Counted from the stretch's first letter, positions 1 to 40,278 are shown. The stretch is DNA of 40,278 nt from Candidatus Saccharimonadota bacterium (GCA_017479205.1 JAFVCN010000036.1:1-40278); one strand, 5' to 3'. Program-made: numbers and translations. Notes: generated from the letters alone by a model not told the origin.

Positions 1-548
1 AGAAGGTCTTGTTCGTCTTTGAGTCTATCTAAGTCTTCATTTTTAAGAAGGTTTTCATATTCAAGCAAGCGATATTCGACATTTTCAATTTTTTGATCTT
101 TGGAAAAAACCATAATTTCTCCAAAGTCGACGTCACGATTTTTTGGACTTAAAATAATGATTGACGCTTCTTTTTTGATTTCGGTTTCACGCCAGCGGAA
201 CGGCCCATCTACTGCAAATTCATTTTCTTTTGATAAGGTAAAATCTGAGATTGAACTTGTAGAACAATTGCAATTAGTCGTCCTCTCTCCGAACTGATAG
301 TCTACGAGGAAATCGTTTTTAGAAATGCCGACGTAGTAAGCGATTTTTGAGATTTCGGTTTTTTCGGGTAAAATAAGAGCTAATTTTTGTTCTGAATAGA
401 GGCGATAGAAAGTTTGAGGGGCCTTATCGTCGCCAAGATTATAAAATGATAAAAGCGAATAAACTAAAACTAAAATAATCAGAAAGATAGTATCAAAAAT
501 TTTAGATTTAAAATCTGGATTTTTTTGAAACTTTTTTAGAAAAGACAA
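1..548 (-). CDS. partial membrane protein, possibly a GT-C-type glycosyltransferase (5' part only)
   Basis: An uninterrupted frame of about 182 codons runs from a TTG at 548 off the left window edge, so the C-terminus is missing. The TTG follows the TAA of the upstream oxidoreductase gene by one base, and a strong Shine-Dalgarno (GAGGGG) sits inside that gene's last codons, so translation is coupled. The product has a basic N-terminus, one hydrophobic segment (about residues 17-36) and then an extracytoplasmic-looking region starting NLGDDKAPQTFY. That resembles the discoidin-like beta-sandwich seen in some bacterial PMT/ArnT-like GT-C glycosyltransferases, where an APQT motif recurs. The GT assignment is inference from a weak motif; a single-pass membrane protein is the safe call. 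There is a CNC motif near residue 98. Confidence 0.6.
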   Translation of the reverse strand, partial: MSFLKKFQKNPDFKSKIFDTIFLIILVLVYSLLSFYNLGDDKAPQTFYRLYSEQKLALILPEKTEISKIAYYVGISKNDFLVDYQFGERTTNCNCSTSSISDFTLSKENEFAVDGPFRWRETEIKKEASIIILSPKNRDVDFGEIMVFSKDQKIENVEYRLLEYENLLKNEDLDRLKDEQDL

Positions 549-549
549 T

Positions 550-1980
550 TTATCCCCTCGAAGCGCGTCTTGCGGCAACTCGTACCGCTTCGCCCCAGCC
601 TAAAGCGATATGTGGAGCGGAAGCAATATCAATCAGCTTTAAATCTGCCTTTATGGCGAGAACGATTTCTTGGATTAGAAGATCGGCGTTCGGCGCTACG
701 ATAGTTGCTCCGATAATTTTATGTTCGCGATTTGTGATTAGTTTAACGAATCCGTCCTGATATTCTTGAGTGTTTGAAGCGGAAACTGAAGAAATAGGTA
801 CTAAAGTCTGGTTATACTTTAAATCTCTAGCAATACATTCATCTTCGGTTAGACCAGTTGCGGCGACTTTAGGGAAAGTGTCAGTTAACCTGACAAAGCC
901 ACGATAATCTACGGTTCCTTTAGCACGATTGACGATATTTGAGGCCGCGATAGCCGCTTCATAGCTAGCTTTTTCGGTTGAAGAAATTTCTACGGCGTCG
1001 GTATGTTTTTCCGGCGTGGCGTCAGCGACATCTCCAACAGCATAAATGTTTTTAGTTGTAGTTTGCATAGTTGGAGCAACTTTAATGCCTCGAGCAGAGA
1101 ACTGGATTTCGGCATTAGAAAGGCCTAAATCAACTGCAGGTTCAGAACCAGTTGCAAGAATAACTGCTTCAACTTTGACGGATTTTTCCTGTCCGCCGCG
1201 CATAAATGAAACTTTTGTAACGGAAGTCTTGCGTCCGTTTGGAAGAGTTTCCTTGCCGGCTTTAACTGTGGCTACAACGCGAGAAGAAGTTAAGACTTTA
1301 ATGCCAAGGGTTTTACTGAAGCGTTTTTCGATTACTTCTCCAACTTCTGGATCTTCTTTTGGAAGTAGTCTTTCAGAAATTTCTGTAAGTAGGACTTTTG
1401 AACCCATTTCAGCGAGATACTCGGCAATTTCGCAGCCAGTTGAGCCGCCACCAACAACCATTACAACTTTTGGAATACGGCGGAGGGTAAAGACTTCTTC
1501 CGGCAAGATACATTCTGCTTCAGAAGAGCCGGTAATTCCAGGATCGACTGGAGTTGCGCCAGTTGCAATAATAAACTTTTTAGCAGTAATATTTCCAGTA
1601 TCGCCAACGGAGATTTCAGTTGGCGAAATGAATTGAGCGAAGCCGGAAATACATTTGATTCCAGCAGCTTCAAATTCTTTTTTAGAACCAGCGCCAGCGC
1701 GTTTTTGAGCAACAAGATTCCAGTTCAAAACTGAAGGATAATTATATTTAAGAGAGGTAGATGAGAGGCCAAATTTAGAAGCTTCGATTGCAGAGAAGAA
1801 AGTTTGCGAAAAATGAGAGGCTGCAGCATAAGGAATGTCGCGACGATTAATATTTGTGCCGCCCCAAGCACCTGCTTCGACCAACGCCACGGAAAGTCCG
1901 GCTCCTGCCGCCATGAGAGCCGCCGTGCCGCCGGCTGCTCCTGAGCCAATTACTACTAAGTCATAATCAAATTTTTTCAT
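550..1980 (-). CDS. FAD/NAD(P)-dependent pyridine nucleotide-disulfide oxidoreductase-like protein without the redox cysteine pair
   Basis: At 476 aa it has the full length and architecture of the dihydrolipoamide dehydrogenase/mercuric reductase family: an N-terminal FAD dinucleotide fold (GSGAAGG, residues 12-18), a central NAD(P) fold (VVGGGSTGCEIAEYL, about 175-190), the second FAD motif IYAVGDVAD (about 316) and a C-terminal dimerisation domain. The active-site segment that is normally GGTCxNxGCxPSK reads GGTNINRRDIPYA, so both cysteines are replaced (Asn43, Asp48). Dithiol chemistry is therefore unlikely; it could act as an NAD(P)H oxidase, diaphorase or quinone reductase. A GGAGG Shine-Dalgarno precedes the ATG. 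It lies 9 bases after the 81-aa gene, in an apparent operon with it and the membrane protein upstream. Family is certain, substrate unknown. Confidence 0.88.
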   Translation of the reverse strand: MKKFDYDLVVIGSGAAGGTAALMAAGAGLSVALVEAGAWGGTNINRRDIPYAAASHFSQTFFSAIEASKFGLSSTSLKYNYPSVLNWNLVAQKRAGAGSKKEFEAAGIKCISGFAQFISPTEISVGDTGNITAKKFIIATGATPVDPGITGSSEAECILPEEVFTLRRIPKVVMVVGGGSTGCEIAEYLAEMGSKVLLTEISERLLPKEDPEVGEVIEKRFSKTLGIKVLTSSRVVATVKAGKETLPNGRKTSVTKVSFMRGGQEKSVKVEAVILATGSEPAVDLGLSNAEIQFSARGIKVAPTMQTTTKNIYAVGDVADATPEKHTDAVEISSTEKASYEAAIAASNIVNRAKGTVDYRGFVRLTDTFPKVAATGLTEDECIARDLKYNQTLVPISSVSASNTQEYQDGFVKLITNREHKIIGATIVAPNADLLIQEIVLAIKADLKLIDIASAPHIALGWGEAVRVAARRASRG

Positions 1981-1989
1981 CTTTACCTC

Positions 1990-2235
1990 CTAAATTATCT
2001 TGTCTTTACTCTTGAATAGATAAGCTAAATCTTTATTATATTTTTCTAATTCAGTCGCTAACTTCTCGTTTAAGTCTTCGGCTGTTATCATTGAGCGTCC
2101 CTCGCGCCATTTCATGATTTTTTCTACGACTTTGTCGGCGATAAGTTCGCTAGTTCCAGAATGGATGTTGAGGACTTTTGCTTCTCTTATGATTTCGTCG
2201 TGTAGTTTCTTCTTTGATAGTTTCGATATAGACAT
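1990..2235 (-). CDS. small conserved-looking protein, ATP-cone-like C-terminal half
   Basis: An 81-aa basic cytoplasmic protein without a signal or membrane segment. The pattern of the second half (SELIADKVVEKI, then ITAEDLNEKL and a final YNKDLAYLF) resembles the end of an ATP-cone domain, as in NrdR and ribonucleotide reductases, but the N-terminal nucleotide-binding half is not recognisable. Its ATG directly follows the TAA of the upstream membrane-protein gene, and the Shine-Dalgarno GGAGG is embedded in that gene's last two codons, so the two are coupled. No function is claimed; the ATP-cone resemblance is weak and could be chance. Confidence 0.7.
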   Translation of the reverse strand: MSISKLSKKKLHDEIIREAKVLNIHSGTSELIADKVVEKIMKWREGRSMITAEDLNEKLATELEKYNKDLAYLFKSKDKII

Positions 2236-2946
2236 TTAACCTCCTAGAATCCTGAATCCAATAATAAAGAGCGCTAAAGTCATAAAACCGATACCAGTCA
2301 TAATTTTTAGGAACTCTTTATTTTTTACACGCCATTTTTGAATATCAACGACTGTGTTTCCGCGACGAATAGAGAATCGTAAAATGAATAGCGGCAAAAT
2401 TGTAATAAAGCTATAGAATGCAATTGATAAAATCTGTAGTTCAGCAGGTAAGCCAATGATGGAGTTTCCAGCAATAATCATCAAGATTATTGAAAATGGC
2501 ATTTCTGCTAGACTTGATAACATCCCAAGACTGAACGCTTCGGTATTACTTTCAGTTAATTTTGCGCGATTACTGATATAGCGTGAAACTGATTTCGGAA
2601 GCCATAGCTCAGTAGATCTTCTGGTTCTATAGTAAAAGAACCAGATTATAATCGCAAGCATAAATAGTATGCCGACAAGTATAGCAAGAACTTCTGGAGA
2701 AAGGGAGCTGGAAGTTATAGCGTTAATGATAAAAGCGGCCGCTGTTACGGTTAGAATAATTAGAAGAGCTGTCCCAAGGATATAGTTAGAAACGAGCTGT
2801 TTAGTCTTTTTCTTAATATGTTTTCCAAGACTGGCGTGATAGAGCAAAAGTAATGCGCCTAGCCCGAGCTGAAGGGTTGCGTGTACTAAGGCGGCCAATA
2901 AAATTGTCCCAAATTGTATCAAATTAACAGGGGTAAGACCTTCCAT
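2236..2946 (-). CDS. polytopic membrane protein, about six TM segments (LysE/DsbD-like topology)
   Basis: A 236-aa hydrophobic protein with about six transmembrane segments (roughly residues 8-36, 53-74, 86-106, 142-160, 168-190, 214-234) and a basic cytoplasmic loop between the third and fourth. The two-times-three TM layout and small-residue-rich first helix recall the LysE/DsbD (GAP/Sap) exporter group, but no diagnostic motif is visible. It is the first gene of the minus-strand operon that continues into the small protein and the oxidoreductase. The promoter reads TGATAAAAT and ends 6 nt before the ATG, so the mRNA is probably leaderless. Confidence 0.75.
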   Translation of the reverse strand: MEGLTPVNLIQFGTILLAALVHATLQLGLGALLLLYHASLGKHIKKKTKQLVSNYILGTALLIILTVTAAAFIINAITSSSLSPEVLAILVGILFMLAIIIWFFYYRTRRSTELWLPKSVSRYISNRAKLTESNTEAFSLGMLSSLAEMPFSIILMIIAGNSIIGLPAELQILSIAFYSFITILPLFILRFSIRRGNTVVDIQKWRVKNKEFLKIMTGIGFMTLALFIIGFRILGG

Positions 2947-2952
2947 AACTAC

Positions 2953-2961
2953 ATTTTATCA
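2953..2961 (-). promoter_or_regulatory. extended -10 promoter, leaderless start of the 2236-2946 gene
   Basis: The minus strand reads TGA-TAAAAT, an extended -10, followed by 6 nt and the ATG at 2946. There is no room for a ribosome-binding site. Confidence 0.6.
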
Positions 2962-3047
2962 CACTTAAGCTTATTTTTGAACCTCTTAAGCTAATAGAAA
3001 AAATGACTTTTTACCTCTGTTATTTTTTAAGAATATTAAGCTTATGC

Positions 3048-3075
3048 TTGACTTTGAGAAAAATCGGAGTATAGT
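3048..3075 (+). promoter_or_regulatory. sigma-70-type promoter of the Cys-repeat surface protein
   Basis: TTGACT at 3048-3053, a 16-bp spacer and TATAGT at 3070-3075. The transcript would have a leader of about 28 nt with a GAGG ribosome-binding site (3098-3101) before the ATG at 3110. Confidence 0.75.
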
Positions 3076-3109
3076 CTCGCGCACATAGCAATTAAACGAG
3101 GTAATACTA

Positions 3110-4513
3110 ATGATAAAACTGCTTAATTTACTGGTAACTTTAATGGTAGGGCTGTCGCCTGGTAATTTAACTGCTCCAGTTAATACAAAAGTAACGCAAC
3201 CGACGTCAGGTAATTCGACGACATTGGCGCTTTCGGCACTTAAGGCTACTACCGCCGTGAAGAAGACGACTGTAAAAACTTGTGAGGCGGGATATGCGAT
3301 TAATCCGGCGACTAATCGCTGTAAAAAACTTCAGACTGTTTCGGAAACATCAACAACTATTACGACGAAGGTTTGGAATCCTGCGACTGGAGAAACTTCG
3401 ACTTTTAAAACCTGCAAAAGTGGCTATTGGTATAATAATTCGACGGATCGCTGTAATAAGATTAAAACTTGCGACATTGGCTATGCATACCAGGCCGCAA
3501 AGAATACTTGTAAAAAGATTGAATGTCCGTTTGGGTTTAAGGTTAAAGATGCATCAAATGTCTGTAAGAGGATTATTTGCGAGTTTGGGCATATTATTAA
3601 TCAACAGACTGGAAACTGTGTAATTAACCGGCATGGAAAATATAAAGAATGTGAGGCGGGGTGGACGCTAGACTTGAGGACTTTAGAGTGTGCAAAGATA
3701 GGGACTAAAGGTTCGAACGATCCAGCATCGAGGAAATCTCAAGGGGTAGCAGTTTATCAAGGATTGGGCTATGTTAATACGGTTTCGTCAGGGTTAATTC
3801 GACTAGCGGAGGCGGCGGATAATGCTAACGAGGATGAAGATTCTAAAACTATTGAAAACTCAGAAAATATTAAAACTTGTCCAGAGGGGAAGTTCTTAAA
3901 TCCGCAAACGAATCGTTGTAAAAATCTTCAGACAATATCTGAGGGTACAACAGGTAAAACGATTACAACCTACAACCCTGAAACTGGCGAAGCGACTACG
4001 GTTAAGATTTGTAACGAAGGCTATTATTTGAATGAAGATACGAATCGTTGTAATAAAGTAAAAGAGTCGACTTCTGGAACTTCTAGTGCATCTTCTTCTA
4101 ACTCGCCTTCCTCTGGCTCAACTAAAACTTGTCCAGAGGGAAAGTTCTTAAATCCAGCGACTAACCGCTGTAAAAATATTCAAACGGTGAAGGAGGGAAC
4201 TACAGGGAAGACGGTTACGACGTATGATCCGGTTACTGGAGAGGCAACGACTGAAAAGATTTGTAACGAGGGGTATGAATTAAATCAAGAAACGAATCGT
4301 TGTAATAAGGTAAAAGAAAATTCTGGTGCGGATAGCCCGCTGACAGTGCCGAAATTAGGCTCGGAGTCGGAAACTAACTTTATGGCGATTGGGGTAGTAG
4401 CTCTAGTGATTTTAGCTGGAATCGGTTTTATCGGTTTTCAATTTAGGAAGGAAATTCTGAAATTTTTTAAAAATGCGAAGAAAACTTTGACGAGAAGATT
4501 TTCTAAGAAGTAG
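3110..4513 (+). CDS. secreted, membrane-anchored surface protein with ten C-x12-C repeats
   Basis: A 467-aa protein with an N-terminal hydrophobic signal, a long Thr/Ser-rich ectodomain, a C-terminal TM segment (about residues 421-442) and a strongly basic tail, so it should be displayed outside and anchored in the membrane. The ectodomain holds ten units of exactly C-x12-C, for example CEAGYAINPATNRC, CPEGKFLNPQTNRC and CNEGYELNQETNRC. Spacers carry Thr-rich strands with a TYxPxTGEA motif. The last two modules (about 3873-4062 and 4128-4317) are nearly identical in DNA, indicating recent tandem duplication, and a Ser-rich linker separates them. The even cysteine count fits intra-unit disulfides. 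Adhesion or a host-contact role is inference; no named family is recognised. Confidence 0.85.
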   Translation: MIKLLNLLVTLMVGLSPGNLTAPVNTKVTQPTSGNSTTLALSALKATTAVKKTTVKTCEAGYAINPATNRCKKLQTVSETSTTITTKVWNPATGETSTFKTCKSGYWYNNSTDRCNKIKTCDIGYAYQAAKNTCKKIECPFGFKVKDASNVCKRIICEFGHIINQQTGNCVINRHGKYKECEAGWTLDLRTLECAKIGTKGSNDPASRKSQGVAVYQGLGYVNTVSSGLIRLAEAADNANEDEDSKTIENSENIKTCPEGKFLNPQTNRCKNLQTISEGTTGKTITTYNPETGEATTVKICNEGYYLNEDTNRCNKVKESTSGTSSASSSNSPSSGSTKTCPEGKFLNPATNRCKNIQTVKEGTTGKTVTTYDPVTGEATTEKICNEGYELNQETNRCNKVKENSGADSPLTVPKLGSESETNFMAIGVVALVILAGIGFIGFQFRKEILKFFKNAKKTLTRRFSKK

Positions 4514-4527
4514 AGGTCTGATAGATG

Positions 4528-4536
4528 TGATATAAT
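4528..4536 (+). promoter_or_regulatory. extended -10 promoter, leaderless start of the 4543 gene
   Basis: TGA-TATAAT ends at 4536, 6 nt before the ATG at 4543. No convincing -35 is seen; the extended TGn element probably compensates. Confidence 0.65.
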
Positions 4537-4542
4537 GGAGCT

Positions 4543-5160
4543 ATGAAGAAAGATTATCTTAGGAAACTTAATTTATCTTTAAAAACTATCGTTGCATTGT
4601 TTGGTCTAGGGCTATTTATTATGCATTTTATCGATCCGGTGGCTTGGCCAAAAACAATGAGTTATTTAGTGACTATCATTTTACCGTTTATTCCTGATAT
4701 CTTTAAACTCTTTGGACTTAACACATCAGTCCGTTTACAGATTGCGTTTTCGCTGTTTCTCGGTATTTCTATGGTGATGGGAATTGATTTTGATCTTTAT
4801 AAGACTTGGTATATTTTTGGAAATCCGTGTTTTGATAAGGTTGCACATACTCTTTCGGGCGTACTTGCGGCTTTTGTAGCGAAGGAGATACTAGATAAGA
4901 ATTATGACGGAGTAGATGTAAAAGTTACTGGTAGTCATGCTCGAACAAAACATTATGATACGCGTTTTACATGGCTCTTTATCGTTTCGTTTGTTGCTTT
5001 ATCGGCGGCGGGGTGGGAATGTTTTGAGTTTTTGTATGACCAGATTGCTGGGGGAAATATGCAAACTCTGATTGCTGAGGGGGTGGATGATACGATGTGG
5101 GATATACTTGGTGCACTTGGGGCTGGAATTGTTGTAGCCTTTCCACTTTGTAAGAAATAA
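4543..5160 (+). CDS. YjdF/DUF2238-like integral membrane protein
   Basis: A 205-aa protein with five or six hydrophobic segments. Conserved-looking polar residues sit at membrane edges: FDKVAHTLSG, GWECFEFLYD and GVDDTMWDILGALGAG. These are the spacing and residues (D..AH, WE..E, DT..D) typical of the YjdF/DUF2238 group, whose function is not established. It is followed after 7 bp by the CIRCE promoter of dnaK and is transcribed from its own leaderless promoter. Confidence 0.7.
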   Translation: MKKDYLRKLNLSLKTIVALFGLGLFIMHFIDPVAWPKTMSYLVTIILPFIPDIFKLFGLNTSVRLQIAFSLFLGISMVMGIDFDLYKTWYIFGNPCFDKVAHTLSGVLAAFVAKEILDKNYDGVDVKVTGSHARTKHYDTRFTWLFIVSFVALSAAGWECFEFLYDQIAGGNMQTLIAEGVDDTMWDILGALGAGIVVAFPLCKK

Positions 5161-5167
5161 TTTCTAA

Positions 5168-5205
5168 TTAGCACTCTTGACCTTTGAGTGCCAATGCGCT
5201 ATAAT
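5168..5205 (+). promoter_or_regulatory. CIRCE operator overlapping the dnaK promoter
   Basis: TTAGCACTC (5168-5176), a 9-nt spacer and GAGTGCCAA (5186-5194) match the CIRCE inverted repeat bound by the heat-shock repressor HrcA. The -35 TTGACC (5177-5182) begins inside the CIRCE spacer; 17 bp downstream is a perfect TATAAT (5200-5205). HrcA binding would occlude RNA polymerase. hrcA is not in this window. Confidence 0.93.
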
Positions 5206-5216
5206 AGGGGTAAGAA

Positions 5217-5243
5217 TTAGCAGATAACTAACTAGAGTGCTAA
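5217..5243 (+). promoter_or_regulatory. second, half-degenerate CIRCE in the dnaK leader
   Basis: TTAGCAGAT, a 9-nt spacer and a perfect right arm GAGTGCTAA. The left arm keeps 6 of 9 consensus bases and the spacing is exactly canonical. It lies just downstream of the predicted start of transcription, so it could act as an auxiliary HrcA site. Confidence 0.6.
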
Positions 5244-5259
5244 AAGAAAGGAAAATAAT

Positions 5260-7155
5260 ATGGGTAAAATTATTGGTATCGATTTAGGTACAACAAACTC
5301 AGCTTTTGCTTACATGGTGGCAGGAAAACCAGAAGTAATTACGAATGCGGAAGGTGATAGAACCACTCCGAGCGTAATTGCTGTGACGAAGAAAGGTGAA
5401 CGTTTAGTTGGTAAGGTTGCGCAGCGTCAGCGTGTAACAAATCCAAAAAATACGATTTATGGCATTAAGCGTTTGATTGGTCGTAAGTTTGAGGATAAAG
5501 AGGTTAAGCGCGATCTCGATATTATGCCTTATGAAATTGTAAAGAAAGGCAATGCTGTTGCAGTAAAAATGGACGGAAAAGAATATACTCCAGAAGAGGT
5601 TTCTGCGATGATTCTTTCAAAGATTAAGGCTGATGCGGAAGCATTCCTCGGAGAGAAAGTCACTGAAGCGATTATTACGGTTCCGGCTTATTTCGATGAT
5701 TCTCAACGTCAGGCAACAAAAGATGCTGGTAAAATCGCTGGTCTTGAAGTAAAGCGTATTATTAATGAGCCGACAGCAGCTGCGCTAGCTTACGGTCTTG
5801 ATAAAAAAGGCGAAGAACAGATTGCAGTTTTTGACCTTGGTGGCGGTACATTTGATGTTTCAATTCTTGAAATTGGCGACGGTGTCTTTGAAGTTAAGTC
5901 GACTAATGGCGACACCCATCTTGGCGGTGAAGACTTCGATAATATCATCGTCAACTTCCTTTGTGACGAATTCAAAAAGGAATCTGGTATTGATATTAAG
6001 AGTGATGCTGCAGCGATGCAACGTGTAAAAGATGAGGCTGAAAAGGCAAAGAAAGAGTTATCTTCTGCAACTAGTACGGATATTAACTTGCCATTCCTTT
6101 CGGCTGACGAAGATGGTCCAAAACACTTTGAATACACACTTACTCGAGCTAAGCTAGAAGAACTAGTTGAGCCGTTACTTGAGCGTCTTGCTGAGCCAGT
6201 TGAGAAAGCTCTTAAAGATGCAAAACTTAAAGCTTCTGATATTGATGAAGTAGTGATGGTTGGCGGTATGACTCGTATGCCAGCAGTTGTTGAGAAGGTA
6301 AAGAACATCTTTGGTAAAGAGCCGATGCAGGGCGTAAACCCGGACGAGGTCGTTGCGGTTGGTGCGGCGATTCAAGGTGGCGTTCTCCAGGGGGACGTGA
6401 AAGATGTTCTCTTACTTGATGTTACTCCATTAACACTTGGTATTGAAACAATGGGTGGCGTTCGTACCCCGTTGATTGATCGTAATACAACTATTCCAAC
6501 TTCAAAATCTGAGGTATTCTCGACCGCTTCTGATAATCAGCCGCAAGTTGAGATTCATGTCCTTCAGGGTGAACGCGAATTTGCAAATGATAACAAGTCA
6601 CTCGGTCGCTTTATCTTAGATGGTATCGCTCCGGCTCCACGTGGCGTTCCTCAAATCGAGGTTACTTTCAATATTGATGCAAACGGTATCCTTAATGTAA
6701 CAGCGAAGGATAAAGGAACTGGAAAAGAGCAGTCGATTACAATCCAAAACTCTGGAAATATGAGTAAAGAAGATATTGAGAAAGCTCAGAAAGAGGCCGA
6801 GATGCACGCTGATGAAGATAAAGAGAAGCGTGAAACGATTGATCTTAGAAACCACCTAGAAAATGCAGTTTATCAGGCAGAAAAAATGCCAGATGAGTAT
6901 AAAGATAAAATCTCCGACGAAGATAAAGATACTATTAAAAAAGCCGTCGAAGAAGCTAAGGAAGTTCTAAAAGACGAGAGTGCAGACAAGGAAAAACTTG
7001 AGAACGCTGCGAAAGAGCTTAACGATAAGATTATGCCTATCGGCGCAAAGATGTATCAGGAAGCTTCTAAAGATGAGAAGAAAGACGATAAATCTTCTGA
7101 CAAAAAGTCCGATAAGGATGACGAAGCTGTCGAAGGCGAAGTTTTAGATAAATAA
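5260..7155 (+). CDS. dnaK: molecular chaperone DnaK (Hsp70)
   Basis: A 631-aa Hsp70. It starts [14 protein letters not shown], followed by the ATPase signatures IIVPAYF-type ([19 protein letters not shown]), [14 protein letters not shown] and [10 protein letters not shown], then the substrate-binding domain and a helical lid with a Lys/Asp-rich tail ending EGEVLDK. It folds and refolds proteins in the cytoplasm in ATP cycles with DnaJ and GrpE. AAAGGA precedes the ATG at a good distance. Transcription is controlled by the CIRCE promoter upstream. Neither grpE nor hrcA is adjacent, and dnaJ lies about 14 kb downstream with its own CIRCE, so the usual heat-shock operon is split. Confidence 0.98.
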
Positions 7156-7260
7156 TTTGTCATTAAAATCACTCATCTCGACATTTTTCGGAGCTCGCTC
7201 TATCAAAATAGCGCGTCGCTCCGAGAAAATGTCAATCTGAGCGATTTTATCTAACAAATT
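7154..7260. repeat. long imperfect inverted repeat after dnaK
   Basis: Arms of about 45 nt (7154-7196 and 7211-7260) pair along nearly their whole length: AATTTGT at the outer end, then TAAAATC, CTCA, GACATTTT and CGGAGC with matching complements, around a short AT-rich loop. It begins in the dnaK stop codon. It may terminate dnaK transcription, but there is no clean U-tract, and its size is more like a palindromic intergenic or MITE-like element. Confidence 0.75.
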
Positions 7261-7271
7261 AGGTTATTATT

Positions 7272-7886
7272 ATGAAACGAACCAAGGCAAACGAACCTCA
7301 ACAGGTCTCCAACAAGGAGACCGAGGTTCTTTTGTCTCTTTTAGAAGAAACTCTAGATCTTAAAGGAGATGTTGTTGAATTGGGCTGTTATAGAGGGGAT
7401 ACTTCAGTCTTATTTGAAAGAAAGCTGGAGGAGACCCGCCGTAATAACCCGGAAAAGCCTTTAAAATTTCTTTGGATTTACGACTCTTTTGAAGGGTTGC
7501 CTGAGAAATCTCGGGAAGATAATTCTGTTGCAGGGGATCAGTTTAAGGCTGGAGAACTTTTAGTTTCGAAACGAGAAGCGATTGAGAAATTTAAGAAGGC
7601 TGGTTTGAAAATTCCAAGGATTAGAAAAGGATTTTTTGAAGAACTTGATTCTGAAAAAGATTTACCAGAGAAAATTAGTTTTGCTTTTTTGGATGGAGAT
7701 CTTTATCAGAGCATAAAAACTAGCCTAAAGTTAGTTGAAAATAGAATGTCTGAGCAGGGGATTATTGTAGTTCATGATTATAACAATCCAGAGTTGCCAG
7801 GTTCTTCTAGAGCAGTTGATGAATGGTTAAGAAAACATCCAGAGAAACAACTTGAGGTAAAAGAGACGCTGGCGATCATAAAATAA
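7272..7886 (+). CDS. TylF/macrocin-O-methyltransferase-like SAM-dependent methyltransferase
   Basis: A 204-aa class I methyltransferase. Motif I is VVELGCYRGDTSVL (about residues 35-48); the next motif is IYDSFEGLPE. The acidic metal/substrate motif is FAFLDGDLYQSIKTSL, and IIVVHDYN is the following beta-strand. This arrangement (DSFxGLP, DGD.Y.S, HDY) is typical of TylF-type sugar O-methyltransferases. The substrate is unknown; a glycan is plausible because an undecaprenyl-phosphate recycling gene and a capsule locus lie in the same region. It converges with uppP and shares its terminator. Confidence 0.82.
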   Translation: MKRTKANEPQQVSNKETEVLLSLLEETLDLKGDVVELGCYRGDTSVLFERKLEETRRNNPEKPLKFLWIYDSFEGLPEKSREDNSVAGDQFKAGELLVSKREAIEKFKKAGLKIPRIRKGFFEELDSEKDLPEKISFAFLDGDLYQSIKTSLKLVENRMSEQGIIVVHDYNNPELPGSSRAVDEWLRKHPEKQLEVKETLAIIK

Positions 7887-7907
7887 CCCCCTAGAAGAGG
7901 GTTATTT
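7881..7907. terminator. shared bidirectional terminator between the methyltransferase and uppP
   Basis: AAATAACCC (7881-7889) pairs perfectly with GGGTTATTT (7899-7907). The hairpin overlaps the stop codons of both convergent genes. Confidence 0.75.
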
Positions 7908-8708
7908 TAGAAGTAAAAAGATTAAGAGTGTAAGGGCGAGGACGACACGATAATAGCCGAATGCGGAAAGTGCACCTTTTTTCTCTAAGAACTTAATAAC
8001 AAACGTAAGCGCGATCATTCCCGATACAAAGGCGATAAAATTCGATAATAATAGCATCCAGAAGTTTTCTGCGATATAAGCGCGGGAAGTCGAAGAGATT
8101 AGTGATTTTAGGCAAACCCCAATCATAATAGGGATTGAAGCCATAAAGGAATAATTGGCGGAAGCTTTTGAATCCATTCCCATTAATCGGCCGGCTATAA
8201 TCGTTGAACCTGAGCGCGAAACGCCTGGAATAAGAGCGAATGTTTGAGCAAGACCGATTCCAAGAGCGCGAGCGTGAGGTAGTTTTTCTTCGGACTTAAC
8301 GGTCGATAAATGAGGCAACTTATCGACAATGATCATGAGAATCCCTACTATGCCCATAGCAATTCCAATTGTATACATTGAAGCGAAGAAATCGTTACTT
8401 TCGATAAAATTTGAAAGAAGTAGTCCGATAGCTCCAGCTGGAATTGAGGTTAAAAGGAGGTTAATAGCCATGTGCCAATCATGACGAACGAAAATGTCGC
8501 CGATGATTTTTGCAATCCTTTTACGGTAGTAGAATAATAGCGCAATGAGTGTTCCGAAATTAATTAATTCAAGAAAGAGGTGAAAATCTTCTGCGCGACC
8601 TTCACCGAGAAATCTTTGAACGATTTCGAGATGTCCGGATGAAGAAACTGGGATAAATTCTGTAATGCCTTGTGTAAGGCCTAAAACGATTGATTCAAAA
8701 ATATTCAT
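7902..8708 (-). CDS. uppP: undecaprenyl-diphosphate phosphatase UppP (BacA)
   Basis: A 268-aa polytopic membrane protein with the family's two hallmark motifs: GLTQGITEFIPVSSSGH near the N-terminus (residues 10-26, with the catalytic Glu/His) and LIPGVSRSGSTI in the middle. It dephosphorylates undecaprenyl diphosphate to recycle the lipid carrier for peptidoglycan and exported polysaccharides. Length and about eight TM segments match the family. The promoter is TTGACG-17-TATAAT and ends 6 nt before the ATG, so the mRNA is probably leaderless. The gene is divergent from the 8814 gene with overlapping promoters. Confidence 0.96.
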   Translation of the reverse strand: MNIFESIVLGLTQGITEFIPVSSSGHLEIVQRFLGEGRAEDFHLFLELINFGTLIALLFYYRKRIAKIIGDIFVRHDWHMAINLLLTSIPAGAIGLLLSNFIESNDFFASMYTIGIAMGIVGILMIIVDKLPHLSTVKSEEKLPHARALGIGLAQTFALIPGVSRSGSTIIAGRLMGMDSKASANYSFMASIPIMIGVCLKSLISSTSRAYIAENFWMLLLSNFIAFVSGMIALTFVIKFLEKKGALSAFGYYRVVLALTLLIFLLLK

Positions 8709-8714
8709 ACTCTT

Positions 8715-8743
8715 ATTATACTTGTGTTTTGAATCTCCGTCAA
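8715..8743 (-). promoter_or_regulatory. uppP promoter (leaderless)
   Basis: On the minus strand TTGACG (8743-8738), a 17-bp spacer and TATAAT (8720-8715), then 6 nt to the ATG at 8708. Confidence 0.75.
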
Positions 8744-8756
8744 AAAGTTGTATAAT
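8729..8756 (+). promoter_or_regulatory. promoter of the 8814 gene, overlapping the uppP promoter
   Basis: TTGAAT (8729-8734), a 16-bp spacer and TATAAT (8751-8756). It interleaves with the divergent uppP promoter, so the two may compete for polymerase. Confidence 0.6.
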
Positions 8757-8813
8757 TGCCTCAGGTACTCTAGAGATAGGGTTTGCACATTTTAGAAAAA
8801 GGAGGGTTTAGAC

Positions 8814-9284
8814 ATGAAGATCCAGCACGAAAGAAGTAGTGGAGGCTATATTTTTAATAATGGAGATAAGCGGACACACTTTTTATTTCTCTTGAGCGAC
8901 TTGAGTGCTTTTGGGAATCCGGTAAAGAAGCCGATGAAAATTAGGGGTAATTATCGGAAATGCATGAAATTGCTTTTAGGAAATAAAATCAATGAACTGG
9001 AACTCTTTTTAAGCAGCGGAGAATACTTTGAAGTCGAGTCGCCGATTTTGTCGCGAGGGCACACGAAAGAGGAAGTTGAAGAATACAATCTGGCCTCTGG
9101 CGGAGATAAGATGAACGTTGAGCCGGCGAGGCTTTCAATTTCACTTAGAATTCCCCCTGGAGAGGCGATTAAAATCTATTCGATTGAGGAAGGTTTTCAG
9201 GTGTATCTTGTGAATCAAGGTGGCGTCTTCTATGAGAGTAACGATTTTGAGGCTGTCGAAGAAGCAACTGGAGTCTATTTCTGA
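8814..9284 (+). CDS. uncharacterised 156-aa cytoplasmic protein
   Basis: No signal peptide or membrane segment and no recognisable catalytic motif. The protein is a mix of predicted beta-strands with short charged helices; notable segments are GGYIFNNGDKRTHFLFLL at the N-terminus and LSISLRIPPGEAIKIYSI in the second half. A very strong ribosome-binding site (AAGGAGGG) lies at good spacing, and the gene has its own promoter and a clean terminator, so it is a monocistronic and probably well-translated gene. Function unknown. Confidence 0.75.
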   Translation: MKIQHERSSGGYIFNNGDKRTHFLFLLSDLSAFGNPVKKPMKIRGNYRKCMKLLLGNKINELELFLSSGEYFEVESPILSRGHTKEEVEEYNLASGGDKMNVEPARLSISLRIPPGEAIKIYSIEEGFQVYLVNQGGVFYESNDFEAVEEATGVYF

Positions 9285-9298
9285 ATTTTAGCACATTT

Positions 9299-9337
9299 AA
9301 GAGTCTCGTCCGATGGCGGGACTCTTTACTTTTTTTA
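9299..9337 (+). terminator. rho-independent terminator of the 8814 gene
   Basis: AAGAGTCTCG (9299-9308) pairs with CGGGACTCTT (9317-9326); a seven-T run follows at 9331-9337 after TAC. Confidence 0.75.
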
Positions 9338-9352
9338 AAAACCGTGTATAAT
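9325..9352 (+). promoter_or_regulatory. rpsT promoter
   Basis: TTTACT (9325-9330), a 16-bp spacer and TATAAT (9347-9352), partly overlapping the upstream terminator. A leader of about 40 nt carries a GAGGGA ribosome-binding site. Confidence 0.65.
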
Positions 9353-9398
9353 ATATGGAAAGAACAATATTATTTTTAATGATTGAGGGAAGAAATTA

Positions 9399-9824
9399 AT
9401 GCCGATTATTAAATCCGCAAAGAAAGCTGCCCGCCAGGCAGTAAAGCGCACCGCGCACAATAATCAAATCAAGAAATCTATCAAGGCTGCTCTTAAGGCT
9501 TTCAAGGCTAAGCCGACTGCTGAAAATCTATCTAAAGCGCAGTCTGAATATGATAAAGCTGCTAAAAAAGGTTTAATTAAGAAAAATACAGCTTCTCGTC
9601 GCAAAGCTGGCTTAGTTAAAATTGCTAAAGCTGCAAACGTAAAACCAGCTACTGCTAAAAAAGCTGCTAAGTCGGTTGAGAAAGCTCCAGTTGCTAAAAA
9701 AGCTGTTGCTAAAAAGACTACTACAACTAAAGCTACTGCAAAGAAAACTACTGCTAAAACTGCAGCTAAGAAACCAGCAGCTAAAAAGACTACTGCAAAG
9801 AAAACTACTGCTAAAAAAGCTTAA
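9399..9824 (+). CDS. rpsT: 30S ribosomal protein S20 with a histone-like Lys/Ala tail
   Basis: Residues 1 to about 80 are a standard S20 (MPIIKSAKKAARQAVKRTAH..., then KKGLIKKNTASRRKAGL), which binds 16S rRNA early in 30S assembly. Typical S20 is 85-90 aa; this one is 141 aa because of a C-terminal extension of about 60 residues made of AKK, TTAKK and PAAKK units, resembling histone H1 or HU tails. The frame is intact, the codons of the tail are repetitive, and a perfect terminator follows, so the extension is a real part of the gene. Own promoter upstream. Confidence 0.95.
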   Translation: MPIIKSAKKAARQAVKRTAHNNQIKKSIKAALKAFKAKPTAENLSKAQSEYDKAAKKGLIKKNTASRRKAGLVKIAKAANVKPATAKKAAKSVEKAPVAKKAVAKKTTTTKATAKKTTAKTAAKKPAAKKTTAKKTTAKKA

Positions 9825-9830
9825 CGAAAT

Positions 9831-9861
9831 AAATCACCTCTCGAAAACAGAGGTGATTTTT
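9831..9861 (+). terminator. rpsT terminator
   Basis: AAATCACCTCT (9831-9841) and AGAGGTGATTT (9849-9859) form a perfect 11-bp stem, followed by a T run. Confidence 0.92.
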
Positions 9862-9869
9862 GTTATAAT
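9861..9869 (+). promoter_or_regulatory. mutM promoter (extended -10, leaderless)
   Basis: TGT-TATAAT ends at 9869, 6 nt before the ATG at 9876. A weak -35 (TCGAAA, 9841-9846) lies 17 bp upstream, inside the rpsT terminator. Confidence 0.65.
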
Positions 9870-9875
9870 AAAAAT

Positions 9876-10748
9876 ATGCCAGAGTTACCAGAAGTTGAAA
9901 CAATAAAACGAGGTCTTACAGGTTTTATTAAAGGCGCTAGAATTAAGCGTGTTACTGTTTTGTGTGAAAAATCTTTTATTGGCCCAAAGGAAGTTGTTTT
10001 AGATCAGAAGATTAAAGATATTCGTCGTCGCGGAAAAGCATTGCTGATTGATCTTGAAAATGGAATCACGATGATGATACATCTTCGAATGACTGGTCAG
10101 CTAATTTATCGAAATGCTGATGCAAAATCTGATGATGATAATTTTGCTGGCGGACATCCAACAGATAGTTTTTTTACGGAATTGCCGAATAAGCAGACTC
10201 GAGTAATTTTTGAACTGGACGGAGGAACTCTTTATTTTAATGATCAGCGTAAATTTGGTTTTGTAAAATTGATTGAAACGGGCGAAGTTGAAAATGATAA
10301 ATTTATTAAAACGCTTGCAAAAGAACCTTGGGATTTAACGGTTGAAGAATTTAAAGAGAACTTGATGCATCATAAATCAGCTCCGATTAAAGCGACAATT
10401 TTAGATCAGAAAGTGATTGCTGGGGTGGGGAATATTTATGCTGATGAATCGTTATTTTATGCTAAAGTCCATCCGAATCGTCTAACTGGTAGCTTAACTG
10501 ATGCAGAAATTGAGAAATTGCTTGAAGGCGCGAGAAAAACTATGCAGGCGTCGATTGATTCTGGTGGCTCAACTATGAAAACCTATGTTAAGGCGGATGG
10601 AACGAAGGGGGATTATTTAAGGCTTTTTGCGAAGGTTTTTCGTAGAGAGGGCGAACCTTGTACGGAATGTGGAACTGAAATTATTAAAATTAGGGTTGCT
10701 GGCAGGGGAACTCATGTGTGTCCGAAATGCCAAAAGGAGCTAAAATGA
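9876..10748 (+). CDS. mutM: formamidopyrimidine-DNA glycosylase (Fpg/MutM)
   Basis: A 290-aa base-excision repair enzyme that removes 8-oxoguanine and formamidopyrimidines and nicks the abasic site. The catalytic N-terminus PELPEVETIKRGL is intact (Pro2 and Glu3 after Met removal numbering), as are the RRRGKALLIDL lysine, the helix-two-turn-helix GVGNIYADESLFYAKVHP and the C-terminal zinc finger (CTECGTE ... CPKC). Its TGA overlaps the ATG of holA (ATGA), so the two genes form an operon and are translationally coupled. The short region 10130-10170 is an Asp/Asn-rich insertion between strands. Confidence 0.97.
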   Translation: MPELPEVETIKRGLTGFIKGARIKRVTVLCEKSFIGPKEVVLDQKIKDIRRRGKALLIDLENGITMMIHLRMTGQLIYRNADAKSDDDNFAGGHPTDSFFTELPNKQTRVIFELDGGTLYFNDQRKFGFVKLIETGEVENDKFIKTLAKEPWDLTVEEFKENLMHHKSAPIKATILDQKVIAGVGNIYADESLFYAKVHPNRLTGSLTDAEIEKLLEGARKTMQASIDSGGSTMKTYVKADGTKGDYLRLFAKVFRREGEPCTECGTEIIKIRVAGRGTHVCPKCQKELK

Positions 10749-11374
10749 TTCATCTTTATTTCGGAGAGAATCGTCTTGAGACTGAAAAAGAAGCGAAAAA
10801 AGTTCTCGGAGAAGGTTATGAGAGCGTTGATGCCGAGAACTTAGAGGTGACGGATTTGCCGACATTATTTCTTGGAGCTTCACTTTTTGACGAAAACAGA
10901 AAAATCTTGATTAAAGGTCTAGCGGAGAGGAAAGAACTTTTTGATGAACTCGAAAAATATCTTGATACAGAACATGAGGTTGTGGTTCTGGAAAACAAGA
11001 TTAATGGTAACTGGACTAGCTTGAAGAATCTGAAAAAATGTAAAGACATTGAACTGAGAGAATTTAAGCCTTTAGAAACGAAAGATCGATTTTTGAGTTT
11101 TAATATTTATTCTACGGCGCTTTCTAACCCTGAGAAAGCGGTAAAAATGCTGCGCGAAAATAAGGAAACTGAAGATCCGTACGCTTGTGTCGGGGCTTGG
11201 ACAACGCAAGCTCTAAAAAACCTAAAAGCTAATCCGAATTCAAAACGAAATAGGGAGATTATGAAGGAACTAGCAAGGATTGATATGCTTTTAAAAACAA
11301 CTAAATTTTCCGAAGAACCTTGGATTGTCCTAGAAACCTTCTTGTTAAAATTAAAAAACTTGCAAAACCTTTGA
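10745..11374 (+). CDS. holA: DNA polymerase III delta subunit-like protein
   Basis: A 209-aa protein. The start at 10745 is chosen because AGGAG lies 7-8 nt upstream and the ATG overlaps the mutM stop as ATGA. The protein begins MIHLYFGENRL, in place of the usual 'xxYllyGeExfl' start of HolA. It then has a segment with SLFDENRKILIKGL (the conserved 'slF..kklvvl' strand) and a C-terminal helical domain ending DMLLKTTKFSEEPWIVLETF, resembling the 'D..lK....dp...le.l' ending of delta subunits. It is clearly shorter than E. coli HolA (343 aa). If correct, it loads the sliding clamp in the clamp-loader complex. Assignment is by pattern and moderate. Confidence 0.6.
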   Translation: MIHLYFGENRLETEKEAKKVLGEGYESVDAENLEVTDLPTLFLGASLFDENRKILIKGLAERKELFDELEKYLDTEHEVVVLENKINGNWTSLKNLKKCKDIELREFKPLETKDRFLSFNIYSTALSNPEKAVKMLRENKETEDPYACVGAWTTQALKNLKANPNSKRNREIMKELARIDMLLKTTKFSEEPWIVLETFLLKLKNLQNL

Positions 11375-11399
11375 TATTATGCTAATGTTAAAGTATAAA
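11371..11399 (+). promoter_or_regulatory. promoter of the DHH-like gene
   Basis: TTGATA (11371-11376, overlapping the holA stop), a 17-bp spacer and TATAAA (11394-11399). Right after it the octamer GGTCAAAA occurs twice with an 11-bp period (11401-11408, 11412-11419), which is possibly an operator. Confidence 0.65.
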
Positions 11400-11424
11400 A
11401 GGTCAAAAATAGGTCAAAATAAAC

Positions 11425-13284
11425 ATGCCGAAAGATAATGATAATCAGACTAGTCTAGGTGGAGCACCTAAAGATGGTGCGTTTGCTGCTAGTGCAAGCG
11501 TTCCGGTTGAAGAAAAACCAAAGACTACGCTTGAGCAGTTAGGAAATGTTACGAAGAAAGTTGCAGACAAAATTAAAGCTTGTGAAAATATTTTGGTCGC
11601 GCTTTCAAAAGATCCAGATGTTGATGAAATCTCGGCGGCGATTGGCTTAACGATGATTTTGAATAAACTAGGCAAGCATGTTACGGCGATTTATTCTGGA
11701 GAAACTCCGAATACGCTTGAATTTTTGAAACCTGAAGATACTTTTGAAAAAGATACAAATTCGCTTCAAGATTTTATTATTGCACTAAATAAGGATAAGG
11801 CTGACCATCTTCGTTATAAAATTGAGGGCGATTATGTTAAGGTATATATTACCCCGTATAAGACGACAATTACCGATAAAGATCTAGAGTTTTCACAGGG
11901 TGATTTTAATGTCGATTTAGTAATTTCGATTGATGTTGAATCAGGGGAAGCAATAGATGATGCGCTTTCGGAATATGGTCGAATTATGCATGATGCGACA
12001 GCGATTAATATTACGACTAATGCGGCTGGACGTTTTGCGGAACTTGAATGGAGTGATCCGTCAATGTCTTCGTGTTGTGAAATGATTGCACTACTTGCGG
12101 ACGAACTGGGCTATAAAGAGTTTGAACAGCCAGTTGCGACGGCGCTTCTAACGGGTATCGTGGCGGCAACAGACAGGTTCTCAAATGCTCGTACGACTTC
12201 CGAAACAATGGCTTTGTCTTCAAGATTAATGCAGGCTGGTGCGGATCAACAATTGATTTCGACTAATATTATGAAACCAGCAAAAGCACCTAAAGTTGAA
12301 GAAGCTCCGGCTGAACCAGATAATGATTCTAAAGAAGAAGCTCCTTCTGATACGTTGGTTGTACAGGCTGAAACTTCTGAAGCGGAGACTTCGGTTGAAG
12401 AAGCTCCGGCCGAACCGTTAATTCCAGAGCCGACACTAGCGGTACCAGCAACTCCTGAAGTGCCGGTGGCTATGCAAGTACCTGAAGCGCCTGCGGTTCC
12501 TCCTGAAGTGCCAGTTGCGCAAGCACCGGTAACTCCTGCACCAGTTGAGGCTACTGCGCCAATTCCAGCTATGCCTGAAGTACCTGCTGTGCCAGCTGTT
12601 GAAGCTCCTGAAATGCCGGTTGCTCCGGTTGTTGAAGCGCCGACTGTTCCTGAAGCTCCTGTGCCAGTTGCTCCTGTAGTTCCTGAGACGCCAGAAAATA
12701 GTACGTTTGTTTTGCCGGGACAGCCTTCAGCAGATGATGTGCAAGCGGCGATGAATGAGATTTTAAACCCAGTTTCGACAGCTGATGCGATTGCGGCGGC
12801 TGATGCAACGGCGCCGATTCCGGCTATGCCTGAAGCGTCGGTAACTCCAGTTACTCCAGAAGTTTCTGCTGCTCCTGTTGCGCCGGTAGCACCAGAAGCA
12901 CCTGCGGCTCCAGTTGCTCCTGTGGTTCCTGCTGCTCCTGCAGTGCCTGAAGCTCCAACTACTCCTCAAATTATTTCTCAGGGTGCAGTGATTGAACAAA
13001 ATGTAGCTGAGCCAATTCAAGAGGAGCCGGACTATGGCTCGATGATCGACCAGGCTTTAACGGAGGCGATGAATCCGGTGGCAAATCCGGCTATGTCTGC
13101 TGCGCCGACTGTGCCAGAACAAGCTCCTGAAGCTGCTACGATTCCAAATCTTCAATATATTGATCCAAATGCAACTCCAGCGGCGATGATGAACCCACAG
13201 CCGATTGCTGAACAATCTGAAATTAACCTTCCTCCAGCGCCAACACCAAATGTTGATACGACTGCTTTTCAGATTCCAAAATAA
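11425..13284 (+). CDS. degenerate DHH-family (NrnA-like) protein with a long Pro/Ala/Val/Glu tail
   Basis: Residues about 35-282 follow the fold of NrnA-type DHH phosphoesterases: LSKDPDVDEISAAIGL for the first Asp motif, VDLVISIDVES for the second, and TALLTGIVAATDRFSNARTT for the last. The signature itself is altered: where IDHHxTN is expected the sequence reads INITTN, the first motif lacks its His, and the GIxxDTGxF motif reads GIVAATDRF. The metal site is therefore probably lost and the domain may bind rather than cleave nucleotides. Residues about 285-619 are low-complexity, dominated by PVAPVVPEAP-like repeats, with a final Asn/Pro/Gln-rich end. Likely cytoplasmic; no signal or TM segment. 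Function unknown. Confidence 0.8.
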   Translation: MPKDNDNQTSLGGAPKDGAFAASASVPVEEKPKTTLEQLGNVTKKVADKIKACENILVALSKDPDVDEISAAIGLTMILNKLGKHVTAIYSGETPNTLEFLKPEDTFEKDTNSLQDFIIALNKDKADHLRYKIEGDYVKVYITPYKTTITDKDLEFSQGDFNVDLVISIDVESGEAIDDALSEYGRIMHDATAINITTNAAGRFAELEWSDPSMSSCCEMIALLADELGYKEFEQPVATALLTGIVAATDRFSNARTTSETMALSSRLMQAGADQQLISTNIMKPAKAPKVEEAPAEPDNDSKEEAPSDTLVVQAETSEAETSVEEAPAEPLIPEPTLAVPATPEVPVAMQVPEAPAVPPEVPVAQAPVTPAPVEATAPIPAMPEVPAVPAVEAPEMPVAPVVEAPTVPEAPVPVAPVVPETPENSTFVLPGQPSADDVQAAMNEILNPVSTADAIAAADATAPIPAMPEASVTPVTPEVSAAPVAPVAPEAPAAPVAPVVPAAPAVPEAPTTPQIISQGAVIEQNVAEPIQEEPDYGSMIDQALTEAMNPVANPAMSAAPTVPEQAPEAATIPNLQYIDPNATPAAMMNPQPIAEQSEINLPPAPTPNVDTTAFQIPK

Positions 13285-13286
13285 CC

Positions 13287-13315
13287 TCGAAAAAACCTCT
13301 AATATCTGATATACT
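13287..13315 (+). promoter_or_regulatory. tmk-ung promoter
   Basis: TCGAAA (13287-13292), a 17-bp spacer and TATACT (13310-13315) with TGA in front (extended -10). A short leader with an AGAGGT ribosome-binding site follows. Confidence 0.6.
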
Positions 13316-13338
13316 ATACCTATAAATAAGAGGTAGAT

Positions 13339-13950
13339 ATGCATATTGTTATTGAGGGTCAGGATGCGACTGGAAAAGATACTCAAGCTAAACTATTAGC
13401 GGAGTATTTTGAATCTCAGGGGAAGAAAGTTGTTCATTATGCGGAATCTGGGACGGCGAGTGAGGATCCATTTATTGCGGAGATTGCAAAGTTGAATTAT
13501 GGTTCTAGTCAGGATATTGACCATAGGACTCGGGTATTATTATATCTTGTAAATCGTTATGAACAATGGCGAAAATTAGCGGAGCCAGCGCTTAAAAATG
13601 GCGATATTGTAATTACAACTAGAAGCTGGTTTTCGACTTTAATTTATGAGGGGTATGCTGGCGGAGTCTCGAAAAGTTTAATTCGAAAAATTCATAAAAC
13701 AGTGATGCCGGAAGTCTATTTTCATCCGGATAAACAGGTTATTTTAGTACTTTCTGATAAAGATCGAGAAAAAAGGTTGAAAACGCAGGGAAGAAACCAG
13801 GAAGTTTGGAAATCTCAGCCGGATTCGTTCCAGGCTAAAGTAAATTCGGCATATCTGAAAGTTGCGGACGAATATAATGTTCCAACCCTGAATGCGGCTG
13901 GTACGATTGAGGAAGTTTTTGAAAAATTAAAGAAACTGTTTGAGATTTAA
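13339..13950 (+). CDS. tmk: thymidylate kinase
   Basis: A 203-aa P-loop kinase that phosphorylates dTMP to dTDP. The P-loop is GQDATGKDTQ (residues 7-16), a slightly unusual form of GxDGxGKT. VIEGQDATGKDTQAKLLAEYF, the DR-type region TTRSWFSTLIYEGY and the LID-like segment DREKRLKTQGRNQE follow in the expected order. It has its own promoter and precedes ung by one base, so DNA-precursor synthesis and uracil repair are co-transcribed. Confidence 0.9.
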   Translation: MHIVIEGQDATGKDTQAKLLAEYFESQGKKVVHYAESGTASEDPFIAEIAKLNYGSSQDIDHRTRVLLYLVNRYEQWRKLAEPALKNGDIVITTRSWFSTLIYEGYAGGVSKSLIRKIHKTVMPEVYFHPDKQVILVLSDKDREKRLKTQGRNQEVWKSQPDSFQAKVNSAYLKVADEYNVPTLNAAGTIEEVFEKLKKLFEI

Positions 13951-13951
13951 A

Positions 13952-14602
13952 ATGCATGAAAGTTGGAAGCCGTTTTTAGATTCTGAATTTTCGAAGCCAT
14001 ATTTTAAGGAGCTGTCAAAATTCTTGCACGAAGAATATGCGCATAAAACGATTTTTCCGCCGAAGCAAGCGGTTTTTCGAGCCTTTTCGACAGATTTGAA
14101 TGAAGTAAAAGTCGTAATTCTAGGTCAAGACCCTTATCATACTCCTGGCGTAGCGGATGGTTTAGCTTTTTCGATTTCAAATAAATCAGATTATATGCCG
14201 CCGAGTTTGGTAAATATTTACAAAGAAATTGATAATGATATAGGTGCACATGTTAATCGAACTGGCGACCTTTCTAGCTGGCAAAAACAAGGGGTTCTGC
14301 TTTTAAATAATGTTTTAACGGTAGAGGCGCATAAAGCCGGTTCGCATCGAGGAAAGGGATGGGAGGAATTTACTGAGGCGACGATTAAATATCTAAACGA
14401 TACTAGAGAGAATTTAGTCTTTATCCTTTGGGGGCGAGATGCTCGTTCGAAAAAAGCACTGATTGATTCAAGTAAACATTTAATTTTAGAATCGGCGCAT
14501 CCATCTCCGCTTTCGGCTTATAATGGATTTTTTGGTTCGAAACCATTTTCGAAATGTAATGAATACCTAAATGCACATGGTAAAATTCCAATCCTTTTTT
14601 AA
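13952..14602 (+). CDS. ung: uracil-DNA glycosylase, family 1
   Basis: A 216-aa enzyme that excises uracil from DNA. The water-activating motif VVILGQDPYHTPGVADGLAFS (catalytic Asp60), the LLLNNVLTVE region, FILWGRDARSKK and the DNA-intercalation loop HPSPLSAYNGFFG are all present. The start at 13952 is preferred over an in-frame TTG at 13940 because that lies inside tmk; the ATG begins one base after the tmk stop. Coupled to tmk. Confidence 0.97.
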   Translation: MHESWKPFLDSEFSKPYFKELSKFLHEEYAHKTIFPPKQAVFRAFSTDLNEVKVVILGQDPYHTPGVADGLAFSISNKSDYMPPSLVNIYKEIDNDIGAHVNRTGDLSSWQKQGVLLLNNVLTVEAHKAGSHRGKGWEEFTEATIKYLNDTRENLVFILWGRDARSKKALIDSSKHLILESAHPSPLSAYNGFFGSKPFSKCNEYLNAHGKIPILF

Positions 14603-14617
14603 ATAAACATAAACATC

Positions 14618-14647
14618 TTGATTTTTCTAAAAAGCTTGTGCTATAAT
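14618..14647 (+). promoter_or_regulatory. promoter of the secreted beta-rich protein
   Basis: TTGATT (14618-14623), an 18-bp spacer and TATAAT (14642-14647). Confidence 0.6.
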
Positions 14648-14677
14648 GATTATTGTAAAGTATATTCCACAGATTTT

Positions 14678-15283
14678 ATGAAAACTAACGAAATAAAAAT
14701 GGGTGTTGATGTGAGGGAGATCGTCCTTACGGCGGGAACTTTTTTGAGTTTTCTGCTTCTCGGGATGCTCGTTTTTTCGTTTTTCTCTCCAGCTATAAAA
14801 ACAAATGCGGCGAATTACGATACGGTTCATGTATCGGCAACAATTAATCCAGTTCTGTCAGTAGCAGTTTCTTCGGGAACGGTTAGTCTAGGAACAGTTA
14901 ATCCGAATGCGGACGGCGTCTTTAGTTCAGCTAGTGAAGTTGTTACAGTAACAACAAATGACACTGCTGGCTATAAACTTTATATTGCGGCTAATACTTC
15001 TGACGTTAACTTAACTAGCGCAACGACTGATACTCCGATTGCGCCTTGTGCTGCTGGTGCGACTTCCGCAACTATGGTAAAAGACCATTGGGGATATTCG
15101 ATTAATTCCGGATCGACTTATCAGCCGATTACGACTAGTAATGTCCAGATTAAGAACTGGAGCGGTATAGCTGGTGGTACGACAGATTCGCCGTTAACTG
15201 TATATTTTGGAGCTAAAATTTCTACTGCTACAAAAGCTGGTACTTATTCAAACGTAGTTAAATTTACTGGTATTGTTAATTAA
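14678..15283 (+). CDS. secreted/anchored beta-sandwich surface protein
   Basis: The 201-aa reading uses the ATG at 14678, the first ATG downstream of the predicted transcription start; an internal ATG at 14699 is possible, and neither has a clear ribosome-binding site. An N-terminal hydrophobic segment (about residues 13-37) ends at KTNAANYDTV, which looks like a signal peptide or anchor. The rest is Thr/Ser/Val/Asn-rich with alternating strands: VHVSATINPVLSVAVS, VTVTTNDTAGYKLYIAA and TYSNVVKFTGIVN. The layout resembles WxL/fimbrial-like single-domain surface proteins, but no signature is present. There is one Cys. A terminator directly follows. Confidence 0.78.
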   Translation: MKTNEIKMGVDVREIVLTAGTFLSFLLLGMLVFSFFSPAIKTNAANYDTVHVSATINPVLSVAVSSGTVSLGTVNPNADGVFSSASEVVTVTTNDTAGYKLYIAANTSDVNLTSATTDTPIAPCAAGATSATMVKDHWGYSINSGSTYQPITTSNVQIKNWSGIAGGTTDSPLTVYFGAKISTATKAGTYSNVVKFTGIVN

Positions 15284-15290
15284 GTTAATA

Positions 15291-15322
15291 AATAAGTTCG
15301 AGAAATATCGAACTTATTTTTT
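15291..15322 (+). terminator. terminator of the 14678 gene
   Basis: AATAAGTTCG (15291-15300) pairs with CGAACTTATT (15309-15318), followed by TTTT. Confidence 0.88.
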
Positions 15323-15331
15323 ATTAAAGAA

Positions 15332-15781
15332 TTATACTTCTCGATAGAAGAGAATATCAAAGTAGGCGGATAAGACGCCGGCTAACATAATGATTCCTTT
15401 GTATTTTGCGATGAAGTCGACGATGTTCTTTCCGATTGCATCAAATGGAGCGAAGTAGTTAATGCACCAAGCGCAAAGCGATACGAGTAGAGCTGAAAAG
15501 AGCAGCGCTTCGATAAGGCGCAAGATTCCAAAAAGTCCGCCGCGAGATGAACGTAAATATAAAAGTAGCGGTAAACCTAAAACCAAGATTAGAAAAACGA
15601 TAACTTCTAGGAGGGTTTTAGGAACGTCATGAACAACGTTTAAAAGTCCATTTACGACATCTGTGCCGAAAGTATCATAAACTGTTACGCCAGCAATTAC
15701 TGCAAGATGCGCAGGCCCAACGTGTTTCTTCAGGACGAAGAAAAGGGCGAATAAGATAGCCAATGCAGCAATAATAATCAT
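15332..15781 (-). CDS. uncharacterised small integral membrane protein
   Basis: A 149-aa protein with about four hydrophobic segments (about residues 1-17, 24-48, 58-77, 87-108, and a weaker one near 128-145). A short basic loop SSRGG follows the third segment. A CvpA-like fold is conceivable but no family motif is seen. It is transcribed from an extended -10 box (TGG-TAAAAT) ending 6 nt before the ATG; the upstream rimB-rimK operon ends in a terminator just before that promoter. Confidence 0.7.
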   Translation of the reverse strand: MIIIAALAILFALFFVLKKHVGPAHLAVIAGVTVYDTFGTDVVNGLLNVVHDVPKTLLEVIVFLILVLGLPLLLYLRSSRGGLFGILRLIEALLFSALLVSLCAWCINYFAPFDAIGKNIVDFIAKYKGIIMLAGVLSAYFDILFYREV

Positions 15782-15787
15782 AAGCTT

Positions 15788-15796
15788 ATTTTACCA
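15788..15796 (-). promoter_or_regulatory. extended -10 promoter, leaderless start of the 15332-15781 gene
   Basis: Minus strand TGG-TAAAAT, then 6 nt to the ATG at 15781. Confidence 0.55.
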
Positions 15797-15800
15797 CAAA

Positions 15801-15830
15801 AACCTCTCGAATGAAATCATCCGAGAGGTT
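15801..15830 (-). terminator. terminator of rimB-rimK
   Basis: AACCTCTCG (15801-15809) and CGAGAGGTT (15822-15830) form the stem; on the minus strand it is followed by TTTTTG. Confidence 0.85.
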
Positions 15831-15839
15831 ATAAACTTT

Positions 15840-16748
15840 TTAGGCGCCGACGCGATCTTTAGAATTTTTGCGAGTAGCGTTATGTTCGACATATTCAATG
15901 ATTGGAGCGGCGACATTGCGTCCGGTAACGCGTTCGATACCGAATCCTGGAGAGGCATTAACCTCAAGTACTAACGGCCCGCGAGTAGATCTCATGATGT
16001 CGACTCCAGCGATATGAAGCCCCATCGCTTTAGCGGCACGAATAGCAATTTTCTTTTCTTCGTCGGTTAATTTGATTGATTTGCCGTTTCCGCCTTTATG
16101 TAGGTTTGATCTAAAATCATCATCGAGAGATTGGCGTTGCATTGAGGCGACAACTTTTCCGCCAACGACGAAAGCACGAATATCAGTTCCGGCAGACTCT
16201 TTAATGTATTCCTGAAGTAAGATGTTTGTACCGTCTTCATTATAGAGATAAAACGCCTGAAGTGCAGATTTAGCGGCTTTCTTAGTGTCTGCTAAGACGA
16301 CGCCGTTACCGTGAGTTCCGGTTGCAAGTTTAATAATAACCGGAAGTCCGATTTGATCAAGTAGAGCGTCAATATCGGTTGTGTTTCGTGAAACGAAGGT
16401 CTTTGGACTATCGACTCCAGCTTTAGTTAAAATCTGGGCAGCGCGCAATTTATCGCGAGCACGAGTAATTGCGATTGAACTGGAAGCAGTCCAGATTCCT
16501 TGCATCTCGAATTGGCGAACGATTGCACAGCCGTATCTGGTCATATTATTCGAAATACGCGGAATAATAGCATCATATTTTCCGAGCTTTTTGCCTTTAT
16601 AAAAGACTTCTGGATGTTTTTCATCAAGGGAAATGTAACAGTTCTTGTATTTAATTACCTTGACTTCATGACCACGCGCTTCAGCTTCTTCGACTAAACG
16701 CTTAGTCGAGTAGTTCGCGTTGCCGTTAGAAAGAATAGCAATCTTCAT
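15840..16748 (-). CDS. rimK: RimK-family ATP-grasp ligase
   Basis: A 302-aa ATP-grasp enzyme of the RimK family, which adds glutamate residues to the C-terminus of ribosomal protein S6 or related substrates. Features in order: PRISNNMTRYGCAIVRQFE, the ATP-binding LPVIIKLATGTHGNGVVL, LQEYIKESAGTDIRAFVVGGKVVASM, and the metal-binding LVLEVNASPGFGIERVTG. Length matches RimK. It lies 13 bp after the rimB-like gene, with a weak AGGAAA ribosome-binding site, as in the rimB/rimK arrangement seen in many bacteria. Confidence 0.93.
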   Translation of the reverse strand: MKIAILSNGNANYSTKRLVEEAEARGHEVKVIKYKNCYISLDEKHPEVFYKGKKLGKYDAIIPRISNNMTRYGCAIVRQFEMQGIWTASSSIAITRARDKLRAAQILTKAGVDSPKTFVSRNTTDIDALLDQIGLPVIIKLATGTHGNGVVLADTKKAAKSALQAFYLYNEDGTNILLQEYIKESAGTDIRAFVVGGKVVASMQRQSLDDDFRSNLHKGGNGKSIKLTDEEKKIAIRAAKAMGLHIAGVDIMRSTRGPLVLEVNASPGFGIERVTGRNVAAPIIEYVEHNATRKNSKDRVGA

Positions 16749-16761
16749 GATTTTTCCTATT

Positions 16762-17289
16762 TTAGTTAGAATTAATATATTTTTGATGAAATTTATAAGG
16801 ATCTTCGTTTAACTCTTTATTCAAAGGACTAGTTTTAGCGTTCTTCGGGTGTTGTTTTACTTCGGAAAGTCTAACATCAACTAAAAATTTGCCAGAGAGA
16901 GTGCGTCTGCCGATTAAAATCGGGAAGTGATTTTTCTTACGATTAGCTAAAGTTAGTGATGCGAGAACCTTATGGCCGCTAATTTCTACTGGGATTTTTA
17001 CGCGATAACGAATTTGCTCTTCGCCGTTACTACTTCTGATTACCGAAACTTTATAATCTGTACTTTCTATAACTTCACCAGTATAAAATGGACTATCCTT
17101 TGCAAACAGTTTAAATCTTAATTTGCCATCTTCAGAAACTTCAATATCTGACGCCCAGATAGAAGAAGAATCTGCTCCGGTATCGATTTTTGCGGGAACT
17201 TTTTCGACTCCGCCGATTGTAACATAAGCGTTACGTCCGACGATTTCTAAAACTTCCTCCGACCCCTGTTTTTCATTCATCTGTACCAT
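16762..17289 (-). CDS. rimB: RimB-like protein (retroviral-type aspartic protease fold, PF05618 group)
   Basis: A 175-aa protein with the single aspartic motif KIDTGADSSSIWAS (about residues 36-49) and the typical second half: PVEISGHKVLASLTLANR, then FPILIGRRTL and LVDVRL. Proteins of this group were annotated as ATP-dependent zinc proteases and are found beside rimK, where RimB is known to modulate RimK-dependent S6 glutamylation. The start at 17289 is used because the promoter ends 6 nt before it; an ATG at 17280 is an alternative. The gene symbol follows from the neighbourhood. Confidence 0.85.
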   Translation of the reverse strand: MVQMNEKQGSEEVLEIVGRNAYVTIGGVEKVPAKIDTGADSSSIWASDIEVSEDGKLRFKLFAKDSPFYTGEVIESTDYKVSVIRSSNGEEQIRYRVKIPVEISGHKVLASLTLANRKKNHFPILIGRRTLSGKFLVDVRLSEVKQHPKNAKTSPLNKELNEDPYKFHQKYINSN

Positions 17290-17295
17290 GACTAC

Positions 17296-17324
17296 ATTAT
17301 ATCATATTTTTGCAATTTTTTCAA
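17296..17324 (-). promoter_or_regulatory. rimB-rimK promoter (leaderless)
   Basis: Minus strand TTGAAA (17324-17319), a 17-bp spacer and TATAAT (17301-17296) with TGA in front, then 6 nt to the ATG. Confidence 0.7.
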
Positions 17325-17353
17325 GATGCACACGCTTATTTTTCGACAAAAAC

Positions 17354-17370
17354 GCCCTCGTATTGAGGGC
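17354..17370 (-). terminator. terminator of the 72-aa gene
   Basis: GCCCTC (17354-17359) pairs with GAGGGC (17365-17370); the minus strand continues GTTTTTG. Confidence 0.75.
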
Positions 17371-17408
17371 TATTTCTGCTAGATTGCTGAATGTCGCAAG
17401 TTGCGGGA

Positions 17409-17627
17409 TTAGATTGTTAAATATCCGACCACTCCGCCGCCGTAATAATTTTCGACAACGGCTCGACCGGCGCTTAATTCGGCATCTCGAATACGATATT
17501 TTGCGTTTCCGTTTTTATCGTAAGCGACCATGTATGAGCCGAAACCATCTTGAATAGTTAAGTCTTCGCCATTAAGTTCGTAATAAAAGACTCCGTTTCT
17601 AACTAATGCCTCTCTAAGAGTTCCCAT
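17409..17627 (-). CDS. uncharacterised 72-aa protein
   Basis: A small, mildly acidic protein with a good ribosome-binding site (TTGGAGG) 5 nt before the ATG. The sequence suggests a compact beta-rich fold (VFYYELNGEDLTIQDG, YMVAYDKNGNAKYRI) followed by a Gly-rich end (YYGGGVVGYL). There is no signal peptide and no recognised family. Its 5' region is preceded by the structured element at 17691-17794, so its expression may depend on read-through from the upstream operon. Confidence 0.65.
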   Translation of the reverse strand: MGTLREALVRNGVFYYELNGEDLTIQDGFGSYMVAYDKNGNAKYRIRDAELSAGRAVVENYYGGGVVGYLTI

Positions 17628-17690
17628 TTTACCTCCAATTATTTCTACTAGTTTAGCATGGAGTCTTAAAAAAGAAAAATGGTTATGCTG

Positions 17691-17794
17691 AAAAATTAGA
17701 TCCCAACCGGCGTAGAAACCGAGCCAGCAAAAGTTTACTTTTATTGGCGAGGTGCCGCCCGCCGGAAGGAATCTAAACTGAAAGTTTAGATTCC
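17691..17794 (-). other. structured RNA element: mutually exclusive hairpins, possible attenuator
   Basis: On the minus strand a 12-bp hairpin (17794-17783 with 17779-17768, triloop) overlaps the stop codon of the 118-aa gene. Its 3' arm (TTAGATTCC, 17776-17768) can alternatively pair with GGGATCTAA (17704-17696). That second stem continues into CCGGCG/CGCCGG (17765-17760 with 17712-17707) and is followed at once by TTTTT (17695-17691), like an intrinsic terminator. A small AAAAG-TAAA-CTTTT hairpin sits inside. The G-U pair in the outer stem exists only on the minus strand, supporting that orientation. Whether it is a switch or just an elaborate terminator is not known. Confidence 0.5.
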
Positions 17795-18142
17795 TAGAGA
17801 TTCGTCTGAAAGCGGTTCTTCTCCGAACGGCGCATTTACTTTACGAAGTTTTTCAGAGGCGGAATTAAATTCTTTTAGGTATTCGTCGAGGACTTTATCG
17901 GTTATATCGCCAGAATCGGAGAACTTGTAAGAGTTATCGGTTTTATTTTCTTCGCTATTGCTATGAGCGCTTGGACAATCTGCTTCTGGCATTGAACAAT
18001 CAAGATAAATGTCGCCAGATGTATGATAAATATAGAGCGAAATAAGGCTAGTTGTTAACGCAATGAGGACCGATAAAACTCCCAGTAGAACTAAATTTCT
18101 ACCGCCACGAATTTCATCTGGATTTTTTTCTGGCTCGCTCAT
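17786..18142 (-). CDS. single-pass membrane protein, unknown function
   Basis: A 118-aa protein with a short charged cytoplasmic N-terminus, one TM segment (about residues 18-40) and an acidic Ser-rich exterior part carrying two cysteines (CSMPEADC) that may form a disulfide. The ATG overlaps the stop of the upstream secreted protein (ATGA), so the two are translationally coupled and probably work together at the envelope. No family recognised. Confidence 0.72.
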   Translation of the reverse strand: MSEPEKNPDEIRGGRNLVLLGVLSVLIALTTSLISLYIYHTSGDIYLDCSMPEADCPSAHSNSEENKTDNSYKFSDSGDITDKVLDEYLKEFNSASEKLRKVNAPFGEEPLSDESLGI

Positions 18143-18672
18143 TTTTTATACTCCTTAAACCAAGTAGTATAGTCGGTAACTGCTTGAGAGAAATCGGAAA
18201 CGTCGTTTAGAAGAATGCGAGCTGAACTGGATACGTTCTCGCGTTCCTGACGGGTTTTTTGAAGCTGGCTGTAAAAATCTTTAGGACTGGTTTTACAATC
18301 AATTGAAAGTAGTTCCTCAAATTCTTTACTATAGTTAATATAGTTTTGGTTAAAGAAATCGCGGTCATAAGAAAAGTCGGTTTGTAAATCTGCCAGATTT
18401 GAATCGAAAAGGTTATTTTTCATTAGACGGACGTTTAGAGGAGTAATAAAATCGGTTAGGAGCGATTGATAAGTTCGTCCGAGGGAAATGCGAGTATTTC
18501 TATCGGCGTTTTGAGTGCGTTTAAGAGATTCTTTAATCGAAGCGCAGTTTGTTTCGATATTACTTAATTTTTCTTCAGAAATTGTAGTGGTTTCTTCTGC
18601 AAAAACAGGGAAAACTGAGAAATAGGAAAAAATGAACAAACTAATAAATAGAGCTAAAAATTTCCTCTTCAT
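18139..18672 (-). CDS. secreted helical protein, unknown function
   Basis: A 177-aa protein with a clear signal peptide (basic MKRK, a hydrophobic core rich in Phe/Leu, and cleavage expected near VFAEE). The mature part is mostly helical, with heptad-like stretches such as ISEEKLSNIETNCASIKESL and the region around YSKEFEELLSIDC, and it has two cysteines. First gene of a two-gene operon with the membrane protein downstream. The promoter (TGA-TAGAAT) ends 6 nt before the ATG. Confidence 0.75.
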   Translation of the reverse strand: MKRKFLALFISLFIFSYFSVFPVFAEETTTISEEKLSNIETNCASIKESLKRTQNADRNTRISLGRTYQSLLTDFITPLNVRLMKNNLFDSNLADLQTDFSYDRDFFNQNYINYSKEFEELLSIDCKTSPKDFYSQLQKTRQERENVSSSARILLNDVSDFSQAVTDYTTWFKEYKK

Positions 18673-18678
18673 AAGTCT

Positions 18679-18687
18679 ATTCTATCA
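18679..18687 (-). promoter_or_regulatory. extended -10 promoter of the envelope operon (leaderless)
   Basis: Minus strand TGA-TAGAAT, then 6 nt to the ATG at 18672; divergent from the ABC transporter promoter. Confidence 0.55.
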
Positions 18688-18704
18688 TAGATTAACCGAA
18701 GATA

Positions 18705-18713
18705 TGCTAAAAT
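18705..18713 (+). promoter_or_regulatory. extended -10 promoter of the ABC transporter (near-leaderless)
   Basis: TGC-TAAAAT ends at 18713, 8 nt before the ATG at 18722. Confidence 0.55.
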
Positions 18714-18721
18714 AGATATGT

Positions 18722-19492
18722 ATGGAAAAGTCTAAATTAAAGGCGGAGGAAAGAACTCCGTTAATTGAAATTACAAATCTTTCAAAGACCTATGGAAAAC
18801 GTTCAACAGCGTTTAAGGCACTTGAAAAAATCAATCTTAAAATTTATTCTGGAGAATCGGTTGCGATTATTGGAAAATCTGGCTCTGGAAAATCTACGCT
18901 AATGCACTTAATGGCGCTACTTGATCAGCCGACAAAAGGTTCGATTAAAGTGATGGGTGCGAATGCTTCAAGGCTAAAGGGGCGAAAACTAAATAAACTA
19001 CGAAATAAATACTTTGGATTCGTTTTTCAACAGTTCTTTATGAACTCTAACGATACCGTTTTAGAAAATGTTTTATTACCGTTAAAAATCGCGAAAGTTA
19101 GTCGTTTTAAGCGTAAGAAAATCGCTTTAAAAGCGCTTGATATTGTGGATCTTGAAAATAAAGCAAAAAATAAGGCGACGGATCTTTCTGGAGGGCAAAA
19201 ACAGAGGGTTTGTATTGCGCGGGCGATTGTAAATAACCCGAAAATTATTTTCGCGGACGAGCCGACCGGAAACCTCGACTCCGGAACTGGGAAGAAAATC
19301 GTAGATTTACTTTTTGGGCTAAATAAGAAAGGTGTAACTTTAATTATCGTTACTCACGACGAAGATCTTGCTGCTCTCTGCGATAGACAAGTCCGAATTG
19401 TTGATGGAAACATTGTTGCTGAAACTAGGAGTAAACGTGGCTCAAGTCTAAGAAGCCGCTCAATCAGAGAAGGCGAAAAGGAGGATAGATAA
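18722..19492 (+). CDS. ABC transporter ATP-binding protein (MacB/LolD type)
   Basis: A 256-aa nucleotide-binding subunit with Walker [10 protein letters not shown] (residues 51-59), a Q-loop (FVFQQFFM), the ABC signature LSGGQKQR, Walker [11 protein letters not shown]-loop NLDSGTG and H-loop VTHD. The spacing and the LGLDQPTKG-like region place it in the MacB/LolD/FtsE branch. The C-terminus has a Ser/Arg-rich tail. The stop overlaps the permease ATG (TAATG), so the two form one transporter. Substrate unknown; export of a peptide, lipoprotein or antimicrobial is typical. Confidence 0.93.
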
Positions 19493-20805
19493 TGAAAATC
19501 TCTGATTTAATAACTTCCGCGAATCGAAATCTTTTGCGAAATAAGACCCGTTCGTTCTTAACAATTCTCGCAATTTTCGTCGGTAGTTTTACGATTATTT
19601 TAAGCTCCGCGATTAATGCTGGCGTAAACGATTTTATTGACAAACAAGTCGCTTCTATCGGCGGCGATGGTTTTATTGAAGTGATGCCGGCAGCGGCGAG
19701 CGAACAGATTATGGAAAGAATGCAGAGTGGGGAAAAAGTAACGGAATATAACGAGAAGACCGGTAGCGTTACTTCCGCCAGTATTTCTGAAGAAGATTTT
19801 GAGGCCATGAAAAAAGTTGATGGCGTGAAAGAATTAGAAGTATATCATATTTTGAGCCCGGAATGGATGCGCTTAAAAAATGCCGAAAAGAAATATAATG
19901 TTTCAGTCGAGTATTTTCCGGTAGGAACAATGAACGTCGACCTATCGGCAGGTCGAATGACTAACGATAAATCGGATGATTATGAGATTGTTGTCAATGA
20001 AGATTGGCTAAAACCGTTTGGCCTAGATAAGGCTGAAGACGCAATCGGAAAGACAGTTGAAATCGCGACAAAACAAACTGTAAAATGTTATGTAGCTCCG
20101 AGCGATTGTCTAGCGGTTGTCGAGGCAAAAATCGTCGGTGTTCAAGCGCCAGGGGTTCTTTCGGTAAGCGGAGACTTACATATCAGTAGAGCGCTCGATC
20201 AGGAGCTTTATCGTTTGGCGAACGAAGGCATTTCGGAAGAAAGCCTAGGAATATACTTTGCTGTCGGCGAAGTCGAGCCAGATAAAATTGAGGACATTAG
20301 AAAGACTTTTAAGGAAATTGGTTCTGGCTACACTTTTATTACGGTTGATGATACGGTCGGAATGATTAGGACTTTCTTTGATGTAATTCTTACCGTCTTT
20401 AATATCTTTGGTGTGATTGCGCTTATTGCGGCCGCTATCGGAATTATCAATACTCTCTTTATGAGCGTTCAGGAGCGCACTCGCGAAATCGGACTTGATA
20501 AGGCTCTCGGAATGAGTCGAGTTAAAATCTTCCTAAGTTTTTCGATTGAAGCTATTTCTCTCGGTTTCTGGGGTTCAGTTTTTGGCATTATCGTGTCGAT
20601 GTTAATTGGTTTTAGTGTAAATAATTTTCTTCATAGCGAAGGTCAAATTCTCGAAACTTTCCCGACTTTTGAGTTGGCCCGCTTTAGTCCAGAAGTAATT
20701 ATCCCGATTGTTCTTCTCGTAATGTTTATTGCGTTCCTTGCCGGAACTGCGCCAGCTCTCCAAGCCGCGAAGAAAAATCCGATCGACGCTCTTCGCTACG
20801 AATAG
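19492..20805 (+). CDS. ABC transporter permease (MacB/FtsX type)
   Basis: A 437-aa permease with one N-terminal TM segment (about residues 21-44), a large periplasmic MacB-PCD-like domain (about 45-280) and three C-terminal TM segments of the FtsX core. Between the first two lies MSVQERTREIGLDKALGMSR, the well-known coupling segment of this family. It ends LQAAKKNPIDALRYE, the standard C-terminal motif. The periplasmic domain has a Cys pair (CYVAPSDC). It pairs with the ATPase upstream. Confidence 0.93.
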   Translation: MKISDLITSANRNLLRNKTRSFLTILAIFVGSFTIILSSAINAGVNDFIDKQVASIGGDGFIEVMPAAASEQIMERMQSGEKVTEYNEKTGSVTSASISEEDFEAMKKVDGVKELEVYHILSPEWMRLKNAEKKYNVSVEYFPVGTMNVDLSAGRMTNDKSDDYEIVVNEDWLKPFGLDKAEDAIGKTVEIATKQTVKCYVAPSDCLAVVEAKIVGVQAPGVLSVSGDLHISRALDQELYRLANEGISEESLGIYFAVGEVEPDKIEDIRKTFKEIGSGYTFITVDDTVGMIRTFFDVILTVFNIFGVIALIAAAIGIINTLFMSVQERTREIGLDKALGMSRVKIFLSFSIEAISLGFWGSVFGIIVSMLIGFSVNNFLHSEGQILETFPTFELARFSPEVIIPIVLLVMFIAFLAGTAPALQAAKKNPIDALRYE

Positions 20806-20813
20806 CTAGTTGA

Positions 20814-20851
20814 TTAGCACTCTTGCTTTTTGAGTGCTAATGCGCTATAAT
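20814..20851 (+). promoter_or_regulatory. CIRCE operator overlapping the dnaJ promoter
   Basis: TTAGCACTC (20814-20822), a 9-nt spacer and GAGTGCTAA (20832-20840), a perfect CIRCE. The -35 TTGCTT (20823-20828) lies in the spacer and TATAAT (20846-20851) is 17 bp downstream, an arrangement identical to that of dnaK. The ATG follows 10 nt later, so dnaJ is nearly leaderless. Confidence 0.95.
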
Positions 20852-20861
20852 TATTATAATT

Positions 20862-21797
20862 ATGGCAACAAAAAGAGACTATTATGAAATTCTAGGCGTA
20901 TCGAAAAACGCCTCTGATGACGATATTAAAAAGGCTTATAGGAAGCTCGCTTTAAAATATCATCCGGACCGAAATCCTGGAAATAAAGAAGCGGAAGCGA
21001 AGTTTAAGGAAGCGACCGAGGCGCACGAGGTGCTTTCGGATAAACAGAAACGCGCGCGTTATGATCAGTTCGGTCATGCAGGTGTAAATGGCGGCGCTAG
21101 TGGAGGCTTCGGCGGCGGTAATCCTTTTGGTGGTGGCTTTTCTGGAAATCCGTTTGGACAGGGTTCCTATTCGCAGTCATTTAGTTTTAACGGTGTTGAT
21201 ATTGACCTGGAAGATATTTTAGGCTCGATGTTCGGAGGGGGTGGATTTGGCGGTCGCCGTCGAAATCGTGGAGCTGATTTACAAACTTCGGTAACGATTG
21301 AGTTTAAGGAATCGATTTTTGGTGTAACGAAGATGGTTTCGGTTGAAGGAAAAAATATTAAGTTGAAGATTCCGGCGGGGATTGAGGACGGAATGAGAAT
21401 TCGTCTTGCTGGGCGAGGCGGTGTGGCACCAGAAAAAGGTGGCGAGAACGGTGATCTTTATGTTGTAGTTCACGTTAAGTCTCATAAAACGCTGGTCCGC
21501 GAGGGAAGAATTATCCTTTCGGAAGAACATATTTCGATGGTTGATGCGGCGCTTGGCTGTGAAGTTGAGGTTGAGACGATTGATGGGCTGGTTACAATGA
21601 AAGTCCCGGCGGGAACACAGTCAGGAACGCCGTTTAAACTTTCTGGACACGGTGTCCCGATTCGTGCCGACGGCGATCGTGGCCCGCACATTGTCTCGAT
21701 TATTGTTGACACTCCAACAAAACTGACGAAGAAACAACGCGAACTCCTCGAAGAATTCCGCTCCGGCTCGGCAAAGAAACGCGGGTTCTTCGGGTAA
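20862..21797 (+). CDS. dnaJ: DnaJ-type co-chaperone lacking the zinc-finger domain
   Basis: A 311-aa Hsp40: a J domain with the HPD motif (YHPDRNPG, about residues 32-39), a Gly/Phe-rich linker (about 74-130) and the two beta-barrel C-terminal domains. The four CxxCxGxG zinc-binding repeats of class A DnaJ are absent; the linker passes straight from [17 protein letters not shown] into the C-terminal domain, as in class B (CbpA-like) proteins. It stimulates the DnaK ATPase and delivers clients. The CIRCE promoter shows it is the stress-regulated partner of the DnaK encoded 14 kb upstream. Confidence 0.93.
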
Positions 21798-21802
21798 TAT
21801 GC

Positions 21803-21868
21803 TATACTTAAAGTATTGGAGGCAGGACCTGCATTGGATATATGCGGGACACCGCCTCCTCTTTTTTA
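21803..21868 (+). ncRNA. candidate small RNA or structured terminator after dnaJ
   Basis: An extended -10 (TGC-TATACT, TATACT at 21803-21808) is followed 10 nt later by a folded element. Outer stem GGAGGC/GCCTCC (21818-21823, 21854-21859); inner stem CCTGCAT/ATGCGGG (21828-21834, 21842-21848) with a 7-nt loop containing GGA; then C and six Ts (21862-21867). The element has both a start signal and a terminator, so a transcript of about 50 nt is possible. It may also simply terminate dnaJ. It does not match SRP RNA or 6S RNA as far as I can tell. Confidence 0.5.
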
Positions 21869-21872
21869 GCTC

Positions 21873-21901
21873 TTGAGAAAATAACCATAAGAAGCTATAA
21901 T
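21873..21901 (+). promoter_or_regulatory. upstream promoter of the exopolysaccharide operon
   Basis: TTGAGA (21873-21878), a 17-bp spacer and TATAAT (21896-21901). It would give a leader of about 120 nt. Confidence 0.7.
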
Positions 21902-21973
21902 AAACTCAGTAGAGGGTGGAAAATAAAAACTTAAATCGCACATAACTATATGCAAGGAAATGTTATCTAGCTA

Positions 21974-22002
21974 TTGCCTTTTTATAGTTTTTATGCTATA
22001 AT
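21974..22002 (+). promoter_or_regulatory. proximal promoter of the exopolysaccharide operon
   Basis: TTGCCT (21974-21979), a 17-bp spacer and TATAAT (21997-22002) preceded by TGC (extended -10). The leader to the GTG at 22030 is about 20 nt. Confidence 0.75.
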
Positions 22003-22029
22003 ATAGGCAGTAGTTAATGGGTTTAAAAA

Positions 22030-22914
22030 GTGAAGAAATCAGATAAGAAAAACGTAGGATTACGTGCGCTAAAAAAGTCCACAAAAAGCAAAGCGTTGCC
22101 TTTTTCTGTTTTAATTCCTATTTATAAAAAAGAAAAACCTGAATATTTTGATGATGCACTAAAAAGTATCTTTAGCCAAACTGTCTTACCAAATGAAGTT
22201 GTTATATGTGAAGATGGTCTTCTAACGAAGGAGCTAGATAAGATAGTTAATAAATATAAGAGAAAATATCCAAAAATTTTGAAAATTGTTAAGTTTAAAG
22301 AGAATCGCGGACTCGGGAGAACTCTTCGAGACGGAGTTCTAAAGTGTTCTAATGAAATTATTTTCCGTGCGGATTCGGATGATATCTCCTTGCCAAACAG
22401 ATTCGAAAAACAATTAGAATTTCTCAAAGAAAATAATATAGACGTAATCGGCTCCACTATTTCTGAATTTGACGAAAAAATGGAGAAACATACTGGTGAT
22501 AGAATTGTTCCGGAAAGAAATCGAGATATAGTTATTTTTGCGGAGCGCCGAAATCCAATTAACCATATGTCAGTTGGCTTTAAGAAAAGCAAAGTTTTGG
22601 CGGCTGGGAATTATCAAGATATGCCAGGGTTCGAAGATTATTTTCTTTGGGTAAGAATGCTAATGATGGGATGTGAATTCTATAATCTACAGGGGCCGTT
22701 AGTTAAGGTTCGCGGTGGTTCGTCTATGATAAGACGACGCGGTGGCAGGAAATATACCAATTCGTTAATTAAATTCGAGAGAACCATATACAAAAGAGGA
22801 TTTATTACTAGAATTGAACTATTCGAAAATATCTTCTTACGTTCAATAGCTTCGTTCTCGCCGAATTTTATCCGAGAGAAGTTTTATCAAAAAACTCTAA
22901 GAGGAAGAGCATAA
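22030..22914 (+). CDS. family 2 glycosyltransferase
   Basis: A 294-aa GT-A fold enzyme. PFSVLIPIYKKEKPEYFDDAL is the nucleotide-sugar-binding start, VVICEDG the first acidic motif, ENRGLGRTLRDGVLKCSNE the loop, and FRADSDDIS the metal-binding DxD (about residue 117). PGFEDYFLWVRML is the acceptor/catalytic region. The start is a GTG at 22030; the N-terminal 20 residues are Lys-rich. First gene of the seven-gene polysaccharide operon; its TAA overlaps the next ATG. Confidence 0.92.
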   Translation: MKKSDKKNVGLRALKKSTKSKALPFSVLIPIYKKEKPEYFDDALKSIFSQTVLPNEVVICEDGLLTKELDKIVNKYKRKYPKILKIVKFKENRGLGRTLRDGVLKCSNEIIFRADSDDISLPNRFEKQLEFLKENNIDVIGSTISEFDEKMEKHTGDRIVPERNRDIVIFAERRNPINHMSVGFKKSKVLAAGNYQDMPGFEDYFLWVRMLMMGCEFYNLQGPLVKVRGGSSMIRRRGGRKYTNSLIKFERTIYKRGFITRIELFENIFLRSIASFSPNFIREKFYQKTLRGRA

Positions 22915-24053
22915 TGCTATTGCTTGCTTTTTTCTTTCTTCTGACCTTTTTCCCTATGATTAGTGTAGGCAGTTTTTCTATTCCGACCATTCTTATATTT
23001 TCTCCAATTTTGTTTTTTAAAAAGACGAAATTTAACTTTAATTTGTTAAAAGTTTCATTTATCGCATCTTTGGTATTATGTCTTATACATACGCCAGTCC
23101 TATTTGCGACTAATAACCTTACTCTAAAAGGTTTTTCATACATCCTTTATCCATTATTTATTTTCCTAATCTTTACTTTAATCTCAAATATTTTTAATAG
23201 AGTCAAGAAAGAAAAACTTTTTAAGTACTTGAAGATATTCCTCTTAATCCAGCTAGTTTTTTGTGTTTTACAGATTACGAATATATTTAACATAAATGAG
23301 ATATTAAATAATGTATATCTATTCTGGCAGTCGACAAACGCTCTTAAAACAACTGGTCTACTAGAAGTTTCTTATCGTCCGTTTGGTACCATCGGTAGCC
23401 CAATTTATCTAGCCATTATTTCATTTGCTTTTGGAGAAATATTAAGGCTAAATAATAGCAATAAAGTTTGGTATTTAATTTCTATAGCACTTATATTATT
23501 AAGTGGCGCTAAAATTGTCATTATAGCATTAGCTATTCTCTTATTCTATAGGTATATTTTAAAAATTTTATTAAAGCATCCGATCAAAAGCTTGGCTGCT
23601 AGCTTAGTGTTTATTCTAATAGCCTATCTTTCTGTTAAATACATTCCGTTTATGCAAATTCTTTATAATAGATTTTTTATCGAGGGGAATAGTGTGCTTG
23701 ATGATTATAGTTTATCTTATAGATTGTCCATGCTTGAACTTTTTAAGGATAATATGAACTTTCTATTCTTCGGTGGATATGGAATAGAAAACTTTCCTCC
23801 GTATGTGGATAGTGAAATTATTTTAAGAGGTATGCAATTAGGAATAGTTGGCTTTTCTACAACTTTGACACCGTATCTTTCGATGAAGCAAGTTATAGAA
23901 AAGAGATCCTTAGAAATGAAACCGTCTATTAGACAATATTTATTTGTTCTAGCATTATGTTCTATGACGTCTGTTGTGTTTACTAACCTCTATCTCATAC
24001 CATACATTCTATTGTTGCCATCTACGCTACTTATGAAGAGGAGCAAAAAATGA
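22914..24053 (+). CDS. polysaccharide polymerase-like (Wzy/O-antigen ligase type) membrane protein
   Basis: A 379-aa protein with about ten hydrophobic segments and a larger extracytoplasmic loop (about residues 225-300) between two late TM segments, the typical layout of Wzy polymerases and WaaL ligases. Family sequence motifs are too weak to decide between them; the position within a GT/flippase operon favours Wzy. TAATG and ATGA overlaps connect it with both neighbours. No cysteine-rich or enzymatic motif otherwise. Confidence 0.72.
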   Translation: MLLLAFFFLLTFFPMISVGSFSIPTILIFSPILFFKKTKFNFNLLKVSFIASLVLCLIHTPVLFATNNLTLKGFSYILYPLFIFLIFTLISNIFNRVKKEKLFKYLKIFLLIQLVFCVLQITNIFNINEILNNVYLFWQSTNALKTTGLLEVSYRPFGTIGSPIYLAIISFAFGEILRLNNSNKVWYLISIALILLSGAKIVIIALAILLFYRYILKILLKHPIKSLAASLVFILIAYLSVKYIPFMQILYNRFFIEGNSVLDDYSLSYRLSMLELFKDNMNFLFFGGYGIENFPPYVDSEIILRGMQLGIVGFSTTLTPYLSMKQVIEKRSLEMKPSIRQYLFVLALCSMTSVVFTNLYLIPYILLLPSTLLMKRSKK

Positions 24054-25126
24054 AAATTGTATATTTAGTCCCAAATATAAATAGGTGTGGTCCAATAGAA
24101 GTTGCAATTAATATTGCAAAGAATCTTAAAAGCAAGGAAATATATTTTGTTTCAATATTTGGAGATAAAAATGACCAAAGTTTAATCAAACAGTTAAAGT
24201 CCTTTGGGTTCAAGGTAAAAAGCTTCTATTTGACAAAAAGTGACATTATCTTCAACCGTTTTGATAAGGTGCAGAACTTTATTAGCAAAATAAGTCCTGA
24301 CGTAATTCATTCTCATGGAATACAAGCTGATTATATCTTGTCAAAAATTTCCTCCAAAGGTCTCAAAGTGTCTACGATACACAGTAATTATAAAGAGGAT
24401 TATAATGAACAATTCTGGCCGATAGTTTCAAAGATGCTAGAAAAGTGGCACTATTCAATGCATAAAAAAATAGATATAAATGTCTGTTGCTCGGAATCAG
24501 TTTATTTTGAGGCGGTCAAACATATTAATAACTGTATTTTTATTAGAAACGGAATAGATGTTAACTTATTTAGCGGAAAAAAGCTTTTGAAACGTTCTGA
24601 AATTGGGGTTCCAAGAGACGCGACAGTTTACTTATATCTAGGGAGGTTAATTAGAAGAAAAAAAGTGCCAGAATTACTTACATTATTTAAAAAAAGTTGT
24701 AACGAGAAAGATATTCTAATTATAGCTGGAGACGGGAATGAATATGATAAATGTAAATCGCTGGCGAATAAACAAGTAAAATTTGTTGGATATGTAAACA
24801 ATCCTAGAGATTATTTAAGGATTTCGGACGTTTATATCTCGAATTCTTCTAGTGAAGGATTATCTATGTCTGTTCTTGAAGCAATTGCGTCTGGAAATAA
24901 ATTATTATTGTCTAATATTTTATCTCATAGAGAATGCTTAAAAATGTCGGAAAAAGACACCGGCTATACTTTTAACGAAGAGAATTTTCTCGCTAAGAAG
25001 AAATTGGTCGATAAATTAGTGAAGGCAAAGACTAAAGTAGATGAAAATACTCTTTATAGTATTTCAGCTAAACGCATGGCTAATGAATATGAGCAAATCT
25101 ATGTAAGGAAGGAGAGTGAAACATGA
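24050..25126 (+). CDS. family 4 glycosyltransferase
   Basis: A 358-aa GT-B enzyme: N-terminal acceptor domain beginning MKIVYLVPNINRCGPIEVA (the G-rich loop), then IHSHGIQADYI. The donor domain is LYLGRLIRRKKVPELL, IIAGDGNEYDKC, VKFVGYVNNP and the nucleotide-sugar E-x7-E-type motif SSSEGLSMSVLEAIASG (about residues 266-282). It adds a sugar to the lipid-linked repeat unit on the cytoplasmic face. ATGA overlaps at both ends. Confidence 0.93.
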   Translation: MKIVYLVPNINRCGPIEVAINIAKNLKSKEIYFVSIFGDKNDQSLIKQLKSFGFKVKSFYLTKSDIIFNRFDKVQNFISKISPDVIHSHGIQADYILSKISSKGLKVSTIHSNYKEDYNEQFWPIVSKMLEKWHYSMHKKIDINVCCSESVYFEAVKHINNCIFIRNGIDVNLFSGKKLLKRSEIGVPRDATVYLYLGRLIRRKKVPELLTLFKKSCNEKDILIIAGDGNEYDKCKSLANKQVKFVGYVNNPRDYLRISDVYISNSSSEGLSMSVLEAIASGNKLLLSNILSHRECLKMSEKDTGYTFNEENFLAKKKLVDKLVKAKTKVDENTLYSISAKRMANEYEQIYVRKESET

Positions 25127-26118
25127 AAAAGATAGTTATTTTTAATACGTCGTATGGAACGTTAAATCTCGGAGATTTCATTATTAACGAATCTGTTGAG
25201 ATTGAACTTGCTCCGCTTCTATCACATAATAATACATTTTTTATCGAGCTTCCTACTCATACACCAGTTACTCATTGCTATCAAAATATAAAGAAAAATA
25301 AAATAGTCTGCGAATGTGATAATGCGAAATATAAGTTTTTAGCTGGCACAAATATTTTATCGGCTAATATGCTTAGACCTTGGCCTAATTGGAACGTTAA
25401 TATTTTTAAAAGTCGACCGTATAAAGGTGTTATTTTGGTCGGTGCTGGAATGAACGGAACACGGAAAAAACCGAATTTATATACTAAAATTCTTCTCAAA
25501 AAAATACTATCAAAGGATTTTATCCATTCGGTTAGAGACGAAAGAACGAAGATTTTTCTAGAATCTTTAGGATATAAAGCGATAAATACGGGATGTGCGA
25601 CATTATGGTCGCTTGATGACAAAAAATGTTCTGAAATACCGACCGTAAAATCAAAAGATGTAGTTTTTACATTGACGGACTATTGTAAAGATGAAAAGAG
25701 GGATGTAGAACTTATTAAAATCTTAGAAGCGAATTACGAAACTCTATATTTCTGGACGCAGGGTAGCGAAGATTATGACTATCTTAAATCCCTCAACGTA
25801 GACACTAGGAAGGTAAAAATCTTAACTACGTTAGAAGATTTTAGAAAAACATTGAAACAGAAGAATTTGGACTATGTCGGCACTAGACTTCACGCCGGTA
25901 TTTACGCCATGCAGCATGCGAAAAGAAGTATAATAATTAGTATTGATAATAGAACTAGGGATATGAAGAAGAACTATAATTTAGTGAGTTTGGAGCGCGA
26001 GGAAATTAAATGTCTAAATAATCTCATTAATTCAGAGTTTAAGACAGATATTAAAGTTAATGCAGATAGAATAGAAAAATGGAAAAAACAATTTCAAGGA
26101 GATAATGATGAAAAATGA
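25123..26118 (+). CDS. polysaccharide pyruvyl transferase family protein
   Basis: A 331-aa protein of the PF04230 group (WcaK/CsaB-like): KKIVIFNTSYGTLNLGDFIINE is the typical opening (GD.i), GVILVGAGMNG the central loop, VRDERTKIFLESLGYKAINTGCATLW the next conserved block, and DYVGTRLHAGIYAMQHAKRSIIISIDNR the C-terminal part with the conserved RLH. Such enzymes transfer pyruvate from PEP to sugars, giving acidic ketals. That would make the exopolysaccharide anionic and possibly an anchor for surface proteins, if catalytic function is retained. Confidence 0.9.
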   Translation: MKKIVIFNTSYGTLNLGDFIINESVEIELAPLLSHNNTFFIELPTHTPVTHCYQNIKKNKIVCECDNAKYKFLAGTNILSANMLRPWPNWNVNIFKSRPYKGVILVGAGMNGTRKKPNLYTKILLKKILSKDFIHSVRDERTKIFLESLGYKAINTGCATLWSLDDKKCSEIPTVKSKDVVFTLTDYCKDEKRDVELIKILEANYETLYFWTQGSEDYDYLKSLNVDTRKVKILTTLEDFRKTLKQKNLDYVGTRLHAGIYAMQHAKRSIIISIDNRTRDMKKNYNLVSLEREEIKCLNNLINSEFKTDIKVNADRIEKWKKQFQGDNDEK

Positions 26119-27358
26119 ATTTATAATAGAACATGTTGAAGTTCGAGATTCAAATATTATTTTTAACTATAAGATAAATGGTGAATGGAAAAAATATTTT
26201 AAAGAGCGAAACCAATATAGTATAGAATATTCAGAACCAGTAGGGAAATGCCCTAAAAGTATAGCTGTTGTACCGCTTTTAACGAATATTTTACCCGTCG
26301 CATGGCTTTTTGACGCTACGATTAAGGTAAATGAAATAGACGAAGATTTTCTTGAGAGTATAAAAGATTTTAAGTCTGGCTACGAAAATATGTATCCAAA
26401 TATCGCCTTTAAAGGACGGCTGGATATCGGACGTGTTGTGAAAAATAAAGTTAAAAGAACTAATTGCGTCGGTGCTTTTTATAGTGGAGGACTCGACGCA
26501 ACTTCTACGCTGGCGTCGCATTACGATGAAAGGCCAGTTTTAATGAACATTCAAGGTTCAGATGTAAAAGTTAAACATAAGGCGACGATAAAATCTATAC
26601 AAAAGGTTTTAGCTGGAAATGCTAAGGAGCTGGGGCTTCAAATTATATTTATAAAATCTGAATTTAGAAAAGTTCTAGATACAAAGAAATTAGATCATTA
26701 TATTAGAAAATTTATAAATGACAACTATTGGCATGCATTTCAACACGGTATAGCAATTATTGGCCATGGCGCACCAGTTGCATTTGTAAATAATCTAAAA
26801 AATATTTATATTGCATCGTCTTTTACGATAGGAGACAAAGTTGCATGTGCATCCGATCCAACAATTGATAATTTTGTGCGTTTTTCTGGAACAAGAACGA
26901 TTCACGACGGATATGAAATGGATCGCATTGCTAAAACTAAAAATATTGGGAGGTTTCTCAAGGAAAATGGCAATAAAAAAATATCCCTAAGGGTATGTCT
27001 AGATGATTTTAGAGTAGAAAACTGTTGTCATTGTGAGAAATGCTACAGGACAATTTATGGGTTTATTGCAACTGGTTTCGATCCGAAGAAATTTGGTTTC
27101 AATCTCGATAAGAACTTCCATAAAAGAGTTCAACGCGAATTTAAGACTATGCTTATTCTAGAAAACTTATGGTTTTGGACAAAAATTCAAAATGAATTTA
27201 AAAATAACCCAAATCTAAAAAATAATAAAGATTTGCAATGGATTTATGAATATGATTTTGAAAAATGCAATAAAAATAAATTAAAATATATTGTAAAATA
27301 TACGAATGCGATTATAAGACGAATTAAGAAGATGGTTATCCTAATAAAAATGAGGTAA
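26108..27358 (+). CDS. PP-loop ATP-pyrophosphatase-like protein with a C-terminal cysteine cluster
   Basis: A protein of 416 aa from the ATG at 26108, which has GGAG at 7-nt spacing; a directly preceding ATG at 26105 is too close. The PP-loop is AFYSGGLDATSTL (about residues 128-140), the SGGxDS-type motif of adenine nucleotide alpha-hydrolases such as Asn synthetase, QueC and WbpG. Late in the protein lies NCCHCEKCYRTIYGF, a CxxC/CxxC cluster that could hold zinc. The N-terminal 100 residues are not recognised. The overlap with the previous gene shows it belongs to the operon. It may activate a carboxyl or carbonyl for amidation of a glycan component, but substrate and reaction are unknown. 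Confidence 0.8.
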   Translation: MKNEFIIEHVEVRDSNIIFNYKINGEWKKYFKERNQYSIEYSEPVGKCPKSIAVVPLLTNILPVAWLFDATIKVNEIDEDFLESIKDFKSGYENMYPNIAFKGRLDIGRVVKNKVKRTNCVGAFYSGGLDATSTLASHYDERPVLMNIQGSDVKVKHKATIKSIQKVLAGNAKELGLQIIFIKSEFRKVLDTKKLDHYIRKFINDNYWHAFQHGIAIIGHGAPVAFVNNLKNIYIASSFTIGDKVACASDPTIDNFVRFSGTRTIHDGYEMDRIAKTKNIGRFLKENGNKKISLRVCLDDFRVENCCHCEKCYRTIYGFIATGFDPKKFGFNLDKNFHKRVQREFKTMLILENLWFWTKIQNEFKNNPNLKNNKDLQWIYEYDFEKCNKNKLKYIVKYTNAIIRRIKKMVILIKMR

Positions 27359-27363
27359 AAGCG

Positions 27364-28437
27364 ATGGATATTAAAATTTCTTTTCTCGGAGATATATTAT
27401 TTACGCCAGCACAGGTATCTTTTTTGGATAGTCGAGCAACAACTGATTATATCTCGACAAAGTTGAAAAGACAATTACAATCATCTAATCTAGTAATTGG
27501 TAATTTGGAAACTCCGATTACGGCTAAAAAAGTTGTTAAAACTGACAAATTTAGTTTTGTTGCTGACAAAAAATTTCTAGATTGTTTAGCAGATAGTAAT
27601 ATTACAATGGTTTCCACAGCGAATAATCATTGTCTAGACAATGGTATAGCTGGAGTAACTGAAACTATAGAAAATCTGCGCAAGAAGAAAATAGACTCTT
27701 TTGGTACCTATAAAGATAAAAAGGATAAAAAAATATGCATAAAACAAATTGGCGATACAAAAATATCTTTCTTATCGTATACTTATGGAACGAATGCCTT
27801 TATTAATCACGAGTATTTGTCTAGTGAAGATTCATATGCCGTGAACTTATTTAAAAAGCAAGAGACTAGTAGAATGTTCCTTAGAAAAATAAAATGGAAA
27901 CTTTGTCCTAATTTTCAATTGTTTAATTTTATTAGAGATAGAAAATATCTCAATAAAGTTAAAACAGAGATACTACAGGCAAAGAAGAAATCCGATATTG
28001 TAATCGTTGCGATGCATAGTGGTGGACAGTATAATAAAAAAATAGACAATTATACAAGGTGTTTAGCGCATTTTCTAGTTAATAGCGGCGCTGATGTAGT
28101 AGTAGGTAATCATCCACATAGAATTTTAGAAACAGAGCTCTATAAAGATAAATTTATTGCTTATTCACTAGGGAACTTTTTTGCAATGCCATATGAAAAT
28201 GCTAATCAAGATGATGACTTTCCTAATTACTCGGCTATCTTGAACTTATATATCAACAATCACTCAAAAAAAATAGAACAGGTTACTTTTAACATAGCAA
28301 AGACAGAATGCAACGAAGAACTAATAGTGGATTTAGTTGATAATGTTGAAACTAATGCCTATGCAAAAAATGCAGTAGAAATTTTCTGTGGTAAAAATGC
28401 TGCAAAAATAAAAGACGGGGAACTTTTAATAAAATGA
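27364..28437 (+). CDS. CapA-family protein (poly-gamma-glutamate/metallophosphatase fold)
   Basis: A 357-aa protein of the PGA_cap (PF09587) family. The metal-binding series of the calcineurin-like fold is visible: SFLGDILFT (GD), VIGNLETPI (GNLE), VSTANNHCLDNG (NNH), VAMHSGGQYN (H.G.E-like, with Gln), VVGNHPHRI (GNHPH) and AYSLGNFF. Family members take part in capsular polyglutamate production; the Glu of the H.G.E motif is Gln here. No signal peptide or TM segment is seen, so it is probably cytoplasmic, unlike many CapA proteins. GAGG precedes the ATG. Confidence 0.88.
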   Translation: MDIKISFLGDILFTPAQVSFLDSRATTDYISTKLKRQLQSSNLVIGNLETPITAKKVVKTDKFSFVADKKFLDCLADSNITMVSTANNHCLDNGIAGVTETIENLRKKKIDSFGTYKDKKDKKICIKQIGDTKISFLSYTYGTNAFINHEYLSSEDSYAVNLFKKQETSRMFLRKIKWKLCPNFQLFNFIRDRKYLNKVKTEILQAKKKSDIVIVAMHSGGQYNKKIDNYTRCLAHFLVNSGADVVVGNHPHRILETELYKDKFIAYSLGNFFAMPYENANQDDDFPNYSAILNLYINNHSKKIEQVTFNIAKTECNEELIVDLVDNVETNAYAKNAVEIFCGKNAAKIKDGELLIK

Positions 28438-29981
28438 GTGAAAAACGAAAAAATAGCCGAACAAAAAATAGCTTACGGAATTTAATAGTAAACATAGTAT
28501 CTCAATCTTTTGTTGTCATTATTAATTTTATAGCCAGAACTATTTTTATCAAAACACTCGGGGAAGAAATCCTTGGAATAAATGGGCTTTTTTCAAATAT
28601 TATAAATATTTTATCTTTAGCTGAGCTAGGTTTTAGCAATGCTATTATTTACGGCATGTATAAGCCACTAAAAGATGGTGACAACACAAAAATTAAGCAG
28701 CTTCTTAAATTCTATAGAAAGATTTATCGTCTCGTTTCTTTGACGATTCTAATACTCGGTTTGTGTGTTATACCATTTCTAGGTAATATTATAAACACAG
28801 AAGCCGAATTGGGAAATGTATCGTTGTTTTATGTTCTTTATCTTTTGAACACAGTAGCATCATATACTATAGTATATAAAACCTCTCTTATTATAGCAGA
28901 CCAGAAAACATATATTTTAAAGTTATGTTCTCTCGGAACTCTATTTCTTCAATTTTTTCTCCAGACATTAATACTCTTTGCGACTAAAAACTTTGCGCTC
29001 TATCTTCTAGTGCAAATCTTCTGCACATTATTGAATAACTTAATCGGTACAATATTAACAAACAAAAAATATCCCTACGTCAAAGAAGATGACGCTAAAC
29101 GGCTGAGCAAACAGGAACAGAAAATAATATTTAAAAATGTTGGTGCTATGTTTATTCATAAAATTAGTGGCATTATATTAAATAATACCGATAATATTTT
29201 AATCTCGATTTTAATAGGCACAATCTGGGTAGGTAGATATTCTAATTATTTCATGCTAACTTCGGCTTTTGCTAATATTATTTATATTGTCTTGAGTTCT
29301 GCAACTGCTAGCGTCGGTGATCTTATGATAGAAGATGATAAAAGGAAACAACTCAGTGTATTTAACAAGATAATGTTCCTTTGCTTTATTCTAGTCGGTT
29401 TTATAACAGTAGAATTAGCAACTTTATACAATGATTTTATTACTATCTGGATTGGAAAAGACTTTATTTTAGATGATAGCGTCGTTGCGATTATAATATT
29501 GAATTTTTACATTGTCGGAATTTTAACTCCTACCTGGATTTTTAGAGATGCTTCAGGGCTTTTTGGAGATACGAAGACATCATCCGCAATTATGGCTATC
29601 ATGAATATAGTTTTATCTCTAATATTTGGCAAGATTTTTGGTTTGTTTGGAATTCTTTTAGCGACTGCCGTTTCAAGACTTTGCATTTCATTCTGGTATC
29701 AACCAATGCTACTATATAGACTTAAATTTTTAAGCCCATTTAGACAGTTTATTTTTAGGCAGATTCAATATGTTATATGTATTGTTTCTAGTGTTATCTC
29801 GTCGGTCTTTATATGCAATATGCTCTTTGGCGATACAACCAGTGTATTTACCTTTATTCTAAAAGGTCTAACCGCTCTCATTGTATTCAGTACTATAGTT
29901 TTAATCTGCCTCAGAAAACATAAAGAGTTTAAAGAGTCGAAAGAACTACTTTCGTTATTTAAAAACAAAATAACACACTAG
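28434..29981 (+). CDS. Wzx-type polysaccharide flippase
   Basis: A 515-aa protein with 12-14 hydrophobic segments and the MOP superfamily outline of the RfbX group. SQSFVVIINFIARTIFIKTLGEEILGINGLF is the first conserved pair of helices, and the C-terminal half has WIFRDASGLFGDTKTS. It moves the lipid-linked repeat unit across the membrane. The ATGA overlap with capA makes it the last gene of the operon; no terminator is evident after it. The basic N-terminus (KNSRTKNSLRN) is in the cytoplasm. Confidence 0.93.
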   Translation: MSEKRKNSRTKNSLRNLIVNIVSQSFVVIINFIARTIFIKTLGEEILGINGLFSNIINILSLAELGFSNAIIYGMYKPLKDGDNTKIKQLLKFYRKIYRLVSLTILILGLCVIPFLGNIINTEAELGNVSLFYVLYLLNTVASYTIVYKTSLIIADQKTYILKLCSLGTLFLQFFLQTLILFATKNFALYLLVQIFCTLLNNLIGTILTNKKYPYVKEDDAKRLSKQEQKIIFKNVGAMFIHKISGIILNNTDNILISILIGTIWVGRYSNYFMLTSAFANIIYIVLSSATASVGDLMIEDDKRKQLSVFNKIMFLCFILVGFITVELATLYNDFITIWIGKDFILDDSVVAIIILNFYIVGILTPTWIFRDASGLFGDTKTSSAIMAIMNIVLSLIFGKIFGLFGILLATAVSRLCISFWYQPMLLYRLKFLSPFRQFIFRQIQYVICIVSSVISSVFICNMLFGDTTSVFTFILKGLTALIVFSTIVLICLRKHKEFKESKELLSLFKNKITH

Positions 29982-30053
29982 AATAACTGCTCCGAGATAG
30001 AAGATAAAAACATATTTCCAATAAAGTTTATACGAAAGACCTGTTCACGAGAG

Positions 30054-30119
30054 ATTAAAACATAATCATTTTGACAAAAAAACAAAAATATTTTATGAAT
30101 GTGATATAATAATGATATG
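30054..30119 (+). repeat. direct repeat copy 1, carrying a promoter
   Basis: This stretch repeats at 31850-31912 with about 80% identity: ATTAAAACATAA, TTTGACAAAAAA, AAAAATATT and TGATATAATAATG all recur in order. It ends in the extended -10 TGA-TATAAT (TATAAT at 30105-30110) placed 6 nt before the ATG at 30117. The two copies flank the 289-aa/129-aa gene pair. Confidence 0.8.
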
Positions 30120-30986
30120 GGAAAGGTCATTGAGAAAAAAGTAGTATTGTACCATTTGACACTGGAATCTGATATTTTTGATAATTTTTCTGATGTTCTT
30201 GAAAGGATATCGCAAGAGAACGAAACCGACAGAAGAATCGTAATCAAACCTGATAATTTTATCGTAAAAGTATCACAGAAGGATAACGAACGTTTTTTAA
30301 TTACTATTCAACGCCTTACGGATGAAGATTTACCAAAAATGGCAGATGGAGATAACGGAGAGAACGAAGAAGAACTATCAATTCCAGACGGTAAAAAACT
30401 TTCGTATAAAAATGTTTTTATTTACGATAAGAATGATAGTATGTTGGCTATGGCTAAGTTACAGGGGCATCCACAAAATGGCAAATTTACAAAATGTATT
30501 ACAGAGCTAGTTAAGCATTATGCTGAACCTAATAACAAATTTAATATACATTTAGCACAAATAACCGACAATGATCTTAGAGAGAAAATAAAAAATGCAA
30601 AGAATATTACCATGGCACAGTTTACATCCGTAGACTTTTGCGATTCAAGCAATATCAATGAAAAAGATTACGAAAAATATAAGGGGTATCTTTCCGGGCA
30701 AGGCTACAGAAAAACGACTAAAATCTCTGGAATAGGTAAGTCGGATATTAAAAAGATTATAGAGGGTGTTATAGAAGATTTTATGAGCAATAATGAATTA
30801 GTTAATTCTTTAAATATTACCATGGAGATTGATGGAGAGAAAATAAACTTCAATCGTTATTTCAAGCAATACAAAATACTAGTGTCAGAAGATATTAACA
30901 ATGGAAGATATGTGGATTATGATGACCTCGAGAACAAAATCACAGACGTTTTAAATGAATTCATAGAAAACAAAAATGGAGGATAA
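30117..30986 (+). CDS. uncharacterised 289-aa cytoplasmic protein, candidate defence component
   Basis: A hydrophilic acidic protein without signal or TM. It starts with a strand-rich region (KKVVLYHLTLESDIFD), then an acidic loop (GDNGENEEELSIPDG), strands (YKNVFIYDKNDSMLAM) and a Lys-rich helical middle. The C-terminal part reads KKIIEGVIEDFMSNNELV and VDYDDLENKITDVLNEF. I recognise no catalytic motif and no family. The mRNA is predicted to be leaderless. It is followed at once by a small membrane protein whose ribosome-binding site lies in this gene's end, so the two are a coupled pair. The pattern of soluble partner plus membrane partner resembles abortive-infection pairs, but that is only an analogy. 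Confidence 0.75.
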   Translation: MGKVIEKKVVLYHLTLESDIFDNFSDVLERISQENETDRRIVIKPDNFIVKVSQKDNERFLITIQRLTDEDLPKMADGDNGENEEELSIPDGKKLSYKNVFIYDKNDSMLAMAKLQGHPQNGKFTKCITELVKHYAEPNNKFNIHLAQITDNDLREKIKNAKNITMAQFTSVDFCDSSNINEKDYEKYKGYLSGQGYRKTTKISGIGKSDIKKIIEGVIEDFMSNNELVNSLNITMEIDGEKINFNRYFKQYKILVSEDINNGRYVDYDDLENKITDVLNEFIENKNGG

Positions 30987-30987
30987 T

Positions 30988-31377
30988 ATGACAGATAGTA
31001 AAAAAGTAATCATCTATGAGATAATAATAACAGTAATTATATTGGCAACAAAGATTTTTGTTCAGGGAATATTTGACGCGGTATTTTTTGATAACGTAGA
31101 AGTAAATAACGCCATATGTAATAATATTTTCAATCTAAACTCCGCTTTAGTAGTTGCACTATTACTATCGTTAATATCGAATAAGGTTTTTATAGAGGGC
31201 AAAAGGCATTTCAGAAAGATAGCTCGAAGTACTACGTACTTGATTATTTTGAATTCCATAATAATGTCGATATCATGTGCTTTTGGCGAGAATGAAATTA
31301 TATTTATGTCAGTAGCATTCGGTGGAAATATTTACAAATTTTACGATATCGCAAAACACATGCTAGATATTTTTTAA
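30988..31377 (+). CDS. uncharacterised 129-aa membrane protein, partner of the 289-aa protein
   Basis: The start at 30988 is chosen because GGAGG (30978-30982) lies ideally before it; an ATG at 30976 would leave no binding site. It has three or four TM segments (about residues 9-30, 48-66, 79-99 and a weak one at 106-125), with a basic loop EGKRHFRKIARS in the middle, and ends near DIAKHMLDIF. No known motif. The TGA of the preceding gene is at 30984-30986, so spacing is one base and the genes are coupled. Confidence 0.72.
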   Translation: MTDSKKVIIYEIIITVIILATKIFVQGIFDAVFFDNVEVNNAICNNIFNLNSALVVALLLSLISNKVFIEGKRHFRKIARSTTYLIILNSIIMSISCAFGENEIIFMSVAFGGNIYKFYDIAKHMLDIF

Positions 31378-31462
31378 TTGATATATTATTGGTCTATTTG
31401 GCAAAAGTTATGACCTTAATCCTCGAGTAGTATAATAAGTGTAAAGGTAGATTGAATATATC

Positions 31463-31573
31463 ATGGTAAAGACAGCACAACTTAGAAATAGTAATTTTTC
31501 AGATAAACTAGACATTGATTCGGTTCTATCAAAGATAGATAATGATAACATCGATTGCTTCTGCGGTAATTAA
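31463..31573 (+). CDS. 36-codon ORF, likely truncated gene start
   Basis: A TATAAT (31430-31435) lies upstream, and this ATG opens 36 codons (MVKTAQLRNSNFSDKLD..., then DNDNIDCFCGN) ending in TAA at 31573. It overlaps the start of the flippase relic in another frame. It reads like the 5' end of some gene fused at about 31535 to unrelated sequence, thus a rearrangement scar. No family recognised. Confidence 0.3.
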   Translation: MVKTAQLRNSNFSDKLDIDSVLSKIDNDNIDCFCGN

Positions 31574-31880
31574 CATTGTCATAGATCTTGTTTTGATTAA
31601 CTTTATAGGACTTTATGCAGCTGTGCTTTCGACTGCATTAGCATATCTGATTATGGTGATATATAGACATTTTGATTTAAAGAGATATATAAATATAACG
31701 TATAAATTCTTCGATATTGCTTTAATGTTAGCGGGATTTATTATTATATGTACTTTATATTTCTTGAATACTTTTGGATTAAATATAATTTGTATGCTGC
31801 TGGCGGTGGCGTATGGGTTGATTCAGAATCGTAAAATAATAAGTAGCATATTAAAACATAAGAAGTTTGACAAAAAATAA
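31535..31880 (+). pseudogene. C-terminal relic of a second Wzx-type flippase
   Basis: About 113 codons (first ATG 31542) with three or four TM segments. They correspond to the last quarter of MOP-superfamily flippases: INIVIDLVLINFIGLYAAVLST, then a loop RHFDLKRYIN and a final Lys-rich tail. No N-terminal three quarters exist upstream, and a TAG sits immediately before. It is unlike the C-terminus of the intact flippase ending at 29981, so it stems from a different, lost polysaccharide locus. Its last ~30 bases belong to direct repeat copy 2. Confidence 0.75.
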
Positions 31881-31912
31881 AAATATTATATATATGATAT
31901 AATAATGGTATG
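31850..31912 (+). repeat. direct repeat copy 2, carrying the KAP NTPase promoter
   Basis: The second copy of the repeat seen at 30054-30119. It includes the end of the flippase relic and the extended -10 TGA-TATAAT (TATAAT at 31898-31903), 6 nt before the ATG at 31910. Confidence 0.8.
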
Positions 31913-33592
31913 AAATATGTACATCCTTGGAGATTATTAGGTAGTTTCGTAATCAAGACTATTTTATCTTGTATAGCTGTTTTTCCTGCTGTTATCTTCT
32001 TCGCTGACGGATTGCGGGGGCCATTACGAAATCTCATCACATCAATTGCCCCGGATTTCTTAGAGTGGTATTTGGTTGATATGCGGACTTATTGGGTGGC
32101 GTTTATCATAGTGGCTGTTATTATTGAAATCTACTTTATCAGCATTATTCGTGAGGACACCTTCCCAGAGAAAGATTACGGTAGTGCACAGAGATTGCTT
32201 GCGGTTTTAAAATCGGATAATCCGAAATCTGCGCTAGTTAGCAAAAAAGATATGATCGAGAAGAATGGAGGGAAAGACCTCGCTAGTACTATGACTAGCA
32301 GGGTAGAAGAGATTGTTGACGAAAATATACAGCCAATTGTAAGTTTTTTATCGACTAGTGCTAGTGATAAAACTCTAGTACTTAACTCGTCTTGGGGAAC
32401 TGGAAAAACATCTAGTATACTTATTGCGGTTGACGAATTTACCAAGAAAAATGAGAAACGCAAAAAGGTAGTAGATGTAAGGTATATCTATGAATCAGTT
32501 TTCAAATACAATGGGAACTTGGAAGAATTCACGGAAGATATTATTATGTCGATATCGAAGCTCTTGAGAATTTACGGCATAGCCCCACAAAAAGAAATAG
32601 AAAAATTAATTAAAAATATAAAGTCTAGTAACAATATAAGCCTTCTGAAGAACATTTTATATAATAATTATTCCAATATATCATTAACCTCAGAAGTTAT
32701 AAATAAAATAAATCAAAAATATATTGATAATAAACGTGATTTTATAATTGTTGTAATTATTGATGATTTAGATAGATTAAGCGGAAAAGACATGGCTGAG
32801 GTACTATCCATTTTATCAATCTTGAGGCGGTTCATATTTGTAAAAATAATAGCCCCTATTGATCCTAACGCCGTGATTAAACAGCTAGGAGCAGAAAAAT
32901 ATTATAAGCCAGAAACATTTATCAATAAATATCTACCAGAAGCTTCATCGGTTAAGATAAAATCTGGGTATGATATTGCTGAAGCTATAGCTTTAGAAAG
33001 AATGAAAGGTATGAGCGGCAATAAGAAAATGTCACTAGAACAATTTAAACCTGCATGGGCAGCAATAATTTTCAGGTTAATTACCAATAAATTAGCATAT
33101 GAAGTCGATCAGCAAGAGTACAAAAGGTTTAGATGGTTAAACGGCCGTAATACTCTCCCAGCTACGCAGCCAGATTGGATTAAGGACGGTACGATTTTAA
33201 AGGCCGCATTAATTAATGCGCCTAACTACGTTAAGAAGTTTTGTACGGACTTTAATAACGGGTCAAAAGCAAAGTACAGCTGGGGCAACTCTGGGTATAG
33301 TGACATAAAATATTTTAATTTAATCTTCTCTGGTATGATAGATAATAGAACTGGTGATCGCGTCATGGCATCTTTTTCCGACGAAAAATGGAATGATGTT
33401 ATCGAGCCTTGGATTTATACTTTTGCAGAAAAACATTGGAGTGTCTTTGGATTTACGGTGCGTGATGTTATTGAAATTATAGCGGGAATAGAAGACATCC
33501 AACTAAATGTGAATGCGCCTGGCTTACAATTTGCGCAAGTTTACAATAGTCTATTTCCTGATAACCAAATTAAGATGAAAGACAAGAATTAA
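31910..33592 (+). CDS. membrane-anchored KAP-family P-loop NTPase
   Basis: A 560-aa protein with two N-terminal TM segments (about residues 9-31 and 60-80) and a cytoplasmic STAND-like P-loop NTPase. Walker A is NSSWGTGKTSS (159-169), and Walker B with its extension is VVIIDDLDRLSGKD (281-294), the DDLDR signature typical of the KAP group (Kidins220/PifA). The C-terminal 200 residues are helical and include many Trp. KAP proteins include PifA of the F plasmid, which excludes phage T7, and eukaryotic membrane receptors; the two-TM anchor plus NTPase fits that type. Its promoter is a copy of the one in front of the 289-aa gene, so the two may be co-regulated. A role in phage defence is plausible but not shown. 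Confidence 0.85.
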   Translation: MKYVHPWRLLGSFVIKTILSCIAVFPAVIFFADGLRGPLRNLITSIAPDFLEWYLVDMRTYWVAFIIVAVIIEIYFISIIREDTFPEKDYGSAQRLLAVLKSDNPKSALVSKKDMIEKNGGKDLASTMTSRVEEIVDENIQPIVSFLSTSASDKTLVLNSSWGTGKTSSILIAVDEFTKKNEKRKKVVDVRYIYESVFKYNGNLEEFTEDIIMSISKLLRIYGIAPQKEIEKLIKNIKSSNNISLLKNILYNNYSNISLTSEVINKINQKYIDNKRDFIIVVIIDDLDRLSGKDMAEVLSILSILRRFIFVKIIAPIDPNAVIKQLGAEKYYKPETFINKYLPEASSVKIKSGYDIAEAIALERMKGMSGNKKMSLEQFKPAWAAIIFRLITNKLAYEVDQQEYKRFRWLNGRNTLPATQPDWIKDGTILKAALINAPNYVKKFCTDFNNGSKAKYSWGNSGYSDIKYFNLIFSGMIDNRTGDRVMASFSDEKWNDVIEPWIYTFAEKHWSVFGFTVRDVIEIIAGIEDIQLNVNAPGLQFAQVYNSLFPDNQIKMKDKN

Positions 33593-33618
33593 CAAAAATG
33601 TAGCTATCTCGGCGAAAG

Positions 33619-33647
33619 TTGAAAAGCGTTCATAAATATGCTATAAT
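33619..33647 (+). promoter_or_regulatory. promoter of the G5/DUF3761-like gene
   Basis: TTGAAA (33619-33624), a 17-bp spacer and TATAAT (33642-33647) preceded by TGC. The leader of about 45 nt carries GTGGAGA as ribosome-binding site. Confidence 0.75.
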
Positions 33648-33699
33648 TTTTACAAGCTTTTCCACAGATTAGAAATAATGAAAGTGGAGAAATAGGTCT

Positions 33700-34281
33700 A
33701 TGGTTATAAAAACGAAAATTATCGCTATTGCGCTTGCTGGCGTAGGCATACTTGGCACTGGGGCGGTTGCGACGATACAGAATGGCAGAACTGTCGTTAA
33801 CAGCCCAAGCTATCATAGAGAAGGCGAGAAAGGAACTGACCTTACTGAAGTTAAGCAGCCAGTCGTCGAAACAAAAACCGAAACTAAAGAGGTTGAAATT
33901 CCGTTTTCGACAACAACAATTCAGGACAGTTCAAAAGCGAAAGGTACCTCCTATGTAAAAACTGAAGGTCAAAACGGGACTAAAACCGAGATCTATGAAG
34001 TTACTTATACTGATGGGGAGGTAACTGACAGAAGGCTTGTATCTTCGGAAGTTACAAAAGAACCAGTTAATAAAGTCGTTGCAGAGGGAACATATGTTAA
34101 ACCAGCTACAAATAACTGCCCGAACGGAACGTATAAAAATTCTGCTGGAAATACTGTTTGTCGTCCGGCGCAGACTAACACTGGTGGTGCAACCGCTCAA
34201 TGCCGAGACGGTTCTTATAGCTACAGCCAATCTCGTCGTGGAACTTGCTCGCATCATGGTGGGGTTGCGAGGTGGTTGTAA
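33700..34281 (+). CDS. secreted protein with G5-like and DUF3761-like domains
   Basis: A 193-aa protein with an N-terminal hydrophobic signal/anchor (residues 6-25). A G5-like segment ends VTKEPVNKVVAEGT, the characteristic close of G5 domains, which often bind cell-wall sugars. A Cys-rich C-terminus follows, with CRDGSYSYSQSRRGTCSHHGGVARWL-like spacing as in DUF3761 (two Cys, His-His-Gly-Gly-Val, final Trp-Leu). It is probably displayed at the cell surface. Last gene before the non-coding/tRNA stretch; no terminator is visible close to the stop. Confidence 0.85.
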   Translation: MVIKTKIIAIALAGVGILGTGAVATIQNGRTVVNSPSYHREGEKGTDLTEVKQPVVETKTETKEVEIPFSTTTIQDSSKAKGTSYVKTEGQNGTKTEIYEVTYTDGEVTDRRLVSSEVTKEPVNKVVAEGTYVKPATNNCPNGTYKNSAGNTVCRPAQTNTGGATAQCRDGSYSYSQSRRGTCSHHGGVARWL

Positions 34282-34307
34282 TAATGTTATATGATAGGAT
34301 ATGATTG

Positions 34308-34385
34308 CTTTGTCGTCCGGTAGGCGCTCCGCGCCTTCCGCGTCCCAAGGGGCGGTCGAACCTACGGTTCTCGTCCTGTCCCATT
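34308..34385. other. GC-rich structured non-coding block downstream of tRNA-Ser
   Basis: This block is far richer in G+C than the sequence on either side. It contains short hairpins: GGCGCTCCGCGCC, GAACCTACGGTTC and a TCCTGTCCC that is the inverse of GGGACAGGA at 34437-34445. No convincing protein reading exists; ORFs here are arginine/proline-rich artefacts. It could be a trailer RNA, a relic of a tRNA or rRNA region, or a repeat element. Confidence 0.5.
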
Positions 34386-34401
34386 TTCTACAATAAAAAA
34401 C

Positions 34402-34426
34402 TAAGGCTTAAAGCCTTACTTTTTTA
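34402..34426. terminator. bidirectional terminator-like hairpin
   Basis: TAAGGC and GCCTTA (34402-34407, 34413-34418) pair around a 5-nt loop. A T run follows on the plus strand (34420-34425) and TTTTTTATT on the minus strand. Confidence 0.7.
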
Positions 34427-34428
34427 TT

Positions 34429-34447
34429 ATGGCGGAAGGGACAGGAT
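34429..34447. repeat. 19-bp duplicate of the tRNA-Ser 3' end
   Basis: ATGGCGGAAGGGACAGGAT is identical to 34514-34532, which is the acceptor and T-stem end of tRNA-Ser including its CCA. Downstream CGCCCTTCC-type sequence (34460-34468) can pair with it and gives an acceptor-like hairpin, so it may be a truncated tRNA-like relic or an attachment-site scar. Confidence 0.75.
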
Positions 34448-34486
34448 AGCTAACGCATCCGCCCTTCCTCCCTTAAAGCCAATCAG

Positions 34487-34508
34487 AAAAGCAAGCTTTT
34501 CCGCTTGC
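34487..34508 (-). terminator. tRNA-Ser terminator
   Basis: GCAAGC/GCTTGC stem (34491-34496, 34503-34508); the minus strand continues TTTTCTG. It lies directly after the tRNA 3' end. Confidence 0.65.
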
Positions 34509-34514
34509 CTTTAA

Positions 34515-34600
34515 TGGCGGAAGGGACAGGATTCGAACCTGCGAGGCGTTAACCTGCTGGTTTTCAAGACCAGTGCCATCAACCACTCGGCCACCCTTCC
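34515..34600 (-). tRNA. tRNA-Ser, anticodon UGA
   Basis: An 86-nt gene on the minus strand with a complete cloverleaf. Acceptor GGAAGGG/CCCTTCC with discriminator G and encoded CCA, D-arm GCCGAGTGGTT, anticodon loop CTTGAAA within CTGGT/ACCAG, a long variable arm as expected for tRNA-Ser, and T-loop GGTTCGAATCC. The anticodon TGA decodes UCA. The promoter and terminator are both visible. Its 3' end is duplicated at 34429-34447. Confidence 0.97.
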
Positions 34601-34607
34601 ATTTCCT

Positions 34608-34636
34608 ATTATATCAAAAAATCCGTCCCTTGTAAA
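34608..34636 (-). promoter_or_regulatory. tRNA-Ser promoter
   Basis: Minus strand TTTACA (34636-34631), a 17-bp spacer and TATAAT (34613-34608), preceded by TGA. Transcription would begin just before the mature 5' end. Confidence 0.8.
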
Positions 34637-34682
34637 ATCCTCGCAAAAACAAAAAATTTATCCAATATTAACATAAAAAATA

Positions 34683-34711
34683 TTTACAAAATTAACCATA
34701 ACCTTTATAAT
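34683..34711 (+). promoter_or_regulatory. promoter of the frameshifted surface protein gene
   Basis: TTTACA (34683-34688), a 17-bp spacer and TATAAT (34706-34711). The leader carries AGAGGG as ribosome-binding site before the ATG at 34739. Confidence 0.8.
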
Positions 34712-34738
34712 AAAAATAATTAAAAAGAGGGTCAAAAA

Positions 34739-35230
34739 ATGAAAATAAACCTAAAAAGGTTGTCTTATGCTTTTCTAGCAGCTTTATTGTTCGCTGGTTC
34801 GGCGCAAATTTTATTAACAAATAAATCTTATGCGGAAGATAATGTTCCAGAAGCCTCGCTAAATGAAAATGTAGTAAAACCTGAATCTACGGAACCGACA
34901 ATCGATACTAACACCGAGGTTAAAAGCCTAGAAAAAACTTCAGTAAAAAGTCTAAAATCAACAAACACAAATGAGACTTGTGAGACTGTTGATGTAGATG
35001 GCACCTGCTATGAAACAATTAACGAAGCTCTAGCGGCTATTGATGCGTCTTCCGAGCTTACTAATACCCTTACTCTCCATGCTGATATTGAAGATAGTGA
35101 AGCAATCTATCAGTTTAAAGCTAATAGCACTACTATTGTTGACTTTAACGGCTATAACTGGACTACTGTCGTGTTTTCTATGTCTGGGGCGCTAAAGTTG
35201 AGCTCATTGGGCAGGGAACTCTTAATTTAA
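34739..35230 (+). pseudogene. 5' part of a frameshifted surface protein gene
   Basis: 163 codons with a clear signal peptide (about residues 1-32, cleavage near SYAED), a Thr/Glu/Lys-rich linker with a CETVDVDGTC pair, and a beginning beta-helix-like region (NTLTLHADIEDSE, TIVDFNGYNWTTVVFSM). After that the frame runs into unlike sequence and a TAA. The expected continuation lies one frame off (see the 3' part). Restoring one T in the four-T run at 35174-35177 would join both parts into one protein of about 670 aa. Confidence 0.85.
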
Positions 35231-36747
35231 GCGCACAGATTCCGTTTGCGCTTCTTGGTTGGAATTCTGAGCTCGATTCTAGAGATTGGACACATCTAAC
35301 AGTTGGCGATAATGTAACCCTTAAATCCACAGATAATGAGCGTACTTATTTAATCACTATGAGTACTACAGATTATAAGGATTATAAATATAGTATTACC
35401 GTAGATATGAACGGAACACTTGATGGTATAAGAAGCAATACGTCTACGGGAATTTTTGTCAACGGACTCTTCAAAGAAGGAAATCCAATCTTCAATATTA
35501 ACGGTATGATTAAAGCGGACTGGGGAATTAGCGTTTCCGGAACTGCAATGGTCAACTTTAATGGCGACATCCGAGCTATGAAGGAAGGTATTGAAATGCG
35601 CGCCGGCGAACTTAATGTTGGTAGCGGCGCTGAGATCTATGTCAGCTCCGATACGGAATACAAGGTCATCCCTAACGGCTCTGGTACGACTACCGAAGGT
35701 GCGGCTATCGCTATCGCACAACACACTACAAAACTCCCGATTGAAGTTAATATTATTGACGGCGAATTTTATGCGAATGTTCCGTTTAGTGAAGCAAACC
35801 CACAAGGAAACGATGCAGAATCTCTATCAAAAGTCTCAATTACCATTTCCGGTGGCGAATTTATTAGCTATGCTGACGAAACAGTCGTATCTGAAGATTT
35901 TACGAAATTCATTAGTGGTGGTGTCTATACTGCCGCTCCGGACGAGACTTATGCTATGGACGGATATAGCGTTTATTCAATCGGTACTCATTATATCGTT
36001 ATCCCGACAACCGAAACTGATGCGGATGACGAAATCTCTGACGACACCGGTAATAAAGAGATTCTAAACAATATTGCCGAACAGGCGGTTGCTGAATTAA
36101 TCGCAAACTTCGAAACGGTTGAAGACGGCGACGTAATTACTTTAAGCGACGGCACGGTAATCGAAGTAGTAAATGTTAATGCGCTAGCTAATGCTCTAGC
36201 AGATGGGCAAAAAATTACCGCTCAGCTTAACTCTTTCGATGTCTCGGAAGCCGTTTCTGAAGAGGAAAAAGAGCTTCTCTATAGCAAAGCTTATGAGGGT
36301 TCAAATTATTACGGAATCTACGATTTCTCGGTTTATCTTAAAAACGAAGAAGGTTACTATATCGCTCAAATAGTTGAATTAGGTAGCCCGCTAAAACTTA
36401 CCTTCGACTTATCCGATGTTCCGGCTCTTGAAGAAAATCATCTTCGCGAATATCAGGTTATAAGAAGCCATAATGGCGAAGCTGCTGAACTAGACTATGA
36501 AATCTCAGGCACAACTATGACCTTTGAATCAGATAAGTTCTCAAACTACCTTATCTCTTACCTTGATACCGAAGAAGAAAAATATATTCCGCTCGTTCCG
36601 GATACTGGCGGATTTACAAAAATCGATCCGGTCGCGACCGGAACAACCGCCCTTACCCAGATTACTATTCTCTCGGCAGTAGCTTTCTTCGCTGCTCACT
36701 TCGCCCGAATTTCATATACCCGCTACGCAAGAAAAAATAATAAGTAG
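35158..36747 (+). pseudogene. 3' part of the frameshifted surface protein, with a C-terminal VPDTG sorting-like signal
   Basis: The frame is open from 35158 without any start codon until the ATG at 35359, and the stretch before that ATG reads as protein (VWGAKVELIGQGTLNL..., WTHLTVGDNVTLKST). From that ATG on there are 462 codons: Ser/Thr/Gly-rich beta-helix repeats, then acidic and Tyr-rich regions. The C-terminus has PLVPDTGGF, a hydrophobic segment (about 26 residues) and RYARKNNK, as in sortase-type cell-wall sorting signals, with VPDTG where LPxTG would be. Terminator directly after. Whether the two parts yield one product depends on the frameshift. Confidence 0.85.
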
Positions 36748-36763
36748 TAAAAACAAAAACATT

Positions 36764-36787
36764 GCCCCCGATTATTCGGGGGCTTTT
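36764..36787. terminator. terminator between the surface protein and the HD-domain gene
   Basis: GCCCCCG (36764-36770) pairs with CGGGGGC (36777-36783), followed by TTTT on the plus strand. The stop codon of the convergent HD gene lies in the loop. Confidence 0.88.
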
Positions 36788-37245
36788 CTGAATTTTATGA
36801 GATTTTTTAGGTGTTTTCTTTTGCCTTTAAGCGTTTCTCTTGTTGCGCAATACTTATCCGCGATACAAAGTAAAATTGCCTCTTTCGAAGTTGGGACTTT
36901 TAGTCCGAGCGGGAACATATGTGCGCGAATCATTTTTTCTTCTTTTGAATTTAAGCCGAAATCTCTTTTTGCATTTTCCGCCGCAAATCCCGCATGTCTA
37001 AAACTATGAAATCTTGGGTGATCCTTTTTATGCCAGTCGTAGAGAAAATAATCATGAAGGAGCGCGCCTTTTGCGAGCGATTCCTTATCGACTTTTAAAT
37101 GTAATTTTTTAGACATCTTAAAGCAAGTCTCACAAACATAAATTGAATGATCGTAAACAGAAAAATCGCCGTGTTGAACGAAGTTTTTGCCGGTTTGAAA
37201 TTTTTTATCTTGAACGATTTTGTTAAAATTTTCCGTTTCTGTCAT
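36772..37245 (-). CDS. HD-domain phosphohydrolase-like protein
   Basis: A 157-aa HD-superfamily hydrolase. Conserved pieces in order: HGDFSVYDHSIYVCE (first His and following helix), AKGALLHDYFLYDWH (the HD motif, His-Asp), FHSFRHAGFAAE (another His), and IADKYCATRE (the late Asp). The metal-binding H...HD...H...D order is intact. The substrate (nucleotide or nucleic-acid-derived) is not determined. The promoter ends 7 nt before the ATG, so it is near-leaderless, and it is divergent from the pilin-like gene. Confidence 0.85.
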   Translation of the reverse strand: MTETENFNKIVQDKKFQTGKNFVQHGDFSVYDHSIYVCETCFKMSKKLHLKVDKESLAKGALLHDYFLYDWHKKDHPRFHSFRHAGFAAENAKRDFGLNSKEEKMIRAHMFPLGLKVPTSKEAILLCIADKYCATRETLKGKRKHLKNLIKFRKAPE

Positions 37246-37252
37246 CTACTAT

Positions 37253-37275
37253 ATTTTACCATAAAATGGTATAAT
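37253..37275. promoter_or_regulatory. divergent promoter pair with a shared palindrome
   Basis: TACCAT-AAA-ATGGTA (37257-37262 with 37266-37271) is a palindrome that joins two opposite extended -10 boxes: TGG-TAAAAT on the minus strand (37258-37253) and TGG-TATAAT on the plus strand (TATAAT 37270-37275). Both ATGs (37245 and 37282) follow within 6-7 nt. A dimeric regulator could bind here, or it is simply the mirror-image use of TGG. Confidence 0.6.
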
Positions 37276-37281
37276 TACTAT

Positions 37282-37671
37282 ATGAGGAAAAGAGGTTTTA
37301 CTATTTTAGAATTATCGGTCGTGATAGTTTTTGCTACGCTCGCCGTCGTTCTATTCTTTATTCAAAAAATTAACACGGACGCTATGCGCCGTGATGAACA
37401 GCGAAAAGAGGCGATTAATGCGATGTATTATGCGCTTGAAGAAGGATTTTTTGTCGATAATGGATACTATCCGGAAACAATTTCTGAGGACAATCTAAAA
37501 GTGATGGATCCGACCTTATTTACTGATCCGAACGGAATAAATATCGGCTCGGAAGGCTCGACTTATTCTTATGAACCGGCAAACTGTGATAATGGAAAGT
37601 GTAAGGAATATACACTTCGCGCGACTCTTGAAAAAGAAGACGAATATATTAAAAAGAGCAGGAAAGAATAA
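37282..37671 (+). CDS. type IV pilin-like (prepilin) protein
   Basis: A 129-aa protein starting MRKRGFTILELSVVIVFATL: a basic leader, the prepilin peptidase site G/F, Glu5 and a hydrophobic helix, the diagnostic N-terminus of type IV pilins and pseudopilins. The start at 37282 is preferred over an upstream in-frame codon at 37147, since the leader must be short and the -10 box TATAAT ends 6 nt before this ATG. The rest is hydrophilic with two cysteines (CDNGKC) near the end. It overlaps ruvA by one base (TAATG). Confidence 0.88.
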   Translation: MRKRGFTILELSVVIVFATLAVVLFFIQKINTDAMRRDEQRKEAINAMYYALEEGFFVDNGYYPETISEDNLKVMDPTLFTDPNGINIGSEGSTYSYEPANCDNGKCKEYTLRATLEKEDEYIKKSRKE

Positions 37672-38249
37672 TGATTGCCCATATTAAAGGCGAAATTGCT
37701 GAAAAGTTTTCGAACTCGGTTATTGTTGATGTGAACGGTGTTGGCTATGAAATTAGTCTAACCAGTCTAGAATATGAAGCGGTAAATGTTGGCGAAATAT
37801 ATAAATTTTATACCTATCATTCTGTTCGCGAGAATGGAGAAGATCTTTATGGTTTTTCTAGTCTTGCCGCAAAAAAATTGTTTGAACTTTTAATCTCGGT
37901 TAATGGCGTTGGTCCGAAAGCCGGAATGGCAATTTTGTCGCTTGCTGCTCCGGAAGATGTTCGAAACGCAATTGCAAATGCCGATACGAGTTTTGTCTCG
38001 AAGGCGAGCGGGGTCGGAAAGAAGTCGGCGGAGCGCGTAATCGTTGACCTTAGGGATAAAGTTGGTCTGCCGTCTCATGTTGGTGCGACTGAAATTCTAA
38101 AACCGTCTTCCGAGCCGGTAGAAAATGATGAAGCGCTGGATGCTTTAATAGCACTTGGGTTTCCGCTTAAAGAAGCTACGGCTGCGCTAGAGAAAGTTGA
38201 CAAGAGTTTGCCGGTTGAAGAACGTATCCGATTAGCTTTGAAAAAATAA
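37671..38249 (+). CDS. ruvA: Holliday junction branch-migration protein RuvA
   Basis: A 192-aa RuvA. The N-terminal OB fold begins MIAHIKGEIAEKF and contains VDVNGVGYEI. The two helix-hairpin-helix motifs are LISVNGVGPKAGMAIL and KASGVGKKSAERVIVDL. A flexible linker leads to domain III (EALDALIALGFPLKEATAAL), which contacts RuvB. RuvA binds four-way junctions as tetramers. ruvB is not adjacent. Coupled to the pilin-like gene by TAATG, an unusual neighbour. Confidence 0.96.
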   Translation: MIAHIKGEIAEKFSNSVIVDVNGVGYEISLTSLEYEAVNVGEIYKFYTYHSVRENGEDLYGFSSLAAKKLFELLISVNGVGPKAGMAILSLAAPEDVRNAIANADTSFVSKASGVGKKSAERVIVDLRDKVGLPSHVGATEILKPSSEPVENDEALDALIALGFPLKEATAALEKVDKSLPVEERIRLALKK

Positions 38250-38359
38250 CAGGGTTGTTTATTAAGTTAAGCTCAAAAGATAACAGGGGTGGAAATTTCG
38301 ACTATTATATAGTATAATAAGTTTAAGATTTTTTATTAACTTAATTTTTGAGGAAAAAT

Positions 38360-39061
38360 ATGTCAGGACATAGTAAATGGGAAACTACGAAGCGCCAGAA
38401 AGCGGTCGTTGATGCGAAACGCGGCGCGCTCTTTACTAAAATTGGAAATCAAATCGCGATTGCGGCGCGTGCAGGACAGGATCCAGCGATGAATCCGTCG
38501 CTTGCAATGGTGCTTGAAAAGGCGCGTCATGCGAATATGCCAAAAGCTAATATCGAGCGTGCGATTGCTCGTGCTGCCGATAAAAACAGCGCAGCGTTAA
38601 TCGAAGAAACTTATGAGGCGTATGGTCCGGCTGGCGTTGGTATTATTATTGAGGTGGCGACAGACAATAAGAATCGTACTATGCCTGAGGTTCGACATAC
38701 GCTCGACAAAAACGGCGGACGCATGGCTGATCCAGGTTCGGTTATGTTCCAGTTTGAGCGAAAAGGCGTAATCTTTATTTCAGATAAAGGCGAAGAAGCC
38801 TTAATGACGGCATTAGAGGCTGGTGCAGAAGATGCGTCGGAAGAGGAAGATGGAATTGAAATTATTACTGGCCCGACTGATTTAATGAAAGTTCGTCAGA
38901 ATCTAATTGATGCCGGTATGACCGTTTCAAGCGCTGAACTTAAATATGTTCCGAACACGACCGTTCCAGTCGAAGGGGAAGATGAGGAGAAAGTGAATAA
39001 GCTTCTCGATGCGGTTGACGATCTTGATGATGTAGTTAATGTCTTCACGAACGCCGCTTAG
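38360..39061 (+). CDS. YebC/PmpR-family DNA-binding regulator
   Basis: A 233-aa protein. It begins MSGHSKWETTKRQKAVVDAKR, the universal start of YebC-family proteins (usually MAGHSKWxxIKHKK). The segment ENARHANMPKANIERAIARA and EAYGPAGVGIIIEVATDN follow. The start at 38360 is used because GAGG precedes it; the upstream TTG at 38348 is not needed. Members act as transcriptional regulators, and recent work on the family links them to translation of proline-rich stretches. That would fit the Pro-rich tail encoded at 11425-13284, though a link is only inferred. Confidence 0.93.
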   Translation: MSGHSKWETTKRQKAVVDAKRGALFTKIGNQIAIAARAGQDPAMNPSLAMVLEKARHANMPKANIERAIARAADKNSAALIEETYEAYGPAGVGIIIEVATDNKNRTMPEVRHTLDKNGGRMADPGSVMFQFERKGVIFISDKGEEALMTALEAGAEDASEEEDGIEIITGPTDLMKVRQNLIDAGMTVSSAELKYVPNTTVPVEGEDEEKVNKLLDAVDDLDDVVNVFTNAA

Positions 39062-39080
39062 ATTTAAAGACAGTTTTTAT

Positions 39081-39383
39081 ATGGTGACAATAAGAGATTT
39101 GCAGAAACGAGCATGGGAAAATAAAATTAACCATCATTTTAATACAACAAACGTTGAGCGTGAATTTTGTTTACTCGAAGCAGAAGTTTCTGAAGCATAT
39201 TTAAGTTGGTTGAGAAAAGAAAAGGGGCTAGATCTCGAACTGGCGGATGTTGCTATTTATCTTTTTGGTCTCGCAGAGATGAATAATATTGACCTTGAAG
39301 AAGCGATCGAGACAAAAATGAAGATTAACGAACAACGAAAATATAAAAAAGTTAACGGAGTATTCATAAAAGACGAGAATTAA
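39081..39383 (+). CDS. MazG-like nucleotide pyrophosphohydrolase
   Basis: A 100-aa helical protein of the all-alpha NTP-PPase type. LLEAEVSEAYLSWLR is the ExxE-type metal site, LELADVAIYLFGLAEM the ExxD site and EEAIETKMKINEQRKY the last helix. Such enzymes hydrolyse non-canonical or excess NTPs to NMPs. The start at 39081 is preferred to an overlapping ATG at 39039, because the domain begins there. It follows the YebC-family gene by 19 bases. No strong ribosome-binding site is seen. Confidence 0.82.
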   Translation: MVTIRDLQKRAWENKINHHFNTTNVEREFCLLEAEVSEAYLSWLRKEKGLDLELADVAIYLFGLAEMNNIDLEEAIETKMKINEQRKYKKVNGVFIKDEN

Positions 39384-39446
39384 ACTTTTTGCTCGTTAAC
39401 GTTCAGCTCGTGATTCGCGCCGGACAAAAGATTCTCGAACTTATTT

Positions 39447-40278
39447 TTAGATTGACGTACCGAGATATGTTATCTTAGCGTAACCGCCACCAGAACGTTG
39501 ACCGCTTATTGTCGAACCATTTAAAACTCCTCCAATATAACCAGAGCCGCCGCCGGCTCCACCGTGAGCGCTACCGCCACCGCCGTAGTATCCACCTCCG
39601 CCCCCGCCTTGATATGCAATACCACAGCCGCCTTGTCCACGCGTTCCACCAATGTTATAACACTGATTATTGCAGGTCCATTGAGAACTGTTATAATACA
39701 TTCCCGTAGAACATGCGGCACCGCCCAAATTAATAAAATTAAAGCCACCGCCAGCAGTTTGAGAGCCACCGGTACCATATCCATAACCAAAGCTTAACGT
39801 ATGATTTGTACTTGCTCCGTTGCCGCCGGTTAGACCGCCTCCTGAGCCGCCATTGCCATCGCCATAACCTTCGCCGCGAGTAAATGCACCTCCGCCTCCG
39901 CCAGCGACAATGATCTGCGAGCTTAAACTGGTGCTGGTCCTTATATCGGTCATACCACCGCCTTGGCCGCTACCAGCTCCACCGCCGTTATAAGCATTAG
40001 TTGTCGAAGATGGCGTGGTCATACTACTTAAATTACTTCCGCCTCTTTGACCTACATAAATCCGCAACGTCTGATTTTTTATGGCTTTATAGTTTCCATA
40101 AGAATATCCGCCAAGCCCACCAGTAAAAGTCTGATGATCCCCTCCCTGTGCACCCCAAACCTCCAACTTATAATAGCCATTACAAGGCGCAGTAAAGGTT
40201 TGCTCGCCACCTGTATAGTCGTAAGCATAAGGAGTGTTCTTAACCCAACAGGCACTAAGCGTAACCGTAAAGTTATTA
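39447..40278 (-). CDS. partial glycine-rich surface protein (N-terminus beyond the window)
   Basis: An open frame runs from the right window edge to the TAA at 39447, at least 277 codons, without its start. GEQTFTAPCNGYYKLEVWGAQGG is the opening of a Gly-rich domain, followed by GGLGGYSYGNY, LRIYVGQRGG, IIVAGGGGGAF and GGGYAKITYL, the pattern of the glycine-rich domain of ALK/LTK-like and many secreted bacterial proteins (PF12810-like). Several cysteines lie in the middle (CSTGMYYNSSQWTCNNQC). No TM segment is near the C-terminus. Probably extracellular; function unknown. Confidence 0.85.
   Translation of the reverse strand, partial: NNFTVTLSACWVKNTPYAYDYTGGEQTFTAPCNGYYKLEVWGAQGGDHQTFTGGLGGYSYGNYKAIKNQTLRIYVGQRGGSNLSSMTTPSSTTNAYNGGGAGSGQGGGMTDIRTSTSLSSQIIVAGGGGGAFTRGEGYGDGNGGSGGGLTGGNGASTNHTLSFGYGYGTGGSQTAGGGFNFINLGGAACSTGMYYNSSQWTCNNQCYNIGGTRGQGGCGIAYQGGGGGGYYGGGGSAHGGAGGGSGYIGGVLNGSTISGQRSGGGYAKITYLGTSI

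What the first reader, a model, noticed from the sequence alone, without database searches (positions are those of the whole stretch)
30054..33592. Gene pair between direct-repeat promoters, next to a KAP NTPase: candidate undescribed (defence) system
A 289-aa soluble protein and a 129-aa membrane protein are coupled (RBS inside the end of the first) and lie between two ~65-bp imperfect direct repeats (30054-30119, 31850-31912). Each repeat ends in the same TGATATAAT-N6-ATG promoter; the second drives a two-TM KAP-family NTPase. The island lies between a capsule operon and tRNA-Ser, a typical place for mobile accessory genes. I do not recognise the first two families. KAP proteins are linked to phage exclusion through PifA, but the function here is inference.
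Basis: partly seen in the sequence, partly recalled or inferred. Interest (0 to 1): 0.85.

Follow-up and report, generated by a model that had tools for sequence, protein, structure and literature searches.

The report
Distant RexAB-type phage-exclusion gene pair
The two unrecognised genes look like a very distant cousin of RexA/RexB, the pair with which phage lambda stops other phages, here sitting in the chromosome of a reduced-genome bacterium at a spot where relatives carry other defence-like genes.

Summary
A 289-aa soluble gene (S) and a 129-aa membrane gene (M) are coupled in one operon. They lie between two ~65-bp direct repeats, each ending in TGATATAAT-N6-ATG, and a KAP NTPase follows the second. 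Of 174 genomes of the genus, S and M occur in the same four, always as a coupled pair; none of the other three has the KAP gene, so KAP is a separate unit. No curated family matches S or M. Profile comparison links S to DUF6731 (probability 96.5, E 9e-10; all shuffles far lower) and DUF6731 to lambda RexA (probability 90.3). A predicted DUF6731 structure has lambda RexA (8TWQ) as its best PDB match (E 1.7e-8, Z 14.4) and RdgC next, as RexA does. Every readable DUF6731 locus examined is followed by a small 3-4-TM gene, as rexA is by rexB. I read the pair as a divergent RexAB-type system: a DNA-binding trigger plus a membrane effector. The repeats are a resident capsule-operon promoter; the closest relative has the same promoter before a different, toxin-like cassette. 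Homology of M to RexB could not be shown. Function is inferred.

The parts
30023..30055 (+). last codons of a lost ugd (UDP-glucose 6-dehydrogenase) gene, YTKDLFTRD*
   Evidence: translation and match to the ends of ugd genes in L099, L102, L035, L013
30054..30119 (+). repeat copy 1: intergenic promoter with extended -10 TGATATAAT, N6, ATG
   Evidence: the same sequence follows ugd in the closest relative G560 (L099 11300-11396, 79% over 99 nt)
30117..30986 (+). S: 289-aa soluble protein, remote DUF6731/RexA-superfamily protein (RexA-like)
   Evidence: hhalign against 14 DUF6731 proteins: probability 96.5, E 9e-10, 246 columns; shuffles at most 22 against score 72
30979..30983 (+). ribosome-binding site of M (GGAGG) inside the end of S
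   Evidence: sequence
30988..31377 (+). M: 129-aa membrane protein, TM segments 7-25, 53-71, 82-100 and a weakly hydrophobic C-terminus; putative RexB-like effector
   Evidence: homology to RexB not demonstrable
31464..31880 (+). decayed remnants: a short truncated ORF, then the C-terminal part of a flippase-like protein
31850..31912 (+). repeat copy 2: same promoter, now before the KAP gene
31910..33592 (+). KAP-family P-loop NTPase with two N-terminal TM segments; neighbour, not part of the pair
   Evidence: Pfam KAP_NTPase E 5.8e-10; PADLOC PifA E 4.7e-8; not with the pair elsewhere
33700..34281 (+). G5/DUF3761 protein marking the conserved far side of the accessory site
   Evidence: present near the pair in G482 (L013 7963-8541) and as a 3' remnant in G560

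Best explanation
S and M form a RexAB-type exclusion (abortive-infection) module. S is a RexA-superfamily protein, expected to dimerise and bind DNA non-specifically, that senses invading phage DNA or replication complexes. It then switches on M, a small polytopic membrane protein, which damages or permeabilises the membrane and arrests growth before the phage can multiply. The module is one cassette in a chromosomal accessory site behind a capsule operon; a resident promoter there drives whichever cassette is present. The KAP NTPase is an independent neighbouring cassette, probably also defence-related. Shown here: the gene pair and its conservation, the S to DUF6731 and DUF6731 to RexA relationships, and the different cassette at the same site in a relative. 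Inferred: sensing, DNA binding, the S to M trigger, membrane damage, and phage defence itself.
For: S and M are found in exactly the same 4 of 174 genomes of the genus, always in the same order and coupled. S matches DUF6731 at probability 96.5, E 9e-10 over 246 columns; reversed and shuffled controls are far lower. DUF6731 matches the lambda RexA family at probability 90.3, E 1.5e-6; S plus DUF6731 against RexA gives 92.5, E 4.8e-7. A predicted DUF6731 structure (pLDDT 76.6) has lambda RexA 8TWQ as top PDB hit, E 1.7e-8, Z 14.4 over 243 residues, then RdgC, the structural relative published for RexA (PMC11077077). All distinct readable DUF6731 loci (15) are followed within 26 nt by a 3-4-TM gene. 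In Pseudomonas phage AUS531phi the pair follows a cI-type gene, as in lambda. The DUF6731 membrane partners fall in phrog_17119, which lambda RexB also touches (E 0.034). RexABpp works this way in P. putida (PMC12894663). Neighbours of the pair elsewhere: MzaB-like ATPase (E 1.2e-27) and an integrase.
Against: S has no hit to curated RexA models (Pfam, PADLOC, PHROGs), and the direct S against RexA profile comparison is not significant (P 0.13). M shows no demonstrable homology to RexB or to the DUF6731 partners; a reversed control scored higher. The AlphaFold model of S itself was unusable (pLDDT 35.5), so the fold of S is inferred from DUF6731. No prophage or cI gene adjoins the pair in the window. 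No functional data exist.
Confidence: 0.6

Rival explanations
1. Reversed roles, as described for mycobacteriophage Butters gp30/gp31: S is itself the cytosolic antiviral effector and M holds it at the membrane until infection.
For: This arrangement is known for one RexA-like/RexB-like pair (PMC12894663 discussion); same two-gene plan.
Against: The other described systems have RexB as effector (same source); nothing in the sequence decides.
Confidence: 0.15
2. A stand-alone toxin-antitoxin or addiction pair (membrane toxin M restrained by S) that maintains the island, not aimed at phage.
For: Small membrane protein coupled to a soluble partner; the same site in the closest relative holds an M78-like/PIN-like pair and a zeta toxin.
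Against: The RexA-superfamily relationship of S; gene order with the large soluble gene first, as in rexAB.
Confidence: 0.12
3. One three-gene system S-M-KAP, with KAP as an ATP-driven switch.
For: Adjacency and shared promoter sequence.
Against: None of the three other pair carriers has a KAP homologue match and neither of the two strong KAP carriers has the pair; decayed capsule-type sequence lies between them.
Confidence: 0.06
4. Surface or capsule-related accessory genes co-regulated with the capsule operon, with no role in immunity.
For: The pair follows a polysaccharide cluster here and in G482.
Against: In G600 and G667 the pair lies beside an MzaB-like ATPase or near an integrase, not capsule genes; S is intracellular and RexA-related.
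Confidence: 0.07

Closest known systems
Phage lambda RexA-RexB exclusion system (and RexABpp of Pseudomonas putida prophage P1; actinophages Sbash, CarolAnn)
   Same: Two-gene module, ~280-aa soluble protein first, small polytopic membrane protein second; S belongs to the RexA superfamily by transitive profile evidence; M is similar in size to RexB (129 against 144 aa) with the first TM segments at similar positions.
   Different: No direct sequence similarity to RexA or RexB; chromosomal accessory site in a reduced genome, no cI repressor or prophage alongside; fourth TM of M uncertain.
DUF6731 (PF20505, phrog_10865, unknown function) with its 3-4-TM partner (phrog_17119)
   Same: S aligns to DUF6731 over 246 columns (probability 96.5); same gene order, partner directly downstream.
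   Different: S scores below any DUF6731 model threshold; about 16-20% identity; M is shorter than the partners (129 against 161-198 aa) and not alignable with significance.
KAP-family NTPases / PifA
   Same: The neighbouring gene is a KAP NTPase with two N-terminal TM segments and a weak PifA match.
   Different: Belongs to a separate cassette; not linked to the pair in other genomes.
Kiwa (KwaA 4-TM, KwaB soluble)
   Same: Small TM protein plus ~300-aa soluble protein (from memory).
   Different: No PADLOC match of S or M to any model at E 10; membrane gene is second here.

Membership tests
RexAB-type exclusion system | soluble RexA-superfamily protein (RdgC-like two-domain fold) | tested here: inconclusive
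   S to DUF6731 probability 96.5; DUF6731 to RexA probability 90.3 and top structure match 8TWQ; direct S to RexA not significant; S model too poor
RexAB-type exclusion system | rexA directly followed by rexB in one operon, both conserved together | tested here: met
   the same four genomes of 174 carry S and M, adjacent and coupled
RexAB-type exclusion system | RexB: small polytopic (4-TM) membrane protein homologous to RexB | tested here: inconclusive
   M has 3 clear TM segments and a hydrophobic tail; profile comparison not significant
RexAB-type exclusion system | location by a cI-type repressor in a prophage (usual, not required) | tested here: not met
   no repressor, integrase or phage genes seen in the island; not treated as defining, since rex genes of some actinophages lie away from the repressor (PMC11077077)
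RexAB-type exclusion system | DNA binding by RexA, membrane damage by RexB, phage exclusion | not testable with these tools
   needs bench work
DUF6731 (PF20505) | score above the curated Pfam cut-off | tested here: not met
   no hit of S or its relatives at E 10; no hit in the own genome; S is therefore called a remote relative, not a member
KAP NTPase (31910-33592 only) | KAP P-loop domain above the Pfam cut-off, TM segments | tested here: met
   39.3 bits against cut-off 20; TM 13-31, 62-80
Kiwa | KwaA/KwaB family match | tested here: inconclusive
   no PADLOC hit of S or M at E 10; no profile comparison with KwaA/KwaB alignments was made

The most novel reading that the evidence does not exclude
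A deeply divergent RexAB branch, carried by a reduced-genome, epibiont-type bacterium as a chromosomal defence cassette outside prophages, and, together with it, DUF6731 plus its membrane partner as a large unrecognised RexAB family of phages of Bacillota and Pseudomonas.
Probability: 0.55. Interest if true: 0.72.

Novelty: new variant of a known kind. Interest (0 to 1): 0.62.

Why it matters
Only five RexAB-like systems had been described by January 2026 (PMC12894663), 70 years after the rII exclusion phenotype. Linking DUF6731 to RexA (Pfam and PHROGs list it as unknown function, and no paper in the library names it) and finding a remote branch in a CPR-type genome would turn Rex exclusion from a lambda curiosity into a widespread, testable class. 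It would also name a defence cassette in bacteria that rarely carry CRISPR-Cas.

Tried and rejected
Direct homologue searches for S found nothing in plasmids, phages, viral contigs or genome contigs, nor in phylum, order or family samples outside the genus apart from weak hits of about 40-95 residues judged as noise. No Pfam, PADLOC, NCBIfam, PHROGs or PDB sequence match for S. The first DUF6731 member was found with a consensus that I wrote from memory as a search probe; all later tests use sequences from the records. The AlphaFold model of S with 10 viral DUF6731 rows failed (pLDDT 35.5) and was not used. M against RexB or the DUF6731 partners: not significant, reversed control higher, so no homology is claimed. 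The idea that the repeats are transposon ends was dropped: no transposase or integrase is near, and the same promoter follows ugd in G560 with other cargo. A profile search of the PDB sequences with DUF6731 found nothing; only the structure comparison did.

Full report
Observation. S is 30117-30986 (289 aa, no TM). M starts at 30988 (129 aa) with GGAGG inside the end of S. The two repeats, 30054-30119 and 31850-31912, are 85% identical with blastn E 1.3e-13 in the whole-genome search; apart from the homologous site in G560, the best other hits in 170 genomes were near 1e-5. Both end in TGATATAAT-N6-ATG, which predicts leaderless starts. The gene after the second repeat is a KAP NTPase.

Distribution. 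Searching all 174 genomes of the genus, S was found in this genome, G482, G600 and G667, and M in exactly the same four (G734 gave only a 54-position hit to S at E 0.006). In each, S is followed by M with the ends overlapping or nearly touching. S identities to the window's copy are 29-37%. Outside the genus, samples of the family, order and phylum gave no convincing hit. The KAP homologue occurs in two other genomes at strong scores (G620, G687), neither with the pair. So the pair is a unit and KAP is another. The KAP homologues lie beside a GIY-YIG/SLFN-g3 helicase gene (G620) and a SocA_Panacea gene (G687), so KAP looks defence-related in its own right.

What S is. No curated family matches S. 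I compared the four S proteins as a profile. Against DUF6731 (14 proteins from phages, viral contigs and one plasmid) the score is 72, probability 96.5, E 9e-10, 246 columns; 60 column shuffles reached at most 22 and the reversed profile 16 (the first comparison with 7 proteins is). DUF6731 against four RexA proteins of lambda and relatives gives probability 90.3, E 1.5e-6, shuffles at most 23. S and DUF6731 together against RexA give 92.5, E 4.8e-7. S alone against RexA is not significant (P 0.13). These E-values are for single pairwise comparisons, which is why the shuffles matter. A DUF6731 model (pLDDT 76.6, pTM 0.71) has lambda RexA 8TWQ as its best PDB match: Foldseek E 1.7e-8, VIA-align Z 14.4 over 243 residues. 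The high rmsd (15.5) would fit a different angle between two domains. RdgC follows, the relative published for RexA (PMC11077077). The conclusion is a chain: S is a remote DUF6731 relative, and DUF6731 is in the RexA superfamily. The model of S itself failed.

The partner. All distinct DUF6731 loci with a readable frame carry, from overlapping to 26 nt downstream, a gene for a 3-4-TM protein of 161-198 aa (L065 gave no readable frame and was set aside; L058 and L064 duplicate L049 and L048; L062 and L068 are near-identical). In Pseudomonas phage AUS531phi they follow a cI-type gene, as rexAB do in lambda. The partners tested belong to phrog_17119, which lambda RexB touches at E 0.034. M resembles them in size class and first TM positions, but no profile test is significant, so M as a RexB homologue remains an inference from gene order and topology.

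The site. In the closest relative seen for this locus, G560 (88.7% DNA identity downstream of the tRNA), the same ugd 3' end and the same 99-nt promoter stretch (79%) are followed by another two-gene cassette (398 aa with a weak M78 match and 152 aa with a weak PIN match), a 3' remnant of the G5 gene, a zeta toxin gene, a transporter and then tRNA-Ser. The window keeps the last codons of ugd before repeat 1 and a flippase-like remnant before repeat 2. The simplest reading is that a resident promoter behind the capsule operon is the seam at which cassettes are exchanged, and that two such seams now lie in tandem. In G482 the pair also lies between a polysaccharide cluster and the G5 gene. In G600 the pair is beside an MzaB-like ATPase (PADLOC E 1.2e-27), in G667 beside an AAA_14/DUF4143 ATPase and near an integrase.

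Mechanism. By analogy with lambda and with RexABpp of P. putida, where RexA binds DNA and its excess makes RexB stop growth and permeabilise the membrane (PMC12894663), S would be the DNA-binding trigger and M the membrane effector. None of these steps has been shown for this pair.

Novelty. RexAB is known; a branch this remote, outside phages in a reduced genome, was not found in the library searched, and DUF6731 is named in none of its papers. I rate it a new variant of a known kind.

Noticed in passing
window 34739-35230 and 35359-36747: Two ORFs of a secreted-type protein correspond to two parts of one intact 667-aa gene in G560 (L099 4762-6765): the window's copy is split, either a decayed gene or an assembly error.
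   Followed up: partly
L099 8804-11302: At the equivalent site in G560: a 398-aa M78-like plus 152-aa PIN-like gene pair behind the same promoter sequence as S, and a zeta toxin gene.
   Followed up: partly
L033 8944-15158: KAP NTPase homologue in G620 beside a GIY-YIG/SLFN-g3 helicase protein with weak Nhi and AbiO matches: a candidate defence island in this genus.
   Followed up: partly
L034 1-2466: KAP NTPase homologue in G687 beside a SocA_Panacea-domain protein and an unknown 225-aa partner.
   Followed up: no
L047-L053, L059-L063, L066-L068: DUF6731 plus a small 3-4-TM protein is a recurrent gene pair in temperate-type phages, several times beside the terminase genes, and on one plasmid beside a type I restriction system; likely an unrecognised RexAB family.
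   Followed up: partly
L014 13994-15052: MzaB-like GHKL ATPase beside the pair in G600, running to the end of the stretch read.
   Followed up: partly
window 31464-31565: Short truncated ORF (MVKTAQLRNSNFSDKLDIDSVLSKIDNDN...) with a TATAAT box upstream, apparently the start of a lost cassette.
   Followed up: no
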